From NCBI RefSeq assembly GCF_030369635.1, contig NZ_CP128474.1, positions 1,364,001 through 1,428,000 on the forward strand: a DNA stretch of 64,000 bases, given 5' to 3'. The translations under genes were made by a program, and so were the position numbers. Positions 1-64,000 of this stretch are shown one piece after another; position 1 is the first letter of the stretch; every line of letters begins with the position of its first letter. The DNA comes from Microbacterium arborescens (GTDB taxonomy: Bacteria; Actinomycetota; Actinomycetes; Actinomycetales; Microbacteriaceae). The notes beneath the pieces were generated by a model. That model searched no databases, was not told the DNA's origin, and worked only from the letters and a program-made list of their open reading frames with translations.

Positions 1-66
1 TCAGAGAGATTCACCCGATCAGGATGGCGCCGACTGCGCCGACGATGCAAGCGCCCGACAACGACG

Positions 67-107
67 GAGCCCCGCCGGCCGGCTCGAGAGAGCGGGCGAC
101 GGGGCTC
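67..107 (-). terminator. Candidate terminator downstream of glnA
   Basis: Eight-base inverted arms GAGCCCCG (67-74) and CGGGGCTC (100-107) lie just past the glnA stop. The long loop contains a second GC palindrome. There is no T-tract, so termination is only an inference. Positions 1-66 hold no gene that can be supported; a short reverse-strand frame ends at 11 but has no start or family signature. Confidence 0.4.
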
Positions 108-122
108 GTCGCAGCCGGTGTG

Positions 123-1547
123 TCAGACGCCGAAGTACAGCTCGTACTCGTACGGGTGGGGACGGGCGTTGATCGGCTGGATCTCGTTCTCGATCTTGTA
201 CTCGATCCAGGTCTCGATCAGCTCGGGCGTGAACACGCCGCCGGCCAGCAGGAACTCGTGGTCGTTGCGCAGCGCCTCGAGGGAGTCGAGCAGCGAGTTC
301 GGAACCTGCGGGATGTTCTTGGCCTCCTCGGGCGGCAGCTCGTAGAGGTCCTTGTCGACGGGCTCGTGCGGCTCGATGCGGTTCTTGATGCCGTCGAGGC
401 CGGCCATCATCTGCGCGGCGAACGCGAGGTACGGGTTGCCCGAGGCGTCGGGGGCGCGGAACTCGATGCGCTTGGCCTTCGGGTTGGTGCCCGTGATCGG
501 GATGCGGATGGCAGCCGAGCGGTTTCCGGCCGAGTAGACCAGGTTGACCGGGGCCTCGTAGCCCTTGACCAGACGCTTGTACGAGTTCAGCGTCGGGTTG
601 GTGAATGCGAGCACCGCGGCAGCGTGCTTGAGCAGGCCGCCGATGTACCAGCGCGCGATATCGGAGAGTCCGCCGTAGCCCTTCTCGTCGTAGAAGAGGG
701 GTTCGCCGTTCAGCCACAGCGACTGGTGCGTGTGCATGCCCGAGCCGTTGTCGCCGAAGAGGGGCTTGGGCATGAAGGTCGCGACCTTGCCCCACATCTC
801 GGCGGTGTTCTTGACGATGTACTTGAACTTCAGGATGTCGTCCGCCGAGTGCACCATGGTGTCGAAGCGGTAGTTGATCTCCTGCTGTCCACCGGTGCCG
901 ACCTCGTGGTGGGCACGTTCGAGCACGAGGCCCGACTCGATGAGCTTGAGCGAGATGTCGTCGCGCAGGTCGGCCGTCTTGTCGACGGGCGAGACGGGGA
1001 AGTAGCCGCCCTTGAACGGCGTCTTGTTGGCGAGGTTGCCGCCTTCTTCGACCCGGCCGGTGTTCCAGGCGCCTTCCTCGGAGTCGACGGAGTAGAAGCT
1101 CGAGTTCTGCTTCACCTCGTAGCGGACGTCGTCGAAGATGTAGAACTCCGCCTCGGGGGCGAAGAACGCGGTGTCGGCGATGCCGGTCGAGGCGAGGTAC
1201 TTCTCGGCCTTCTTGGCGACCTGGCGCGGGTCCTTCGCGTAGATCTCGCCGTTGCGCGGGTTGTAGATGTCGAAGATCATGATCAGCGTCTTCGCCTCGC
1301 GGAACGGGTCGAGGTAAGCCGTCGACACATCCGGAATCAGCTGCATGTCCGACTCGTGGATGTTCGCGAAGCCGCGGATCGACGAGCCGTCGAACAGCTG
1401 ACCGACCGTGAAGAACTCCTCGTCGACGGTCGAGGCCGGGATGTTGAAGTGCTGCTGCACGCCAGGAAGATCCGTGAAACGGATGTCGAGGAACTTGACG
1501 TCCTCGTCCTGGATGAACTTGAGCACCTCGGAAGAATCTTTGAACAT
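123..1547 (-). CDS. glnA: Type I glutamine synthetase
   Basis: Cytosolic dodecameric enzyme that makes glutamine from glutamate, ammonia and ATP; it is the main ammonia assimilation step. The 474-residue length is exactly typical of bacterial GSI. The [11 protein letters not shown] active-site block is present mid-protein. The DLYELPPEE motif puts a tyrosine at about residue 402, the site modified by the adenylyltransferase GlnE, so this is the regulated GSI-beta form. The start MFKDSSEV was chosen because GGAG lies 8 bases upstream; an upstream in-frame ATG lacks this and the family N-terminus. A four-box GlnR-type operator (1616-1653) lies about 70 bases upstream. The gene is divergent from the RDD gene. 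Confidence 0.98.
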
Positions 1548-1599
1548 GGAGTCTCCAAGATCGGGTGAGGAACAGCCTGGAGTCATCCAGACCTCTTCG

Positions 1600-1605
1600 A
1601 ACCTA
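1600..1605 (-). promoter_or_regulatory. Predicted -10 box of glnA
   Basis: TAGGTT on the minus strand, with no recognisable -35. This fits a promoter that needs an activator. The start would fall near 1593, placing the GlnR-type operator centre at about -41. Confidence 0.4.
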
Positions 1606-1615
1606 TCGGCATCCA

Positions 1616-1653
1616 GTTGCCCGGCAGTATCTCGGATGTTTCCGGGATGTTAC
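1616..1653 (-). promoter_or_regulatory. GlnR-type operator upstream of glnA
   Basis: Read on the minus strand: GTAAC (1649-1653), 6 bases, GAAAC (1638-1642), 6 bases, GATAC (1627-1631), 6 bases, GCAAC (1616-1620). This is the a1-b1-a2-b2 layout described for actinomycete GlnR (gTnAc-n6-GaAAc repeated). The first pair is perfect; the second is degenerate. Confidence 0.75.
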
Positions 1654-1668
1654 GCCACCGGCCCCGTT

Positions 1669-1674
1669 TAGGCT
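1669..1674 (+). promoter_or_regulatory. Leaderless -10 box of the RDD gene
   Basis: TAGGCT followed by exactly 6 bases and the GTG start. Transcription would begin at or within a base of the start codon. No Shine-Dalgarno sequence is present. Confidence 0.5.
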
Positions 1675-1680
1675 GGACAG

Positions 1681-2115
1681 GTGCCCGAACCCCTGCGCGA
1701 GAACACCTATCCCGGCGAGCGGTTGGGGCGTCCCGAGCACGGCCCCGGCAGCGTCGGCCGTCTCGGACGACGGCTGGCGGCCCTCGTGATCGACTATGCG
1801 GCGGCGACGCTGCTCGCGACCGCGTTCCTCGGCTTCGACCAGTTCGCTCTTCCGGGTGAGGCCGGGGTGACCCAGTTCGCGCCGATCACTGTTTTCGCAG
1901 CGCTCCAGGTCATCTTCATCCCGCTGATCGGGGGTAGCCCGGGTCATCGCATCGTCGGCCTGCGTCTCGAGCTCCTGCACGGCGGATGGACGGGCCTGTG
2001 GCGTCCGATCGTACGGACGCTGCTCCTCGTGCTGGTGATCCCTGCGGTGGTGTTCGATCCCGATCAGCGAGGACTCCACGACAAGGCGGCCGGCACGATC
2101 CTCGTCCGCGCCTGA
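1681..2115 (+). CDS. RDD family membrane protein
   Basis: Small integral membrane protein of 144 residues. The RDD signature is visible as an arginine-rich GRLGRRLAALVIDY segment near residues 22-36, with the Asp inside the first membrane span. Three hydrophobic segments are seen, around 30-50, 62-82 and 105-125. The family is widespread, and transport roles (ions, compatible solutes) have been proposed for some members. Nothing here identifies a substrate. It starts with GTG behind a leaderless-type promoter, divergent from glnA. In related genomes it commonly sits beside glnA and DUF4191. Confidence 0.9.
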   Translation: MPEPLRENTYPGERLGRPEHGPGSVGRLGRRLAALVIDYAAATLLATAFLGFDQFALPGEAGVTQFAPITVFAALQVIFIPLIGGSPGHRIVGLRLELLHGGWTGLWRPIVRTLLLVLVIPAVVFDPDQRGLHDKAAGTILVRA

Positions 2116-2142
2116 CTCCACAGGCCTCCGGGGGCGGGGCGC

Positions 2143-2853
2143 TCAGCGTGGGCGCTGGGCGCGCGCCTTCATCGGGTCGACGCCCTTCGGGATCGGCAGC
2201 GAGGTCACCGACTGCGACACCGACTCGATGCGCTTGATGACGGCGGCCATCGTCGTCCGGTCGATCGCCTTGGGCAGCGCCTTGATGGTGGGGGCGAGTT
2301 TGGCGATGGGCACCTCGTCCTCGCCGTGTCCGACATAGAGGACGTGGATCGGCACTCCCGAGGCGACGCGCTTGACCTTGCTGCGCTCGTCGTTGATGAG
2401 TCGCGTCAGACGCCCGCGGGCGCCCTCCCCGATGATGACGACGCCGCCGCGGCCGACGGCCCGGTACACAGCCTCCTGCGTCTTGGGGTTGACGCCGACC
2501 GGCATTTCCGAGGCCTGCCACTTGCGGCCGAGGTTGGTCGAGATGATGTGTCCCGTCGCACCCGGCATCCCGTCGATGCGCTTGTACATCGCGCGCGTGG
2601 CCAGCCGCGTCATGGTGATCATGGCGCCGAGGATGCCGAAGAGCAGTCCCGTGACACCCCAGAGGATGACGCTCCAGATCGCGCCCGGCGGGATGAGGAA
2701 GCCCACCAGGACGCCCAGGCCGATGCCGACCACCACGATGCCGATGAGCAACCACGGCAGCCAGCTGTAGTACTCCTTGGTGAAGGTGAACAGGGAGCGG
2801 AGCTGGGAGAAGAATCCGGGGCGCTTCTCGGGTGCGGTGCTGCGGGACGACAT
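2143..2853 (-). CDS. DUF4191 family membrane protein
   Basis: Actinobacteria-specific protein of 236 residues and unknown function. A basic N-terminus is followed by two membrane segments (about residues 32-55 and 60-85). The rest is soluble and includes a KWQASEMPVGVNPKTQEAVYRAVGR region and a glycine-rich VVIIGEGARGR stretch. The ATG at 2853 was preferred over an in-frame GTG six bases upstream because a TAGGCT box (2860-2865, minus strand) lies exactly 6 bases before the ATG, as in other leaderless genes here. It is convergent with the RDD gene (27-base gap). Confidence 0.88.
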   Translation of the reverse strand: MSSRSTAPEKRPGFFSQLRSLFTFTKEYYSWLPWLLIGIVVVGIGLGVLVGFLIPPGAIWSVILWGVTGLLFGILGAMITMTRLATRAMYKRIDGMPGATGHIISTNLGRKWQASEMPVGVNPKTQEAVYRAVGRGGVVIIGEGARGRLTRLINDERSKVKRVASGVPIHVLYVGHGEDEVPIAKLAPTIKALPKAIDRTTMAAVIKRIESVSQSVTSLPIPKGVDPMKARAQRPR

Positions 2854-2973
2854 GCTCACAGCCTACCTTTTCGGTCGCCCCGTTCCGCCTGCACAACCGG
2901 CCGGGAGCGGCGGTCGTCCACACGTCTGTGTGAACCGGGCCGAGCCGTGGCGCGACCGCGCCACGCTGGCAGG

Positions 2974-4257
2974 ATGAACGCCCTCCCCGTCGTCGACCTG
3001 CCCGGCCCACTCAGACACGTGTCTCCGCCCGAGGCGCCCTATCCCGGCGAGATCCTCGCCTCGCGCAGCGGCACCTCGTACCGTGTCGCGGCGTCGTCCG
3101 TGCCGCAGGAGCTATGGTCTGCGGTCCCGGGCGGTCACCTTCTCGCGCCCGACGACGTCGACCGGGTCGCGGACGCGACCGTCGTGATCCTGCCGCTCGT
3201 CAGCGCGCGCCTCTGCGGCGGCTCGACCTCGTTCGACCTCACTCCCGGTCAAGCGGTGACGCTCGCGGTGAGCGTCCTGCGCGGGGCGGTGGACGCCGCG
3301 AGATCGGAATGGCGCGAGGGGGAGTGGTGGTCGACGAGCGATGGGCGCCCCGTCCTCGTCCCGACCGGCACGCGGGCGTGGGACGTCTCTTCGCGGATCG
3401 TGCTCGACCGCATCCCGGACGCGGCGATCGCGCGCGCGTTGCGCGATCGAGTCGTCGAGGCCCTGGCGGACCGCGTCACGTTGCCGTTCGCGGCGCCCAC
3501 GCTCGAGGATGATCTGTTCGGGCTGGCCACGCCGGAGCCGTTCGTGCCGGGGGCGCCGGGTCCCGCTCGGCCCCTGCCGTCGCGTCCATCCGAAGACGAC
3601 TCGCCGTCGGCGTCCATCGTGACGACAGCCGCGTCGGGACTCGTCGACGGTGACGTCATGAAGCGGGTCATGGCAGCGGCAGCGGGGGTGCGCGCGGAGA
3701 TCCGCCGTGCGGCGGGCGGCCTCGTGCGGCGGTGGGGCCGGCCCGCGACGGGCGCTGCACGCCTCGCCGGTAGGCGACGTGTGATGTGGGTCGCCCTCGG
3801 TGCGGTGGCTGCGACTCTCGTCGTGGGGTTCTCTCTGCCTCACGATGCGGACGCCGACGCACGAGCACGAACCGTCTCGCACGAGCGGCGTACGGAAGAG
3901 CCGTCGGCGAGGCCGCAGGGCTTTGCCCTCGACGAGGCGACCATCCCCGCCACAGGTGCCGAGACGCGTCCAGCCGAGCCGGCCGCTCGTATCATCGACG
4001 AACTCGCGGACTGCTGGCGGGCGGACGAACCGACGTGCCGTGCGTCACTGCTCGAACGAGCGGATGCCGCGCTCCCCGACGGCATCGCGACAGCCGACGC
4101 TCCGCGCGAGGTGCGCGTGCTCGACGACCTGGGTGGGGTCGAGGTCGTGCGTGTCGACGATCCTTCCGGACGGCGTCCCGCTCAGGTGGTCGTGGTCGTC
4201 GCTCATGACGAGAAAAGGCTGGTCCGCGACGTGTACGACGTCGCGGACCAGCCGTGA
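2974..4257 (+). CDS. Hypothetical single-span protein
   Basis: Not recognised. It has 427 residues. The N-terminal ~180 residues form a folded-looking domain without cysteine clusters or nucleotide-binding motifs, followed by a Pro/Ser/Asp-rich linker (about 185-215). A basic helical stretch comes next (about 225-265) and a single membrane segment at about residues 269-288. The C-terminal ~140 residues would lie across the membrane and contain an isolated Cys pair (CWRADEPTC). Topology suggests a membrane-anchored two-domain protein, perhaps sensory or a regulatory pseudo-enzyme, but that is speculation. ATG start; a CACGCT box lies 6 bases upstream. It is convergent with sucB. Confidence 0.7.
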   Translation: MNALPVVDLPGPLRHVSPPEAPYPGEILASRSGTSYRVAASSVPQELWSAVPGGHLLAPDDVDRVADATVVILPLVSARLCGGSTSFDLTPGQAVTLAVSVLRGAVDAARSEWREGEWWSTSDGRPVLVPTGTRAWDVSSRIVLDRIPDAAIARALRDRVVEALADRVTLPFAAPTLEDDLFGLATPEPFVPGAPGPARPLPSRPSEDDSPSASIVTTAASGLVDGDVMKRVMAAAAGVRAEIRRAAGGLVRRWGRPATGAARLAGRRRVMWVALGAVAATLVVGFSLPHDADADARARTVSHERRTEEPSARPQGFALDEATIPATGAETRPAEPAARIIDELADCWRADEPTCRASLLERADAALPDGIATADAPREVRVLDDLGGVEVVRVDDPSGRRPAQVVVVVAHDEKRLVRDVYDVADQP

Positions 4258-4275
4258 GGTGAGTGGCTCAGCCGA

Positions 4276-5985
4276 TCAGTAGCCGAGGTTCCCCTCGAAC
4301 TGAGCGCCCTCGAGGCGTGCCTTCATCGCGCTCAGGAAGCGCGCTGCGTCGGCGCCGTCGATGGTGCGGTGGTCATACGAGAGCGCGAGGTACACGTACG
4401 AGCGCACCGAGATCGCGTCCTTGCCGTCGACCGTCACGACGCCGGGGCGCTTGTAGACGATGCCGGTACCGAGGATCGCCGACTGCGGAAGGAACACCAC
4501 GGGGGTGTCGAACAGCGCGCCACGCGAGCCGGTGTTCGTGATCGTGAACGTGCCGCCTGCGAGCTCGTCGGGCTTCAGCTTGTTGTCACGCGTGCGTGCA
4601 GCGAGGTCCGCGATGTCCTGAGCGATCTGGGCCAGGTTCTTCGAGCCCGCGTCGCGCAGCACGGGCGTGAGCAGTCCGCGCTCGGTGTCGACCGCGATCG
4701 AGATGTTCTCCGTGGCGGGGTAGACGATCTCTTCACCGTCGACCGTGGAGTTCACGATCGGGAAGGTCTGAAGCGCCTCGGCGGCGGCAAGGGCGAAGAA
4801 GGGCAGGAACGACAGCTTCGCCCCGGTCTTCTCGTTGAAGTCGACCTTCACCTTGTCGCGGAACGCCGACAGCTTGGTGACATCCACCTCGACGACGGTC
4901 GTCAGCTGAGCGGTCTGCTGCATCGACTCGACCGCGCGCTTGGCGAGGACCTTGCGCAGACGAGACATCGGAGCGCGCGTGCCGCGAAGCTCCGAGACCT
5001 CGACCTGGGCAGGCGCGGCGGCGGACTCGGCGGGAGCCGCGGCGGGCTGGGCCGATGCGGCCTCAGCAGCCTTCAGGACGTCTTCCTTGCGGATGCGCCC
5101 GCCGACGCCGCTGCCCTTGATCGAGGCCAGGTCGACGCCCTGCTGCTGCGCGAGACGACGCACGAGCGGGGTCACGTAGGTGACGCCCTCGTTGTCGGAA
5201 GGAGCTGCTTCCGCGGTCGGAGCTGCGGAGGCGGGAGCCGGCTGGTGTGCGGGTGCCGGCGCCGACTGCGGGGCAGGTGCCTCGGCCGGTGCAGCGGGCT
5301 TTTCGGGCTCGGGTGCGGGTGCGGCCTCGGCTGCGGGTGCGGCCGGTGCCTCGGCCGCGGGGGCCGGAGCACCCGAACCGATGCGAGCGAGTGCGGAACC
5401 GACCTCGACGGTCTCGTCCTCCTGGACGAGGATCTCGACGAGCGTGCCGGCGAAGGGCGCGGGGATCTCAGTGTCGACCTTGTCGGTCGAGATCTCGAGG
5501 AGCGGCTCGTCGACGGCGACGTCGTCGCCGATCTGCTTGAGCCAGCGGGTGACGGTGCCCTCGGTGACGCTCTCGCCGAGCTCGGGGAGCACGACATCCT
5601 TCGCGTCGCCGGACGCTGCCGGAGCGGCCTCCGACTGCTGCGGTGCGGACTCGGTCGGCGCCTCGGCGGCCGGGGCCTCCTGCGCGGGGGCGGGTGCCTC
5701 TTCGGCCGGGGCCTGCTCGGACGGGGCGTCGCTGGAGGGCGCTCCCGAACCGTCGCCGATCTTCGCCAGGACGGCGCCGACCTCGACGGTCTCGTCCTCC
5801 TGCACGAGGATCTCTTCGATGACGCCGCTCACGGGCGACGGAATCTCGGTGTCCACCTTGTCGGTGGAGATCTCGAGAAGACCCTCGTCTTCCTGGATGG
5901 TGTCACCGACCTTCTTGAGCCAGCGGGTCACCGTTCCCTCGGTGACGCTCTCTCCGAGCGCGGGGAGGACCACGGAAGTGCTCAT
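4276..5985 (-). CDS. sucB: 2-oxoacid dehydrogenase E2 (dihydrolipoamide succinyltransferase)
   Basis: Core acyltransferase of a 2-oxoacid dehydrogenase complex. The succinyltransferase name follows actinobacterial practice; acetyl transfer is also possible. Two near-identical lipoyl domains (about residues 1-80 and 130-205) each carry the ISTDKVDTEIP lipoylation motif. Ala/Pro/Glu linkers follow, then a peripheral subunit-binding domain (TPLVRRLAQQQGVDL, about 285-320). The catalytic domain ends with the DHRTIDGADAARF signature carrying the active-site His and Asp. The start has AAGGAGA 7 bases upstream. It is downstream of pepA and lpdA on the same strand, 64 bases after lpdA, so E2 and E3 are probably co-expressed. 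Confidence 0.95.
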   Translation of the reverse strand: MSTSVVLPALGESVTEGTVTRWLKKVGDTIQEDEGLLEISTDKVDTEIPSPVSGVIEEILVQEDETVEVGAVLAKIGDGSGAPSSDAPSEQAPAEEAPAPAQEAPAAEAPTESAPQQSEAAPAASGDAKDVVLPELGESVTEGTVTRWLKQIGDDVAVDEPLLEISTDKVDTEIPAPFAGTLVEILVQEDETVEVGSALARIGSGAPAPAAEAPAAPAAEAAPAPEPEKPAAPAEAPAPQSAPAPAHQPAPASAAPTAEAAPSDNEGVTYVTPLVRRLAQQQGVDLASIKGSGVGGRIRKEDVLKAAEAASAQPAAAPAESAAAPAQVEVSELRGTRAPMSRLRKVLAKRAVESMQQTAQLTTVVEVDVTKLSAFRDKVKVDFNEKTGAKLSFLPFFALAAAEALQTFPIVNSTVDGEEIVYPATENISIAVDTERGLLTPVLRDAGSKNLAQIAQDIADLAARTRDNKLKPDELAGGTFTITNTGSRGALFDTPVVFLPQSAILGTGIVYKRPGVVTVDGKDAISVRSYVYLALSYDHRTIDGADAARFLSAMKARLEGAQFEGNLGY

Positions 5986-6049
5986 GAATCTGTCTCCTTC
6001 AAGAAATGCCGATGTCTTTCTAGCTTACTGATCTGCATCGGTCGACCGG

Positions 6050-7420
6050 TCAGAGCGCATGCAGCGGTTTGCCCGCCAGCGCCAGGAATGCTTCTCCGAG
6101 AGCTTCGCTCTGGGTCGGATGGGCGTGGATGAATGGTGCGATGTCCTCGGGGTGGGCTTCCCAGCCCACGGCGAGCTGACCTTCGGTGATGAGTTCGCCG
6201 ACACGGTCGCCGGCGAGGTGCACCCCGAGAATGGGGCCGTCGAGACGGCGAACGACCTTGACGAGGCCGGCTGTGCCGAGGATCTCGCTCTTTCCGTTTC
6301 CCGCGAGGTTGTACTCGCGGACGACGACGGCATCGCCGTGCGCGGCGCGTGCCTGCTCTTCGGTCAGACCGACCGAGGCGACCTCGGGGCTGCTGTAGGT
6401 CACACGGGGAACGAGGCTGTCGGGGATGACAGTCGGACGCAGCCCCGCGATCTCCTCGGCGACGAAGATGCCCTGCTGGAAGCTGCGGTGGGCGAGCTGC
6501 AGTCCGGGCACGATATCGCCGACGGCCCACACGTGTGCGCGCGTCGTGCGAAGCCGCTCGTCGACGCGGACGAAGCCGCGGTCGAGCTCGACGCCCGCAT
6601 CCTCGAAGCCGAGGTCGGCGGTCGCCGGGCCGCGGCCGACCGCGACGAGCAAGACGTCGGCGTCGAGGACGGTCCCGTCCTCGAGCGAGACTCGGACGCC
6701 GTCCACTCGCGACTCGGCGTCGCTGAACCGCACGCCCGTGCGCGAGGCGATGCCGCGCTTGCGGAACGCTCGTTCGAGGGCTTTGCTCATCGCGGCGTCC
6801 TCGGCGGGCAGCAGCCGGTCGAGCGCCTCGATGATCGTCACCTCGGCGCCGAAGGAGCGCCAGATGCTGGCGAACTCGACCCCGATGACGCCGCCGCCGA
6901 GGATGACGGCATGCCGCGGCACCGTGGGGAGCGCGAGGGCACCCTCGCTCGTGATGATCCGGTCGGAGAGCTCGAGACCGGGCAACGATCGGCTGTACGA
7001 ACCGGTGGCCAGCACGACGTCCGTGCCGCGGTAGCGATCGTCGCCGACGACCACGCCGCCGTCAGCGTCGAGACGGCCCTCGCCGTGAACGATGGTGATC
7101 TTCCGCGCTGCGATCAGTCCTTCGAGACCTTTGTGCTTCTTCGCCACGATGCCCTCGCGGTACGCGTGGACGGCGGCGACGTCGATTCCTTCGAACGCGG
7201 CGCGGACGCCGACGTGGTCCGAGCCCCGGACGTTGTCGGCGACCTCGGCGGAGTGCAGCAGCGCCTTCGTGGGGATGCAGCCGCGGTGCAGGCACGTGCC
7301 GCCGAGCTTGTCCTTCTCGATGAGAACGACCGACGACCCGAGCTCGGCGGCGCGGAGCGCCGTGGCGTAGCCCCCGCTGCCACCACCGAGGATGACCAGA
7401 TCGGCGCTGTGATCGCTCAT
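6050..7420 (-). CDS. lpdA: Dihydrolipoyl dehydrogenase (E3)
   Basis: FAD enzyme that reoxidises the dihydrolipoyl arm of 2-oxoacid dehydrogenase complexes with NAD+. The 456-residue length fits. An N-terminal FAD-binding GGGSGGYATA motif is present. The redox disulfide is C43/C48 in GGTCLHRGCIPTK. A second dinucleotide fold is seen near 170 (ILGGGVIGVEFA). The C-terminal HAHPTQSEALGE motif supplies the catalytic His-Glu pair. The start codon overlaps the pepA stop (ATGA), implying translational coupling. sucB, encoding its E2 substrate, is the next gene downstream. Confidence 0.97.
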   Translation of the reverse strand: MSDHSADLVILGGGSGGYATALRAAELGSSVVLIEKDKLGGTCLHRGCIPTKALLHSAEVADNVRGSDHVGVRAAFEGIDVAAVHAYREGIVAKKHKGLEGLIAARKITIVHGEGRLDADGGVVVGDDRYRGTDVVLATGSYSRSLPGLELSDRIITSEGALALPTVPRHAVILGGGVIGVEFASIWRSFGAEVTIIEALDRLLPAEDAAMSKALERAFRKRGIASRTGVRFSDAESRVDGVRVSLEDGTVLDADVLLVAVGRGPATADLGFEDAGVELDRGFVRVDERLRTTRAHVWAVGDIVPGLQLAHRSFQQGIFVAEEIAGLRPTVIPDSLVPRVTYSSPEVASVGLTEEQARAAHGDAVVVREYNLAGNGKSEILGTAGLVKVVRRLDGPILGVHLAGDRVGELITEGQLAVGWEAHPEDIAPFIHAHPTQSEALGEAFLALAGKPLHAL

Positions 7421-8883
7421 CGCTGCGGTCCTCGCAGGAACTCAACGAGCGAGCGGACGGTCGCGGCGGTCGGCCCCTTGTCGGTTCCGCCGAAGGCCGC
7501 CTTCGTAGTGCCAGACCCGGCGATGTCGAGATGGACCCACGGGATGCGGGGTGCGTCCTCGTCCTCGCCGGTACGGCCGACGAAGCGTTGCAGGAACAGT
7601 CCGGCGAACAGCGAACCGCCGGCGGGGTCGCCGATCTTCGCGTTCTGCATGTCGGCGATCGGGGAGTCGAGCTCGTCCTCCATGTGGGCCGGGAGCGGCA
7701 GCTGCCACGCGGCCTCACCCGCGCGCTCCGCGGCCGCCAGGTAATCGGCGACGGCATCGTCGTCGCCCATGACGCCGGTGTGCCGGTTTCCGAGGGCGAC
7801 GATGATCGCGCCGGTCAGGGTCGCCACATCGACGATCGCGTCCGGCCGCGTACGGCTCGCGGCGACGAGGCCGTCCGCGAGGACGAGGCGCCCCTCCGCG
7901 TCGGTGTTCAACACCTCGACGGTCGTCCCATCGAGCATCCGGAGCACGTCACCGGGGCGCGTCGCGCGGCCCGAGGGCATGTTGTCCGCCACGCACAGCC
8001 ACGCCGACACGCGCACGGGGAGGGCGAGAGCGGCGGCCGCCTGCACGACCGCCAGCACCGTTGCGGCGCCGGCCATGTCGTACTTCATGCCGACCATGCT
8101 CGCGGGCGGCTTGAGCGAGAGACCGCCCGTATCGAACGTGATGCCCTTGCCGACCAGAGCGACGTGGCGCTCGGCCCCGGCGGGGGAGTACTCCACGCGG
8201 ACGACGCGCGGCGGACGGTCCGAGCCCTGCCCGACGCCGAGGACACCGCCGAACCCCTGCCGCTCGAGCTCTTCTTCGTCGAGCACCTCGACCTCGATCG
8301 GCAGCCCTGCGACCGCCTCGATCGCACGCTCCGCCAGATCGGCAGGCGAGAGCCACTCGGCGGGGGTGCTGACGAGGTCCTTCACGAGAGCGAGCGAGCG
8401 TCCGAGGGCGTTCACCCCGGCGACCTCGTCGGCGGACGGCGTGGCGGGCGAGTGGATCGTGACCCGATCCGCCCGTGATTTCGGCGTGCCGCCCTTGTAT
8501 CCCGCGAAGCGGTATCCGCCGATGGCGGCGCCCTCGGCGAGGGAGCCCCAGGCGTCGGCGGCCGCCAGCGGTGCGGCGACGGCGAGCGACGCGAACCCGG
8601 TGGTCACGCGCACCGCTGTGCCGACGGCGTCGCGGAGCACATGGTCGTCGGGTTCGGACCCGGTCCCGACGACCACGACGGGCTTCGACGACACGGCGGG
8701 CAGGAACACGCGGTGGACTGATCCTCGCGCGCCGGTGAAGCCGACGGCGGCGAGCATCGCGGCGATGCCCGGCCAGTCGGCGACGTCGGTCTGCTCGTCG
8801 AGCGGCGGCAGTGCGAGGACCAGAGCGTCGGCGTCGGATTCGGTGACGGGCGCGCTGGTGTGCGCGATCTCGGGGAACGGCAT
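7417..8883 (-). CDS. pepA: Leucyl aminopeptidase (M17)
   Basis: Cytosolic dizinc/dimanganese peptidase removing N-terminal residues from peptides; 488 residues, full length. The M17 signature NTDAEGRLVLADGL, carrying metal-binding Asp and Glu and the active-site Arg, lies near residue 325. Upstream, KGITFDTGGLSLKP supplies the other metal ligands and the catalytic Lys. First gene of pepA-lpdA-sucB. A TAGGAT box (8890-8895, minus strand) lies 6 bases before the ATG, so the mRNA is probably leaderless, although GGGAGG is also present in that gap. Confidence 0.95.
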   Translation of the reverse strand: MPFPEIAHTSAPVTESDADALVLALPPLDEQTDVADWPGIAAMLAAVGFTGARGSVHRVFLPAVSSKPVVVVGTGSEPDDHVLRDAVGTAVRVTTGFASLAVAAPLAAADAWGSLAEGAAIGGYRFAGYKGGTPKSRADRVTIHSPATPSADEVAGVNALGRSLALVKDLVSTPAEWLSPADLAERAIEAVAGLPIEVEVLDEEELERQGFGGVLGVGQGSDRPPRVVRVEYSPAGAERHVALVGKGITFDTGGLSLKPPASMVGMKYDMAGAATVLAVVQAAAALALPVRVSAWLCVADNMPSGRATRPGDVLRMLDGTTVEVLNTDAEGRLVLADGLVAASRTRPDAIVDVATLTGAIIVALGNRHTGVMGDDDAVADYLAAAERAGEAAWQLPLPAHMEDELDSPIADMQNAKIGDPAGGSLFAGLFLQRFVGRTGEDEDAPRIPWVHLDIAGSGTTKAAFGGTDKGPTAATVRSLVEFLRGPQR

Positions 8884-8962
8884 CCTCCCATCCTAGGTTC
8901 GCGCGTCGCGGGCGTTCGCTGACAGCGAGGGGCGAGCCGCCTCCGGGCGAGGATGCGCCTCG

Positions 8963-8968
8963 TAGAGT
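8963..8968 (+). promoter_or_regulatory. Leaderless -10 box of the PAC2 gene
   Basis: TAGAGT followed by exactly 6 bases and the ATG at 8975. Confidence 0.5.
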
Positions 8969-8974
8969 TGGAGC

Positions 8975-9901
8975 ATGCCGCTGTCCGGACCGCTCTACGC
9001 ACGTGCCGCCGGGTCTCCTCCCGTCCCCGCGGGACTGCCGCTCGTCATCGCGCTAACCGGGTTCACCGACGCCGGAGGCGCCGTCTCCCGCATCGTGGAG
9101 TACTTCCGCGGCGAGCTCGATCCCACGACGGTCGTCGCCTTCGACAACGACGTGCTGTTCGACTACCGCGCACGCCGGCCGATCGTCACCTTCGACGAGG
9201 ACCACCTCACCGATTACCGCGCGCCGCGCTTGGAGCTCTCGCTCGCGCACGACTCGCTCGGTCAGCCGTTCGTGCTCCTCGCGGGCTACGAACCCGATTT
9301 CGCCTGGGAGGCCTTCGCCGAGACCGTCGTGGGCCTCGCCGAGGGGATGCAGGTCGCCTCGATCACCTGGGTGCACGCCATCCCGATGCCCGTGCCGCAC
9401 ACGCGGCCGATCGGCGCGACGGTCAGCGGTACCCGTTCGGAGCTGACGGCGGCGCATTCGGTGTGGCAGCCCCGCACCCAGATCCCCGCCACCGCGGGTC
9501 ACCTGCTCGAGCTCCGGCTCGCCGAAGCGGATGCGCGCGTCGCAGGCTTCGCGCTGCTCGTGCCGCACTACCTCGGCGACACCGAATACCCCGCGGCCGC
9601 CATCGCCGGTCTCGACAGCCTCAGCGTCGCGACCGGTCTCGTCTTCGACAGCGACACCCTCCGCAACGAGAACCGCGACTACCTCGACAAGGTCGAGGAC
9701 CAGGTCTCGGGCAGCGAAGAGCTGACGACGATGCTCCACACCCTCGAAGAGCGCTACGACTCGTACATGGCGGCCTCGGCTCTCGGACAGCCCATCATCC
9801 ATACGGGTGATCTTCCGAGTGCGGATGAGCTCGCCGCCGAGCTCGAACGGTTCCTCGCGTCGCGCCCCCCGGGCGACGACGACAAGCGCGGCCGCTCCTG
9901 A
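8975..9901 (+). CDS. PAC2 family protein
   Basis: Cytosolic protein of 308 residues in the PAC2 (proteasome assembly chaperone-like) family. The N-terminal ALTGFTDAGGAVSRIVEYF motif is characteristic. In archaea and eukaryotes relatives help assemble the 20S proteasome; in Actinobacteria the function has not been settled, and no proteasome gene lies in this window. The C-terminal third is a charged helical region typical of actinobacterial members. The gene stands alone, divergent from pepA and upstream of rpoD. Confidence 0.9.
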   Translation: MPLSGPLYARAAGSPPVPAGLPLVIALTGFTDAGGAVSRIVEYFRGELDPTTVVAFDNDVLFDYRARRPIVTFDEDHLTDYRAPRLELSLAHDSLGQPFVLLAGYEPDFAWEAFAETVVGLAEGMQVASITWVHAIPMPVPHTRPIGATVSGTRSELTAAHSVWQPRTQIPATAGHLLELRLAEADARVAGFALLVPHYLGDTEYPAAAIAGLDSLSVATGLVFDSDTLRNENRDYLDKVEDQVSGSEELTTMLHTLEERYDSYMAASALGQPIIHTGDLPSADELAAELERFLASRPPGDDDKRGRS

Positions 9902-9981
9902 TCTCCCCAGCTCTCTGCTCACGTCGCCACGAGTGGAGGGAATGCGTCACGCCCGGTCGGCGTTCTCATAGGAATGAATGC

Positions 9982-10010
9982 TTGCGCAGGAACAGCGCAC
10001 GAGATATGAG
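9982..10010 (+). promoter_or_regulatory. Candidate promoter of rpoD
   Basis: TTGCGC (9982-9987), 17-base spacer, TATGAG (10005-10010). It is the best sigma-70-like pair in the 232-base gap before rpoD. A TTGACA at 10073-10078 has no matching -10 at usual spacing. Confidence 0.4.
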
Positions 10011-10102
10011 ACAATGAAGGACCTGACCCGTTGTCGATCCTGTGCTCCTCGTTCGTTCGAGTGGCGGGGGACTTGACAAGGGTCTTACTAGTGTCCGAGA
10101 AC

Positions 10103-10120
10103 CCGGTGCGTTCGCACCGG
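10103..10120 (+). promoter_or_regulatory. Hairpin in the rpoD 5' untranslated region
   Basis: Perfect arms CCGGTGCG and CGCACCGG separated by TT, ending just before the GAGAGG ribosome-binding site of rpoD. It could affect translation or mRNA stability; no function is shown. Confidence 0.35.
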
Positions 10121-10133
10121 TGAGAGGCTAACC

Positions 10134-11449
<1,316 letters not shown>

Positions 11450-11453
<4 letters not shown>

Positions 11454-12148
11454 CCGGCGCCGCCAACGAGGGCAAGGCTCTCGAGGTCGTCGTCGACGGC
11501 ACCTCCTACGCGCGGATCCCGATCCGCACTCGCGTGGTGATGCCCGGCGACGATCTCGACGCCGTCATCTCGGAGTATGCCGCGCCCACCGTGCAGCCGG
11601 GCGATCTGCTGTTCGTCACCGAGAAGATCGTGGCGATCACACAGGGTCGCTCCTACACGCTCGATGAGATCAGCGTGCGTCCGCTCGCGAGGTTCCTGTC
11701 GAAGTACGTGACCCGCACCCCCTACGGAATCGGCCTCGGCATGCCCGAGACGATGGAGATGGCGCTTCGCGAGTGCGGCACGCCGCGCATCCTGTTCGCC
11801 GCGGCTGTCAGCGCCGTAACGAAGCTCTTCGGCCGACGCGGCGACTTCTACCGCGTCGCGGGAGACAAGGCGCGCGCGATCGACGGCCCGACCTCCGGCA
11901 CGATCCCTCCGTACAACAAGGCGGTCGTCCTCGGGCCGACCGATCCTCGGGGTGTCGCTGCGCGCGTCAAGTCACAGCTCGGTGGTATCGCTGAGGTGGC
12001 CGTCGTCGACATCAACGACATCGGCGGCAACATCCTCGGATCGACGCTCGACAAGGCCGGAGAGCAGCGGCTCGTGCGGATCCTGCGCGACAACCCGCTG
12101 GGTCAGGGCCACGAGTCGACGCCGCTCGGTGTCATCCGCGAGGTCTGA
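11450..12148 (+). CDS. CofE-like (F420-0:L-glutamate ligase family) protein
   Basis: 232 residues, matching the CofE/F420_ligase fold family that makes gamma-glutamyl amide bonds using GTP. Visible family features are [17 protein letters not shown] near residue 45, [18 protein letters not shown] near 130, and [15 protein letters not shown] near 185. It lacks the C-terminal FMN domain of actinobacterial FbiB, and no other F420 gene is nearby, so genuine F420 synthesis is doubtful. Its GTG overlaps the rpoD stop by 4 bases. Two ATP-grasp genes follow at once (1-base gap), suggesting it modifies a surface polymer, lipid or peptide with amino acids (inference). Confidence 0.82.
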
Positions 12149-12149
12149 C

Positions 12150-13172
12150 ATGGGCGCGGTGAATCGGCTCTACCGGCGTGCGCGCTTCTTCGTCCGGCGT
12201 GTCGTGTCGTTCGACCGCGAGCGCGTGCTGCAGTTCGCCCGCCAGTCCGCCGCGCTCTCGAAGGCGCCGGTCTGGTGGGTCGCCGCCGACATGGCGTGGT
12301 GCGCGGTCCGTTATGAGACGACGTTCGAGAACTACTCCGAGTGGGACTTCCGCATCCTCAAGGCTCGCGAGCGCCGGACGTACATGACCGACCCGAAGTC
12401 GTTCCACCTGTCGCGGCGTCTCAACGACAACTCGGTGCGCGGTGTCTTCGACGACAAGCTCCAGTTCGCGCACCGGTTCGGCGACGAGCTCGGACGCGCG
12501 TGGCTCGACGTCGCCGCTTCCGACACCGCGGCCCTCGCCGCGTTCCTCGACGGTCGCGACCGCGTCATCACGAAGAACCCCGGGGGAGTCGGCGGCAACG
12601 GCATCACGATGCGCGAGGTCGCCTCGATCGATGATGTCGCCGCGCTCCGCGAGGAACTCCTCGCTTCGGGCGAGACGCTCGTCGAGGAGGTGCTGGTCCA
12701 GCATCCGGAGATGGCGCGCCTCTATCCGGGCAGCGTCAACTCGCTGCGCGTCGTGACCTATCGCGATCCCGACGACGTCGTGCATGTCCTCGCTGCGGTC
12801 CTCAAGGTGGGCAACGGCGGAGTCATCGACAACTTCTCCAACGGCGGCATGTACACGATGCTCGACGATGCCGGTCGGGCTCTGCACGCGGCGAGCGACG
12901 AAGAAGGTCGTCCTTTCGAGACGCACCCGATCACCGGGGTGCCCATCACGGGTTACCAGGTTCCGTTGTACCCGCAGGTCCTCGAGCTCGTCGATCGCCT
13001 CGCCCGGCGGGTTCCGGAGATGCCGTACATCGGCTGGGACATCGCGATCACCCCCGAGCGACCCGTCGTGATCGAGGGCAACCACAACACGGGTGTGTTC
13101 CAATCGAAGCCGTCGGTATCGGGCATCAGGCGCGGGCTGCTTCCGCGATACCGCGCTGCCATGCGCTTCTGA
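12150..13172 (+). CDS. Sugar-transfer-associated ATP-grasp protein, copy 1
   Basis: 340 residues. It belongs to the ATP-grasp subfamily linked in the literature to cell-surface polysaccharide genes. ATP-grasp enzymes join a carboxylate to an amine or similar group through an acyl phosphate. Visible parts are a helical N-terminus, the WDFRILKARERRTYMTDPKSF block (about 64-84), a glycine-rich ATP loop GVGGNGITMRE (near 148), QHPEMARLYPGSVNSLRVVTY, and the metal-binding end GWDIAITPERPVVIEGNHN (near 300). ATG start one base after the CofE-like stop. The substrate is unknown. It is paralogous to the next gene over its whole length. Confidence 0.85.
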   Translation: MGAVNRLYRRARFFVRRVVSFDRERVLQFARQSAALSKAPVWWVAADMAWCAVRYETTFENYSEWDFRILKARERRTYMTDPKSFHLSRRLNDNSVRGVFDDKLQFAHRFGDELGRAWLDVAASDTAALAAFLDGRDRVITKNPGGVGGNGITMREVASIDDVAALREELLASGETLVEEVLVQHPEMARLYPGSVNSLRVVTYRDPDDVVHVLAAVLKVGNGGVIDNFSNGGMYTMLDDAGRALHAASDEEGRPFETHPITGVPITGYQVPLYPQVLELVDRLARRVPEMPYIGWDIAITPERPVVIEGNHNTGVFQSKPSVSGIRRGLLPRYRAAMRF

Positions 13173-13222
13173 GCGTCTGCTGATCCGCAACCGGAACACC
13201 GAGAACACGGAGAGAACGAGCA

Positions 13223-14230
13223 ATGGGTCGATCACGCGTCCGGCTGGGCTACCTCCTCGACCGCGCCCGCAACGTCCGGGTCGGCAATCTCGTCGAGTTC
13301 GGCCGGCAGGTGCAGAAGGTGTCGAAGGCGCCGCTGCCGGTGATCATCGCCGACATGCTGTGGTGCTCCGTCAAGTACGACATGGGTTTCCGTGATTACG
13401 CGGTGTGGGACATCCGTCTGCTCAACGCCCGTGAACGTGCGACCTGGATGACGCACCCGAAGTCGTTCCGCATCACGCGCATGCACAACACCCCGGAGGG
13501 CCGGGCGAAGCTCGAGGACAAGCGCCGCTTCGCTCGCGAGTACGCCGACCTGCTCGGGCGCGAGACGCTCGATCTGCGGGATGTCGACGACGCCGAGCTC
13601 GGCGCGTTCCTCGCCCGCCATCCCAAGGTGCTCGCCAAGCCGCTCGACGGCCACGGCGGCGGTGGGATCACTCTGCACGAGAACGTGACGGATGCCGCCG
13701 CGTTCCGAGCCGAGGCGACGGCAGCGGGTCAGTCCATCGTCGATGAGTTCATCGTCCAGCATCCCGAGATGGCCTCGCTCTACCCCGACAGCGTCAACAC
13801 GGTCCGGATGATCACGTTCCTCACCCCGGAGGGCGATGTCCGACTCCTCGCCGGCGTGCTGCGGATCGGCAACGGCGACGTCATCGACAACTTCGCCTCC
13901 GGCGGTATGTTCACGATGCTCGATGAGCACGGCGTCGCGCTCTACCCGGGGGTCGACAAGAACTCCAACGTCTACCGTGAACACCCGGTCACGGGTACCG
14001 AGATCGTCGGGTTCACGGTTCCGTTGTTCGACCAGGTGCTCGCTCTCACCGAGCAGCTCGCCCGCCGTACCCCGGAAGCGCCCTACGTCGGCTGGGACCT
14101 GGCGATCACGCCGAACGGACCGGTCGTCATCGAGGGCAACCACAACTCGAGCGTGTTCCAGCCCAAGCCCTCCGCCTCCGGCGTGCGCACCGGCCTGCTC
14201 CCCGTCTACCAGGCGGCCGTCGGCTTCTGA
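13223..14230 (+). CDS. Sugar-transfer-associated ATP-grasp protein, copy 2
   Basis: 335 residues, collinear with copy 1. Matching blocks are WDIRLLNARERATWMTHPKSF, GHGGGGITLHE (ATP loop), QHPEMASLYPDSVNTVRMITF and GWDLAITPNGPVVIEGNHN (metal/catalytic end). The ATP loop is more glycine-rich than in copy 1, and the N-termini differ, consistent with duplication and specialisation, for example successive ligations or different acceptors. The start has GGAGAG 8-9 bases upstream. A 50-base gap separates it from copy 1, and a strong terminator follows, closing the rpoD-to-ATP-grasp unit. Confidence 0.85.
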   Translation: MGRSRVRLGYLLDRARNVRVGNLVEFGRQVQKVSKAPLPVIIADMLWCSVKYDMGFRDYAVWDIRLLNARERATWMTHPKSFRITRMHNTPEGRAKLEDKRRFAREYADLLGRETLDLRDVDDAELGAFLARHPKVLAKPLDGHGGGGITLHENVTDAAAFRAEATAAGQSIVDEFIVQHPEMASLYPDSVNTVRMITFLTPEGDVRLLAGVLRIGNGDVIDNFASGGMFTMLDEHGVALYPGVDKNSNVYREHPVTGTEIVGFTVPLFDQVLALTEQLARRTPEAPYVGWDLAITPNGPVVIEGNHNSSVFQPKPSASGVRTGLLPVYQAAVGF

Positions 14231-14264
14231 TCCGCGACCGGGCGCGCGCAGCACCCGGCAACGC

Positions 14265-14295
14265 GAAAGCCCCGAGCGCGATGCTCGGGGCTTTC
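14265..14295. terminator. Bidirectional terminator
   Basis: Thirteen-base perfect arms (14265-14277 and 14283-14295) with a GCGAT loop. One arm begins GAAAG and the other ends CTTTC, so it can act for the plus-strand ATP-grasp genes and for the minus-strand DUF7455 gene. Confidence 0.85.
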
Positions 14296-14310
14296 GTCGT
14301 GGAGCCGGCC

Positions 14311-14529
14311 TCAGCCGGCGGCGACCAGGCGAGAGGTCTCGTCGTGCCAGCTGGTGGCGACGGCGCGGAGCTTCTCCTCGTACTTGCGGCCGTGGTGTGC
14401 GCAGAAGAGCAGTTCGCTGCCGTTCACCTCTGCGGCGATGTAAGCCTGCGCGCCGCACGAGTCGCAGCGATCGGCCGCAGTCAGGCGGTGGTCGAGGACG
14501 GCGGTGCTCTCGGAAGTGTTCGTGGTCAT
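14311..14529 (-). CDS. DUF7455 family small protein
   Basis: 72 residues; unknown function. It contains CDSCGAQA near residue 20 and a later CAHH, a Cys/His arrangement suggestive of a small zinc-binding fold. In Actinobacteria this family is commonly encoded beside the second type II topoisomerase genes, as here. The ATG at 14529 was chosen because AGGAGG lies 8 bases upstream; an upstream in-frame ATG at 14586 lacks a ribosome-binding site. Confidence 0.85.
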   Translation of the reverse strand: MTTNTSESTAVLDHRLTAADRCDSCGAQAYIAAEVNGSELLFCAHHGRKYEEKLRAVATSWHDETSRLVAAG

Positions 14530-14723
14530 AATGGGTGCCTCCTCGGTCGATCGGGTCGTGCAACTGAGTGCCTTCGATACAACCACGACCAGCCGGGGGT
14601 ATGCCCCATTTGACGATCATTTCGCTCAGCGCGTACGCTCACCGCGCGCACGTCGGCCCGGGTCCGCTCTGCGCGCGTGTGTCCTCCCCGCCGTGTCCGC
14701 ACCCGCGGATACTCTTGGAGATC

Positions 14724-16793
14724 GTGACTGCTGAGTATTCCGCCCACCACCTCCAGGTGCTCGAAGGGCTCGAGGCCGTCCGCAAACGCCCCGGGATGTA
14801 CATCGGGTCGACCGACTCCCGGGGCCTCATGCACTGCCTCTGGGAGATCATCGACAACTCCGTCGACGAGGCCCTCGGCGGTTACGGTTCGCGCATCGAC
14901 ATCGTCCTCCATGCCGACGGCAGCGTCGAGGTACGCGATCGTGCCCGCGGCATCCCCGTCGACGTAGAGCCCCGTACCGGACTGACAGGCGTCGAGGTCG
15001 TTTTCACCAAGCTGCACGCCGGCGGCAAGTTCGGCGGCGGTTCCTACGCCGCGTCGGGCGGACTCCACGGTGTCGGCGCGTCGGTCGTGAACGCCCTCTC
15101 CGAGCGCCTCGACGTCGAGGTCGACCGTGCCGGCAAGACCTATGCCATGTCGTTCCACCGCGGCGAGCCCGGACTCTTCGCCGGTGACACACCGGATTCG
15201 GAGTTCACCCCGTTCGAGCGCGCGTCCGAGCTGCGCGTGGTCGGGAAGGCGCCCCGCGGTACGACCGGTACCCGCATCCGCTATTGGGCCGACCGTCAGA
15301 TCTTCACGAAGGACGCCGCCTTCCACCTCGAAGAGCTCGTGCAGCGGGCACGGCAGACGGCGTTCCTCGTGCCCGGCCTCGAGATCGTCATCGTCGACGA
15401 GCGCGGCGAGGAGCGCGTCGAGACGAGCTACCGGTTCGACGGCGGCATCTCGGAGTTCGCCGAGTTCCTCGCCCCCGACGCGCCGATCACCGACACCTGG
15501 CGGCTGACGGGCTCGGGCACCTTCACCGAGACCGTTCCGGTGCTCCAGGCCAACGGCGCGATGGTGCCGACCGAGGTCGAGCGCTCGTGCGAGGTCGACA
15601 TCGCGCTGCGCTGGGGCACGAGCTACGAGACCGTGACCCGGTCATTCGTGAACATCATCGCCACGCCCAAGGGCGGAACCCATCAGCAGGGCTTCGAGCA
15701 GGGTCTGATGAAGGTCATCCGCAGCCAGGTCGAGCAGAACGCACGGCGCCTGAAGGTCGGCAACGACAAGCTCGAGAAGGACGACATCCTCGCCGGGCTC
15801 ACCGCGGTGCTGACGGTGCGGCTCCCCGAGCCCCAGTTCGAGGGGCAGACCAAGGAGATCCTCGGAACCCCGGCGGTGCGGCAGATCGTCGCCTCGGTGG
15901 TCACCAGCGAGCTGAGTGCGCTGTTCTCCTCCACGAAGCGCGACGACAAGGCGCAGACGGGGCAGCTGCTCGAAAAGGTCGTCTCCGAGATGAAGGCGCG
16001 CATCTCGGCGCGCACCCACAAGGAGACCCAGCGACGCAAGACGGCTCTCGAGTCGTCGTCGCTGCCGGCGAAGCTGGCCGACTGCCGCAGCAACGATGTC
16101 GCCGAGTCCGAGCTCTTCATCGTGGAGGGCGACTCGGCGCTCGGCACCGCCAAGCACGCTCGCAACAGCGAGTACCAGGCACTCCTCCCCATCCGTGGCA
16201 AGATCCTCAACGTCCAGAAGGCGTCGGTGAGCGACATGCTCTCCAACGCCGAGTGCGCCGCCATCATCCAGGTGATCGGTGCGGGCTCCGGGCGCTCGTT
16301 CGATCTGAGCGCCGCGCGCTACGGCAAGGTGATCCTGATGAGCGACGCCGACGTCGACGGTGCGCACATCCGCACGCTGCTGCTCACGCTGTTCTTCCGG
16401 TACATGCGGCCCTTGATCGAGGAGGGCCGGGTGTTCGCCGCGGTTCCTCCGCTTCATCGCGTCGTCGTCGTGAATCCGGGGTCGAAGCCCAACGAGACGA
16501 TCTACACGTACTCCGAGGCCGAGCTCCACGCGCTGCTCGCAAAGCTGCGCAAGTCGGGCCGGAAGTGGCAGGAACCGGTGCAGCGATACAAGGGCCTCGG
16601 CGAGATGGACGCCGATCAGCTGGCGACGACCACGATGGACCGCGCCGGGCGCACGCTCCGCCGGGTCCGCGTCGAGGATGCCGACGCGGCCAATGCCGTC
16701 TTCGAGCTGCTCATGGGCAACGAGGTCGCCCCGCGCCGCGACTTCATCGTCACCTCGAGCGATCGCCTCTCGCGCGAGGCCATCGACGCCTGA
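14724..16793 (+). CDS. parE: Type IIA topoisomerase B subunit (topoisomerase IV / second GyrB)
   Basis: ATPase subunit of a type II topoisomerase; 689 residues. The N-terminus LEAVRKRPGMYIGSTD and the WEIIDNSVDEALGG motif (Mg-ATP Asn/Asp) form the GHKL ATPase. SGGLHGVGASVVNALS is the ATP lid. The TOPRIM domain shows FIVEGDSALGTAK and DADVDGAHI. The C-terminus has QRYKGLGEM. Without a GyrB-type insertion it fits ParE or the second actinobacterial GyrB; naming is by convention. GTG at 14724 matches the family N-terminus. GGAG lies only 3 bases before it, so the start is a little uncertain. Convergent with parC. Confidence 0.93.
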   Translation: MTAEYSAHHLQVLEGLEAVRKRPGMYIGSTDSRGLMHCLWEIIDNSVDEALGGYGSRIDIVLHADGSVEVRDRARGIPVDVEPRTGLTGVEVVFTKLHAGGKFGGGSYAASGGLHGVGASVVNALSERLDVEVDRAGKTYAMSFHRGEPGLFAGDTPDSEFTPFERASELRVVGKAPRGTTGTRIRYWADRQIFTKDAAFHLEELVQRARQTAFLVPGLEIVIVDERGEERVETSYRFDGGISEFAEFLAPDAPITDTWRLTGSGTFTETVPVLQANGAMVPTEVERSCEVDIALRWGTSYETVTRSFVNIIATPKGGTHQQGFEQGLMKVIRSQVEQNARRLKVGNDKLEKDDILAGLTAVLTVRLPEPQFEGQTKEILGTPAVRQIVASVVTSELSALFSSTKRDDKAQTGQLLEKVVSEMKARISARTHKETQRRKTALESSSLPAKLADCRSNDVAESELFIVEGDSALGTAKHARNSEYQALLPIRGKILNVQKASVSDMLSNAECAAIIQVIGAGSGRSFDLSAARYGKVILMSDADVDGAHIRTLLLTLFFRYMRPLIEEGRVFAAVPPLHRVVVVNPGSKPNETIYTYSEAELHALLAKLRKSGRKWQEPVQRYKGLGEMDADQLATTTMDRAGRTLRRVRVEDADAANAVFELLMGNEVAPRRDFIVTSSDRLSREAIDA

Positions 16794-16835
16794 GCGCCGC
16801 GCACCGGTCCGCGACGGCGGACGCGCGCGCGAGGT

Positions 16836-16900
16836 TCGGAGAATGCCGCGGATGTCGGAGCTGGCCCGGCTTTCGGTCCGAGATACGTGACATTCTCCGA
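16836..16900. repeat. Interrupted inverted repeat between parE and parC
   Basis: Ten-base perfect arms TCGGAGAATG (16836-16845) and CATTCTCCGA (16891-16900) enclose 45 bases with smaller partly palindromic pieces. It sits in the 131-base gap between convergent genes and may act as a terminator or be a decayed palindromic element. Confidence 0.5.
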
Positions 16901-16924
16901 CGTTCGCCGCGGGAATCGTTCGAC

Positions 16925-19384
16925 TCAGGCGATGACGGTGCCGACCGCGCCGATGACGCCGTCGAGGGGCTGGCCCGACGCGTCACGCTTCGCGCCGACC
17001 TCGGGGAGAGTCCGCGTCGCGCCGTCGGTGCCGACCGCGCGGGGTGAGTCTCCCACCCACGCGAGCGTCAAGGTGTCCTCGCCGCGAAGGAATCGCTGCG
17101 CACGGACACCGCCGGTCGCGCGTCCCTTCGGGGGGAACTCCGCGAAGGCCGAGACCTTGCCGCTACCGGCATCGGCGCCGGCGAGAGACTGCGTCGACCC
17201 CGCGATCGTGACGACGACGGTGTCCTCGGATGCCGTCACCGCGGTGAACGCGATGACGCGCTCTCCGTCCGCGACGCGGACACCCGCCATGCCGCCGGCA
17301 GCCCGGCCCTGCGGGCGCACGGCTGCGGCGTCGAACCGCAGCAGCTGAGCGTCGGAGGTGACGAAGACCAGCTCGGTGCCGTCCGGAGCAGGCGCAGCCC
17401 CCACGACGCGGTCGCCGGGCTTGAGCGAGATGATCTCGGCGTCGGGCTTGCCGGGCGCGAGCTCCGTGGCCGCGACGCGCTTGACGATGCCCTGCGCCGT
17501 GCCGATCGCGATCGGCGGCTCAGCCGTCAAAGACACGATCGCGACGACGTGCTCGCCGGCACCGAGGCCGAGGTACTGGTCGGCCTTCGACCCGGCCGCG
17601 AGCTGAACGCTGTTGCCGGGGACCGACGGCAGGTCGACGGGGGAGAAGCGGACGAGACGCCCCGTGCTCGTGACGGCGCCGAGGTCGCCGCGCACCGTCG
17701 CGTCGACGGCCGAACGGATCGCGTCGTGCTTGCTCCGCCGGGCGGGCGGAACGATGCCGCTGCTCAGCAGATCCTCGCCGATCTCGGCTCGCACCATCCG
17801 GCCGGTCGCGGACAGGAAGACGCGGCACGGAGCGTCGGCGATCTGCAGATCGGCGCCCGCCTTCTTTCCCGAGCGTGCGGTGACGGGGCCGCCGTTGAGG
17901 AGCAGGGTACGCCGGGGCGTGCCGTAGGTCTCAGCCGCGGCCTCGAGTTCGCGGGCGACCTGGGCGCGCAGCAGCACGTCGCTCGCGAGAAGCTCTTCGA
18001 GGTGCGCGATCTCGGCCTTCAGCTGATCGCGCTCGGTCTCGAGCTCGATGCGGGAGAACTTCGTCAGTCGACGCAGGCGCAGTTCGAGGATGTACTCGGC
18101 CTGCGGCTGGGAGAGGTCGAAGACGTCCATCAGGCGTCCGCGGGCCTGCTCGCCGTCGTCGGACGTGCGGATGACCTGGATGACCTCGTCGATGTCGAGG
18201 ATCGCGATCAGCAGGCCCTCGACGAGGTGCAGGCGTTCCTGCTTGCGGGCCAGGCGGTAGCGGCTGCGCCGCGTGACGACCTCGATGCGGTGGTCGAGGT
18301 AGACGCGCAGGAGTTCTTTGAGTCCGAGTGTCTGAGGCTGGCCGTCGACGAGCGCGACGTTGTTGATGCCGAACGAGTCCTCGAGCGGGGTCAACCGGTA
18401 AAGCTGCTCGAGCACCGCGTTCGGGTCGAACCCGGTCTTGATCGTGATGACGAGGCGCAGCCCGTGATTGCGGTCGGTGAAGTCCTGGACGTCGGAGATG
18501 CCGGTCAGCTTCTTCGCGTTGACGGCATCCTTGATCTTCTCGATGATGCGCTCCGGGCCGACCATGTAGGGCAGCTCGGTCACGACGAGACCGGTGCGCC
18601 GCGGTCCGAGCGACTCGACCGAGACCTTCGCGCGGGTGCGGAAGGTGCCGCGGCCGTTGGTGTAGGCATCCTTGATGCCGTCGAGGCCGACGATCACGCC
18701 GCCGCCGGGCAGGTCCGGGCCCGGCACGAACTCCATGAGATCGTCGAGCGTCGCATCGGGGTTCTCGAGCAGGTGCACGGCCGCTGACACGACCTCGATG
18801 AGGTTGTGCGGGGCCATGTTCGTCGCCATGCCGACGGCGATGCCGGTCGTTCCATTGACGAGGAGGTTGGGATAGGCCGCCGGCAGCACCGCGGGCTGCT
18901 GGAACTGACCGTCGTAGTTCGGGATGAAGTCGACGACGTCCTCGTCGAGGTTCTCGGTGAGGGCGAGCGCCGAGGGAGCCAGTCGGGCTTCGGTGTAGCG
19001 GGCCGCGGCGGGACCGTCGTCGAGCGAGCCGAAGTTGCCGTGTCCGTCGACCAGGGGCACCCGGAGCGCGAAGTCCTGCGCGAGCCGGACGAGTGCGTCG
19101 TAGATCGCCGAATCGCCGTGCGGGTGGAGCTTACCCATGACCTCGCCCACGACGCGGGCGCTCTTGACGTGCCCCTTATCGGGTCGGAGGCCCATGTCGG
19201 CCATCTGGAACAGGATGCGCCGCTGCACGGGCTTCAAACCGTCGCGCGCGTCGGGCAGTGCCCGCGAGTAGATGACCGAGTAGGCGTACTCGAGGAATGA
19301 TCCCTGCATCTCCGCCGAGACGTCGACGTCCTCGATGCGCTCCGGCTGGTCGGGGACGGGTGAAGCGGTGCGGGATGCGGCCAT
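16925..19384 (-). CDS. parC: Type IIA topoisomerase A subunit (topoisomerase IV / second GyrA)
   Basis: DNA breakage-reunion subunit partnering the convergent parE product; 819 residues. The catalytic tyrosine is Y130 in [10 protein letters not shown]. The quinolone-determining segment [10 protein letters not shown] lies at residues 87-96, with Ser92 equivalent to the usual resistance Ser. A coiled-coil tower ([30 protein letters not shown]) lies near 440-470. The C-terminal beta-pinwheel has repeated blades but no clear GyrA box (QRRGGKG), which favours ParC over GyrA. ATG start, divergent from the phosphodiesterase-like gene with 63 bases between. Confidence 0.94.
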
Positions 19385-19447
19385 GGAGCTGTTCGGACCT
19401 CGATCGGGGATGGGAGTGCGGATGCCGTCTGTGCGAGACTGTCCGCG

Positions 19448-20575
19448 ATGCCCTCAAGCCTACCGACCGACCCGCCCACGGCCCGGAGCCTCACCGGTGT
19501 GCTGCCGCAGCTGATCGCGTCCATGTCGGGTCGACACGACTGGTTCATGCCCGCCCGCTCGGCGATCGTCATCGTCGCCGACGGGCTCGGTCGCGGCAAT
19601 CTCGTGCAGCGGGCGGCCTACGCCCGATTCCTCTGCGAGCGGATGACCAAGCGAGACGCCGCACGCACCGTCTTCCCGGCGACGACGGCGGCGGCGCTGA
19701 CCAGTCTCTTCACGGGGGTGCTCCCGGGGGAGCACGGCATCGTCGGCTACCGCGTGAGGGTGCCGGGTACGGCATCCACTCCGAACCAGCTCACCGGATG
19801 GGAGGAGGACGGCCTCGACCCGCATGCGTGGCAGCGTTCTCAGCCCGTGTTCGAGCGCGAGGCGGCGAGCGGGAGGCGGTGTTTCGTCGTGAGCCGTGCG
19901 CAGTACGCCACCACCGGCTTCACCGCGGCGACCGTCCGCGGTGCCGAGTTCGTCGCGGCATCGGGAATCGGCGAGCGTCTCGCCTTGGCGGAGGCGCTCG
20001 CGGGAGCGCACGAGGGCGCGCTCGTCTACGTCTACATCCCGGAGCTCGACATCATCGGGCACGCGCACGGCTGGGAGAGCGACCGCTGGGCCGCGCAGCT
20101 CGAAACGCTCGATGGTGAGCTCCGCCGGTGGGATCATCAGCTGGCATCGGGCATCGGCGCCGTGCTGACGGCTGACCACGGCATGATCGACGTCCCGGCG
20201 CACCGCCACGTGCTGCTCCGCGACGGCGACGAGCTGCTCGACGAGGTCGAGCTCGTCGCGGGCGAGCCGCGCATGCTCCACCTCTATACGGTGGAGGGAT
20301 CCGTCGAGCGTGTGGCGGCGCGATGGCGTGAGTCGGAATCCGGCCGGTCATGGGTGATGACCCGCGACGAGGCGGTCGAGGCCGGGCTCTTCGGTGCGGT
20401 GGACCCGGCGGTGGTGCCGCGTATCGGCGATGTCCTCGTCGCGGCGCGCTCGGGCGTCGCGTACTACGACGACCGTCTCGCAGACAAGAAGCCGCAGCGG
20501 ATGATCGGGCAGCACGGCTCGCTCACCGATCAGGAGCGCATCGTCCCCCTGGTCCGTTTCGGCGCCTTCGCCTGA
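19448..20575 (+). CDS. Alkaline phosphatase superfamily protein (nucleotide pyrophosphatase/phosphodiesterase type)
   Basis: 375 residues. Metal-dependent hydrolase fold: [13 protein letters not shown] supplies the first metal Asp. The nucleophile Thr sits in [25 protein letters not shown] follows, then a D-x-x-GHxHG block ([16 protein letters not shown]), and [10 protein letters not shown] gives the second metal site. This is the type I phosphodiesterase/nucleotide pyrophosphatase pattern. No signal peptide is seen, so it probably acts in the cytosol; the substrate is unknown. It is convergent with sepH (18 bases). Confidence 0.88.
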
Positions 20576-20593
20576 CCGTTCAGGCGAGAGCGT

Positions 20594-21628
20594 TCAGGCG
20601 TCTTCGCTGCGCGCGCCGAAGACGATCTCGTCCCACGACGGCATCGACGTGCGGCCGCCGCGGCGGCGCGTCTCCGGTGCCGCATCCTCATTCGAGTCGT
20701 CCGCGGTGGGCGTCTCCGGCTCGGGGGCGGGGTCGGCGGGCTCGCGATAACCGGGCTCGAGCGCATCGAACAACGCGACCGGTGTGCGCTCACGGGTCTC
20801 CGTGCCGCGATCGTCGCCGGGCATCGGCTCGCGCTGACCACGGCGCCGGCGGAGAGCCTCGAGCAGATCGGCGGTCTCGGACGAGGTCACGACGGGCTCG
20901 GGTGCGCGCTTGATGGCGGCATCCTTCGCACTCGTGCTGCGCAGAGCGCCGGACGGAGCGGCCTCCGGCTCGGCGGCAGCATGCCGCGGACCGAACGCGC
21001 CGCTGTCGAACCGCGAGTCGTCCTTCGCCTGCGGGGTGTCGAGGGCGCGCAGTCGAGGAATCAGCCCCTCGGGCAGCGATCCCTGCCGCGACAGCTGGGT
21101 CGCATCGGAGTTGAGGGGAGCGAGCGACGAACGCCGCGGGTCGAAGGACCACCGCGCGTCGTGCTCGACCTCGTCGACGGTGAACTCGAGCTTCACGATC
21201 CAGCCGTCGGGCTCGCGCCAGCTGCTCCACCGCTCGCCGGCGGCACCCGCCTCGGCGAGCTTCGTGCGCACGGCGGTGCCGAAGGTCGGCTGCGCGTCGG
21301 GCTCGAGCTCACCTGCGATGAGGACCGGTACCGCGAGCGCCTGCCCGACGATGTGCTCGCGCTCGGCGATGATCGGCCGCTCGTATCGCACGACATCCTC
21401 GACCCGGATGCCGAGGAGGGTGGCGACATCCGCGGCGCTCATGCCGGCCCGGATGTGCGACTGGATCTCGCGCGGGCTGGGGCGGGGCGCGCGCGGTTCG
21501 TCCGCCGGGCGAGCGCGGCGCAGTTGTGCGCGCAGCGTCTCGTTCACCGGCAACGCGAAGCGCTCCCCGGACTCGGTGGCGAGGACGAGGATGCCCTCCT
21601 CGGTCCCGATGACCTTGAGCTGTTCCAT
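20594..21628 (-). CDS. sepH: Septation protein SepH (DUF3071)
   Basis: 344 residues. SepH in Streptomyces binds FtsZ and stimulates its assembly during septation. The N-terminal ~180 residues form the conserved DUF3071 domain with a helix-turn-helix-like segment (SPREIQSHIRAGMSAADVATLLGIRVEDVVRYERPI, about 50-85). The C-terminal half is disordered and charged, rich in Ala/Glu/Arg/Pro, as in known SepH. A GGGAGGG ribosome-binding site lies 8 bases before the ATG. It is divergent from DUF4193. Confidence 0.92.
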   Translation of the reverse strand: MEQLKVIGTEEGILVLATESGERFALPVNETLRAQLRRARPADEPRAPRPSPREIQSHIRAGMSAADVATLLGIRVEDVVRYERPIIAEREHIVGQALAVPVLIAGELEPDAQPTFGTAVRTKLAEAGAAGERWSSWREPDGWIVKLEFTVDEVEHDARWSFDPRRSSLAPLNSDATQLSRQGSLPEGLIPRLRALDTPQAKDDSRFDSGAFGPRHAAAEPEAAPSGALRSTSAKDAAIKRAPEPVVTSSETADLLEALRRRRGQREPMPGDDRGTETRERTPVALFDALEPGYREPADPAPEPETPTADDSNEDAAPETRRRGGRTSMPSWDEIVFGARSEDA

Positions 21629-21772
21629 GCGCAGAACCCTCCCAGCGATACGTGTGCCGTCATGGTGTCACAGGCATCCGGGGACCGCGGGAATATCCGG
21701 GGCGCGCCGTCGGTTTCGGGGGGGGCGAACCGGTCATCCGCATCCGTTCCCGGAAGGATCTTCCGCGACGTT

Positions 21773-21801
21773 TTGCGAAATGGGCGCCGGTCATGCAAAC
21801 T
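21773..21801 (+). promoter_or_regulatory. Candidate promoter of the DUF4193 gene
   Basis: TTGCGA (21773-21778), 17-base spacer, CAAACT (21796-21801), leaving a leader of about 50 bases before the ATG at 21859. Confidence 0.3.
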
Positions 21802-21858
21802 ATCGCCGCCCCACTCGGCGCGGCAACCGGCAACACCTGGAAGTAGAGGCCTTTCGAC

Positions 21859-22152
21859 ATGGCTACGGATTACGACGCACCCCGCAAGACCGAGGACGAC
21901 AGCGAGTCGATCGAGGCCCTGAAGGAGCGCGTGCCCGACAAGTCGTCGGGCTCGATCGACAACGAGGACGCCGACAACCCGTCGGGCTTCGAGCTTCCCG
22001 GGGCGGATCTCTCGGACCTCGAGCTCGACGTCGTCGTCCTTCCCCCGCAGGAGGACGAGTTCACGTGCATGGAGTGCTTCCTCGTGAAGCACCGCACGCA
22101 GATCGACCACGAGACCAAGGTCGGCGCGATCTGCACCGAGTGCGCCGCCTGA
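21859..22152 (+). CDS. DUF4193 family protein
   Basis: 97-residue acidic Actinobacteria-specific protein of unknown function. The first ~60 residues are charged and probably disordered. The C-terminal half carries two Cys pairs, CMEC (about 71-74) and CTEC (about 92-95), a likely four-cysteine zinc ribbon. In many actinobacteria it is next to sepH and the DUF3093/dut genes, as here, suggesting a housekeeping role. GAGG lies upstream of the ATG. Confidence 0.9.
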   Translation: MATDYDAPRKTEDDSESIEALKERVPDKSSGSIDNEDADNPSGFELPGADLSDLELDVVVLPPQEDEFTCMECFLVKHRTQIDHETKVGAICTECAA

Positions 22153-22167
22153 CGACCACGACTCTCG

Positions 22168-22199
22168 CTGACCCTCGACGCTCCGGCGCCGGGGGTCAG
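22168..22199 (+). terminator. Rho-independent-like terminator after DUF4193
   Basis: Stem CTGACCC (22168-22174) pairs with GGGTCAG (22193-22199), followed by TCTTTT. It overlaps the stop codon of the convergent DUF3093 gene. Confidence 0.6.
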
Positions 22200-22711
22200 T
22201 CTTTTGCGCTGGGCGATGCTTCGGGAGCGGGGGAGCCGGCTGCGGCGCGGGCGCTCCGGATCACCGCGGCGACCCGGACCGGTGTCCTGGACGAGAACAC
22301 CCAATGCGTGACGGGGTCGTCCTCGTCCTCGACGGCGACACGGACCACCCCGTCGATGCCGCCCCGCAGCAGGTGCCAGGACGCCGGCGACAGGCCGGGC
22401 CCGCGCGCCTGTCGCGCGTCGTCTCCGGTCAGGGTCTCGATCTCGCCGAGATAGCCGAGCTCGATGTTCGCGCGGCCGACGCGCAGGCGGCCGTCGGAGA
22501 TCTCGATCACGGGTGACATCGCGATGAGGCCGGCGACGACGAGGGCGCCGACGGCGATGCCTGCGAGCAGCCCGACGACCGAGTCGAGCGGGGCGAGCAC
22601 GAGCGCGACCATGGGACCGCAGACGGCAGCGCTCACGAGTGCCCACAGCGAGGGGCTCAGGCGCTCGCGATAGCGCGTGGTGGGCGGGGTAGCGGGGGCG
22701 GAACTGTGCAT
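22196..22711 (-). CDS. DUF3093 family membrane protein
   Basis: 171-residue actinobacterial protein of unknown function. Two adjacent membrane spans (about residues 24-44 and 48-68) are followed by a beta-rich cytosolic domain (IEISDGRLRVGRANIELGYLGE, then HWVFSSRTPVRVAAVI). The start MHSSAPATPP fits the position beside the divergent dut promoter. Function unknown; the family is usually next to dut. Confidence 0.85.
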   Translation of the reverse strand: MHSSAPATPPTTRYRERLSPSLWALVSAAVCGPMVALVLAPLDSVVGLLAGIAVGALVVAGLIAMSPVIEISDGRLRVGRANIELGYLGEIETLTGDDARQARGPGLSPASWHLLRGGIDGVVRVAVEDEDDPVTHWVFSSRTPVRVAAVIRSARAAAGSPAPEASPSAKD

Positions 22712-22717
22712 TAGCCT
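22712..22717 (+). promoter_or_regulatory. Leaderless -10 box of dut
   Basis: TAGCCT followed by exactly 6 bases and the GTG at 22724. It abuts the start codon of the divergent DUF3093 gene. Confidence 0.5.
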
Positions 22718-22723
22718 CGTGGG

Positions 22724-23176
22724 GTGACCGAATCCGTGGACGTCCCCATTATCGCCGCGAACGTTCCCGTGTACGCCCACCCGGGGGATGCCGGAGCAGA
22801 TCTCGTCTCCACCGAGTCGGTGCGGCTCGCACCCGGGCAGCGCGCGCTCGTGGCAACCGGTGTGCGTATCGCCCTGCCCGACGGCTTCGCCGCCTTCGTG
22901 GTTCCGCGCAGCGGGCTCGCCGCCAAGCACGGGATCACCGTGGTGAACTCCCCGGGAACGGTCGATGCCGGCTACCGCGGCGAGATCAAGGTCACCCTTC
23001 TGAACACCGACACATCCGAGGCCTACGACATCGAGCCGGGCGACCGTATCGCGCAGGTGATCGTCATGCCGGTCACCCGGGCCCGTTTCATTCCCGTCGA
23101 CGCTCTGCCCGAGAGCGTCCGCGGCGAGGGCGGGTTCGGCTCGACCGGGTACCAGAAGACAGGAGTATCCGCATGA
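22724..23176 (+). CDS. dut: dUTP diphosphatase
   Basis: Hydrolyses dUTP to dUMP, limiting uracil in DNA and feeding thymidylate synthesis; homotrimeric. 150 residues, the standard length. All family motifs are visible: DAGADL (residues 22-27), PRSGLAAKHGI, the uridine-binding NSPGTVDAGYRGEI, GDRIAQ, and the C-terminal RGEGGFGSTGY arm. Starts with GTG behind a leaderless promoter. The stop overlaps the DUF3710 start (ATGA). Confidence 0.97.
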   Translation: MTESVDVPIIAANVPVYAHPGDAGADLVSTESVRLAPGQRALVATGVRIALPDGFAAFVVPRSGLAAKHGITVVNSPGTVDAGYRGEIKVTLLNTDTSEAYDIEPGDRIAQVIVMPVTRARFIPVDALPESVRGEGGFGSTGYQKTGVSA

Positions 23177-23751
23177 GCGAAGACGCGAAGTCCGCACCCG
23201 CCGACCGCGCCACGGCCGGACCGTTCGACGAGTCCGAGGCCAACCCGGTCCGGCCCTACATCGACCTCGGCGGCATCAAGGTGCTGCCCCGCGAGGGCCT
23301 GAACCTGCGCCTCGAGGTGGAGGAGCAGACCAAGCGCATCGTGGCCGTCGGTCTCGATTACGCCGGGTCGACGCTGCAGGTGCAGCCGTTCGCGGCGCCT
23401 CGCTCGACGGGCCTGTGGGAGGAGACGCGCGAGCAGATCCGCCAGCAGGTGCGGCAGCAGGGCGGCCGTGTCGAGGAGCGCGAGGGACCGCTCGGTCCCG
23501 AGCTGCTGGCTGAGGTCCCGGTGATCGCCGGGGCGGAGGGCAGCGGCAAGCGCCTCGCGCGGTTCGTCGGCGTCGACGGTCCGCGCTGGTTCCTCCGCGG
23601 GGTCATCGGCGGCGCGGCCACGAACGACGTCGAGGCAGCCGCGCAGGTCGAAGACCTGTTCCGGTCGCTCGTGGTGGTGCGCGGGGGGTCCCCGATGCCG
23701 CCACGCGACCTCATCCCGCTGAAGATGCCGGCGACCCCCGGCTCGGCGTGA
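23173..23751 (+). CDS. DUF3710 family protein
   Basis: 192 residues, soluble, unknown function; conserved next to dut across Actinobacteria. An acidic N-terminus precedes a GPFDESEANPVRPYIDLGGIKVLPREGL block, and RWFLRGVIGGAA is characteristic. Four-base overlaps with dut upstream (ATGA) and DUF3159 downstream (GTGA) make a tightly coupled three-gene operon. Confidence 0.9.
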   Translation: MSEDAKSAPADRATAGPFDESEANPVRPYIDLGGIKVLPREGLNLRLEVEEQTKRIVAVGLDYAGSTLQVQPFAAPRSTGLWEETREQIRQQVRQQGGRVEEREGPLGPELLAEVPVIAGAEGSGKRLARFVGVDGPRWFLRGVIGGAATNDVEAAAQVEDLFRSLVVVRGGSPMPPRDLIPLKMPATPGSA

Positions 23752-24515
23752 ACCGCGACGAACGGGCCGACGCCGCGTCCGAACGCTCCGTCGACCTGAC
23801 TCCGCCGGAGCCCGCGCCCCCCGCGTCGGGTGTCCTGGGGGCGGCACTCGGCGAGGCCGCCCGCAAGGCGGGTTTCGATCCCGAGACGAACGCCACGACG
23901 GGGGGAGTCGTGTGGCGTGCGATGGGCGGATTCCGCGGCATCGTCGAAGCGGTCCTGCCGGGCCTCGTGTTCATCGTGGTGTTCACGCTGACGACCGACC
24001 CCGAGACGCGCGAGGCGAACCTCTGGTTGTCGCTCGGTCTGTCGGTGGGTGTCGCCGCCGTATTCACTCTTCTGCGCCTCATTCAGCGGGGCCCCGCCAG
24101 CGCGGCCTTCGGCGGTCTCGTCGCCACCGCTGCAGCCGCGGGCCTCGCGCTGTGGACGGGGCGTGGCCAGGACAACTTCATCCCGGGGCTGATCACCAAC
24201 GCCGCCTACGGCACGGCCTTCCTCGTCTCGGCTCTGATCGGGTGGTCGCTCATCGGCCTCGCGGCCGGATTCCTCATGAACGAGGGAATCGCGTGGCGCA
24301 GCGACAAGCGCAAGCGCCGTGTCTACTTCTGGCTCGCCATCGCGTGGGCGGCACTGTTCTACCTCCGCCTCGCCGTGCAGCTGCCGCTGTACTTCGCCGA
24401 CGAGGTCGCCGCCCTCGGCACGCTGAAGCTCGTCATGGGGCTTCCGCTGTTCGCGCCGCTGGCAGCCGTCACCTGGCTCGCCGTGCGCGCGCTCTATAAG
24501 CAGCGCGCCGAGTGA
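23748..24515 (+). CDS. DUF3159 family membrane protein
   Basis: 255 residues; polytopic membrane protein of unknown function. A disordered acidic N-terminus (about 45 residues) is followed by about five or six hydrophobic spans, beginning with GGFRGIVEAVLPGLVFIVVF (about 63-82). The last gene of dut-DUF3710-DUF3159. GTG start overlapping the preceding stop. Confidence 0.88.
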   Translation: MNRDERADAASERSVDLTPPEPAPPASGVLGAALGEAARKAGFDPETNATTGGVVWRAMGGFRGIVEAVLPGLVFIVVFTLTTDPETREANLWLSLGLSVGVAAVFTLLRLIQRGPASAAFGGLVATAAAAGLALWTGRGQDNFIPGLITNAAYGTAFLVSALIGWSLIGLAAGFLMNEGIAWRSDKRKRRVYFWLAIAWAALFYLRLAVQLPLYFADEVAALGTLKLVMGLPLFAPLAAVTWLAVRALYKQRAE

Positions 24516-24518
24516 TAC

Positions 24519-24542
24519 ATTTATCTTGACGTCAAGATAAAT
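24519..24542. promoter_or_regulatory. 24-bp perfect palindrome upstream of acnA
   Basis: Half-site ATTTATCTTGAC repeated as its exact reverse complement with no spacer, centred at 24530.5. It begins 4 bases after the DUF3159 stop and 107 bases before the acnA start. The length, AT-rich ends and position suggest a dimeric repressor operator (MarR- or TetR-like). No loop is possible, so it is not a terminator. Confidence 0.7.
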
Positions 24543-24648
24543 TTCCCCCGATCCGACTAAGGGTCGCCTCACTAGATCGACCGGTGCGGCGAGGGGATGA
24601 TGGGACAGTGCGCGCGAGCGCGCGGCCCGCCGATGAAGGAGAGCAGAC

Positions 24649-27507
<2,859 letters not shown>

Positions 27508-27528
27508 GCCTGCCAGCCGCGTAGCCCA

Positions 27529-27561
27529 CGAGAGGCCGGAGCGTCGAGCTCCGGCCTCTCG
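27529..27561 (+). terminator. Terminator after acnA
   Basis: Fourteen-base perfect arms (27529-27542 and 27548-27561) with a GTCGA loop. There is no T-tract, as is common in GC-rich Actinobacteria. Confidence 0.7.
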
Positions 27562-27610
27562 TGCATCCCGCTGATTAGACTTACCGGCACCCGATGGAAG
27601 GAGGGGCACG

Positions 27611-29599
27611 ATGTCGCTGCTCTCCTCGATCTCGCATCCGCGTGATCTGGACGCCCTCTCGCTCGCTCAGCTGGAGACGCTTGCGGCTGAGATCCGCGCG
27701 TTCCTCGTCGAGAACGTCTCGCGCAGCGGCGGACATCTGGGGCCCAACCTCGGCGTGGTCGAGCTGACGCTCGCGATTCACCGGGTCTTCGACTCGCCCC
27801 GCGACCCGGTCGTCTTCGACACCGGGCATCAGTCCTACGTCCACAAGCTCATCACCGGACGTCAGGACTTCTCACGGCTGCGCTCGCGCGGCGGACTCGC
27901 GGGCTACCCCCAGCGCAGTGAGAGCGAGCACGACGTCGTCGAGTCGTCCCATGCGTCGAGCTCGCTCAGCTGGGCTGACGGCATCTCCCGCGCCTTCGCC
28001 CGCACCGGTCGCACCGACCGCCATGTCGTCGCGGTCGTCGGTGACGGGTCTCTGACGGGCGGGATGACGTGGGAGGCGCTCAACAACATCTCGGACGACA
28101 ACGACCGCAATCTGGTCATCGTCGTCAACGACAACGGTCGCTCCTACGCCCCGACGATCGGCGGGATGGCGCGGTTCCTGAACAAGGTGCGCACGACCGA
28201 GGGCTATCGTTCGCTGCACGAGGGTTCGGCCACGCTGTTCGGCCGGCTCGGGCCCGCGGCGCGCGCGGTCTACCGCGGTCTGCGAGGGGGAACGCACGGG
28301 TTCCTCTCGCGCTTCGTGAACAACGAAGCGCTCTACTCGAATCTCGACATCAAGTACCTCGGCCCCGTCGACGGGCACGACCTCGAGGCCATGATCGAGA
28401 CCCTGCGCCTGGCGAAGTCGTACGGAGCCCCGGTCATCGTGCACGCGATCACCGAGAAGGGGCGGGGCTACGCACCTGCTCGCCTCGACGAGGCCGATCA
28501 GTTCCACGCGGTCGGCAAGATCGATCCGGCCACCGGGCAGCCCGTCTCCGCGGGCGGCAAGACGAGCTGGACGGATGTGTTCGCCGAAGAGCTCGTGTCT
28601 GCGGGGGAGCGCCGCAGTGATGTCGTCGCGATCACCGCCGCGATGCTGCGGCCGACGGGTCTGCTGCCGTTCGCACAACGCTTCCCGGATCGTGTGCTCG
28701 ACGTCGGCATCGCCGAGCAGCATGCCGTCGCGGCCTCCGCGGGACTCGCCTTCGGCGGCCTGCATCCGGTCGTCGCGATCTACGCGACGTTCATGAACCG
28801 TGCGTTCGACCAGATGATGATGGACGTCGCGCTGCACCGCGCGGGTGTCACGTTCGTGCTCGACCGAGCGGGCGTGACGGGGCCCGATGGGCCGAGCCAC
28901 CACGGCATCTGGGACCTCGCGATGCTCCAGCTCGTGCCCGGCGTGCGCATCGCCGCGCCCCGGGACGCGGAGCGCCTGCGCGAGGTGTTCCGCGAGGCCG
29001 TCGAGATCGAAGACGCACCGACGGTGGTCCGCTACCCGAAGGGCTCGGTCGGCGACGAGCTGCCGGCCGTGGAACGTCTGGACGATGGGACGGAGGTGCT
29101 CGTGCGGGGCGAATCCGACGATGTCCTCATCGTGGGAATCGGTCCGATGGTGCGTCTCGGCATCGAGGTCGCCGAGCGCCTGCGAGCACAGGGGATCGGC
29201 GCGACGGTCATCGATCCTCGCTGGGTGGTCCCCGTCGCGCGGTCGGTCGTCGACCTCGCGGCGCAGCACCGGCTGGTGATCACGATCGAGGACGGCATCC
29301 GGGTCGGCGGCATCGGTACCCGCATCCGTCAGGTCCTTCGCGAAGCCGGGATCGACACGGCCGTCGACGAGCTCGGTCTGCCCGACGAGTTCATCGACCA
29401 CGCCGAGCGCGACGAGATCCTCGAGGACGCCGGCCTCACGGCAGCGAAGATCGCGCATGACGTCGTCGCGCAGGTTCTCGGCACCCGCATCCCGATCGCA
29501 CGTCCGAGCGCCGATGCCGAACAGGACTGGGCGGATGCCGCGGACGCGCCGGGCCGCGAGGGTGCGAGTGACGGCGAGCCTCAGCCTCGCCAGCGCTGA
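27611..29599 (+). CDS. dxs: 1-deoxy-D-xylulose-5-phosphate synthase
   Basis: Thiamine diphosphate enzyme condensing pyruvate and glyceraldehyde 3-phosphate, the first step of the MEP isoprenoid pathway. 662 residues. The TPP-binding motif VAVVGDGSLTGGMTWEALNN lies near residue 140. The N-terminal SGGHLGPNLGVVELT and FDTGHQSYVHK blocks are diagnostic. The transketolase pyrimidine domain shows VGIAEQHAVAASAGLA near 365. A strong GGAAGGAGGGG ribosome-binding site precedes the ATG, and TAGACT upstream is a plausible -10. The last 19 bases overlap the convergent membrane-protein gene. Confidence 0.96.
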   Translation: MSLLSSISHPRDLDALSLAQLETLAAEIRAFLVENVSRSGGHLGPNLGVVELTLAIHRVFDSPRDPVVFDTGHQSYVHKLITGRQDFSRLRSRGGLAGYPQRSESEHDVVESSHASSSLSWADGISRAFARTGRTDRHVVAVVGDGSLTGGMTWEALNNISDDNDRNLVIVVNDNGRSYAPTIGGMARFLNKVRTTEGYRSLHEGSATLFGRLGPAARAVYRGLRGGTHGFLSRFVNNEALYSNLDIKYLGPVDGHDLEAMIETLRLAKSYGAPVIVHAITEKGRGYAPARLDEADQFHAVGKIDPATGQPVSAGGKTSWTDVFAEELVSAGERRSDVVAITAAMLRPTGLLPFAQRFPDRVLDVGIAEQHAVAASAGLAFGGLHPVVAIYATFMNRAFDQMMMDVALHRAGVTFVLDRAGVTGPDGPSHHGIWDLAMLQLVPGVRIAAPRDAERLREVFREAVEIEDAPTVVRYPKGSVGDELPAVERLDDGTEVLVRGESDDVLIVGIGPMVRLGIEVAERLRAQGIGATVIDPRWVVPVARSVVDLAAQHRLVITIEDGIRVGGIGTRIRQVLREAGIDTAVDELGLPDEFIDHAERDEILEDAGLTAAKIAHDVVAQVLGTRIPIARPSADAEQDWADAADAPGREGASDGEPQPRQR

Positions 29600-30183
29600 C
29601 GTCGGCGCTGCCCGGGATCGATGATTCGGTAGCGGTCGTCGAGGGCATCCTCTGTCGCGGCATCCGGATCCGTGGTCCGCACAACGTCGCCGAACCCCTC
29701 GGCGTCGAGGCGGAGGGCTCGCCTCATGGTGATGAACCACGCTCCTGCGAGTCCGATGGCGCTGAGAGGCACGTTGACGAGGTAGGCGGTCGCTGCGATC
29801 CACCCGCCACCCGAGTCGCCGAGAAGCGCGGGAAGGGTGACCGTCGTGGTGACGACGCCGACCAGCGCGCCGTACGCCGAGAAGGCGAGGAGATGTGCGC
29901 CGACACGTGGCAAGCGTCGCAGCAGGCGACCGAGCGCGTACGCGCCGGTGGAGCCGATCACCACAGCGGGGACGGAGACGAGCAAGATCGCCGCGGTGCC
30001 CACGATCAAGCTGAAGCCGCCTGTCAGCACCGCCCAGCCGACGATGAGCAGCAGCGTCGTCGTGCCCCACGCGCGGGCGGTGCCCCCGAGGAACTCCGTG
30101 CGGGTGAAAGCGAGAGGTTCGGCATCCGTGCGGGGCGAGTCACGCCGCGGCGAGGGTGGCGGGTGCGGGCCGATGACCGTCAC
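29581..30183 (-). CDS. Membrane protein of unknown function, paired with TetR
   Basis: 200 residues. A disordered N-terminus of about 40 residues is followed by four hydrophobic segments (about 42-62, 65-85, 98-120, 128-150) and a charged cytosolic tail. No transporter or enzyme motif is recognised. The GTG start overlaps the stop of the upstream tetR by 4 bases (GTGA), so it is probably controlled by that regulator. The tail overlaps the dxs end by 19 bases. Confidence 0.75.
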   Translation of the reverse strand: MTVIGPHPPPSPRRDSPRTDAEPLAFTRTEFLGGTARAWGTTTLLLIVGWAVLTGGFSLIVGTAAILLVSVPAVVIGSTGAYALGRLLRRLPRVGAHLLAFSAYGALVGVVTTTVTLPALLGDSGGGWIAATAYLVNVPLSAIGLAGAWFITMRRALRLDAEGFGDVVRTTDPDAATEDALDDRYRIIDPGQRRRQRWRG

Positions 30184-30857
30184 GAGCGCGCCTCGGCGAT
30201 GAGGTCGAGGAGTTCGCGCAGCGGTCGGCGCAGCATCGGAAGGCGCGCGAGGGGGAGCGCCATCGCGAGTAGCGACATCCCTCTGTCGAGAAGGCGCCGC
30301 GTCTTCGCCTGCTCGTCAGAGTCGTCGTAGACCCAGTACATCGCGAGCAGCAGGTGCGAGAGGACGAGCGCGCCGGGCAGCGCCTCCGCGATGTCCGCGG
30401 GGAGCTTGTGATCGGCGCCCTCGACGGCGGTGCGGAAGAGGTTCTCGACGATCGCGAGCGATGCGTTGGACTCGGGCGACAGGGGATTGATCGACGAGCG
30501 CGGAGACACCGCCGCGGTCAGGAACTCGGGCGCGTGGTGGTGCGTCGGCGTCAGCTGGTCGAGTCCCGTGTGGAAGACGATCGCGAGTCTCTCCTTGAGG
30601 TCACGCGACGACTCGAGGCGGGGGAGCGCCGCAGCCCGATGAGCCTGCTGCACCTCCAGATAGAACTCCTGGACGAGTTCGTTCTTGGAGGCGAAGTGGT
30701 AGTTCGTCGTCCCGACCGAGACCCCCGCTTCTGAGGCGATGTGCCGGATGGTCGTCGCGTCGTAGCCGCGTTCACGAAACGATCGCAGCGCGGTCTCGAC
30801 GATCAGGGCGCGGGTACGGTCTCGCTTCGACCCGGCGGGTTCCGGTTTGCTGAACAT
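30180..30857 (-). CDS. TetR family transcriptional regulator
   Basis: 225 residues. The N-terminal helix-turn-helix (RALIVETALRSFRERGYDATTIRHIASEAGVSVGTTNYHF region, about 14-52) is a strong TetR match. The C-terminal ~165-residue ligand domain is divergent, so the ligand is unknown. The start codon sits inside a 14-base palindrome, and a TACTAT box lies 6 bases upstream, so the mRNA is probably leaderless and self-regulated. Heads an operon with the membrane protein; divergent from pepN. Confidence 0.92.
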   Translation of the reverse strand: MFSKPEPAGSKRDRTRALIVETALRSFRERGYDATTIRHIASEAGVSVGTTNYHFASKNELVQEFYLEVQQAHRAAALPRLESSRDLKERLAIVFHTGLDQLTPTHHHAPEFLTAAVSPRSSINPLSPESNASLAIVENLFRTAVEGADHKLPADIAEALPGALVLSHLLLAMYWVYDDSDEQAKTRRLLDRGMSLLAMALPLARLPMLRRPLRELLDLIAEARS

Positions 30858-30863
30858 GTTCAG
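30850..30863 (-). promoter_or_regulatory. Palindromic operator over the tetR start codon
   Basis: Perfect palindrome CTGAACATGTTCAG whose central ATG (minus strand) is the tetR start. It abuts the -10 box TACTAT (30864-30869, minus strand). A bound TetR dimer would block initiation, indicating autorepression; binding is inferred. Confidence 0.6.
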
Positions 30864-30922
30864 ATAGTAGCGTCCGGCCCGAAGATCACGACCGTTCCAC
30901 GCCCACGTGAAAGCATGAAGGG

Positions 30923-33427
30923 ATGACCGGCGACAATCTCACACGTACCGACGCTCAGCGGCGCGCAGCCGATATCCGAGTCGACACCATCGACGTGCGA
31001 CTCGATGTCCGCGACGCCCCACGTGCGGATGTGACGACCTTCGGCACCCGCGCCATTCTCTCGTTCGATGCGCCCGCGGGCGGGGAGACCTGGGTCGACT
31101 TCCTCGGATCGGCCGTCGACACGGTCACGGTGAACGGCGAGAGCCGGCCGGTCGAGTGGGACGGCGCGCGCATCCGACTCTCCGACCTGGCGGAACGCAA
31201 CACCGTCTCGATCGAGGCGCGCGGCGTCTACAGCCGCTCCGGCGAAGGGCTGCATCGTTTCGTCGACCCCGTCGACGGCGCCACCTATCTGTACACGCAG
31301 TACGAACCCGCCGATGCGCGCCGCGTGTACCCCTGCTTCGAGCAGCCCGACGTGAAGGCGCGCTGGCGGATGCAGGTTGTGGCTCCGGAAGGATGGCGGG
31401 TGCTGTCCAACGGCGCGGAGACCGATCGCCGGGATGTCGACGGTGGTACCGAGGTCACTTTCGCGGAGACCCTCCCGATCTCCAGCTACATCACGGCCGT
31501 CGCGGCCGGGCCGTACCACCGCGTGGACGGGGTCTGGGACGGGCCCGAGGGGCCCGTCGACCTGGGAGTCCTCTGCCGCGCCTCGTTGGCGCCGTTCCTC
31601 GACGCCGAGGAGATCATCGACATCACCCGCCGCGGGCTCGCGTACTTCGGCGAGGCGTTCGGTCTCGGCTATCCGTGGGGCAAGTACGACCAGATCTTCG
31701 TGCCGGAGTACAACCTCGGGGCGATGGAGAATCCCGGGCTCGTCACCTTCACCGAGGCCTACGTGTTCCGCGGCGCTGCGACGGCGGCCCAGCGCGAGGC
31801 GCGCGCCAACACGATCCTCCACGAGATGGCTCACATGTGGTTCGGCGACCTCGTGACGATGCGATGGTGGGACGACCTCTGGCTCAAGGAATCGTTCGCC
31901 GACTTCATGGGGTCGCACGCATCGGTCGCGACAGGGCTCTATCCGGATGCCTGGGTGAGCTTCGCCAGCCGGCGGAAGGGGTGGGCCTACGAGCAGGACC
32001 AGCTTCCGACGACGCATCCCATCGTGGCCGACATCCCCGACCTGCAGGCCGCCAAGCTCAATTTCGACGGCATCACCTATGCCAAGGGCGCGTCGGTGCT
32101 CAAGCAGCTCGTCGCGTATGTCGGCGAGGAGCCGTTCTTCGCGGGCGCACGGCGGTATTTCGCCGACAACGCCTTCGGCAACACCACGCTCGACGACCTG
32201 CTGACGGCGCTCGAGCACGCGTCGGGGCGCGATCTGCGCGCCTGGAGCCGCGCATGGCTCGAGACGACCGGCATGTCCGATCTTTCCGTCGAAAGAGACG
32301 AGGCCGGTCGCGCCACCGTCGTGCAGAGCGACCCCCGGCCCCACCGCGTGACGATCGGGCGGTACGTGGAGACGGACGGAGTCCTGCAGCGAGAGCATGC
32401 GACGGAACTCGATCTCGTCGACGCCAGGACCCCGATGGGCGGCGACGCCACTGGCCACATGATCCCGAACGACGACGACCGCACCTACGCCAAGGTTCGT
32501 CTCGATGAGGACACGACGGCAGCGCTCGAACGCTCGCTCTCGACGATCGGCGACCCGCTCGCCCGGTCGGTCGCGTGGGCCGCGCTGTGGAACGCGGTGC
32601 GTGACGGTCGCCTCGCCGTCGCGCGATACCTGCGAATGGTCGGAGCGCATGCTGCGGCCGAGACGCACACGGGTCTCCTCGCCGACGCCGTCGCGCACGC
32701 GGACTACGCGATCGCGCACTATGCCGCTCCCGATCAGCGCGGGGCGCTCGCTTCGGACTGGCTCGAGAGCGTCTGGCGATCGCTGCACGAGGCCCGTCCC
32801 GGCAGCGACGCGCAACTCGTGTGGGCCCGGGCTCTGGGCGCCGCTGCCGCCGTGGACGCCGGACGCGCTCAATCTGTGCGCCGGCTGCTCTCGGGCGAGG
32901 ACGAGACTCCGGAGGGCCTCGAGCTCGACGCCGACCTCCGATGGGGCTGGTTGTTCGCGCTCGCGGCGACCGGCGCGACGAGCGTCGACGACATCGACGC
33001 GGAGCTCGACCGGGACGACACCTCGAAGGGGCGGCGCGCCCACCGCGCCGCCCGGGCGGCGCTTCCGGAGCGCGCAGTGCGAGAAGCCGCGTGGCGCGCC
33101 GCATGGACCGACGAATCACTGTCGAACGACGAGCTCGACGCCACGATCGCCGGGGTTCGCGCCGGTGGGCGGCGAGATCTCATCGCCGCGCTCGACGGGG
33201 ACTACTTCTCGCGGATCGGGCGGGTCTGGGAGACCCGGAGCATCGAGATCGCACGACGCCTCGTGCGCGGCCTGTTCCCCGCGACGGACGACCTGACGGC
33301 GGCCACGGCGTGGCTCGACGCGCACCCGGACGCGCCGGCTTCTCTGCGCCGCATCGTGATCGAGCAGCGCGACATCCGCGGACGCGACCTCCGGGTGCAG
33401 AGCGCGCAGCGCGCCAGCGCCGCCTGA
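30923..33427 (+). CDS. pepN: Aminopeptidase N (M1 family)
   Basis: Zinc metallopeptidase removing N-terminal residues from peptides; 834 residues, as in actinobacterial PepN. The substrate N-terminus-binding GAMENPG motif precedes the zinc site HEMAH with ligands H300, H304 and E323 (E301 catalytic). The C-terminal ERAP1-like helical domain covers roughly residues 480-825. No signal peptide, so cytosolic. The ATG follows AAGGG at close spacing. It is divergent from tetR, with a clear terminator after it. Confidence 0.96.
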   Translation: MTGDNLTRTDAQRRAADIRVDTIDVRLDVRDAPRADVTTFGTRAILSFDAPAGGETWVDFLGSAVDTVTVNGESRPVEWDGARIRLSDLAERNTVSIEARGVYSRSGEGLHRFVDPVDGATYLYTQYEPADARRVYPCFEQPDVKARWRMQVVAPEGWRVLSNGAETDRRDVDGGTEVTFAETLPISSYITAVAAGPYHRVDGVWDGPEGPVDLGVLCRASLAPFLDAEEIIDITRRGLAYFGEAFGLGYPWGKYDQIFVPEYNLGAMENPGLVTFTEAYVFRGAATAAQREARANTILHEMAHMWFGDLVTMRWWDDLWLKESFADFMGSHASVATGLYPDAWVSFASRRKGWAYEQDQLPTTHPIVADIPDLQAAKLNFDGITYAKGASVLKQLVAYVGEEPFFAGARRYFADNAFGNTTLDDLLTALEHASGRDLRAWSRAWLETTGMSDLSVERDEAGRATVVQSDPRPHRVTIGRYVETDGVLQREHATELDLVDARTPMGGDATGHMIPNDDDRTYAKVRLDEDTTAALERSLSTIGDPLARSVAWAALWNAVRDGRLAVARYLRMVGAHAAAETHTGLLADAVAHADYAIAHYAAPDQRGALASDWLESVWRSLHEARPGSDAQLVWARALGAAAAVDAGRAQSVRRLLSGEDETPEGLELDADLRWGWLFALAATGATSVDDIDAELDRDDTSKGRRAHRAARAALPERAVREAAWRAAWTDESLSNDELDATIAGVRAGGRRDLIAALDGDYFSRIGRVWETRSIEIARRLVRGLFPATDDLTAATAWLDAHPDAPASLRRIVIEQRDIRGRDLRVQSAQRASAA

Positions 33428-33434
33428 CGCGACG

Positions 33435-33466
33435 AGGGCCCCGCGGCTTTCGTGCCACGGGGCCCT
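33435..33466. terminator. Terminator between pepN and the beta-oxidation genes
   Basis: Nine-base arms AGGGCCCCG (33435-33443) and CGGGGCCCT (33458-33466) in the gap between convergent genes. Confidence 0.65.
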
Positions 33467-33488
33467 GATCGACGATCAGCGCCGGGTG

Positions 33489-35633
33489 TCAGCGGTGCGC
33501 GATCCCGCGGATGGGCGGGTGGTGGAACGTGTCGCCGAAAGCCCTCTCGGAGGCCCCCTCGCGGTCGAGGTACGGCGAGGCCCCGCCGTCGATGAACGGC
33601 CAACCCGCGCCGAGGATCAGGCACAGGTCGATGTCCTCGACCTCGGGGACGACGCCCTCGTCGAGCATGAGATTGATCTCCTGCGCCAAGCCGTCCTGTA
33701 CGCGCTGGAGGATCGTATCTGCTCCGACCGGCGATGTACCCGTCGCCTTCTTCGCCACCTTCTCCGCGGCCTTGGTGAAGCCGGTGACGCGCCCGCCCTT
33801 GTCCTTCTCGACGACCTCGGGAAGCTCGGCGAGCTGGTGGAAGTTCTCGTTCGCGTAGAAGCGCTCGGGGAACGCGGAGGTCATGGTGTCCTGCACGTGC
33901 GCGGCGACCTTCCAGCCGACGAGGTCGATGAGCTGGAACGGTCCCATCGGAAGACCGAGCGGCGCGAAGGCCCTCTCGACATCGGCGACGGGTGTGCCCT
34001 CGTAGACGGCCCGCGCAGCCTCGCCCATGACCTTGGCCAGCAGGCGGTTCACGACGAAGCCGGGCGCGTCCTTGGTCAGCACGGCGTTCTTGCCGAGACC
34101 CTTCGCGACGACGAAAGCGGTCGACAGAGCGGCATCCGTCGTCTGCGGCGTCTTCACGATCTCGATGAGCGGCATGACCGCGACCGGATTGAAGAAGTGG
34201 AAGCCCACGAGGCGCTCGGGATGGGCGAGCTTGGCGCCGATCTCCTCGACCGACAGCGACGACGTGTTCGTCGCGAGGATCGCGTCGTCGGCGACGATCT
34301 TCTCGATCTCGCCGAACACCTGCTGCTTGACCCCGACCTCCTCGAACACGGCCTCGATGACGAAGTCGCAGTCGGCGTACTCGGTCTTGTCGACGGTGCC
34401 GTGGACGAGCGAGCGGAGCTTGCCTGCGGTGTCGGAGTCGATGCGTCCCTTGGCCTCGAGCTTTCCGATCTCCTCGTGGATGTAGGCGAGTCCCTTGTCG
34501 ACTCGCGCCTGGTCGAGGTCGGTGATCAGCACGGGTACCTGGAGCTTCCGGACGAACAGCAGCGCGAACTGGCTGGCCATGAGACCGGCGCCGATGACGC
34601 CGACCTTCGTCACCTTCTTCGCGAGCGCCTTGTCGGGTGCACCGACGGGCCGCTTCGCCCGCTTCTGCACGAGATCGAAGGCGTACATCGACGCGGCGAA
34701 CTGGTCGCCGGAGATCAGTTCGGCGAGAGCGTGGTCCTCGCGCGCGAAACCTTCGTCGCGCGAGCCGCTGCGCGCCTTCTCGAGCAGCTCGAGGGCCAGG
34801 TAGGGCGCCTTCGGCACGGTGCCGATCTTCGACTCGAGCATTCCGCGGGCGACCTTGATGGCGATGGGCCATTTGGTCAGTCGCTCGAGCTTGCCGGGTT
34901 CGTTCTTCCGCGTCACCGAGACAGTGCCCGACAGCACGCGGTCGGCCCACGCGAGAGAGTCCTCGAGGTAGCTCACCGCCGGGAAGATCGCGTCCATGAT
35001 GCCGAGATCGAACGCCTGCTGCGGCTTCAGCACGCGGTTCTGCTTGAGCGGATTGCTGATGACCACCTCGAGCGCGTTCTCGATGCCGATGAGGTTCGGC
35101 AGCAGGTAGGCGCCTCCCCAGCCGGGGATCAGGCCGAGGAAGACCTCGGGCAGGGCGATCGCTGCGGCCGAGGCATCCACCGTCCGGTAGGTGCTGTTGA
35201 GCGCGATTTCGAGGCCGCCGCCGAGCGCCAGTCCGTTGACGAACGCGAAGGAGGGCACGCCCAGTTTCGACAGACGCCCGAGCACCTGGTGCCCGCGCTG
35301 CGCGACGAGCTTCGCGATCTCCTTCGAGGGCAGTCGCGAGACGTCGGACAGGTCGGCTCCCGCAGCGAGGATGTACTGCTTGCCGGTGATGCCGACCGCA
35401 TCGATCTCGCCCGCCGCTGCGCGGGAGGCGAGTGCGTCGAGCACCCCGCCCAGCTCGGCGAGCGTCGCCGGGCCCAGGGTGTTCGGGCGGGTGTGGTCTC
35501 GGCCGTTGTCGAGAGTGATGAGCGCGAGCGTGCGGCCCGAGGCGAGTCGGACGTCGCGCACCAGCGAGTGAGTGACGACCTCGTCGCCGGTGAGGGCGTC
35601 GAGGGGCGAGAAGTCGATGTCGTCGTAGGTCAT
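33489..35633 (-). CDS. fadJ: Multifunctional enoyl-CoA hydratase / 3-hydroxyacyl-CoA dehydrogenase
   Basis: Catalyses hydration and then NAD-dependent oxidation in fatty-acid beta-oxidation. 714 residues. The N-terminal ~300 residues form a crotonase domain (LGGGLEIALNSTY and GWGGAYLLPNLIG). The dehydrogenase domain begins at KVGVIGAGLMASQFALLF (near 340) with the catalytic block HFFNPVAVMPLIEIV. A C-terminal 3HCDH domain follows. The gene name is by similarity of architecture; fadB-like naming is equally possible. The ATG at 35633 is chosen at the family N-terminus; an upstream extension would run into the thiolase gene. 11 bases downstream of the thiolase. Confidence 0.93.
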   Translation of the reverse strand: MTYDDIDFSPLDALTGDEVVTHSLVRDVRLASGRTLALITLDNGRDHTRPNTLGPATLAELGGVLDALASRAAAGEIDAVGITGKQYILAAGADLSDVSRLPSKEIAKLVAQRGHQVLGRLSKLGVPSFAFVNGLALGGGLEIALNSTYRTVDASAAAIALPEVFLGLIPGWGGAYLLPNLIGIENALEVVISNPLKQNRVLKPQQAFDLGIMDAIFPAVSYLEDSLAWADRVLSGTVSVTRKNEPGKLERLTKWPIAIKVARGMLESKIGTVPKAPYLALELLEKARSGSRDEGFAREDHALAELISGDQFAASMYAFDLVQKRAKRPVGAPDKALAKKVTKVGVIGAGLMASQFALLFVRKLQVPVLITDLDQARVDKGLAYIHEEIGKLEAKGRIDSDTAGKLRSLVHGTVDKTEYADCDFVIEAVFEEVGVKQQVFGEIEKIVADDAILATNTSSLSVEEIGAKLAHPERLVGFHFFNPVAVMPLIEIVKTPQTTDAALSTAFVVAKGLGKNAVLTKDAPGFVVNRLLAKVMGEAARAVYEGTPVADVERAFAPLGLPMGPFQLIDLVGWKVAAHVQDTMTSAFPERFYANENFHQLAELPEVVEKDKGGRVTGFTKAAEKVAKKATGTSPVGADTILQRVQDGLAQEINLMLDEGVVPEVEDIDLCLILGAGWPFIDGGASPYLDREGASERAFGDTFHHPPIRGIAHR

Positions 35634-35644
35634 GTCGGCGCGCC

Positions 35645-36862
35645 TCACTTCTTCGCGGTCTTCTTCTTGCCGGTGTAGTGGGGGTTCTCCCAGATCACCG
35701 ATCCACCCTGGCCGAGGCCGACGCACATCGCGGTGAGGCCGTAGCGCACGTCGGGACGCTCCGCGAACTGGGCGGCGAGCTGGATCATCAGACGCACACC
35801 GGATGCCGCCAACGGGTGACCGACCGCGATCGCACCGCCCCACGGGTTGACCCGCGGATCGTCGTCGTCGATGCCGAAGTGGTCCAGCAGCGAGAGGACC
35901 TGCACCGCGAACGCCTCGTTGAGCTCGAACAGCCCGATGTCATCGATCGTCAGCCCAGCTTTTGCGAGCGCCTTCTCCGTCGAGGGGATCGGACCGATAC
36001 CCATCACCTCGGGCTGGACGCCGGCGAAGCCGAACGACACCATCCGCATCTTCGGGGTGAGCCCGAGCTCCTTGACCGCGCGTGATCCGGCGAGAAGGCT
36101 GATGGTCGCGCCGTCGGTCAGGGGAGACGAGGTACCTGCCGTCACACGGCCGTGCGGCCGGAACGGCGTCTTGAGCTGCGCGAGGCCTTCCATGGTGGTC
36201 TCGGGCCGGCGCCCCTCGTCTTCGGTAGCGAGGCCCCACGCGCCGTCGGCGGACTTGACCGCGACGGGAACGAGGTCGGGCTGGAGTTTGCCGGCGTCGT
36301 ATGCCGCCTGTGCCTTCTGCTGGCTGCGCATGCCGAAGCGGTCGGCCCGCTCCTTGGTGAGCACCGGGAAGCGATCGTGCAGACGCTCGGCGGTGATGCC
36401 CATGTTCAGCGCATCGGCGCTGACGAGCTTCTCGGTGAGGAACCGAGGATTGGGATCGGTGTCGCCCCCGCCGAGCGGGTGGCGGCCCATGTGCTCGACG
36501 CCGCCCGCGAGGGCGAGGTCGTACATGCCGATACCGATCGAGCCGGCCATCGTGGTGACGCTTGTCATCGCGCCTGCGCACATGCGGTCGATCGCGAAGC
36601 CCGGCACGCTCTGCGGGAGCCCGGCGAGGATCGCCGCGGTCCGGCCGAGGGTCAACCCCTGGTCGCCTTGCTGGGTCGTCGCCGCGATCGCGACATCGTC
36701 GATCCGGTCGAGCGGCAGGTCGGGGTTGCGTTCGATCACGCCCCGAATCGCTTTGACGACGAGGTCGTCCGCTCGGGTGTTCCAGTACATGCCCTTCTCG
36801 CCGGCGCGCCCGAACGGGGTGCGCATGCCGTCGATGAAGTAGACGTCCGAGATCTCGGCCAC
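35645..36862 (-). CDS. fadA: Acetyl-CoA C-acyltransferase (thiolase)
   Basis: Thiolytic step of beta-oxidation; 405 residues. The nucleophile is C95 in DRMCAGAMTS. The GGVEHMGRHP block follows. His lies in NPWGGAIAVGHPLAASG, and the second Cys in MCVGLGQGGSVIW near the C-terminus. It precedes the multifunctional enzyme on the same strand with 11 bases between, an operon encoding the last three steps of beta-oxidation. Confidence 0.95.
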   Translation of the reverse strand: MAEISDVYFIDGMRTPFGRAGEKGMYWNTRADDLVVKAIRGVIERNPDLPLDRIDDVAIAATTQQGDQGLTLGRTAAILAGLPQSVPGFAIDRMCAGAMTSVTTMAGSIGIGMYDLALAGGVEHMGRHPLGGGDTDPNPRFLTEKLVSADALNMGITAERLHDRFPVLTKERADRFGMRSQQKAQAAYDAGKLQPDLVPVAVKSADGAWGLATEDEGRRPETTMEGLAQLKTPFRPHGRVTAGTSSPLTDGATISLLAGSRAVKELGLTPKMRMVSFGFAGVQPEVMGIGPIPSTEKALAKAGLTIDDIGLFELNEAFAVQVLSLLDHFGIDDDDPRVNPWGGAIAVGHPLAASGVRLMIQLAAQFAERPDVRYGLTAMCVGLGQGGSVIWENPHYTGKKKTAKK

Positions 36863-36934
36863 TTTGCCTCCAGAAGATGGGATCGAGTCCAGCCTAAGGA
36901 CCCGAGGAAGCCGGGAAAATCGGTTGGGTCGAAC

Positions 36935-38131
36935 CTACGAAGCACTCGAGGGCGGCGCGGCATCCCCGTTCACGGAATCCACAAAGGCTTGAGCGATCAG
37001 CTGTGCGGTCTGCTCAATCTGCCACCGGCGCGCTCCGAGCTCGGCGAGGGCATCGCCGACGGTCTCGGGTGAGATCTCGGCGGGCGGCGCCCATGCGACG
37101 CGGCGCAGCAGCTCCGGGGTGAGCAGGTTCTCCGTCGGCATCGACAACTCTTCCGCGCGCTGCTCGATCAGCGGTTTCGCCGCCTTCAAGCGGGCGTCGG
37201 CCGGAGGGTTGCGATCGACCCATGCGCGGGGCGGCGGCAGGCCGTCGCCGGGCAGGCGGTCGGGTGGCAGCGACTGCTCGGCGCGTCCCGCCTCGAAAGC
37301 AGCCCACCACCGGTCGAGCTGCGAGCGGCTCGCGCGGCCGGTGAAGTCCTTGACCTTCGCCAGGTCCTGTTTCGTCTTCGGGTCGGCCGCGAGCGCCGCG
37401 ACGAGCGCGCGATCGGGGACGAGCCGGCCGGGAGCGATGTCCTGTTCGCGGGCATACTCCTCGCGGGCGGTCCACAGTGCGCGGGCGACCGCGAGTGCGC
37501 GGCGGCCCCGGATGGTGTGGAGGCCGCTGAGGCGGCGCCACGGGTCCTCACGCGGCGGTTTCACCGGCCGATCGAGGACCGCTTGGAACTCCTGTGCGGC
37601 GAAGTCGACCTTGCCCTGCGCCTCGAGCTCCAGGGCGAGCGCGTCGCGGACGTCGACGAGGTGCTCGACGTCGAGCGCCGCGTATTCGAGCCACGACTGC
37701 GGCAGCGGGCGTGTCGACCAGTCTGCGGCGGAGTGAGCTTTGGCGAGGACGATGCCCAGCGTGTCCTCGACGACGGCGCCGAGCCCGACGCGCGCGTGCC
37801 CGAGCAGGCGTGCGGCGAGCTCGGTGTCGAAGATCGACTTCGGATCGAGCCCGGCCTCGCGAAGCGACGGAAGGTCCTGGCTCGCAGCGTGCAGCACCCA
37901 CTCGACGTCGCCGATCGCGGCCTGGAGGGGTGCGAACGTCGAGATCGCGGGTGGATCGAACAGGTGCACGCCGGCGCCGCGGCGGAAGACCTGGATGAGA
38001 TAGGCGCGTTGCGAGTATCGGAAGCCCGACGCCCGCTCGACATCCACGGCGACGGGGCCGTCGCCGGCCGCGAGCAGTTCCGCGGCGCGTTCGAGTCCGG
38101 CGTCATCGGCGATGACGGTGTATTCAGCCAC
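36935..38131 (-). CDS. rnd: Ribonuclease D
   Basis: 3'-5' exoribonuclease of the DEDD superfamily, acting in tRNA 3' maturation and RNA turnover; 398 residues. Exo I is VAVDVERASGF (residues 28-38), Exo II is in WVLHAASQDLPSL, and Exo III shows YAALDVEHLVDV. An HRDC domain follows at about 213-290 (RAVARALWTAREEYAREQDIAPGRLVPD type). The start overlaps the stop of DUF3000 by 8 bases, so the two are co-transcribed. Confidence 0.94.
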   Translation of the reverse strand: MAEYTVIADDAGLERAAELLAAGDGPVAVDVERASGFRYSQRAYLIQVFRRGAGVHLFDPPAISTFAPLQAAIGDVEWVLHAASQDLPSLREAGLDPKSIFDTELAARLLGHARVGLGAVVEDTLGIVLAKAHSAADWSTRPLPQSWLEYAALDVEHLVDVRDALALELEAQGKVDFAAQEFQAVLDRPVKPPREDPWRRLSGLHTIRGRRALAVARALWTAREEYAREQDIAPGRLVPDRALVAALAADPKTKQDLAKVKDFTGRASRSQLDRWWAAFEAGRAEQSLPPDRLPGDGLPPPRAWVDRNPPADARLKAAKPLIEQRAEELSMPTENLLTPELLRRVAWAPPAEISPETVGDALAELGARRWQIEQTAQLIAQAFVDSVNGDAAPPSSAS

Positions 38132-38714
38132 GGTTCCCCCGGCGTGCTCCGAAGACGGCGACGCCTTCCGACCCCGGAGGCAGGCCGGCCAGCATGCAGG
38201 TCAGTTCCGCCCAGGCGTCGATATGGGCGGTGATGTCGCCGACGGGGCTCCACGAGGCGCGCAGTTCGATCTGTGCACCGTCACCCTCCTCGGCGAGGCT
38301 TCCGAAACCGCGCGAGAGAGTCTTCGTCGCGGTTCCGGAGACGGAATGGAACGAGGCGCCGCGGTGGTCGAGCGCATCGATGAGCCACGACCAGGCGACC
38401 TCAGCCAGGAGCGGGTCGACGCCGATCTCGGGCTCGAGCGGTGCCTGGGCGAACGCGACGATGCGCCACGGGCCACCCCAGGCGTCGGGTTCGTCCTCGT
38501 CGTGGAGGACGACGATCCGCCCGGTGCCGTACGGGGAGTCGACGGCATGCTCTTCGGGCCGCACATCACCCGCCAGCGCGAGGGATTCCGGCGCGAGTCC
38601 GGTCGGCGCGGGGATCTCGCGCACGACGAGGTCGTCGCGGAAGGTCATCGTCAGCACCGCCTCGCGAGCGATGACGAATGCCGTCGCGTCGGCGGGAGGA
38701 CGGGAATCGGCCAC
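38124..38714 (-). CDS. DUF3000 family protein
   Basis: 196-residue Actinobacteria-specific cytosolic protein of unknown function, regularly found directly upstream of rnd. Conserved pieces include FRDDLVVREIPAPTGLAP near residue 25 and ELRASWSPVGDITAHIDAWAELTCMLAGLPP near the C-terminus. GTG start with a TAGTCT box (38721-38726, minus strand) exactly 6 bases upstream, indicating a leaderless transcript. Divergent from the alpha/beta hydrolase with overlapping promoters. Confidence 0.88.
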   Translation of the reverse strand: MADSRPPADATAFVIAREAVLTMTFRDDLVVREIPAPTGLAPESLALAGDVRPEEHAVDSPYGTGRIVVLHDEDEPDAWGGPWRIVAFAQAPLEPEIGVDPLLAEVAWSWLIDALDHRGASFHSVSGTATKTLSRGFGSLAEEGDGAQIELRASWSPVGDITAHIDAWAELTCMLAGLPPGSEGVAVFGARRGNRG

Positions 38715-38720
38715 GTCGAC

Positions 38721-38730
38721 AGACTAGAGT
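38721..38730. promoter_or_regulatory. Overlapping divergent -10 boxes
   Basis: Minus-strand TAGTCT (38721-38726) for DUF3000 and plus-strand TAGAGT (38725-38730) for the hydrolase share two bases, so polymerase could use only one at a time. Confidence 0.45.
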
Positions 38731-38739
38731 GAGGCCTCG

Positions 38740-39960
38740 ATGATGGGTTCCAGGCGCGCCGGGGCTGCGGGCGCATCTCCCGCAGCAGCCGCCGCCGCGA
38801 AGACGACGATCGCGGCACTCGCCGGAGCCCTCGGAATCTCGTTGGCAGCGCTCGGAACGGTGTCGATGCGGGTCGCCCGCAAGGTCGTGACTCCCGCCGG
38901 CCGTGTGCCCGACACCGATCTCCTGGCCGTGGATGTGGCCGCTCAGACCCTCACGCTTTCGCGGAACGCCGACACCGAGCTGCCCGGACGCTACGGGCTC
39001 TTCACGACGGGGACAGCGTCCTACGTCAAGGTCGGCGCGGTGCTGGCTCAGGACGAGACCTCGGTCAAGCGCAAGCTGCTGACCGAGATCGGAACGGATG
39101 ACCGGCTCTCGGGTGCTGCCGCGTTCAGCGGCTGGTACTACTCCGATCCCGCCGAGCTGCATCTGCCCTATCGATCCGAGCTCGTCGGATCGCCGCTCGG
39201 GCCCTGCCCGGCCTGGTTCTTCCCCGCCGCCGACGCGTCGGGTGAGCCGAGCGACACCTGGGTCATCCAGATCCACGGACGTGGCACCACTCGGGCGGAG
39301 ACGCTCCGCGCGGTCCCGGTGTTCCACGCCGCCGGCGTCTCGTCGCTGCTGGTGTCGTACCGGAACGACGGTGAGGCACCGCGCAGCCGATCAGGAACAT
39401 ACATGCTCGGCGCGACCGAATGGCGCGACGTGGATGCGGCGATCGGGGCGGCCCGTCGCCGTGGTGCGCGGCGGATCTTCCTCATGGGATGGTCGATGGG
39501 AGGCGCGATCGCGCTCCAGGTCGCTCTGAACTCGGCCCACCGCGACATCATCGCCGGGGTCGTGCTCGAATCGCCGGCGATCGACTGGCGCATCGTGCTC
39601 GACTACCAGGCGCAGCTGCTGCGCATCCCCGGCCCCGTCGCGACCACCGCCGTCCGGGCACTCGACAGCGCGTGGGGCTCGCGGGTCGTCGGACTGAACA
39701 CGCCGATCCCGTTCGACCGGCTCGACGTCGTCGCACGTGCGCGCGAGCTGCGGCATCCGATCCTCATCCTCCACAGCGACGACGACGGCTTCGTTCCCGC
39801 GGATGCGTCGTACCAGCTGGCCGAGGCGCGTCCCGACCTCGTCGAGCTGGAGATCTTCCAGACCGCCCGCCACACGAAGCTGTGGAACTACGACCCTGCG
39901 CGGTGGACCACGGTCATCCGCGAATGGCTCGGGCGTCGACGCTCAGCCGCAGATAGCTGA
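38740..39960 (+). CDS. Alpha/beta hydrolase family protein
   Basis: 406 residues. An N-terminal hydrophobic segment (about 20-44) is a probable membrane anchor or uncleaved signal. The hydrolase core shows the oxyanion-region IQIHGRGTTRAE and the nucleophile elbow GWSMGG. Asp lies in ILHSDDDGFVP and His in TARHTKLWN, completing a Ser-Asp-His triad. The pattern suggests an envelope-facing or membrane-tethered esterase/peptidase; substrate unknown. ATG at 38740 or 38743 possible. The tail overlaps the convergent reductase gene by 47 bases. Confidence 0.88.
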   Translation: MMGSRRAGAAGASPAAAAAAKTTIAALAGALGISLAALGTVSMRVARKVVTPAGRVPDTDLLAVDVAAQTLTLSRNADTELPGRYGLFTTGTASYVKVGAVLAQDETSVKRKLLTEIGTDDRLSGAAAFSGWYYSDPAELHLPYRSELVGSPLGPCPAWFFPAADASGEPSDTWVIQIHGRGTTRAETLRAVPVFHAAGVSSLLVSYRNDGEAPRSRSGTYMLGATEWRDVDAAIGAARRRGARRIFLMGWSMGGAIALQVALNSAHRDIIAGVVLESPAIDWRIVLDYQAQLLRIPGPVATTAVRALDSAWGSRVVGLNTPIPFDRLDVVARARELRHPILILHSDDDGFVPADASYQLAEARPDLVELEIFQTARHTKLWNYDPARWTTVIREWLGRRRSAADS

Positions 39961-40621
39961 AGCCCGCAGCATCCATCAGCGCACCCGTGACCCGCGTCGA
40001 CACGTCCGTCGACACGGGAAGGACGGGATGCCGCACCGGCCCGATCCGCGGCGCGATGGTCAAGCAGATCTCGTCGATGACACCCGCGGTGAGGAACTGC
40101 GCGGCGATCGTCGGGCCGCCTTCGCAGACGACCCGCTGCCATCCACGCGACGACAGCGCATCGATCACTCGGGCGGGCGAGAGGTCCGGACCGGGACCGG
40201 CCGTGATGACCGAGACACCGGCGGGCGCATCGGCGACCACGCCGTCGGGGACGACCAGCACCACCCGGTCGGCGTCGGCGCCCGCGAGGCGGTGCCCGTC
40301 GAGTCGACCCGACCGAGAGACGATCGCGAGAGCCGCGGTGCGCGGGACGACATAACCCTCGGCGCGGACGCTCTCAGCCCCCACCACCACGACGTCGGCA
40401 TCGCGGCGGATGATCCCGAGGATGCTGCGGTCGGTCGGGCTCGTGATGGTGTCGCTCGTCCCATCGCCCCCGGAGGCCGACCCGGTGAGGGTGGTGACCA
40501 TGTTCAGGCGGACGTAGCCGCCCGGCGCTCGCCGGTAGCGTCGAGCGAGCCAGGCTCGTCCGACATCCGTGGTGGAATCGGCGCTCTCACCTGTTTCCGG
40601 AAGCATCTCGCTCACACGCAC
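39914..40621 (-). CDS. RibD C-terminal-like pyrimidine reductase family protein
   Basis: 235 residues. It resembles the reductase half of RibD and the DHFR-like fold: VRLNMVTTLTGSASGGDGTSD near residue 38, GAESVRAEGY near 83, and CEGGPTIAAQFLTAGVIDEICLTIAP near 175. Riboflavin-type reduction of a ribosylaminopyrimidine is the family activity, but no deaminase domain or other rib genes are present, so the substrate is unsettled. GTG start; both GAAAGGA and an AAGGAT box 6 bases upstream fit. Divergent from zapE. Confidence 0.85.
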   Translation of the reverse strand: MRVSEMLPETGESADSTTDVGRAWLARRYRRAPGGYVRLNMVTTLTGSASGGDGTSDTITSPTDRSILGIIRRDADVVVVGAESVRAEGYVVPRTAALAIVSRSGRLDGHRLAGADADRVVLVVPDGVVADAPAGVSVITAGPGPDLSPARVIDALSSRGWQRVVCEGGPTIAAQFLTAGVIDEICLTIAPRIGPVRHPVLPVSTDVSTRVTGALMDAAGFSYLRLSVDARAIRG

Positions 40622-40642
40622 GGCGTCATCCTTTCACGCGGT

Positions 40643-40648
40643 TAGGGT
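40643..40648 (+). promoter_or_regulatory. Leaderless -10 box of zapE
   Basis: TAGGGT followed by exactly 6 bases and the GTG at 40655. Confidence 0.45.
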
Positions 40649-40654
40649 TGATCC

Positions 40655-41683
40655 GTGACGAGCACATCCGCCGGAATCCTGCGCCTCAGCGACCGTCGTC
40701 CCGAGGTGAGCGGCACCGAGATGCTCGCCGCCCTCGTGCCGCCGCCGCAGTTCGATGCGGCGACATTCGACTCCTACCGGGCCGACCCGCAGTACCCGTC
40801 GCAGCAGGAGGCGAAGGACCTGCTCGAGACCTTCGCCGGCGGCGGTGCGCCCGTCGCACGCGGGGGGCTCTTCCGCCGCGCGAAGAAGGCGCCGGAGACG
40901 AAGCCCGGCGTGTATCTCGACGGCGGATTCGGTGTCGGCAAGACCCACCTGCTCGCCGCGATCTATCACGCGATGCCGGCTCGCCGGAAGTACTTCGGTT
41001 CGTTCATCGAGTACACCGCGCTCGTCGGAGCCGTGGGCTACCAGAACACCGTCCAGCTGCTGCGGGGGGCCGACCTGCTCTGCATCGACGAGTTCGAGCT
41101 CGACGACCCGGGCGACACGATGGTCATGACGCGGCTCCTCGGCGAACTCGTCGCGTCGGGCACGCGTCTGGCAGCGACCTCGAACACTCCGCCGAACGCG
41201 CTGGGCGAGGGGCGTTTCGCGGCCCAGGACTTCCTGCGCGAGATCCATGCGATGTCGGCGAGCTTCCAGACGATCCGGATCGACGGCACCGACTACCGGC
41301 AGCGTGCCGTGGACGGGCACGCGGTCGCGCTGGCCCCCGAACAGTACGAGTCCGAGATCGCGGATGCTGCCGCCTCCGGCCTCGTCTCGGACGATGCCTT
41401 CTCCGACGTCATCGCGCACCTCGCGACCGTGCACCCGTCGCGCTACATCCGTCTCGTCGACGCCATCTCGACGATCGGGCTGCGCGACGTCACGCAGCTG
41501 ACGGACCAGTCGGCGGCGCTGCGCTTCGTCGCGTTCGTCGACCGCGCCTATGACGCGCAGATCCCGATCCGGGCGACCGGCCGGCCTCTCGACGAGGTCT
41601 TCGGCGACGAGATGCTCGGCGGCGGATACCGCAAGAAATACCTGCGCGCCATCTCGCGCCTGGTGGCTCTCACCCATTCCTGA
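40655..41683 (+). CDS. zapE: Cell division AFG1-like ATPase ZapE
   Basis: 342-residue P-loop ATPase of the AFG1/ZapE family. In E. coli, ZapE binds FtsZ at the constricting ring; its role in Actinobacteria is less clear. The Walker A motif GGFGVGKTHLLAA is near residue 92 and Walker B LLCIDEFELDD near 142. A sensor-like ATSNTPPNAL follows near 170, and FAAQDFLREI is typical. GTG start. It stands alone upstream of amtB. Confidence 0.92.
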   Translation: MTSTSAGILRLSDRRPEVSGTEMLAALVPPPQFDAATFDSYRADPQYPSQQEAKDLLETFAGGGAPVARGGLFRRAKKAPETKPGVYLDGGFGVGKTHLLAAIYHAMPARRKYFGSFIEYTALVGAVGYQNTVQLLRGADLLCIDEFELDDPGDTMVMTRLLGELVASGTRLAATSNTPPNALGEGRFAAQDFLREIHAMSASFQTIRIDGTDYRQRAVDGHAVALAPEQYESEIADAAASGLVSDDAFSDVIAHLATVHPSRYIRLVDAISTIGLRDVTQLTDQSAALRFVAFVDRAYDAQIPIRATGRPLDEVFGDEMLGGGYRKKYLRAISRLVALTHS

Positions 41684-41743
41684 GCACTCGTCGAGGGTTC
41701 GCGCGGCCCGCGGAAACCTGATGTTTACCGGGGGAGCGGTCGC

Positions 41744-41782
41744 GTAACCGATCGGAAACACGACTGCGCCGTCTGGGGAAAC
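41744..41782 (+). promoter_or_regulatory. GlnR-type operator upstream of amtB
   Basis: GTAAC (41744-41748), 6 bases, GAAAC (41755-41759) is a perfect first pair. The weaker second pair is GCGCC (41766-41770) and GAAAC shifted by one base (41778-41782). A further GGAAAC/GTTTACC inverted pair lies at 41712-41729. A predicted -10, GACACT, at 41793-41798 puts the operator centre near -42. Confidence 0.75.
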
Positions 41783-41848
41783 TGGCGGCCTCGACACTGA
41801 GGGGACCCGACGCTACACCTGCGTCCCTGCAGAGAGGTTCCCTTCGAG

Positions 41849-43117
41849 ATGGATCAAGGCAACACCGCATTCATACTCATCGCGGCCGCATTCGTCCTGC
41901 TGATGACGCCAGGACTCGCATTCTTCTACGGCGGTCTCGTCAAGGCCAAGAGCGTCATCAGCATGATGATGATGAGCTTCGGCGCACTCGGCCTGATCGG
42001 CGTCCTCTGGGTGCTCTTCGGGTACGCCATCGCCTTCCCCGGCGCTGAGGGGACCGTCGCCCCCTGGTCGATCGACTGGAGCGCCATCGGTCTGAGCAGC
42101 CTGCTCGAGACGCCCGACGACGCCGCCTTCCCGCCCATGGCCTTCGTGTGCTTCCAGGCCACCTTCGCGATCCTCACCGTCGCGCTCGTCTCCGGCGCCA
42201 TCGCCGACCGTGCCAAGTTCGGCGCGTGGATGCTGTTCGCCGGCGTCTGGGCGACGATCGTCTACTTCCCGGTCGCGAGCTGGGTCTTCAACTTCGGCCT
42301 CGCCGACGACGGCTCGTTCGAGTACGGCGGCTGGATCACCAAGGGTCTGCAGGACGTCTTCGGCGTCGGCGCGATCGACTTCGCCGGCGGAACGGCCGTG
42401 CACATCAACGCCGGTGCCGCCGCTCTCGCCCTGGCCCTGGTGCTCGGCAAGCGCGTCGGCTTCCAGAAGGGCGTCCACGTTCCCCACAACCCGCCGTTCG
42501 TCCTGCTCGGTGCCGGTCTGCTGTGGTTCGGCTGGTTCGGCTTCAACGCCGGCTCCGAGCTCGCCGCCGACGGCACGGCCGCGCTCGCGTTCATCAACAC
42601 GATCGCCGCTCCGGCCGCAGCCCTGCTGGCCTGGCTCCTCGTCGAGAAGATCAAGGACGGCAAGCCCACGTCCGTCGGCGCCGCTTCGGGTGCCGTCGCC
42701 GGCCTCGTCGCGATCACCCCGGCCTGCGCCTCCGTCGACCCGATCTGGGCCATCCTGCTCGGCCTCATCGCCGGTGCCGCCTGCGCCCTCGCGATCGAGC
42801 TGAAGTACAAGCTCGGTTTCGACGACTCGCTCGACGTCGTCGGCATCCACCTCGTCGGTGGTCTCATCGGCACGCTGTACCTCGGCTTCTTCGCCAACGG
42901 CACCGGCCTGTTCATGGGTGGCGACGCGAGCCAGCTGATCGTTCAGGCGATCGCCGCTCTCGCGGTTCTCGTCTACTCCTTCGTGCTGGCCTTCATCATC
43001 GGCTTCGCGATCGAGAAGACCATCGGCTTCCGTGTGAAGAACGAGGACGAGATCGCCGGCATCGACACCGTCATGCACGGTGAGGTCGGCTACACCCTCT
43101 CCGACGCGAAGGTCTGA
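41849..43117 (+). CDS. amtB: Ammonium transporter (Amt family)
   Basis: Trimeric inner-membrane ammonium channel; 422 residues, with about 11 spans. The N-terminus FVLLMTPGLAFFYGGLVKAKS is the family signature. The twin pore histidines are in FAGGTAVHINAGAAALAL and VVGIHLVGGLIGTLYLG. The Trp and Phe gate residues are placed as expected. No glnK or glnD follows; a terminator closes the gene, so the PII gene must lie elsewhere. A GlnR-type site upstream implies induction under nitrogen limitation. Confidence 0.96.
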   Translation: MDQGNTAFILIAAAFVLLMTPGLAFFYGGLVKAKSVISMMMMSFGALGLIGVLWVLFGYAIAFPGAEGTVAPWSIDWSAIGLSSLLETPDDAAFPPMAFVCFQATFAILTVALVSGAIADRAKFGAWMLFAGVWATIVYFPVASWVFNFGLADDGSFEYGGWITKGLQDVFGVGAIDFAGGTAVHINAGAAALALALVLGKRVGFQKGVHVPHNPPFVLLGAGLLWFGWFGFNAGSELAADGTAALAFINTIAAPAAALLAWLLVEKIKDGKPTSVGAASGAVAGLVAITPACASVDPIWAILLGLIAGAACALAIELKYKLGFDDSLDVVGIHLVGGLIGTLYLGFFANGTGLFMGGDASQLIVQAIAALAVLVYSFVLAFIIGFAIEKTIGFRVKNEDEIAGIDTVMHGEVGYTLSDAKV

Positions 43118-43140
43118 TCAGGCCTCGCATCTCAGCCCGG

Positions 43141-43174
43141 GCGGGGCATCGCGGAGTGATTCGCGGTGCCCCGC
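43141..43174 (+). terminator. Terminator after amtB
   Basis: Stem of GCGGGGCA (43141-43148) with TGCCCCGC (43167-43174), extended by CGCG pairs after one T-G wobble. No T-tract. The rest of the gap to 43331 shows nothing else clear. Confidence 0.7.
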
Positions 43175-43331
43175 CTCGCGTGTGCCCGAGGTGGGGGCCG
43201 TGTGCGTCGCTGCGGCGTTCCGTGCTGCGGCGTTCAGTTGGCAGGCGACGCCGCTTCGCGTGGGGTGAACGGGCGTCAGCTGCCAGGTGAGCCGTTAGGG
43301 GAAACGGGACGGCCCGCCCCAGGCGCTGGGT

Positions 43332-43337
43332 TAGTTT
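43332..43337 (+). promoter_or_regulatory. Leaderless -10 box of the PemK-like gene
   Basis: TAGTTT followed by exactly 6 bases and the ATG at 43344. Confidence 0.5.
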
Positions 43338-43343
43338 GGGCGC

Positions 43344-43907
43344 ATGGGTGTGCTTTCACGAGTGTGGGATCTGCTGCGTCCGCGCCGGACGGCGGATGGT
43401 TCATCCCGCCCTACCGGAACGCGGCCCCGCGCGAGCACCGGCACGCCGCCCCGCGGCGGCGGGCGCCCTGCGTCGCGCGAAGCGGCCGGGACTGCGGCAT
43501 CCGTCATCGAGGTGGCTCTGCCCGATGCTCGCGGCCTGCGTCTGGCTTACGAGCCCCGACCGGGCACTGACCCCGATCCCGGTGAGATCGTCTGGGCGTG
43601 GGTGCCGTACGCGGAAGATGCCGCGCGCGGCAAGGACCGACCGCTGCTGGTGCTCGCGCACGCCGAGGGTGACCGGAGCTGGGCGATGAAGCTCACGAGC
43701 AAGCCGCACGACGGGGAACGCGACCACATCCCGCTCGGCACGGGGGACTGGGACCGCGAGCGACGTCCGTCGTGGCTCGACGTCGACCAGATCTATCTCG
43801 TGCCCACGAGCGGCATCCGCCGGACGGCCGGCGCGCTCGATCGCGCGACCTACCGCCGAGTCGCACAGTCTCTCTCCGAGCGCTACGGCTGGCGCGCCGC
43901 CGGCTGA
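43344..43907 (+). CDS. PemK/MazF-like protein without a partner antitoxin
   Basis: 187 residues. A low-complexity basic N-terminus of about 50 residues (Pro/Arg/Gly/Thr) is followed by a MazF/PemK-type domain: GEIVWAWVPYAEDAARGKDRPLLVLA near 75-100, and HDGERDHIPLGTGDWDRERRPSWLDVDQIY. In MazF toxins this fold cleaves RNA. The insertion EDAARGKDRP replaces the shorter classical loop. No antitoxin-sized gene lies upstream or downstream, so toxicity is doubtful; a housekeeping role is possible. Confidence 0.8.
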   Translation: MGVLSRVWDLLRPRRTADGSSRPTGTRPRASTGTPPRGGGRPASREAAGTAASVIEVALPDARGLRLAYEPRPGTDPDPGEIVWAWVPYAEDAARGKDRPLLVLAHAEGDRSWAMKLTSKPHDGERDHIPLGTGDWDRERRPSWLDVDQIYLVPTSGIRRTAGALDRATYRRVAQSLSERYGWRAAG

Positions 43908-43932
43908 CGGCCCGCACCCGGGCGGCTGCGCC

Positions 43933-43994
43933 GAGAGCGCACCGTCGACGTGAGCACGTACCGCCCGGCGTGCGCTTTCGTGGCGAGAGTGCGT
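43933..43994. repeat. Decamer repeat cluster, copy A
   Basis: Related decamers GAGAGCGCAC (43933-43942), GAGCACGTAC (43952-43961), a reverse-strand copy at 43970-43979, and GAGAGTGCGT (43985-43994) fill the gap between the PemK-like and VIT genes. Similar sequence appears near 44808-44870, 46450-46515 and 52370. Confidence 0.5.
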
Positions 43995-44038
43995 CCTCGT
44001 GCGGTTGGGGGCCTGCCGCGACCGGTGTCCGGGTGGTT

Positions 44039-44052
44039 TCATGACGTCATGA
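44039..44052. promoter_or_regulatory. Palindrome over the VIT-family start codon
   Basis: TCATGACGTCATGA, a perfect 14-base palindrome containing the ATG at 44049. It could be an operator, but chance is not excluded. Confidence 0.3.
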
Positions 44053-44783
44053 GTGGATCGGTATCGGGAGCGCCGGGGGCGCACGCGGGGGAGCCTCACG
44101 GGGCGTCGATGTCGGGGCGGCTGAACTGGTTGCGGGCCGGTGTCCTCGGCGCGAACGACGGCATCGTGTCGACCGCGGCCCTCGTCGTGGGTGTCGCGGG
44201 CGCGACATCGGAGACCGCCCCGATCTTCGCGGCGGGTATCGCGGGTCTCGTGGGCGGCGCGATCTCCATGGCGCTCGGAGAGTACGTCTCGGTCAGCAGC
44301 CAGAGCGACAGTCAACGCGCCATGATCGCCAAGGAGCGCCGTGAGCTCGTCGAAGACCCTGCGGCCGAGCTCATCGAGCTCGCGGGCCTCTACGAGAGAC
44401 GCGGCCTCTCTCCGGAGACCGCTCGCCGGGTGGCCGAGGAGCTGACCGAGCATGATGTGGTCGCCGCGCACCTCGAGGCGGAGCTCGGGCTGACCGAGGA
44501 CGAGGTCGTCAGCCCCCTGGCCGCCGCCGGTGCCAGCGCGCTGGCGTTCACCATCGGTGCGCTGCTGCCGCTTCTCGCGATCCTCCTGCCGCCCGCCGAC
44601 ATCCGGGTTCCCGTCACGTTCGCGGCCGTCCTCATCGCCCTCGCTCTGACGGGCTACCTGAGCGCCCGGCTCGGCGACAGCCCCCCGCTCCGCCCCATGG
44701 TGAGGATCGTGGTCGGCGGCGCGCTCGCACTGATCGCGACGTTCACCGTGGGCTCTCTGTTGGGCGTATCCGGCGCCGTTTGA
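44049..44783 (+). CDS. VIT1/CCC1 family transporter
   Basis: 244 residues. The family exports or sequesters Fe2+/Mn2+ (yeast CCC1, plant VIT1). The conserved N-terminal LNWLRAGVLGANDGIVSTAALVVGVAGA covers the first span. GGAISMALGEYVSVSSQ ends the second. A charged cytosolic loop of about 70 residues (EDPAAELIELAGLYERRGLSPETARRVAEELTEHD) supplies the Glu-rich metal-binding region. Three more spans follow, five in all. The ATG at 44049 fits the family; no clear Shine-Dalgarno sequence is seen. Confidence 0.9.
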   Translation: MSGSVSGAPGAHAGEPHGASMSGRLNWLRAGVLGANDGIVSTAALVVGVAGATSETAPIFAAGIAGLVGGAISMALGEYVSVSSQSDSQRAMIAKERRELVEDPAAELIELAGLYERRGLSPETARRVAEELTEHDVVAAHLEAELGLTEDEVVSPLAAAGASALAFTIGALLPLLAILLPPADIRVPVTFAAVLIALALTGYLSARLGDSPPLRPMVRIVVGGALALIATFTVGSLLGVSGAV

Positions 44784-44807
44784 GCTGGCCCGCGGGGGTC
44801 TCGTCGT

Positions 44808-44837
44808 CGAGCACGCACGCGCGCCGCGAGCACGCAC
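44808..44837. repeat. 30-base tandem decamer repeat, copy B
   Basis: Two GAGCACGCAC units (44809-44818 and 44828-44837). The 30-base block matches the reverse complement of 46487-46516 at all but about 3 positions. A related decamer continues at 44861-44870, inside the 3' end of the MFS gene. Confidence 0.65.
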
Positions 44838-44841
44838 TGGC

Positions 44842-46038
44842 TCAGGTGTACGTTCGCGGTGAGGGTGCGTTGTCGGCGAGCCGTTCCGGCCGGAAAGCGC
44901 GAATCTGGCGGGTCCAGGCGGCGAGTGTTGCGGCGAGAGCGAGTGCCAGGACGGCGGGGATGCCGGCGGCCGCGGCGAGATCGGCTGCGTCGACGCCTGC
45001 GGCGAGCAGCGCGCCTCCGAGTGCCGAGCCCGCGGACGCACCGAGATACATCGCGGCCATCTGGAACGCGATGATCGGCATCGCCTGATCGGATCGGTCT
45101 TTGGTGAGCGCCTGCTGGAGTGTGGGCACCGATGCCCATCCCGCGGCGCCCCAGACCGCTGCGGCAGGAATCCATGCAACGGGGGAATCGGCGAGCCACA
45201 ACGTCGCGAAGCTCGCGATCAGCAGTGTCGGCAGGACGATGAGGAACGGCCGGGGCCCGAACCTGTCGAGCGGTCGACCGATCACCGCCGATCCGGCTAC
45301 CCCGCCGATGCCCCATGCCCACACGAGCGCGAAGCCCCACTCGGCCAGGCCGCCGGCCTCGGCCATCGGCATCAGGTAGGTGTACAGGCCCAGGCTGGCC
45401 GTCCCGAGGAGGAATGCCGCTGTGATCCCCACCGCGATGCGTCGAGAACGGAGAACGCGGAAGGCCCCGCCGCCCGCCGCGGTGACCAGCCCGGGCAATC
45501 GGCGCGCGCGAGCTGCGAGCGCGACCATGCCGAGCACCCCGATGGCAACGACGAGGCCCATCGTCCATCGCCATCCCGCGCTCTGTCCGATGACCATCCC
45601 GAGGGGCACTCCTGCGACGGTGCCGGTCGACAGCCCGAAGGTCACCATCGACATTGCCCGCCCGCGGTCGTGTTTCTCGACCATCGCGGCGGCGGTCGCT
45701 GTGGCGATGGCGGTGAGAACACCTGCTCCGGCGCCGGCGACGACGCGGGAGGCGAGGAACACCTCGATTCCCGGTGCCAGCGCGGTCGCGAGATTCCCCG
45801 CGTTGAAGATTCCCAGTGCCCACAGGAGGGCTCGGGCGGCACCACGGCGTGCGAGAGGGCTCGACAGCAGTGGCCCCGCGACGGCATACGCGGCTGTGAA
45901 GGTCGCGACGCCCAGCCCGATCGCCGCGACGGTCGTCTGAAGCGACGTGGCGATCTGCGGAAGCACGCCGGCGAGGACATATGCATCGACGCCGAGCGCG
46001 ACAGCGGCGACGACGAGGGGCCAGACGCGGCGGATCAC
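44842..46038 (-). CDS. MFS transporter
   Basis: 398 residues, 12 hydrophobic spans, major facilitator superfamily. It resembles drug/metabolite exporters of the AraJ/CmlA type (DHA family): an N-terminal LGVDAYVLAGVLPQIA and the motif C-like GLSTGTVAGVPLGMVIGQSAGWRWTM region. Substrate unknown. GTG start overlaps the ArsR stop (GTGA), so it is coupled to and probably repressed by that regulator. The C-terminal NAPSPRTYT is encoded by the decamer-repeat sequence, suggesting the repeat has invaded the end of the gene. Confidence 0.9.
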   Translation of the reverse strand: MIRRVWPLVVAAVALGVDAYVLAGVLPQIATSLQTTVAAIGLGVATFTAAYAVAGPLLSSPLARRGAARALLWALGIFNAGNLATALAPGIEVFLASRVVAGAGAGVLTAIATATAAAMVEKHDRGRAMSMVTFGLSTGTVAGVPLGMVIGQSAGWRWTMGLVVAIGVLGMVALAARARRLPGLVTAAGGGAFRVLRSRRIAVGITAAFLLGTASLGLYTYLMPMAEAGGLAEWGFALVWAWGIGGVAGSAVIGRPLDRFGPRPFLIVLPTLLIASFATLWLADSPVAWIPAAAVWGAAGWASVPTLQQALTKDRSDQAMPIIAFQMAAMYLGASAGSALGGALLAAGVDAADLAAAAGIPAVLALALAATLAAWTRQIRAFRPERLADNAPSPRTYT

Positions 46039-46370
46039 GCCTCCGCCTCAGAGCCAAGGTCTTCGCCGTACGCGGCGAGAACGCTGTCGAGCAGCCCGGG
46101 GAAGCGGTACTGCAGGTCGCCGTCGCGAAGCCGGATGAGGCACTTGCGCCCCTGAGCGCGGACGAACACGACACCGGACTCGCGAAGCAGGCTGGTGTGA
46201 TGCGTGAGGGTCGAACGGGGGAGATCGGGGCCGAGCTCGATGCTGTCGACCTCGCCCCGTTCAGCGAGAATCCGCACCATGTCGAGCCGGAGCGGCTCGC
46301 TCAACGCGAAGAGCACGCGGGGGATCGCGATGTCGTCGGTGTCGGGGTGTTCGTAGGTGCGCGGAGACAT
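46035..46370 (-). CDS. ArsR-type winged-helix regulator
   Basis: 111 residues. The fold follows the ArsR helix-turn-helix pattern: LSEPLRLDMVRILAERGEVDSIEL, then LPRSTLTHHTSLLRESGVVFVRAQGRKCLIRLR. Only one Cys is present and no metal motif (ELCVCDL) is seen, so it probably senses an organic ligand. Start at 46370: GGAGGG lies 5 bases upstream. It heads the arsR-MFS operon. A nested inverted repeat lies over its promoter. Confidence 0.9.
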   Translation of the reverse strand: MSPRTYEHPDTDDIAIPRVLFALSEPLRLDMVRILAERGEVDSIELGPDLPRSTLTHHTSLLRESGVVFVRAQGRKCLIRLRDGDLQYRFPGLLDSVLAAYGEDLGSEAEA

Positions 46371-46388
46371 GCTCGCCCTCCAACTGTT

Positions 46389-46425
46389 CGAGATCTGTCG
46401 AACGATCATCATTCGATAAATCTCG
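46389..46425 (-). promoter_or_regulatory. Nested inverted-repeat operator of arsR-MFS
   Basis: Outer arms CGAGAT/ATCTCG (46389-46394, 46420-46425) and inner arms TCGAA/TTCGA (46398-46402, 46412-46416) share the same centre, 46407. This is a typical winged-helix dimer site. Confidence 0.65.
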
Positions 46426-46436
46426 CACGTTTGCAA
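46408..46436 (-). promoter_or_regulatory. Promoter of arsR-MFS
   Basis: Minus strand: TTGCAA (46431-46436), 17-base spacer, AATGAT (46408-46413). The -10 lies inside the operator, so binding should repress. Confidence 0.55.
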
Positions 46437-46449
46437 TCCCGTACGCGGC

Positions 46450-46516
46450 GAGAACGTACGGATGCCGCGAGGGTGCATGATCCGCGGTGCGTGCTCGCGG
46501 CGACGGTGCGTGCTCG
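46450..46516. repeat. Decamer repeat cluster, copy C
   Basis: GAGAACGTAC (46450-46459), GAGGGTGCAT (46469-46478), and GTGCGTGCTC twice (46487-46496, 46506-46515). The last 30 bases are an inverted copy of 44808-44837. Confidence 0.65.
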
Positions 46517-46560
46517 GCGTGCGGGGCTTAGCGTGCAAGAGGGCGTGGGGCAACGAAAAC

Positions 46561-46584
46561 CGCCCCGGTCGAAGGACCGGGGCG
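46561..46584 (-). terminator. Terminator of the tRNA-Val(CAC) gene
   Basis: Ten-base perfect stem (46561-46570 and 46575-46584) with a GAAG loop, followed on the minus strand by a GGTTTTCGTT tract. Confidence 0.8.
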
Positions 46585-46590
46585 GGATGG

Positions 46591-46664
46591 TGGGCGATGC
46601 GGGACTCGAACCCACGACCTCTTCCGTGTGAAGGAAGCGCGCTAACCAACTGCGCCAATCGCCC
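46591..46664 (-). tRNA. tRNA-Val (anticodon CAC)
   Basis: 74-base cloverleaf. Acceptor GGGCGAT/ATCGCCC, anticodon loop TTCACAC reading GUG, T arm GTGGGTTCGAGTCCCGC. The 3' CCA is encoded at 46588-46590. A terminator follows. Confidence 0.95.
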
Positions 46665-46756
46665 GTGCTGGCCCGTGAGGGCCGAGAAACGAGCATACCG
46701 GATGCTGCGGCGGTTCCCGTACGCGGAGGCGAGACACGCGCGGGGCGCCGCCGGTT

Positions 46757-46784
46757 TTGCACTCGCGCGATCGTCGGCTAATGT
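46757..46784 (+). promoter_or_regulatory. Promoter of the plus-strand tRNA cluster
   Basis: TTGCAC (46757-46762), 16-base spacer, TAATGT (46779-46784), about 33 bases before tRNA-Gly. Confidence 0.5.
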
Positions 46785-46816
46785 TTAACAAGTGCCGGAG
46801 CGATCCGGAACGAAAT

Positions 46817-46888
46817 GCGGATGTAGCGCAGTGGTAGCGCATCACCTTGCCAAGGTGAGGGTCGCGAGTTCGAATCTCGTCATCCGCT
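46817..46888 (+). tRNA. tRNA-Gly (anticodon GCC)
   Basis: 72 bases. Acceptor GCGGATG/CATCCGC with discriminator U, anticodon loop TTGCCAA. CCA is not encoded. Confidence 0.95.
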
Positions 46889-46943
46889 CGAGTGCGAGGA
46901 TCTCCCGTCAGGGTGATCCGGCACGTGGGTCAGAACCACACAC

Positions 46944-47014
46944 GGTGGCGTGGCCGAGCGGCTAGGCACCGGCCTGCAAAGCCGTTTACACGGGTTCGAA
47001 TCCCGTCGCCACCT
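46944..47014 (+). tRNA. tRNA-Cys (anticodon GCA)
   Basis: 71 bases. Acceptor GGTGGCG/CGCCACC with discriminator U, anticodon loop CTGCAAA. CCA is not encoded. Confidence 0.95.
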
Positions 47015-47041
47015 CGCCTCATAACTGAACAGCCTGTATAG

Positions 47042-47113
47042 GCGCGATTGGCGCAGCGGTAGCGCGCTTCCCTGACACGGAAGAGGTCACTGGTTCGATC
47101 CCAGTATCGCGCA
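47042..47113 (+). tRNA. tRNA-Val (anticodon GAC)
   Basis: 72 bases. Acceptor GCGCGAT/ATCGCGC with discriminator A, anticodon loop CTGACAC. CCA is not encoded. It is the last gene before a strong terminator. Confidence 0.95.
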
Positions 47114-47119
47114 CCGAGT

Positions 47120-47146
47120 AAAACCCCCGGTCTCACCGGGGGTTTT
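47120..47146 (+). terminator. Terminator of the tRNA cluster
   Basis: Twelve-base arms (47120-47131 and 47135-47146) with a CTC loop; the A-run and T-run are part of the stem, so it is a classic rho-independent terminator. Confidence 0.9.
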
Positions 47147-47193
47147 GTCGTTTACCGGCAGGGTGAACCCGCCCGCCGGTTAGGCTCGGCGCC

Positions 47194-47700
47194 ATGACTC
47201 AGCTCGTGCTCACCGTGGTCGGAGACGACCGGGTCGGACTCGTCCGCACACTCGCCGACACCGTGGCGGCGCATCGCGGGAACTGGGAGCGAAGTGAACT
47301 CGCGGAGCTCGCCGGTGCTTTCGCGGGCATCGTGCTCGTGGACGTGCCCGCCGACCGCGAAGCCGGTCTCGTCGAGGCGCTCGAGCGCCTCGACGGTCTG
47401 CTCCGCATCACGACGCACCAGCCGCTGGCTCCCGTCGTCGCGAGCGGACAGGTGCTGCGTTTCACCGTGCTCGGCAACGACCGCCCCGGCATCGTCCGCG
47501 AGGTCAGCGATGCGATCGGTGCTCACGCCCTGAGCATCGACGCCCTGACCAGCCGCACCCTCGATGCCCCGATGGCGGGTGGCACGCTCTTCGAGGCCAC
47601 CCTCGTGGTGCGCCTCCCCGCCGAGTTCGACGCCGCCGAGGTCGTGGCCGACCTCGAGCGCCTCGCCGGCGAGATCCAGGTCGACCTCACCCTAGCGTGA
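47194..47700 (+). CDS. Double ACT-domain protein (GcvR-like)
   Basis: 168 residues consisting of two ACT domains: about 1-75 (LVLTVVGDDRVGLVRTLADTVAAHRGNW) and 88-165 (RFTVLGNDRPGIVREVSDAIGAHALSIDAL). Such proteins bind amino acids. GcvR of E. coli antagonises the glycine-cleavage activator, but no gcv gene is nearby, so the role is open. TAGGCT lies 7 bases before the ATG. The stop overlaps the alkD start (GTGA). Confidence 0.88.
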   Translation: MTQLVLTVVGDDRVGLVRTLADTVAAHRGNWERSELAELAGAFAGIVLVDVPADREAGLVEALERLDGLLRITTHQPLAPVVASGQVLRFTVLGNDRPGIVREVSDAIGAHALSIDALTSRTLDAPMAGGTLFEATLVVRLPAEFDAAEVVADLERLAGEIQVDLTLA

Positions 47701-48353
47701 CCCTCGTCGACGACATCCGCCGCGCTCTGCAAGCCGCGGCGCAGCCGGAACGAGCACCCGCGCAGCAGGCCTACATGAAGTCGTCGATGCCCTTCCTCGG
47801 CATTCGTCTTCCCGAGGTTCGCCGGCTCGCTCGAACGCTCGGGGCGGGGGAGTCGGATGCCGCGGCGCTCGGCGCGGCCGCGCGGACCCTCTGGGACGAG
47901 GCCTCCCACCGGGAGGAGCGCTATGCGGCCATGGCGCTGCTGGCGCTGCCGCCGCTTCGAGGCGCACGGGAGTCGCTGCCTCTCATCGAGCACATGGTGC
48001 GGACGGGGCAGTGGTGGGACATCACCGACGAGTTGAGCGGGCGCGTCCGCGATCTGCTCGTCGCCCATCCCGAGCAGATCGCGCCCGTCATCCGGGCGTG
48101 GGCGCGCGATGCCGATCTCTGGATACGGCGGGTCGCGATCCTCTCCCAGTTGACGCGGCGCTCCGGCTTCGATGTGCAGCTCTTCACGGATGTCATCGTC
48201 CCGAACCTCGCCGATTCGGAGTTCTTCATCCGCAAGGCGATCGGATGGGCGCTCCGCGATCGCGCGCGCGTCGACCCGGACGGGGTGCGCGCGTTCGTCG
48301 ACGAGCGGGGAGTGACCGGCCTCAGCAGGCGCGAGGCGCTCAAGCGCCTGTGA
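47697..48353 (+). CDS. DNA alkylation repair protein (AlkD-like)
   Basis: 218 residues, all-alpha HEAT-like repeat glycosylase that removes 3- and 7-alkylated purines. Conserved pieces: YMKSSMPFLGIRLPEVRRLAR (25-46), the DNA-binding GQWWDITDELSGRVR (with the catalytic-region Trp and Asp), and DLWIRRVAILSQL and FFIRKAIGWALRD. Slightly shorter than B. cereus AlkD. GTG start overlapping the ACT gene. Confidence 0.9.
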   Translation: MTLVDDIRRALQAAAQPERAPAQQAYMKSSMPFLGIRLPEVRRLARTLGAGESDAAALGAAARTLWDEASHREERYAAMALLALPPLRGARESLPLIEHMVRTGQWWDITDELSGRVRDLLVAHPEQIAPVIRAWARDADLWIRRVAILSQLTRRSGFDVQLFTDVIVPNLADSEFFIRKAIGWALRDRARVDPDGVRAFVDERGVTGLSRREALKRL

Positions 48354-48396
48354 CCCAGCACCCCCCGGCTCTGACCGGCACCGCCGCCGGGAGGGC

Positions 48397-49560
48397 TCAT
48401 CGCAGGGCGAGCGGCAATACCGACAGTCCGACGATGAGTGGCGCGGCGATGAGCCCCCACAGGATGAAGCGCCGCCACGGGACGTCGACGCCGACCGCGT
48501 GCAAGCGTTCGTGCCAGAGCAGGGTCGCGAGCGAGGCCCACGGGGTGATGAGCGGCCCCGCGTTGACTCCGACGAGCAGTGCGCCGAGTCGCTCCGGCGT
48601 CCCCGCCGCCGACTCGAGCAGCAGGTAGGCGGGCAGGTTGTCGACGATGTTCGCCGCAACGAGGGCGGTGCCGGCCATGCGCCACAGCTCGAGCGGTCCG
48701 CCCGGCTCGCCCGCGATGACCGAGACGACCGCTGCCGATCCGAGCGACTCGAGCGCGGCCATAGCGGTGAACAGGCCCGCCGCGAACACGAGCAGCTGCC
48801 ACGGGACGAGCCGAGCCGTCAGTGCACGGGGTGACCGCCACGCGAAGAGGCCGACGAGGAGGATCGCGGCTATCGTCGCCGGGATCCACGGCTCTAGTCC
48901 GCTGACGAGGGCCGGCATGAGCGCGATGACGACGACGGATGCCGCAACCAGCTGCACCCGGTCGATCACGCGCGGCACGGGCGCGGGGTCGAAGCGGCCG
49001 ACGAGCGATCGCCGGTGGATCACGAACAGCAGGGCCACTGTCGCGAGAATCGCGACCGCCGCCGACGGCCCCATGCGGGCGACGAATGCGAGCGGTCCGC
49101 CCTCGGGAAGCCGGCCGAGCGCCAGCAGGTTCGTCAGGTTCGACACCGGCAGCACGAGCGACGCCGTGTTCGCCAGCCACACGGTCGTGAAAGCGAAGGG
49201 GAGCGGCGGAAGCCCGTTCGCGCGCGCGACTGCAACGACGACAGGCGTCAGCAGCACGGCGGTGGTGTCGAGCGACAGGAATGCGGTCGCGACGACCGCG
49301 AGCGCCACCACGAGGAGCCACAGCAGCGTGGTCCGCCCGCGCGAGGCGCGCGCGAGCCACCCGGCGGCCACGTCGAACACTCCAGCCTTCGCGGCGAGTT
49401 CCGTCACGATCGTGACGGCGACGACGAAAGCCAGGATCGGGGCGACACGCTCGGCGATTCCTACGAGATCGTCCGGGGGAAGCACGCCGAAGACCACCGC
49501 ACCCGCTGCCACCAGCAGCAGTGCGGCCCCGGCGATGGCGAGCTTCACGGCATCCATCAT
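48397..49560 (-). CDS. ArsB/SLC13-type permease
   Basis: 387 residues, about 10 spans. It belongs to the ion transporter superfamily including arsenite and citrate/dicarboxylate carriers. The [20 protein letters not shown] and [20 protein letters not shown] blocks are the conserved inner repeats, and [10 protein letters not shown] resembles the second repeat. Substrate unsettled; arsenite and anion roles are both possible. No ars genes are adjacent. ATG at 49560 or 49557. Convergent with alkD. Confidence 0.85.
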
Positions 49561-49601
49561 GCGCCCTCGGAGCCCACCCCGAAGCCGCTGACGCCCACGA
49601 G

Positions 49602-49607
49602 TAGGAT
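49602..49607 (+). promoter_or_regulatory. Predicted -10 for the upstream reading frame of thrS
   Basis: TAGGAT with exactly 6 bases before the ATG at 49614. No good -35 is visible. Confidence 0.35.
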
Positions 49608-49613
49608 CGATGC

Positions 49614-49685
49614 ATGGAACGACGCCGGATCGGAGCCCGTGTGCTCACTCGCTTCGTCGCCGCCGGCCGAACGCTCTCGGCCTGA
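49614..49685 (+). CDS. Candidate 23-codon leader reading frame upstream of thrS
   Basis: Small Arg-rich frame beginning [10 protein letters not shown] and ending RTLSA, with two threonine codons. It would be leaderless from the TAGGAT box. A hairpin (GGCCGA 49665-49670 with TCGGCC 49677-49682) spans its last codons, and another (GGACGC 49693-49698 with GCGTCC 49704-49709) lies just after it. It could be an attenuation leader for thrS or an unrelated small frame; coding is unproven. Confidence 0.35.
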
Positions 49686-49718
49686 GCGGGCGGGACGCGG
49701 CGTGCGTCCGAAGCTGAG

Positions 49719-49724
49719 TAGCCT
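49719..49724 (+). promoter_or_regulatory. Predicted -10 of thrS
   Basis: TAGCCT; transcription would begin near 49731, giving a leader of about 25 bases that contains the GGAG ribosome-binding site. Confidence 0.4.
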
Positions 49725-49755
49725 TGATCCGAGCCACCCATCTGGAGATGTTCCC

Positions 49756-51792
49756 TTGACTGACGTCGTTTCCCCGTCGGACGTGTCGTACCCCGCCGAC
49801 GGCTTCGCCCTTTTCCCCGATCGCTCCGTCGTCGCCCTGCGCGTGAACGGCGACCTGAAAGACCTCGCGACGGTCGTGGCCGAGACGGATGCCGTCGAGC
49901 CGGTCACCGTGTCGAGCCCCGACGGCCTCGCGATCCTCCGCCATTCGACCGCGCACGTGCTGGCGCAGGCTGTCCAGCGCATCCGGCCGCAGTCGAACCT
50001 CGGCATCGGCCCGCCCATCGAGGACGGCTTCTACTACGACTTCGGCGTCGACGAGCCTTTCACTCCCGAGGACCTCAAGTCGATCAAGAAGGAGATGGAG
50101 CGGATCGTCCGCGAGAACCAGCGGTTCGTCCGCCGGGTCGTCACCGCGGACGAGGCCCGCGCCGAGCTGGCCGACGAGCCGTTCAAGCTCGAGCTCGTCG
50201 ACCTCGCGGGCGGGCCCGGATCGGGCGCTGACGCAGCCGAGGGGGCTTCGGCCGAGATCGGCGCCGGTGAGCTGACGATCTACGACAACGTCACCCGCGA
50301 CGGCGTGACCGCGTGGAAGGACCTGTGCCGCGGACCCCACGTGCCCGGTACCCGCATGGTCGGCAACGGCTGGGACCTGACTCGGGTGGCCGCCGCCTAC
50401 TGGCGCGGAAGCGAGAAGAACCCGCAGCTGCAGCGCATCTACGGCACCGCGTGGCCCTCGAAGGACGAGCTGCGCGCGTACCAGGAGCGCCTGGCCGAGG
50501 CGGCGCGGCGCGACCACCGCAAGCTCGGCGTCGAGCTCGACCTGTTCTCGTTCCCCGATGAGATCGGGCCCGGCCTGTCGGTGTTCCACCCCAAGGGCGG
50601 CATCATCCGGTACGAGATCGAGCGCTACATGCGCGAGCAGCTGCTCGCGAACGACTACGAGGTCGTCAACACCCCGCACATCACCAAGGGCGACCTGTTC
50701 ATGACGAGCGGGCATCTGCAGTGGTACGCCGACGGCATGTACCCGCCCATGAAGCTCGACGAGATCGTCGACGCCGAGGGCAACGTGACCCGGCAGGGGC
50801 AGGAGTACTACCTCAAGCCCATGAACTGCCCCTTCCACAACCTGATCTTCCGATCGCGCGGTCGCAGCTACCGTGAGCTGCCCCTGCGCCTGAGCGAGTT
50901 CGGTTCGGTCTACCGCTACGAGAAGAGCGGCACCCTCTCGGGGCTCACCCGGGTGCGGGGCATGACCCAGGACGACACCCACATCTACGTCACGCCCGAC
51001 CAGGTCGAGGACGAGCTCGTCCGCAGCCTGGAGTTCGTGCTGCAGACCCTGCGCGACTACGGGCTGAACGACTTCTACCTCGAGCTGTCGACGAAGGAGG
51101 AGGGCAACCCGAAGTTCATCGGCGACGACGCCCTCTGGCAGCAGGCGACCGAGACGCTGCGCCGGGTCGCCGAGGGATCGGGGCTGGAGCTCGTTCCCGA
51201 TCCCGGCGGAGCTGCGTTCTACGGACCGAAGATCTCGGTCCAGGCCCGCGATGCGATCGGCCGCACCTGGCAGATGTCGACCATCCAGCTCGACTTCAAC
51301 CAGCCTGAGCGGTTCGAGCTGGAGTACACGGGTCCCGACGGCGAGAAGCACCGCCCCGTGATGATCCACCGCGCACTGTTCGGGTCGATCGAACGGTTCT
51401 TCGCGATCCTCCTCGAGCACTACGCCGGTGCGTTCCCGGTCTGGCTCGCGCCGGTACAGGTCGTGGCCATCCCCGTCGCCGACGACTACGCGCCGTACCT
51501 GCAGGAGATCGTCTCTCGTCTGCGCAAGGCCGGAGTCCGCGCCGAGCTCGATCGCTCCGACGACCGGATGCAGAAGAAGATCCGCACCCACACCACCCAG
51601 AAGGTGCCGCTGCAGCTCATCGCCGGCGAGCAGGACCGCGCCGGCGGCACGGTGTCGTTCCGCTTCCGCGACGGGTCGCAGACCAACGGTGTGCCCGTCG
51701 ACCAGGCCGTGGAGCGCATCCTCGCGGCTATCGCGAACCGCACCCTGGTCGACACCGCAGAGCACCTCACCACTGCGGAGCAGCTCGCGTGA
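49756..51792 (+). CDS. thrS: Threonyl-tRNA synthetase
   Basis: Class II synthetase charging tRNA-Thr; 678 residues, full length. It has TGS (about 1-80) and SAD editing domains ([14 protein letters not shown] is the editing HxxxH region; the remaining editing block is near 210). The class II motifs are in the catalytic core. Motif 2 is [38 protein letters not shown]. The zinc site includes KPMNCPFH. The anticodon-binding domain ends the protein. A TTG start was chosen because GGAG lies 8 bases upstream and the next Met would truncate the TGS domain. Its stop overlaps the HIT start (GTGA). Confidence 0.95.
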
Positions 51793-52346
51793 CCGGTTCG
51801 TCGGACACCCCGCGCCCGGTCGAGGACGCCGCGCACCTGGCCGGGGTGCCCGACGAGTTCCAGCGACTGTGGACCCCGCACCGGATGGCGTACATCCAGG
51901 CGGGGCCCGAGCCGCTTCGCGACGAGTGCCCGTTCTGCGCGGCTCCCGGCAAGTCGGATGCCGACGGTCTCATCGTCGCGCGGGGGCGCACGGCCTATGT
52001 GCTGCTGAATCTCTTCCCGTACAACTCCGGCCACCTGCTCGTCTGCCCGTACCGGCACATTCCGACGTACGACCTCGCGACGCCCGAGGAGGTGGCCGAG
52101 ATCGGCGAGCTGACCCAAACAGCGATGCGCGTCCTGCGCGAGGTGTCGCGGTGCGACGGCTTCAACCTCGGGATGAACCAGGGTGCGGTCGCGGGTGCGG
52201 GTGTCGACGGGCACCTTCACCAGCACGTCGTGCCCCGGTGGGCGACCGACGCCAACTTCTTCCCGATCATCGCGAGGACGAAGGCGCTGCCGCAGCTGCT
52301 CGGCGAGGTTCGAGAGGCCGTCGCGACCGCCTGGCCGACGGACTGA
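51789..52346 (+). CDS. HIT domain nucleotide hydrolase/transferase
   Basis: 185 residues. The histidine triad is HLHQHVV near residue 140. An upstream CPFC (about 47-50) could bind zinc with [12 protein letters not shown] downstream. The [18 protein letters not shown] block is typical of the diadenosine-tetraphosphate phosphorylase-like actinobacterial group, so it may act on Ap4A-type dinucleotides. GTG start overlapping thrS; next to thrS in many actinobacteria, consistent with clearing synthetase by-products (inference). Confidence 0.92.
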
Positions 52347-52435
52347 CAGCTCGTACCGAGATCTGCCCCGAGAGCGCAAGCCCCGGCGCGGGATGACGCG
52401 CTGCCGATAGCCTGACGGCTCACCGAGGAGGCTCC

Positions 52436-53023
52436 ATGTCTATCAACGCTCGTCCGCGCACCGTCATTCTGACTGTGTCGGCCCTGGTCGGGGCGATCGC
52501 CCTGGCCGGCTGCACCCCCGCAGCCGACGACGCCTCTTCAGCTCCCGGGCCGACTCCCACGGTCTCGGCGTCGGGGCCGAGCGCTGCCGAGACGCCTGGC
52601 GCCGGCGATGATGCGACGGTGGACGGCGACGTCCTCGCCGAGCGCGACGCCTTCATCGACTCCCAGCAACAGCCGGTGGGGCAGCCCACCCTGACAGCGA
52701 AGACACCGGCCCAGCAGGAGCTCGTCGCACAGCGGCGCGCGCATCTCGAGGCCAACGGCGGACAGTGGTCGGAACAGGCCGAGACCGTGACCCTCGCCCT
52801 GGGGCTCGACGCGTGCGAGACGTCGATCCTCAACGGTCACGAGATCGACGTGTCCTCGTTCCGCACGCACGTCGTGACGTCGCCGCTCATCCAGAGCCTC
52901 GCCGTCGACGACGCCTCCCGCGAGGGCGCCGTGAGCATCATGGTGTTCGGTACGCGATTCCTCTGCCCCGACGACGCTTCGCAGTGGGAGCAGGCATGGA
53001 CCGAGGCCGGGGGAGACTACTGA
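52436..53023 (+). CDS. Predicted lipoprotein of unknown function
   Basis: 195 residues. The type II signal peptide (residues 1-25) ends in a lipobox LAGC with Cys26 as the lipidation site. A low-complexity Ala/Ser/Pro/Thr linker (27-65) follows. The C-terminal ~130 residues form a small domain with two cysteines (GLDACETSIL and RFLCPDD), a possible disulfide. No enzyme signature. GGAGG lies 5 bases before the ATG. Convergent with pdxY, 6 bases apart. Confidence 0.85.
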   Translation: MSINARPRTVILTVSALVGAIALAGCTPAADDASSAPGPTPTVSASGPSAAETPGAGDDATVDGDVLAERDAFIDSQQQPVGQPTLTAKTPAQQELVAQRRAHLEANGGQWSEQAETVTLALGLDACETSILNGHEIDVSSFRTHVVTSPLIQSLAVDDASREGAVSIMVFGTRFLCPDDASQWEQAWTEAGGDY

Positions 53024-53029
53024 GCCCGC

Positions 53030-53881
53030 TCAGCGCACCTGCTCGACGGTGAACTGCATGCGCGGGTGAGCGTACGCCTCCTGGCTCTCGACGAGCTGGA
53101 GCTCGCGCTCGCCCGACTCATGCGTGCGCGTGAGCAGGTCGAAGACGCTCGAGGTGGTGCGCGCGAGCGCCTCGGCCGCCGAGCCGGTGCTGCGGTAGTG
53201 GGCGGTGAACAGGGCGGCGGTGACGTCGCCGGAGCCGTTCGCCTTCATGGGGATGTGGGGCGTGCGGACGATCCAGGCTCCGGCGTCATCGGCCGCGAGC
53301 ATCTCGATCGTGCCCTCGGGGCGTTCCGGGCGCTCCACGCTCGTGACGAGCACCGTGCGCGGTCCCATCGCGCGGGCGGCGTCGACGGAGGCGAGCGTCG
53401 AGTCGAGGTCGCTCGGGTCGGTCTCGGTCAGGAAACCGAGCTCGAACTGGTTCGGTGTGATGATGTCGGCCGCCGGCACGACGCGCTCGCGCAGCAGCAC
53501 GGGGATGGCCGGCGCCACGAAGCACCCCGACTTCGCGTTGCCCATGACGGGGTCGCACGCGTAGACGGCATCCGGGTTCGCCGCCTTGACGCGCGCGACG
53601 GTGTCGAGGATGACATCGGCGATGCCCTCTCCGCCCTGGTAGCCCGAGAGGACGACGTCGATCTGCGGAAAAGCCCCGCGATCCTCGACGCCCGCGATGA
53701 CGGCCCGGACGTCGTCGGGGCTGATCATCGGGCCGCCCCAGGCGCCGTAGCCGGTGTGGTTGGAGAAGTTCACCGTGTAGACCGGCATCACCTCCACGCC
53801 GATGCGCTGCAGGGGGAACACCGCCGCGGAGTTGCCGACGTGTCCGTATGCGACGGCCGACTGGATCGAGAGCACCTTCAT
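53030..53881 (-). CDS. pdxY: Pyridoxal kinase
   Basis: Ribokinase-fold enzyme phosphorylating pyridoxal in B6 salvage; 283 residues, as E. coli PdxY. The N-terminus LSIQSAVAYGHVGNSAAVFPLQRIGVEV is diagnostic. ACDPVMGN and ITPNQFELGFLT are family motifs, and the anion hole/catalytic Asp lies in MKANGSGDVTAALF. It follows the MocR regulator on the same strand with 4 bases between, so it is co-transcribed with the regulator. Confidence 0.95.
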   Translation of the reverse strand: MKVLSIQSAVAYGHVGNSAAVFPLQRIGVEVMPVYTVNFSNHTGYGAWGGPMISPDDVRAVIAGVEDRGAFPQIDVVLSGYQGGEGIADVILDTVARVKAANPDAVYACDPVMGNAKSGCFVAPAIPVLLRERVVPAADIITPNQFELGFLTETDPSDLDSTLASVDAARAMGPRTVLVTSVERPERPEGTIEMLAADDAGAWIVRTPHIPMKANGSGDVTAALFTAHYRSTGSAAEALARTTSSVFDLLTRTHESGERELQLVESQEAYAHPRMQFTVEQVR

Positions 53882-53885
53882 GGGG

Positions 53886-55214
53886 TCATGCCTTTCGAGA
53901 GGGGAGGGCGGATGCGACGAGGTCCTGCACGAGGAGCGCGGCGTCGGCGTCGTTCAGATCGTGGACGGTGAGGCGCAGGTGGCGCGACGGCGCGTCGTCG
54001 GCCAGCCGGAACTCGTCGCCGGTGCGGGCGAGCCACCCCCGACGCATGAGTGCGTCGGCGACGGAGCGGGCGGTACCGGGCACTTCGACCCAGAGGCTGA
54101 GCCCGTCACCCGGTGCACACGGCAGCCCTGAGCGTGTGAGCTCGGCGGCGAAGGTGGAGTTGCGGTCGGCGTAGTGCGCGCGTGCCGCCGCAATGGTGGC
54201 CACTGCGGTCGCATCGGACACGAGGGCATGGGTGAGGCGCTGCAGCAGGTGGCTGACCCAGGTGGTGCCCGAGCCGAGACGGAGTGCCAGACGCTCGGCC
54301 GTCGTGGGATCGGATGCCGTCACCGCGAGGCACATGTCGGGCCCGAGGAATTTCGACACCGAGCGCACGCGAGCCCACCGCTCGTGGCGCTCGCCGATGA
54401 TCGAACGGTAGGGCTGGGTCGACAGGAGCGAGAAGTGGTCGTCTTCGATCACGAGGACGTACGGGTGGTCGCTCAGGACCTCGCGCAGGGCTGCGGCGCG
54501 TTCGGCCGACAGGCTCGACCCCGTGGGGTTCTGCGCCCGCGGGGTGATGACGACGGCCCGAGCACCCGCGTGGAGCGCTGCTCGCAGCCCGTCGACCGTC
54601 ATCCCCTCGTCATCGACGGGAACCGGGATCGCCCGGTAGCCCGCAAGCCGGACCGTGTGGATGCTCGCGAGGAAGCACGGGTCTTCGAGGGCGACGGCGT
54701 CGTCGCGGGTGAGCGCCTGCGCGAGAAGCCGTTCGACGGCGTCGACGGCACCACCGGTGACGGTGAGGTGGATGTCGGCCTCGGCCGGTGAGCCGGCGGC
54801 GAACCACCGTTTCGCCCAGGCCGCGAGACCCTCGTCGATGACCGGCTCGCCGTACAGGACGGGGCGGCCGGCGACCCGGCCGAGCACCCGGCTCGGGTCG
54901 GGGATGAGTGCGGGGTCCGGGTTGCCCGACCCGACGTCGCGCAGCACCGTGTCGGCGGCGACGCCCTCGGCGGCGACGGGGGAGACCTCGGTGATGCGCG
55001 TTCCGCCGCGGCCGCGGGCCACGACGATCCCGGCCTGAGCGAGCAGGCGGTAGGCGGCGACGACGGTGTTGCGGTTCACGCCGAGCTGTTCGGCGAGCGT
55101 GCGTACGGGCGGCAGGGCGTCATCGGAGCGCAGGGCGCCGCGCTCGAGCAGCATCCGGACACTGTCGGCGATCTCGCCCGCCGTGCGTCCGGTGATCGTG
55201 TCGCGGGAAGTCAT
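53886..55214 (-). CDS. MocR-type GntR/aminotransferase regulator of vitamin B6 genes
   Basis: 442 residues. An N-terminal GntR winged helix ([35 protein letters not shown], about 31-66) is fused to a type I aminotransferase domain. PLP residues are present: N229 in QNPTG, D258 in IEDDH and the Schiff-base lysine K288 in VSKFLG. PdxR-like members sense PLP and activate pdxST. Divergent from pdxS with 87 bases between, and upstream of pdxY, so it probably controls both. TAAGAT lies 7 bases before its ATG. Confidence 0.92.
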
Positions 55215-55247
55215 CGAGACGATCTTATGTCGGATGCCATGCTACTT

Positions 55248-55263
55248 TTTGGCCTAGGCCGAA
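55248..55263. promoter_or_regulatory. Palindrome between the MocR gene and pdxS
   Basis: Perfect GGCCTAGGCC (55251-55260), extended to TT..AA on each side after one mismatch. It lies midway between the divergent genes and is the best candidate site for the MocR protein. Confidence 0.45.
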
Positions 55264-55301
55264 GATCAATCATCAGGAAGCGGCCGGATCGGAGCTCCAT
55301 C

Positions 55302-56198
55302 GTGTCGAACGACCAGACCGTCACCGGATCCGCGCGCGTCAAGCGCGGCCTCGCCGAGATGCTCAAAGGTGGTGTGATCATGGATGTCGTCACGGCCGAT
55401 CAGGCGCGCATCGCCGAGGATGCCGGCGCGGTCGCCGTCATGGCGCTCGAGCGCGTTCCCGCCGACATCCGCGCTCAGGGCGGCGTCGCGCGCATGAGCG
55501 ACCCCGATCTGATCGACGAGATCATCGCGTCGGTGTCGATCCCCGTGATGGCGAAGGCCCGCATCGGGCACTTCGTCGAAGCGCGCGTGCTGCAGGAGCT
55601 GGGGGTGGACTACATCGACGAGTCCGAGGTGCTGTCGCCCGCGGACTACGCGCACCACATCGACAAGTGGGGCTTCACCGTCCCGTTCGTCTGCGGTGCC
55701 ACCAACCTCGGCGAGGCGCTGCGCCGCATCACCGAGGGCGCCGCCATGATCCGCTCAAAGGGTGAGGCCGGCACGGGCGACGTCTCGGAGGCGACGCGTC
55801 ACATCCGCACGATCACCGCCGAGATCCGTGCCTTGCAAGCCAAGAGCCCCGACGAGCTGTACGTCGCGGCCAAGGAGCTCCAGGCGCCGTACGACCTCGT
55901 CGCCGAGGTGGCCGACACCGGCGCGCTGCCCGTCGTCCTCTTCACCGCGGGCGGCGTCGCCACACCCGCCGACGCGGCGATGATGATGCAGCTCGGTGCC
56001 GACGGCGTCTTCGTCGGTTCGGGGATCTTCAAGTCGGGCGACCCGGCTCGCCGCGCGGCAGCCATCGTCAAGGCGACCACCTTCCACGACGACGCCGCCA
56101 TCGTCGCCGAGGCATCGCGCGGCCTGGGCGAGGCGATGGTCGGCATCAACGTCTCGGACCTCCCCGCCCCGCACCGGCTCGCAGACCGCGGCTGGTGA
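55302..56198 (+). CDS. pdxS: Pyridoxal 5'-phosphate synthase, synthase subunit PdxS
   Basis: Makes PLP from ribose 5-phosphate, glyceraldehyde 3-phosphate and ammonia from PdxT; forms a dodecamer. 298 residues. Catalytic residues are D28 (VIMDVVT) and K85 (MAKARIGH). [28 protein letters not shown] carries the second lysine and phosphate loop. Start at GTG 55302: GGAG lies 7 bases upstream and the protein then matches the usual length. An ATG at 55227 would add residues from the regulatory region. 4 bases before pdxT. Confidence 0.96.
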
Positions 56199-56202
56199 GC
56201 CG

Positions 56203-56826
56203 GTGAGCGAGGGGCTGCCGCCGCGCGTCGGCGTCCTGGCGTTGCAGGGGGACGTGCGCGAGCACGTGCGCATGCTCCGCGAACTCGGTGCGACGGCATC
56301 CCTCGTCCGGCGGCCGGGCGACCTCGAGGGGGTGGACGGTCTCGTCCTGCCGGGCGGCGAATCCAGCGTCATCGACAAGCTCGCCCGCGCGTTCGGGATG
56401 CAGCAGCCCATCCGCGACGCGATCGCGGCCGGAATGCCCGTCTACGGCACGTGCGCCGGGATGATCCTGCTCGCCGATCGGCTCGACGGAGCCATCGCGG
56501 GCCAGGAGACGTTCGGGGGTCTCGACGTCACGGTGCGGCGCAACGCCTTCGGCGGCCAGGCCGAGTCGTTCGAGACGGCGCTCGCCGTCGCCGGTGACGA
56601 CGACGGATGGGACGTTCCGGTCGAGGCGGCCTTCATCCGTGCGCCGCTCATCGTCGAGGCGGGGGCAGGGGTCAGAGTCCTCGCGACGCTGCCTGATGGC
56701 GGGGTCGTCGCCGTCGAGCAGGGGCGCCTGCTCGCGACCGCGTTCCATCCGGAGGTCTCGGGCGAGCGCCGATTCCATGAGAGGTTCCTCGCGCACGTCC
56801 GTGAGGCGCGCGCATCCGCCCGGTAA
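56203..56826 (+). CDS. pdxT: Pyridoxal 5'-phosphate synthase glutaminase subunit PdxT
   Basis: Class I glutaminase that feeds ammonia to PdxS; 207 residues. The nucleophile is C84 in YGTCAGMI; H182 and E184 in FHPEVSG complete the triad. [12 protein letters not shown] and [12 protein letters not shown] are the glutamine-binding motifs. GTG start 4 bases after the pdxS stop. Confidence 0.96.
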
Positions 56827-56836
56827 GATCGAGCGC

Positions 56837-57598
56837 ATGTCCGGTCACTCCAAATGGGCCACGACCAAGCACAAGAAAGCCGTCGTCGACGCGCGCCGTG
56901 CCAAGTCGTGGGCCAAGCTCATCAAGAACATCGAGGTCGCAGCCAAGCTCGGCGGCCCCGATCTGCAGGGCAACCCCACGCTCTTCGACGCCGTCCTGAA
57001 GGCCAAGAAGACCTCGGTCCCCAAAGACAACATCGATCGCGCGATCAAGCGCGGCGCGGGTATCGGCGGCGAGGCCGTCGAGTACTCCTCGATCATGTAC
57101 GAGGGGTACGGGCCCAACGGCGTGGCGTTCCTCATCGAGTGTCTGACCGACAACAAGAACCGGGCGGCGGCCGAGGTGCGCACCGCCCTCAGCCGCAACG
57201 GCGGCACGCTCGCCGACCCGGGCAGCGTCGCCTACAACTTCAGCCGCAAGGGTGTCATCGTGGTCCCCTCCGAGGGCACCACCGAAGACGACGTCATGCT
57301 CGCGGTGCTCGAGGCTGGAGCCGAAGAGGTCGAGCCGCACGGCGACGGGTTCGGCGTCATCACCGAGGCCTCCGACCTCGTGTCGGTGCGCACCGCTCTG
57401 CAGGACGCCGGCATCGAGTACGACTCGGCCGACGTCGAGTTCGTCCCCTCGCTCAAGGTGGAGGTCGACGCCGACACCGCCCGCAAGGTGTTCCGTCTCA
57501 TCGACGCCCTCGAAGACAGCGACGACGTGCAGAACGTCTACACGAACTTCGACCTCACGCCCGAGGTACAGGCCGAACTCGAGAACGACGACGAGTAA
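56837..57598 (+). CDS. yebC: YebC/PmpR family regulator or translation factor
   Basis: 253 residues, the usual length. Begins with the signature [21 protein letters not shown], followed by GGPDLQGNP and the [22 protein letters not shown] block. Members bind DNA in some species; more recently a YebC paralogue has been linked to relieving ribosome stalling at prolines. TAAGAT lies 7 bases before the ATG, so a leaderless mRNA is likely. Sits between pdxT and ruvC, as in many actinobacteria. Confidence 0.95.
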
Positions 57599-57603
57599 AA
57601 GGC

Positions 57604-57668
57604 CCGGTATCCGTCGCAGTTCCCGGTGTCGAGCGCAGTTTCTTCTGCGCCGGATGCCGGGAACTGCG
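57604..57668. repeat. Nested inverted repeat between yebC and ruvC
   Basis: Twelve-base perfect arms CGCAGTTCCCGG (57615-57626) and CCGGGAACTGCG (57657-57668). Inside is a GCGCAG/CTGCGC hairpin with a TTTCTT loop (57633-57650). An alternative CCGGTATCCG (57604-57613) pairs 9/10 with 57651-57660. It may be a yebC terminator or a small palindromic element. Confidence 0.55.
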
Positions 57669-57710
57669 CGTTTCGCGGGTTGTCGGCGCGCTGCCCGGCC
57701 GCGGCGGACG

Positions 57711-57716
57711 TAGCGT
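57711..57716 (+). promoter_or_regulatory. Leaderless -10 box of ruvC
   Basis: TAGCGT followed by exactly 6 bases and the GTG at 57723. Confidence 0.45.
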
Positions 57717-57722
57717 GGGGGA

Positions 57723-58292
57723 GTGACTTCTCTGCGCGTCCTCGGTGTCGATCCCGGGCTCACCCGATGCGGTGTCGGCGTCGTCGACGTCGCCCGCGAT
57801 CGATCCGCCGCGCTCGTGCATGTCGGGGTCGTGCGCTCGGCCGTCGACCTGCCGATCGAACGCCGACTCGCCACGATCGCCGCGGGACTGCGTGAGGTGA
57901 TCGCCGAGCACCGGCCCCACGTCGTCGCCGTCGAGCGCGTCTTCGCCCAGCACAACCGGACCAGCGTGATGGGCACGGCGCAGGCGAGCGGCATAGCGCT
58001 GCTCGTCGCTGCCGAGAGCGGCCTCGACGCCGCGACTCATACGCCCTCCGAGGTCAAGGCGGCGATCACCGGCTACGGTTCCGCGGAGAAGCTTCAGGTG
58101 CAGACGATGGTCGCCCGAGTGCTGCGGCTCGACTCTCTCCCGCAGCCCGCGGATGCCGCTGACGCTCTCGCGCTCGCGATCTGCCATGCCTGGCGCCGCG
58201 GGCCGGCCGGTCCCGCGACCGCCTCGGGGGGCGCTGCACTCACCCCGGCCCAGCGCGCCTGGGCCGACGCCGAGCGCCTCTCGCGGCGCTGA
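57723..58292 (+). CDS. ruvC: Holliday junction resolvase RuvC
   Basis: Dimeric endonuclease resolving Holliday junctions with RuvAB; 189 residues. RNase H fold: Asp in VLGVDPGLTRCGVGVVD, Glu in VAVERVFAQHN, and Asp pair in DAADALALAICH. GYGSAEKLQVQ is the conserved DNA-binding loop. GTG start behind its own promoter; ruvA lies 79 bases downstream with a separate promoter. Confidence 0.96.
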   Translation: MTSLRVLGVDPGLTRCGVGVVDVARDRSAALVHVGVVRSAVDLPIERRLATIAAGLREVIAEHRPHVVAVERVFAQHNRTSVMGTAQASGIALLVAAESGLDAATHTPSEVKAAITGYGSAEKLQVQTMVARVLRLDSLPQPADAADALALAICHAWRRGPAGPATASGGAALTPAQRAWADAERLSRR

Positions 58293-58334
58293 CGCGCTCG
58301 CCCGCAGCGCCGCGCGGCGCGCGGTGCGTGTCGC

Positions 58335-58350
58335 TCGAACATACCTGCGA
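58335..58350 (+). promoter_or_regulatory. Candidate LexA (SOS) box upstream of ruvA
   Basis: TCGAAC, 4 bases, CTGCGA: matches 10 of 12 positions of the actinobacterial SOS consensus TCGAAC-N4-GTTCGA. It overlaps the -35 region of the ruvA promoter, so LexA would repress ruvAB. Confidence 0.6.
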
Positions 58351-58359
58351 AGCGACGCC

Positions 58360-58365
58360 TAGGCT
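58360..58365 (+). promoter_or_regulatory. Leaderless -10 box of ruvA
   Basis: TAGGCT followed by exactly 6 bases and the ATG at 58372. Confidence 0.5.
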
Positions 58366-58371
58366 CGGATC

Positions 58372-58989
58372 ATGATCTCCTCCCTGCGCGGCAGCGTGCT
58401 GCACCTCGAGTCCGACAGCGTCGTCATCGACGTCGGCGGGGTCGGGTTCTCGGTCGCCGTGACTCCCGACATCCCGCGTTCGTTCCACGTCGGCGACGAG
58501 ATCGTGCTCCACACGAACCTGGTCGTCCGCGAAGACGCCCTGTCGCTGTTCGGGTTCGAGACGCGCGAGCAGCTCGGAGTCTTCCTCCTGCTCATCGGAG
58601 TGACCGGCGTGGGGCCGAAGTCCGCGCTGGGAGTGCTGTCCGCCCTGAGCGTCGCCCAGATCGCCGAGGCCGTCACCGCCGAGGACGACGCACCGTTCCG
58701 TCGGGTGTCGGGGATCGGCCCCAAGACCGCGAAGCTCATCGTCGTGCAGCTCGCGGGCAAGCTTCAGGCGGCTCCCTCCGGCCCGGCGGCGTCCGTCGCA
58801 ACTCGGGCCGGAACGCTGACGGCACAGGTCGTCGCGGCGCTCGTGGCCCTCGGCTGGAGCGAGCGGGTGGCGGCGGAGGCTGTCGCACAGGTCACCGCGG
58901 ACGCCGCCGCCCCGGCGACGGTGCCCGCCCTGCTCAAGCTCGCGCTGGCGCAGCTCGGCCCCGCACGCCCGGAGCAGACCGGTGTCTGA
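58372..58989 (+). CDS. ruvA: Holliday junction DNA helicase subunit RuvA
   Basis: Tetrameric junction-binding protein recruiting RuvB; 205 residues. The N-terminal OB fold begins [26 protein letters not shown]. Two helix-hairpin-helix motifs are seen ([18 protein letters not shown] and [19 protein letters not shown]). The C-terminal RuvB-binding domain [16 protein letters not shown] completes it. The stop overlaps the ruvB start by 8 bases. Confidence 0.96.
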
Positions 58990-60007
58990 CGCGCACGAGC
59001 TGGCCGCCGACGAGACGGAGCTCGCCGTCGAGGGAGCCCTCCGCCCCACCTCACTGGCCGAGTTCGTCGGGCAGCAGAAGGTTCGCGGACAGCTCGAGCT
59101 GCTGCTGCAGGCGGCGGGGATGCAGGATCGCCCCGCCGACCACATCCTGCTGTCGGGGCCGCCTGGGCTCGGCAAGACGACGCTGGCGATGATCGTCGCG
59201 CACGAGAGCGGCCGGCCGCTGCGGATGTCGAGCGGCCCCGCCATCCAGCACGCGGGCGACCTCGCGGCGCTGCTGTCGAGTCTCGTACCCGGTGAGGTGC
59301 TCTTCATCGACGAGATCCACCGCATGGCGCGCTCCGCCGAGGAGATGCTCTATCTCGCGATGGAGGACTTCCGCATCGACATCATGGTCGGCAAGGGCGC
59401 CGGCGCGACCAGCATCCCGCTCGAACTCGCCCCCTTCACCCTCGTGGGTGCGACGACCCGTTCCGGGCTGCTGCCGAATCCGCTTCGCGATCGCTTCGGC
59501 TTCACGGCGCACATGGAGTACTACGAGCCGGAGGAACTCGAACGTGTGATCCAGCGGTCCGCGAGCGTCCTCGCCGTCGACATCCCACCGGTGGCGCGAG
59601 CCGAGATCGCTCGTCGTTCGCGCGGTACGCCGCGTATCGCGAACCGGCTGCTGCGCCGCGTCCGCGACTTCGTCATCGTCCACGGCGACGCGGGCGCGGG
59701 GGCGACCGAGGCGGATGTCGCCGCGGCCCTCGAGCTCTACGACGTCGATCCGATCGGCCTCGACCGCCTCGACCGCGCCGTCCTCGACGCTCTCGTCCGT
59801 CGTTTCGGGGGCGGGCCTGTGGGGCTCAACACCCTCGCAGTGACGGTCGGCGAGGAAGCGGAGACGATCGAATCGGTCGTCGAGCCGTACCTCGTGCGCA
59901 TCGGATTCGTGGGGCGGTCGCCTCGGGGTCGGGTGGCGATGCCCTCGGCGTACCGTCACCTCGGTATCACCCGTGCCGACGGGGCGCTCGAGATCGATGA
60001 CCTATAA
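58982..60007 (+). CDS. ruvB: Holliday junction DNA helicase motor RuvB
   Basis: Hexameric AAA+ motor driving branch migration; 341 residues. Walker A GPPGLGKT at residues 59-66, Walker B FIDEIHRM, sensor 1 [20 protein letters not shown] with the arginine finger, and a winged-helix C-terminus ([24 protein letters not shown]-like SPRGRVAM). GTG start inside the ruvA end, so translation is coupled. Its stop codon is part of the next promoter's -10. Confidence 0.97.
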
Positions 60008-60008
60008 T
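60003..60008 (+). promoter_or_regulatory. Consensus -10 box before yajC
   Basis: Perfect TATAAT overlapping the ruvB stop codon; no matching -35. Would start the yajC-secD-secF transcript near 60015. Confidence 0.5.
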
Positions 60009-60086
60009 CGCTGAAGGCTTCTCGCCGACGAATCCCGAGGGTGCGCATTCTTCGCGTGCCTCCCCGTGAAAGGTGCTCCCACCTCC

Positions 60087-60590
60087 ATGCTCTTCTTCGC
60101 CACCACCCCGGCCGACGCTCCTCCCGCGAACCCGGCGGTGCAGTTCTTCGCCGAGTACGGTCTGCTGATCATCCTCGCGCTGCTCATCGTCTTCATGTTC
60201 TGGAGCCAGCGCCGTCGCGCGCAGCGGATGAAGGCGGAACAGGCCGAGAAGTCCCGGCAGCTGCTGCCCGGCGCGAAGGTCCTCCTCCAGGGAGGCTTCT
60301 ATGGCACCATCGTCGAGTACGACGGCGACGACCTCTCGAAGTCGGCCCGCGTCGAGCTCGCTCCCGGCGTCGAGGTCGAGGTCCACAGCCAGGCGATCCT
60401 GCGCGTCGTCGACCCGGCCGAGGGCTCGCTCACAGAGGACGAGTACATCGAGGCCGAAGAGCACCACGACGAGTACGTCGCCGATGTCGAGCAGGGACTG
60501 ATCTCCTCGGTCAGCGACGACGCTGCGCGCAACCGCGCCGACGCCGCCGCCGAGGGCGCGGCCGACCGCGACGACAAGCCCCGCGCCTGA
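60087..60590 (+). CDS. yajC: Preprotein translocase subunit YajC
   Basis: Small single-span protein associated with SecDF; 167 residues from this start. Membrane segment at about residues 22-40 (YGLLIILALLIVFMFW), followed by the basic SQRRRAQRMKAEQ and the conserved LLPGAKVLLQGGFYGTIVEYDGDD domain. The C-terminal ~70 residues are acidic and probably disordered, longer than in E. coli. A GTG at 60066 would add 7 residues; the ATG is favoured by an AAAGGTG upstream, but the choice is uncertain. First gene of yajC-secD-secF. Confidence 0.92.
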   Translation: MLFFATTPADAPPANPAVQFFAEYGLLIILALLIVFMFWSQRRRAQRMKAEQAEKSRQLLPGAKVLLQGGFYGTIVEYDGDDLSKSARVELAPGVEVEVHSQAILRVVDPAEGSLTEDEYIEAEEHHDEYVADVEQGLISSVSDDAARNRADAAAEGAADRDDKPRA

Positions 60591-60634
60591 ACCGCCGCTG
60601 ACCCGGCGCACGCTCGACGAAAGCTGACCTCCCC

Positions 60635-62350
60635 GTGGCGACTTCCACACCTGTGCGCCGTGCCTGGCGCGCGCTGACTGGACTCGTGGTCCTGACAGCG
60701 CTCCTATTCGGTATCAACGCGCTCGGCGTCTACGTGTTCAAGGCGAGCTCGTGGGCTCCCGAGCTCGCGCTCGACCTCCAGGGCGGCACGCAGATCATCC
60801 TGGAGGCGCAGTCCGACGGGGCGACGCCCTCGAGCGAGCAGATGCAGCAGGCGGCGTCCATCATCCGACAGCGCGTCGACGCGTCCGGCCTGGTCGAGGC
60901 CGACATCGCCACGCAGGCCGGCAACCAGATCGTCGTGCAGCTGCCGGGCGAAGTCGATGACGAGACCCGTGAGCGCATCGACGCCTCGGCCCAGCTCCAG
61001 TTGCGCGCGGTGCTCTACACGGGCTCGCCGGCGACCAGCTTCGTCGGCGACGACGGCAACGAGACGCCCTACCCGGCGCCGGATCCCAACCTCCCCGCGA
61101 CCCCGTCGACGGCGCCGTCCAACGGCAGCGACCCGGCCTGGATCACCGAGGCGCTGCAGGCGCAGTTCCTCGCCTACGACTGCGCGAACCCGGCGAACGA
61201 CCCCGCCGACGCGCCGGCCGATCAGCCGTTGATCACGTGCGACCGCACCGGGACCGCGAAGTACATCCTCGGTCCGGTCGAGCTCGATGGCTCGTCGATC
61301 GACAACGCCACGAACGGTCTCGAGCAGAGCACCGGCCGCTGGGCGGTGAACATCACGTTCGACCAGCAGGGCACCGAGACGTTCGGCAAGATCAGCCAGC
61401 GCCTCTACGGACAGCAGTCGCCGCTCAACCAGTTCGCCTTCGTCCTCGACGGTGCCGTCCTCTCGGCCCCCTCGATGGATGCCGTCATCCTCACCGGCAA
61501 GCCGTCGATCACGGGCACGTTCGATCAGGACAGCTCGAAGGTGCTCGCCGACCAGCTGAAGTTCGGCGCGCTGCCGCTCAGCTTCGAGGTGCAGAGCACC
61601 AACACGATCTCGGCCACGCTCGGATCGCAGCAGCTGCAGATCGGGCTCATCGCAGGTCTGATCGGCCTCGCGCTCGTCGCGGTCTACTCGCTCGTGGTCT
61701 ATCGTGCGCTCGGAACGGTCATCATCGCGTCGCTGATGGTCATGGGCGTCCTCACCTACGTGGCGCTGACCATCCTCGCCTGGCGCATGGGCTTCCGTCT
61801 GTCGCTCGCCGGTGTGGCCGGCCTCATCGTGACGATCGGCTTCACAGCCGATTCGTTCATCGTGTACTTCGAGCGCATCAGAGACGAGCTGCGCGACGGC
61901 AAGTCGATCACGAGCGCCGTCGAGGATGGCTGGTCCCGCGCCAAGCGCACGATCTTCATCTCGAAGTCGATCAACATCCTCGCCGCGGTCGTGCTGTACA
62001 TCCTGGCCGACTCGACGGTGAAGGGTTTCGCGTTCACCCTCGGGCTGACGACCGCCATCGACATCCTGATCTTCATCCTCTTCACCCACCCCGTGCTGCA
62101 GCTGCTCGTGCGCACACGGTTCTTCGGATCGGGGCACAAGCTGTCGGGTCTCGACCCCGACGCTCTGGGCGCCGTCTACCGCGGGCGCGCGCAGTTCCGT
62201 GCGCCGGTGGCCGCGGGGGCCAAGACCTCCGCGGAGCGCCGTGCGGCGAAGTCGCGGGGTGAGGCCGAACGGCGACAGACGATCGCGGAACGCAAGCGTG
62301 CCGAGCAGGCCGCGGGCGAGCAGCGCGACGCGACGGGGGACAAGCACTGA
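60635..62350 (+). CDS. secD: Protein translocase subunit SecD
   Basis: Proton-driven accessory subunit that helps complete protein export; 571 residues. First span at about 15-34, the D1 motif LALDLQGGTQIILEA follows. A large extracytoplasmic domain (about 35-320) contains a Pro/Ala-rich insert near 145-170. Five more spans follow from about 330, with the D5/D6 signatures GLIVTIGFTADSFIVYFERIRDE. The cytosolic C-terminus is charged. GTG start. Its last base overlaps the secF ATG. Confidence 0.96.
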   Translation: MATSTPVRRAWRALTGLVVLTALLFGINALGVYVFKASSWAPELALDLQGGTQIILEAQSDGATPSSEQMQQAASIIRQRVDASGLVEADIATQAGNQIVVQLPGEVDDETRERIDASAQLQLRAVLYTGSPATSFVGDDGNETPYPAPDPNLPATPSTAPSNGSDPAWITEALQAQFLAYDCANPANDPADAPADQPLITCDRTGTAKYILGPVELDGSSIDNATNGLEQSTGRWAVNITFDQQGTETFGKISQRLYGQQSPLNQFAFVLDGAVLSAPSMDAVILTGKPSITGTFDQDSSKVLADQLKFGALPLSFEVQSTNTISATLGSQQLQIGLIAGLIGLALVAVYSLVVYRALGTVIIASLMVMGVLTYVALTILAWRMGFRLSLAGVAGLIVTIGFTADSFIVYFERIRDELRDGKSITSAVEDGWSRAKRTIFISKSINILAAVVLYILADSTVKGFAFTLGLTTAIDILIFILFTHPVLQLLVRTRFFGSGHKLSGLDPDALGAVYRGRAQFRAPVAAGAKTSAERRAAKSRGEAERRQTIAERKRAEQAAGEQRDATGDKH

Positions 62351-63339
62351 TGCGTTTCTTCAACCGGTTCGGCAACGACCTCTACACGGGGAAGATCTCG
62401 TTCCCCTTCGTCGCCCGGCGCACACTGTGGTTCATCATCGCGGCGGCGCTCGTGCTCGCCTCGGTGCTGGTGCTCGTGGTGCGGCCCCCGCAGTTCTCGA
62501 TCGAGTTCACGGGCGGGTCGCAGTTCACGGTGACGAACGTGTCGAACACCGATCAGCTGCTCGCGACCGACGCGGTGCAGGAGGTCGTGCCCGGAGCGAC
62601 CACCAAGGTCACGACGATCGGCGAGGATGCCGTGCGTGTGCAGACCGATCAGATGTCGGACACCGAGACCCGTGACGTCACGGCGCGACTCGCTCAGGCA
62701 TACGAGGTTCCCGCCGCGGAGGTGAGCTCGTCGTTCATCGGACCGAGCTGGGGCCAGGACGTCACCCGTCAGTCGCTCTGGGGTCTGGCGATCTTCCTCG
62801 CCCTGACATTCCTCATCCTCGCCCTGTACTTCCGCACCTGGAAGATGTCCGTCGCGGCGATCATCGGACTCGTCGACGTGCTCGTGGTGACCGTGGGGGT
62901 GTACTCGCTCTTCGGGTTCGAGATCTCTCCCGCGGCCGTCATCGGCTTCCTGACGATCCTGTCGTACTCGCTGTACGACACCACGGTCGTCTTCGACAAG
63001 GTCCGCGAGAACACCTTCGAGGACGGGGAGAAGTCGGGCAGGACGTTCGGCGAGTCGGTCAACCTGGCTGCCAACCAGACGCTCGTGCGATCGATCAACA
63101 CCACGATCGTCGCTGCGCTGCCGACTGGTGCGATCCTCTTCATCGGTGCCCTGTGGCTGGGTGCTCAGACGCTCACCGACATCTCGCTGTCGATCTTCGT
63201 GGGCACCCTGGTCGCCGCGTACTCGACGCTGTTCGTCGCCGTGCCCCTGTTCGCGCTCCTGCGCGAGAACGAGCCCGGCATCAAGGCGAACGACACCCGG
63301 GTGCTCGAGTCTCGTGAACGCGCATCGGTCGAGGCCTGA
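62350..63339 (+). CDS. secF: Protein translocase subunit SecF
   Basis: Partner of SecD; 329 residues, six spans. The N-terminus FGNDLYTGKISFPFVARRTLWF leads into the first span. FSIEFTGGSQFTV is the F1-like motif, and LTILSYSLYDTTVVFDKVREN is the F4 signature. TNTTIVAALPT-type (SINTTIVAALPTGA) follows. Start overlaps secD by one base, so expression is coupled. Confidence 0.96.
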   Translation: MRFFNRFGNDLYTGKISFPFVARRTLWFIIAAALVLASVLVLVVRPPQFSIEFTGGSQFTVTNVSNTDQLLATDAVQEVVPGATTKVTTIGEDAVRVQTDQMSDTETRDVTARLAQAYEVPAAEVSSSFIGPSWGQDVTRQSLWGLAIFLALTFLILALYFRTWKMSVAAIIGLVDVLVVTVGVYSLFGFEISPAAVIGFLTILSYSLYDTTVVFDKVRENTFEDGEKSGRTFGESVNLAANQTLVRSINTTIVAALPTGAILFIGALWLGAQTLTDISLSIFVGTLVAAYSTLFVAVPLFALLRENEPGIKANDTRVLESRERASVEA

Positions 63340-63371
63340 GCGCCGCCAGGGCGCGTAGAATCGATGTCTGC

Positions 63372-63392
63372 ATGGCGGAGGTGAGGGTATGA
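63372..63392 (+). CDS. Candidate six-codon upstream frame coupled to rel
   Basis: ATG GCG GAG GTG AGG GTA TGA: its stop overlaps the rel start (ATGA). A TAGAAT box at 63356-63361 puts transcription start only about 4 bases before it. The rel ribosome-binding site GGAGGTG is inside this frame. It could tune rel translation; coding is unproven. Confidence 0.35.
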
Positions 63393-64000
63393 CCGAGATC
63401 ACCCCGCCGCCTGCCCAGAGTTCGCTGCGACGCCTCGTTCCCCGGATCTTCTCTCGGGCTGCGCCGCGCGAAGGGCTCGAGCAGCTCGTCCGGACGGTTC
63501 GCGCGCACCATCCGAAGGGCGACATCGCGATCATCGATCGCGCGTATCAGACCGCGTCGCGCGCACACGCGCAGCAGAAGCGTCAGAGCGGCGAGCCGTA
63601 CATCACGCATCCGCTCGCGGTGGCGCAGATTCTGGCGGAGCTGGGTCTCGGTCCGCGCGCCATCGCGGCCGCGCTGCTCCACGACACGGTCGAGGACACC
63701 TCATACGGTCTCGATCAGCTGACGGCCGAGTTCGGCGACGAGGTCGCGATGCTCGTCGACGGCGTCACCAAACTCGACAAGGTCAAGTACGGCGACGCCG
63801 CGCAGGCGGAGACCGTGCGCAAGATGATCGTCGCGATGTCGCGCGACATCCGGGTGCTCCTCATCAAGCTGGCCGACCGGCTGCACAACGCCCGGACCTG
63901 GGGATTCGTTCCACCCGAGAAGGCCGCCAAGAAGGCGACCGAGACCCTGGAGATCTACGCGCCGCTCGCACACCGGCTCGGCATCCAGGCGATCAAGAGC
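63389..64000 (+). CDS. rel: (p)ppGpp synthetase/hydrolase Rel, 5' part
   Basis: Stringent-response enzyme; only the first 204 residues are in the window. The HD hydrolase domain is visible: the [12 protein letters not shown] block, metal-binding H98-D99 in LLHDTVEDT, and [28 protein letters not shown] begins the link to the synthetase domain. The intact HDxxxED motif says the hydrolase is active, so it should be bifunctional like other actinobacterial Rel. Strong GGAGG 7 bases before the ATG. The synthetase, TGS and ACT domains lie beyond the window end. Confidence 0.95.

Follow-up and report, generated by a model that had tools for sequence, protein, structure and literature searches.

Candidate enzymes for the interpeptide bridge of group B peptidoglycan: a CofE-fold ligase and two ATP-grasp ligases between sigA and parE in Microbacterium arborescens

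CofE, the F420-0:gamma-glutamyl ligase, forms an amide between a carboxylate and the amine of an amino acid; in its case these are the lactyl carboxylate of F420-0 and glutamate. The normal reaction of MurT-GatD is to amidate lipid II at the alpha-carboxyl of D-Glu, using ammonia from glutamine. Two further kinds of enzyme build interpeptide bridges: the Fem/MurM transferases, which use aminoacyl-tRNA and attach the bridge at position 3 of the stem, and the D-aspartate ligase Aslfm, an amide-forming ATP-grasp enzyme that supplies a residue of the bridge. In group B peptidoglycan, which marks a large actinobacterial family, the bridge starts at the D-Glu alpha-carboxyl (stem position 2) and not at the position-3 diamino acid. 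Erysipelothrix is a textbook example of a group B genus; its bridge is of Gly-Lys type and, like that of Microbacterium, begins with Gly. Acetobacterium and Eubacterium are further group B taxa. To our knowledge, no ligase has been identified as the one that begins a group B bridge.

The chemistry of group B peptidoglycan was described half a century ago (Schleifer and Kandler 1972, cited in PMC4156110), and the peptidoglycan of Microbacterium is of type B in the accessible passages of published papers. The open literature, accessible in part and with subscription papers mostly outside it, yielded no paper that describes a ligase for the group B bridge or gives CofE a part in making the cell wall. 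It included passages of PMC7033078, PMC4156110, PMC10757982, PMC5945732, PMC11319209, PMC11382707, PMC6113628 and PMC12786226.

We analysed a window of 64,000 nucleotides from a M. arborescens genome that consists of one contig of 3.37 Mb. A preliminary description made from the sequence had placed three consecutive ligase genes there, one CofE-like and two ATP-grasp, and their ORFs, positions, spacing and Pfam families were all confirmed (Table 1). The trio lies directly behind sigA, the GTG of the CofE-like gene overlapping the sigA stop codon. One base separates the CofE stop from the first ATP-grasp gene, and 50 bases separate the two ATP-grasp genes. A scan for an intrinsic terminator 3' of the trio found none; a GC-rich hairpin is visible downstream at about 14264-14296.

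Table 1. Ligase genes and anchoring genes of the sigA-parE interval in the window.
Feature	Position	Strand	Details
Principal sigma factor (sigA-like), upstream anchor	10134..11453	+	Sigma-70 regions 1.2-4; not itself in pathway
CofE-fold ligase (P0001)	11450..12148	+	232 aa; GTG start 11450, stop 12146-12148
ATPgrasp_ST ligase 1 (P0002)	12150..13172	+	340 aa; ATG start 12150
ATPgrasp_ST ligase 2 (P0003)	13223..14230	+	335 aa; ATG start 13223
DUF7455 protein, downstream anchor	14311..14586	-	PF24254 81.9 bits; synteny in relatives
Gyrase-B-type gene, here called parE, downstream anchor	14568..16793	+	DNA_gyraseB and related domains

The CofE-like protein is a divergent member of PF01996 (F420_ligase; 43.6 bits, cut-off 25). 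This was its sole Pfam match, which bears out the earlier remark that it has no FMN-binding C-terminal domain. It has the CofE fold and no Mur ligase domain. The F420-0:gamma-glutamyl ligases CofE and FbiB N-domain (2phn, 7uld, 2g9i) have the same fold and are 20-21% identical to it, but the window protein has a DIND-GGN motif of its own and, across its relatives, goes with ATP-grasps and racemases. The GTG start at 11450 is plausible, since only a few codons separate it from a conserved N-terminal stretch that reads ANEGK in the majority of relatives. Both ATP-grasp proteins match PF14397 (151.2 and 145 bits for ligases 1 and 2; gathering cut-off 31.4) and are 49% identical to each other. In ligase 1, K142, G149, E309 and N311, among others, are invariant in the alignment, and its structure model has a pLDDT of 92. 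Aslfm is likewise an ATP-grasp enzyme, whereas those of the window belong to PF14397 and would lengthen a bridge attached to D-Glu instead of L-Lys.

Strong full-length CofE homologues (at least 60% identity) occur in 22 of 150 Microbacteriaceae genomes, and at least 565 of 595 pattern stretches in genome contigs encode a relative; the CofE-like ORF is therefore not due to chance. A CofE match of some kind was found in 31 of the 150, the weaker ones being three at 36-41% identity (G123, G053 and G147) and a remainder of short, weak matches. A core function for the whole family was rejected, CofE being present in only 22/150 genomes. CofE-like domains fused to an AsnB-type glutamine amidotransferase were seen in three other families of the order, and dapA lies near such fused genes in two loci of one of these families.

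Co-occurrence of CofE with the ATP-grasp family, which the preliminary description had proposed surveying, was clear across the 150 genomes: full-length PF14397 was present in 20 of the 22 genomes with CofE versus 9 of the 128 others. Full-length here means at least 85 bits, reached in 29 genomes; 31 exceeded the cut-off, both additional ones weakly. Of the 11 named CofE genomes searched, 9 had a full-length ATPgrasp_ST. The ATPgrasp_ST genes of one genome, G014, sit with a CDP-glycerol transferase.

Among the best 80 named loci of a genome scan for CofE, sigA adjoined CofE in 78, the exceptions being L216, where the contig starts, and the Erysipelothrix locus L219; parE was seen in 73. Likewise, 19 of 20 strong CofE loci fetched (18 kb each) lay behind sigA, L052 being elsewhere; in L042 an aminotransferase stands between sigA and CofE. 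Gene content varied. One ATP-grasp was found without a racemase in 30 of the 80 loci and with one in 29, two ATP-grasps without a racemase (the pattern of the window) in nine and with one in four, a racemase without an ATP-grasp in four, and neither in four; content was scored by comparison with reference proteins and some contigs end early, as for L224, one of the four last, whose remaining cassette is on another contig. The expectation that the three genes are conserved together thus held in part: the exact trio recurs in only 9/80, while CofE with at least one ATP-grasp is found in 72/80. The additional genes in relatives encode a split alanine-type racemase, MurJ (5/80) or an aminotransferase (class III in 2/80). 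We conclude that the interval between sigA and parE holds a variable cassette, of which the trio is one form.

MurT was found in none of the 80 CofE loci, and its wider distribution was complementary to that of CofE. PF08353 (MurT) matched 102 of the 150 genomes and none of the 22 with CofE. From 26 MurTs of sigA loci we built a model of higher sensitivity; it matched 120 genomes, again none of the 22, leaving eight with neither (Fisher p = 4e-20); the split between MurT and other Mur ligases (at least 85 versus at most 64 bits) was set after the gap was seen, and a few of the 120 matches are partial. The 11 named CofE genomes searched, E. inopinata included, gave no MurT match either. We fetched 40 regions for the MurT side, 39 with MurT and one (G014:1886000-1902000) taken for its ATP-grasps; they were picked from MurT matches, partly as genus mates of CofE genomes. 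MurT lay near sigA in 29 of the 39, followed by a GatD-like gene and then by the same kinds of partners.

Seven genera (g1, g7, g9, g13, g58, g59 and g77) contain one genome of each kind, CofE and MurT. A parE tree with 53 rows requires at least 13 changes between CofE and MurT, mostly at the sigA-parE place, and well-supported branches alone force 10 changes for CofE. The rows are a chosen set, namely the window and fetched loci with a good parE match, less L147 as a duplicate of L056; the method was a quick one without a mixture model, 18 of 50 inner branches are weak, and parE itself adjoins the cassette. This alternation is a pattern of interchangeable parts. In G123 and G053 a divergent CofE (36%) adjoins MurT, so the two are not strict alternatives in the wider family; G147 has a 38-41% CofE elsewhere in the genome and MurT at sigA. 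As to the eight genomes with neither, five have no insert between sigA and DUF7455-parE (L254, L256, L257, L258 and L260), G049 and G119 carry only ABC-transporter-type or unidentified ORFs behind sigA, and no true sigA was found in G022. These eight must build their wall otherwise or have other wall types.

CofE differs from MurT-GatD in being a single protein of unrelated fold at the same chromosomal place. Since the two occupy that place and exclude one another, CofE and MurT-GatD probably act on the same carboxyl. The GatD-like proteins of the sigA loci provided a second clue. In 29/29 of them the position of the catalytic Cys is occupied by G, A, S, T or H, whereas Cys is kept in nine of the ten GatDs at the other MurT loci fetched (L151 lacks it). 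As 10 of the 39 regions are not at sigA and nine of these have an intact Cys, part of the 120 MurT genomes have an ordinary MurT-GatD. A MurT partner unable to supply ammonia, in a family whose wall is cross-linked through the same carboxyl, suggests that the sigA-locus MurT ligates an amino acid instead of ammonia. If so, CofE, given its known chemistry, would be a natural substitute for it.

Both enzymes also occur in Erysipelothrix. E. inopinata (L219) was among the best 80 loci of the CofE scan, and the protein search matches listed included CofE in E. inopinata, E. urinaevulpis, E. tonsillarum and Erysipelothrix sp. HDW6C. E. inopinata has one ATPgrasp_ST, 53-54% identical to proteins of Salinibacterium loci (L166 and L176) and 38-40% to those of the window. 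Its CofE and ATP-grasp genes are unlinked, more than 1 Mb apart, and lie beside unrelated genes. If Erysipelothrix is group B, two unrelated group B lineages have both enzymes in common.

Gene content, the CofE fold, the way CofE and MurT exclude each other at one locus, the missing GatD Cys and occurrence in Erysipelothrix together make it very likely that the module concerns peptidoglycan. We also favour, with somewhat less assurance, the view that CofE and the ATP-grasps together make the interpeptide bridge of group B walls, with CofE standing in for MurT plus dead GatD; that CofE starts this bridge seems to us a better than even prospect. The preliminary description had the ligases adding amino acids to a surface polymer, lipid or small peptide in a shared pathway; the shared pathway and the addition of amino acids to a surface polymer are supported, and the polymer, left vague there, is most likely peptidoglycan itself. 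The module is one of known parts in an unexpected role.

From these data we infer a substrate, a cofactor, a chemistry, and an order and identity of residues, as follows. On a cytoplasmic precursor, CofE would use a nucleoside triphosphate to activate the D-Glu alpha-carboxyl and then couple this carboxyl to the amino group of the first bridge residue, by the same chemistry as F420-0 ligase. We guess that this residue is Gly, because the bridges of Microbacterium and Erysipelothrix begin with it; the identity of every bridge residue is likewise a guess. Each ATP-grasp would add one residue, the last being the diamino acid, a role in bridge building like that of Fem/MurM. The M. lacticum and M. 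oxydans loci have one ATP-grasp and the clade of the window has two, which by gene count would give the latter a three-residue bridge, perhaps Gly-Gly-L-Lys. The loci of Homoserinibacter, Protaetiibacter and Pseudolysinimonas have CofE and a racemase and no ATP-grasp there, and on this scheme would therefore make a one-residue bridge. The split racemase would supply the D form in D-diamino types, and the branched lipid II may be exported by the dedicated MurJ that some loci carry. Most other Microbacteriaceae would leave the first step to MurT and its dead GatD-like partner, with an amino acid in place of ammonia.

CofE could instead serve another step of peptidoglycan synthesis, only amidating or capping the D-Glu alpha-carboxyl or acting on a different carboxyl, with the start of the bridge left to other enzymes. 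CofE does take the place of MurT, and MurT-GatD amidates that carboxyl; the CofE-like fusions to AsnB-type amidotransferases, two of them with dapA near, fit as well. However, all 29 sigA-locus GatDs lack the Cys that supplies ammonia, the chemistry of CofE takes the amine of an amino acid, and plain amidation would block the very carboxyl through which group B walls are cross-linked. We regard this possibility as unlikely.

The contents of the interval bear on a different proposal, in which the module would modify a polysaccharide of the wall or capsule, with uronic acid amides or teichoic-type polymers as examples. The Pfam name of PF14397, 'sugar-transfer associated', and the CDP-glycerol transferase of G014 speak for it. 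The six flanking genes tested in the window encode an M17 aminopeptidase, a PAC2 protein, sigA, DUF7455 and parE- and parC-type genes. No sugar transferase was found among them or among the relatives' sigA-parE ORFs put to Pfam, other loci having been compared with reference proteins only; the sampled loci carry MurT-GatD, MurJ, racemases and aminotransferases instead. Polysaccharide decoration also leaves the exclusion with MurT unexplained, and we consider it improbable. Apart from the ATPgrasp_ST copies of G014, it is unsupported by the sampled ORFs tested with Pfam. The initial impression that no F420, peptidoglycan or glycosyltransferase gene lies nearby thus holds for the six flanking genes and fails for the homologous loci of relatives, with their MurJ, racemases and MurT-GatD.

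The CofE fold would also suit the synthesis of a small molecule or an F420-like cofactor carrying an amino-acid tail, but this is very improbable, given a TIGR01916 (F420 ligase equivalog) score of 25.2 bits against a cut-off of 180.65, a best CofH (TIGR03551) score in the one-contig genome of 20.3 against 374.1, a single PF01996 gene, and the swap of CofE with MurT. A role in F420 synthesis was rejected on the first three counts, in agreement with the preliminary description, and by the CofE and CofH tests, which made up the F420 search, the genome shows no F420 pathway.

Returning to the bridge-building reading, the frequent exchange raises the possibility that the sigA-parE interval is a serotype-like peptidoglycan-type locus, its cassettes often swapped within genera and setting the chemistry of the group B bridge; we are evenly divided on this. 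The interchangeable parts would be CofE or MurT with dead GatD, the ATP-grasps, the split racemase, the aminotransferase and a private MurJ. If the proposals are true, they provide candidate enzymes for the group B bridge, a step whose enzymes appear unknown, and new roles both for the CofE fold and for MurT with a dead amidotransferase partner. The CofE and ATP-grasp of Erysipelothrix would mean that a Firmicutes genus and Microbacteriaceae have group B enzymes in common by gene transfer, and the cell-wall type of uncultured bacteria would be predictable from one locus.

The closest of the best 80 named loci to that of the window is Microbacterium sp. AG238 (L186; CofE 99%, ATP-grasps 100% identical); the identity is 97% for M. 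arborescens and 93% for M. imperiale.

The racemase genes of the cassette come as neighbouring pairs in 35 of the 37 racemase-bearing loci among the best 80. Fourteen of each kind were aligned with housekeeping Alr. The first kind keeps the PLP lysine and is missing the stretch with the VSYG tyrosine, and the second keeps VSYG and has lost the lysine. The VSYG motif is present in 36/36 of the second kind and 2/38 of the first, and a strict lysine motif in 21/38 of the first (the pattern misses variants such as AYAHG) and none of the second. Judged from these motifs, it looks as if the active site is divided between two unlike subunits, fit for making a D-diamino acid.

We compared presence of the pair with published diamino acids, and five of seven species agreed; some sequenced strains are not type strains, and by clade there are few independent cases. 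According to the accessible passages of PMC10757982, M. arborescens has L-Lys, and its locus, the only part compared, has no pair; M. hydrothermale, M. proteolyticum, M. testaceum and M. oxydans have D-Orn and the pair, M. oxydans being placed in the D-Orn group via passages on the M. liquefaciens clade. The misfits are M. radiodurans (D-Orn, no pair in the genome) and M. enclense NIO-1002 (L-Lys, with a pair on a contig other than that of L224), both odd within their own clades in the same passages. Either these reports or the racemase rule must be wrong for the two species, and a clean rule linking racemase to D-amino acid was rejected on their account. At the genus level, using the accessible part of PMC7033078, Homoserinimonas (D-Orn) is a misfit, its MAG L232 having no pair, and Salinibacterium, with Lys and Orn reported and no pair, counts for neither side. 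Frigoribacterium (D-Lys) fits, L198 having the pair, as does Paramicrobacterium (B2, D-Orn) with the pair in L212, which was assigned to this genus because its genome, G085, is in group g2 with G001 and G148, and the CofE of these two is 82-83% identical to that of a named Paramicrobacterium.

The catalytic cysteine was missing from all GatD homologues adjoining MurT at the sigA locus (29/29), one of which is placed in the table.

Among the 80 best-matching CofE loci named from the wider genome scan, 35, including L202, L218 and L223, carried two neighbouring racemase genes. Subunit A of these loci retained the PLP lysine and lacked the VSYG tyrosine, while the adjacent subunit B had lost the PLP lysine and carried VSYG in 36/36 cases. 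From these motifs, the two genes are predicted to encode a split racemase. The Microbacterium enclense NIO-1002 cassette was divided over two contigs (L224, L262), one carrying sigA-CofE and the other the ATP-grasp gene, the racemase pair, DUF7455 and parE.

Further genes were seen within the sigA-parE cassette: an additional MurJ-like flippase gene (L050, L181, L201, L222, L227 and L231) and a class III aminotransferase gene (L042, L051, L164 and L169), the latter possibly for diaminobutyrate.

Locations of cassette genes, CofE-like relatives and features of the window's genome
Feature	Location	Remark
GatD-like gene without catalytic Cys	L118:7447-8202	one of 29 at sigA locus
Racemase pair	L218:11787-13564	
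MurJ-like flippase	L050:9670-11415	
Class III aminotransferase	L042:7439-8764	
Class III aminotransferase	L051:5405-6682	
AsnB-type/CofE-like fusion	L248:4342-7191	
AsnB-type/CofE-like fusion	L249:4911-7586	
AsnB-type/CofE-like fusion	L250:6695-9400	
AsnB-type/CofE-like fusion	L251:6184-9231	
MurT and divergent CofE	L056:7552-9755	
MurT and divergent CofE	L057:7343-9556	
CofE-like gene, 38-41%	within L058:3650-10405 (G147)	flanked by SMC/RecN-type gene and by MurJ + CTP synthase
Third ATPgrasp_ST gene	G000:C1:3194929-3195621 (L035:6414-7736)	window's genome
GC-rich hairpin	window:14264-14296	immediately 3' of trio's third gene

In L056 and L057, a divergent CofE (36%) overlapped or abutted MurT, a co-presence contrary to the mutual exclusion of strong CofE and MurT. 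Three further families within the order carried a CofE-like domain as a C-terminal fusion on an AsnB-type amidotransferase (GATase_7 + Asn_synthase); dapA lay near in L248 and L252, both from one of these families.

The hairpin behind the trio was not followed by a T run, and scanning for terminators gave no call there. Elsewhere in the window's genome, a FliD-like flagellar gene lay ∼3.7 kb after the third ATPgrasp_ST gene.
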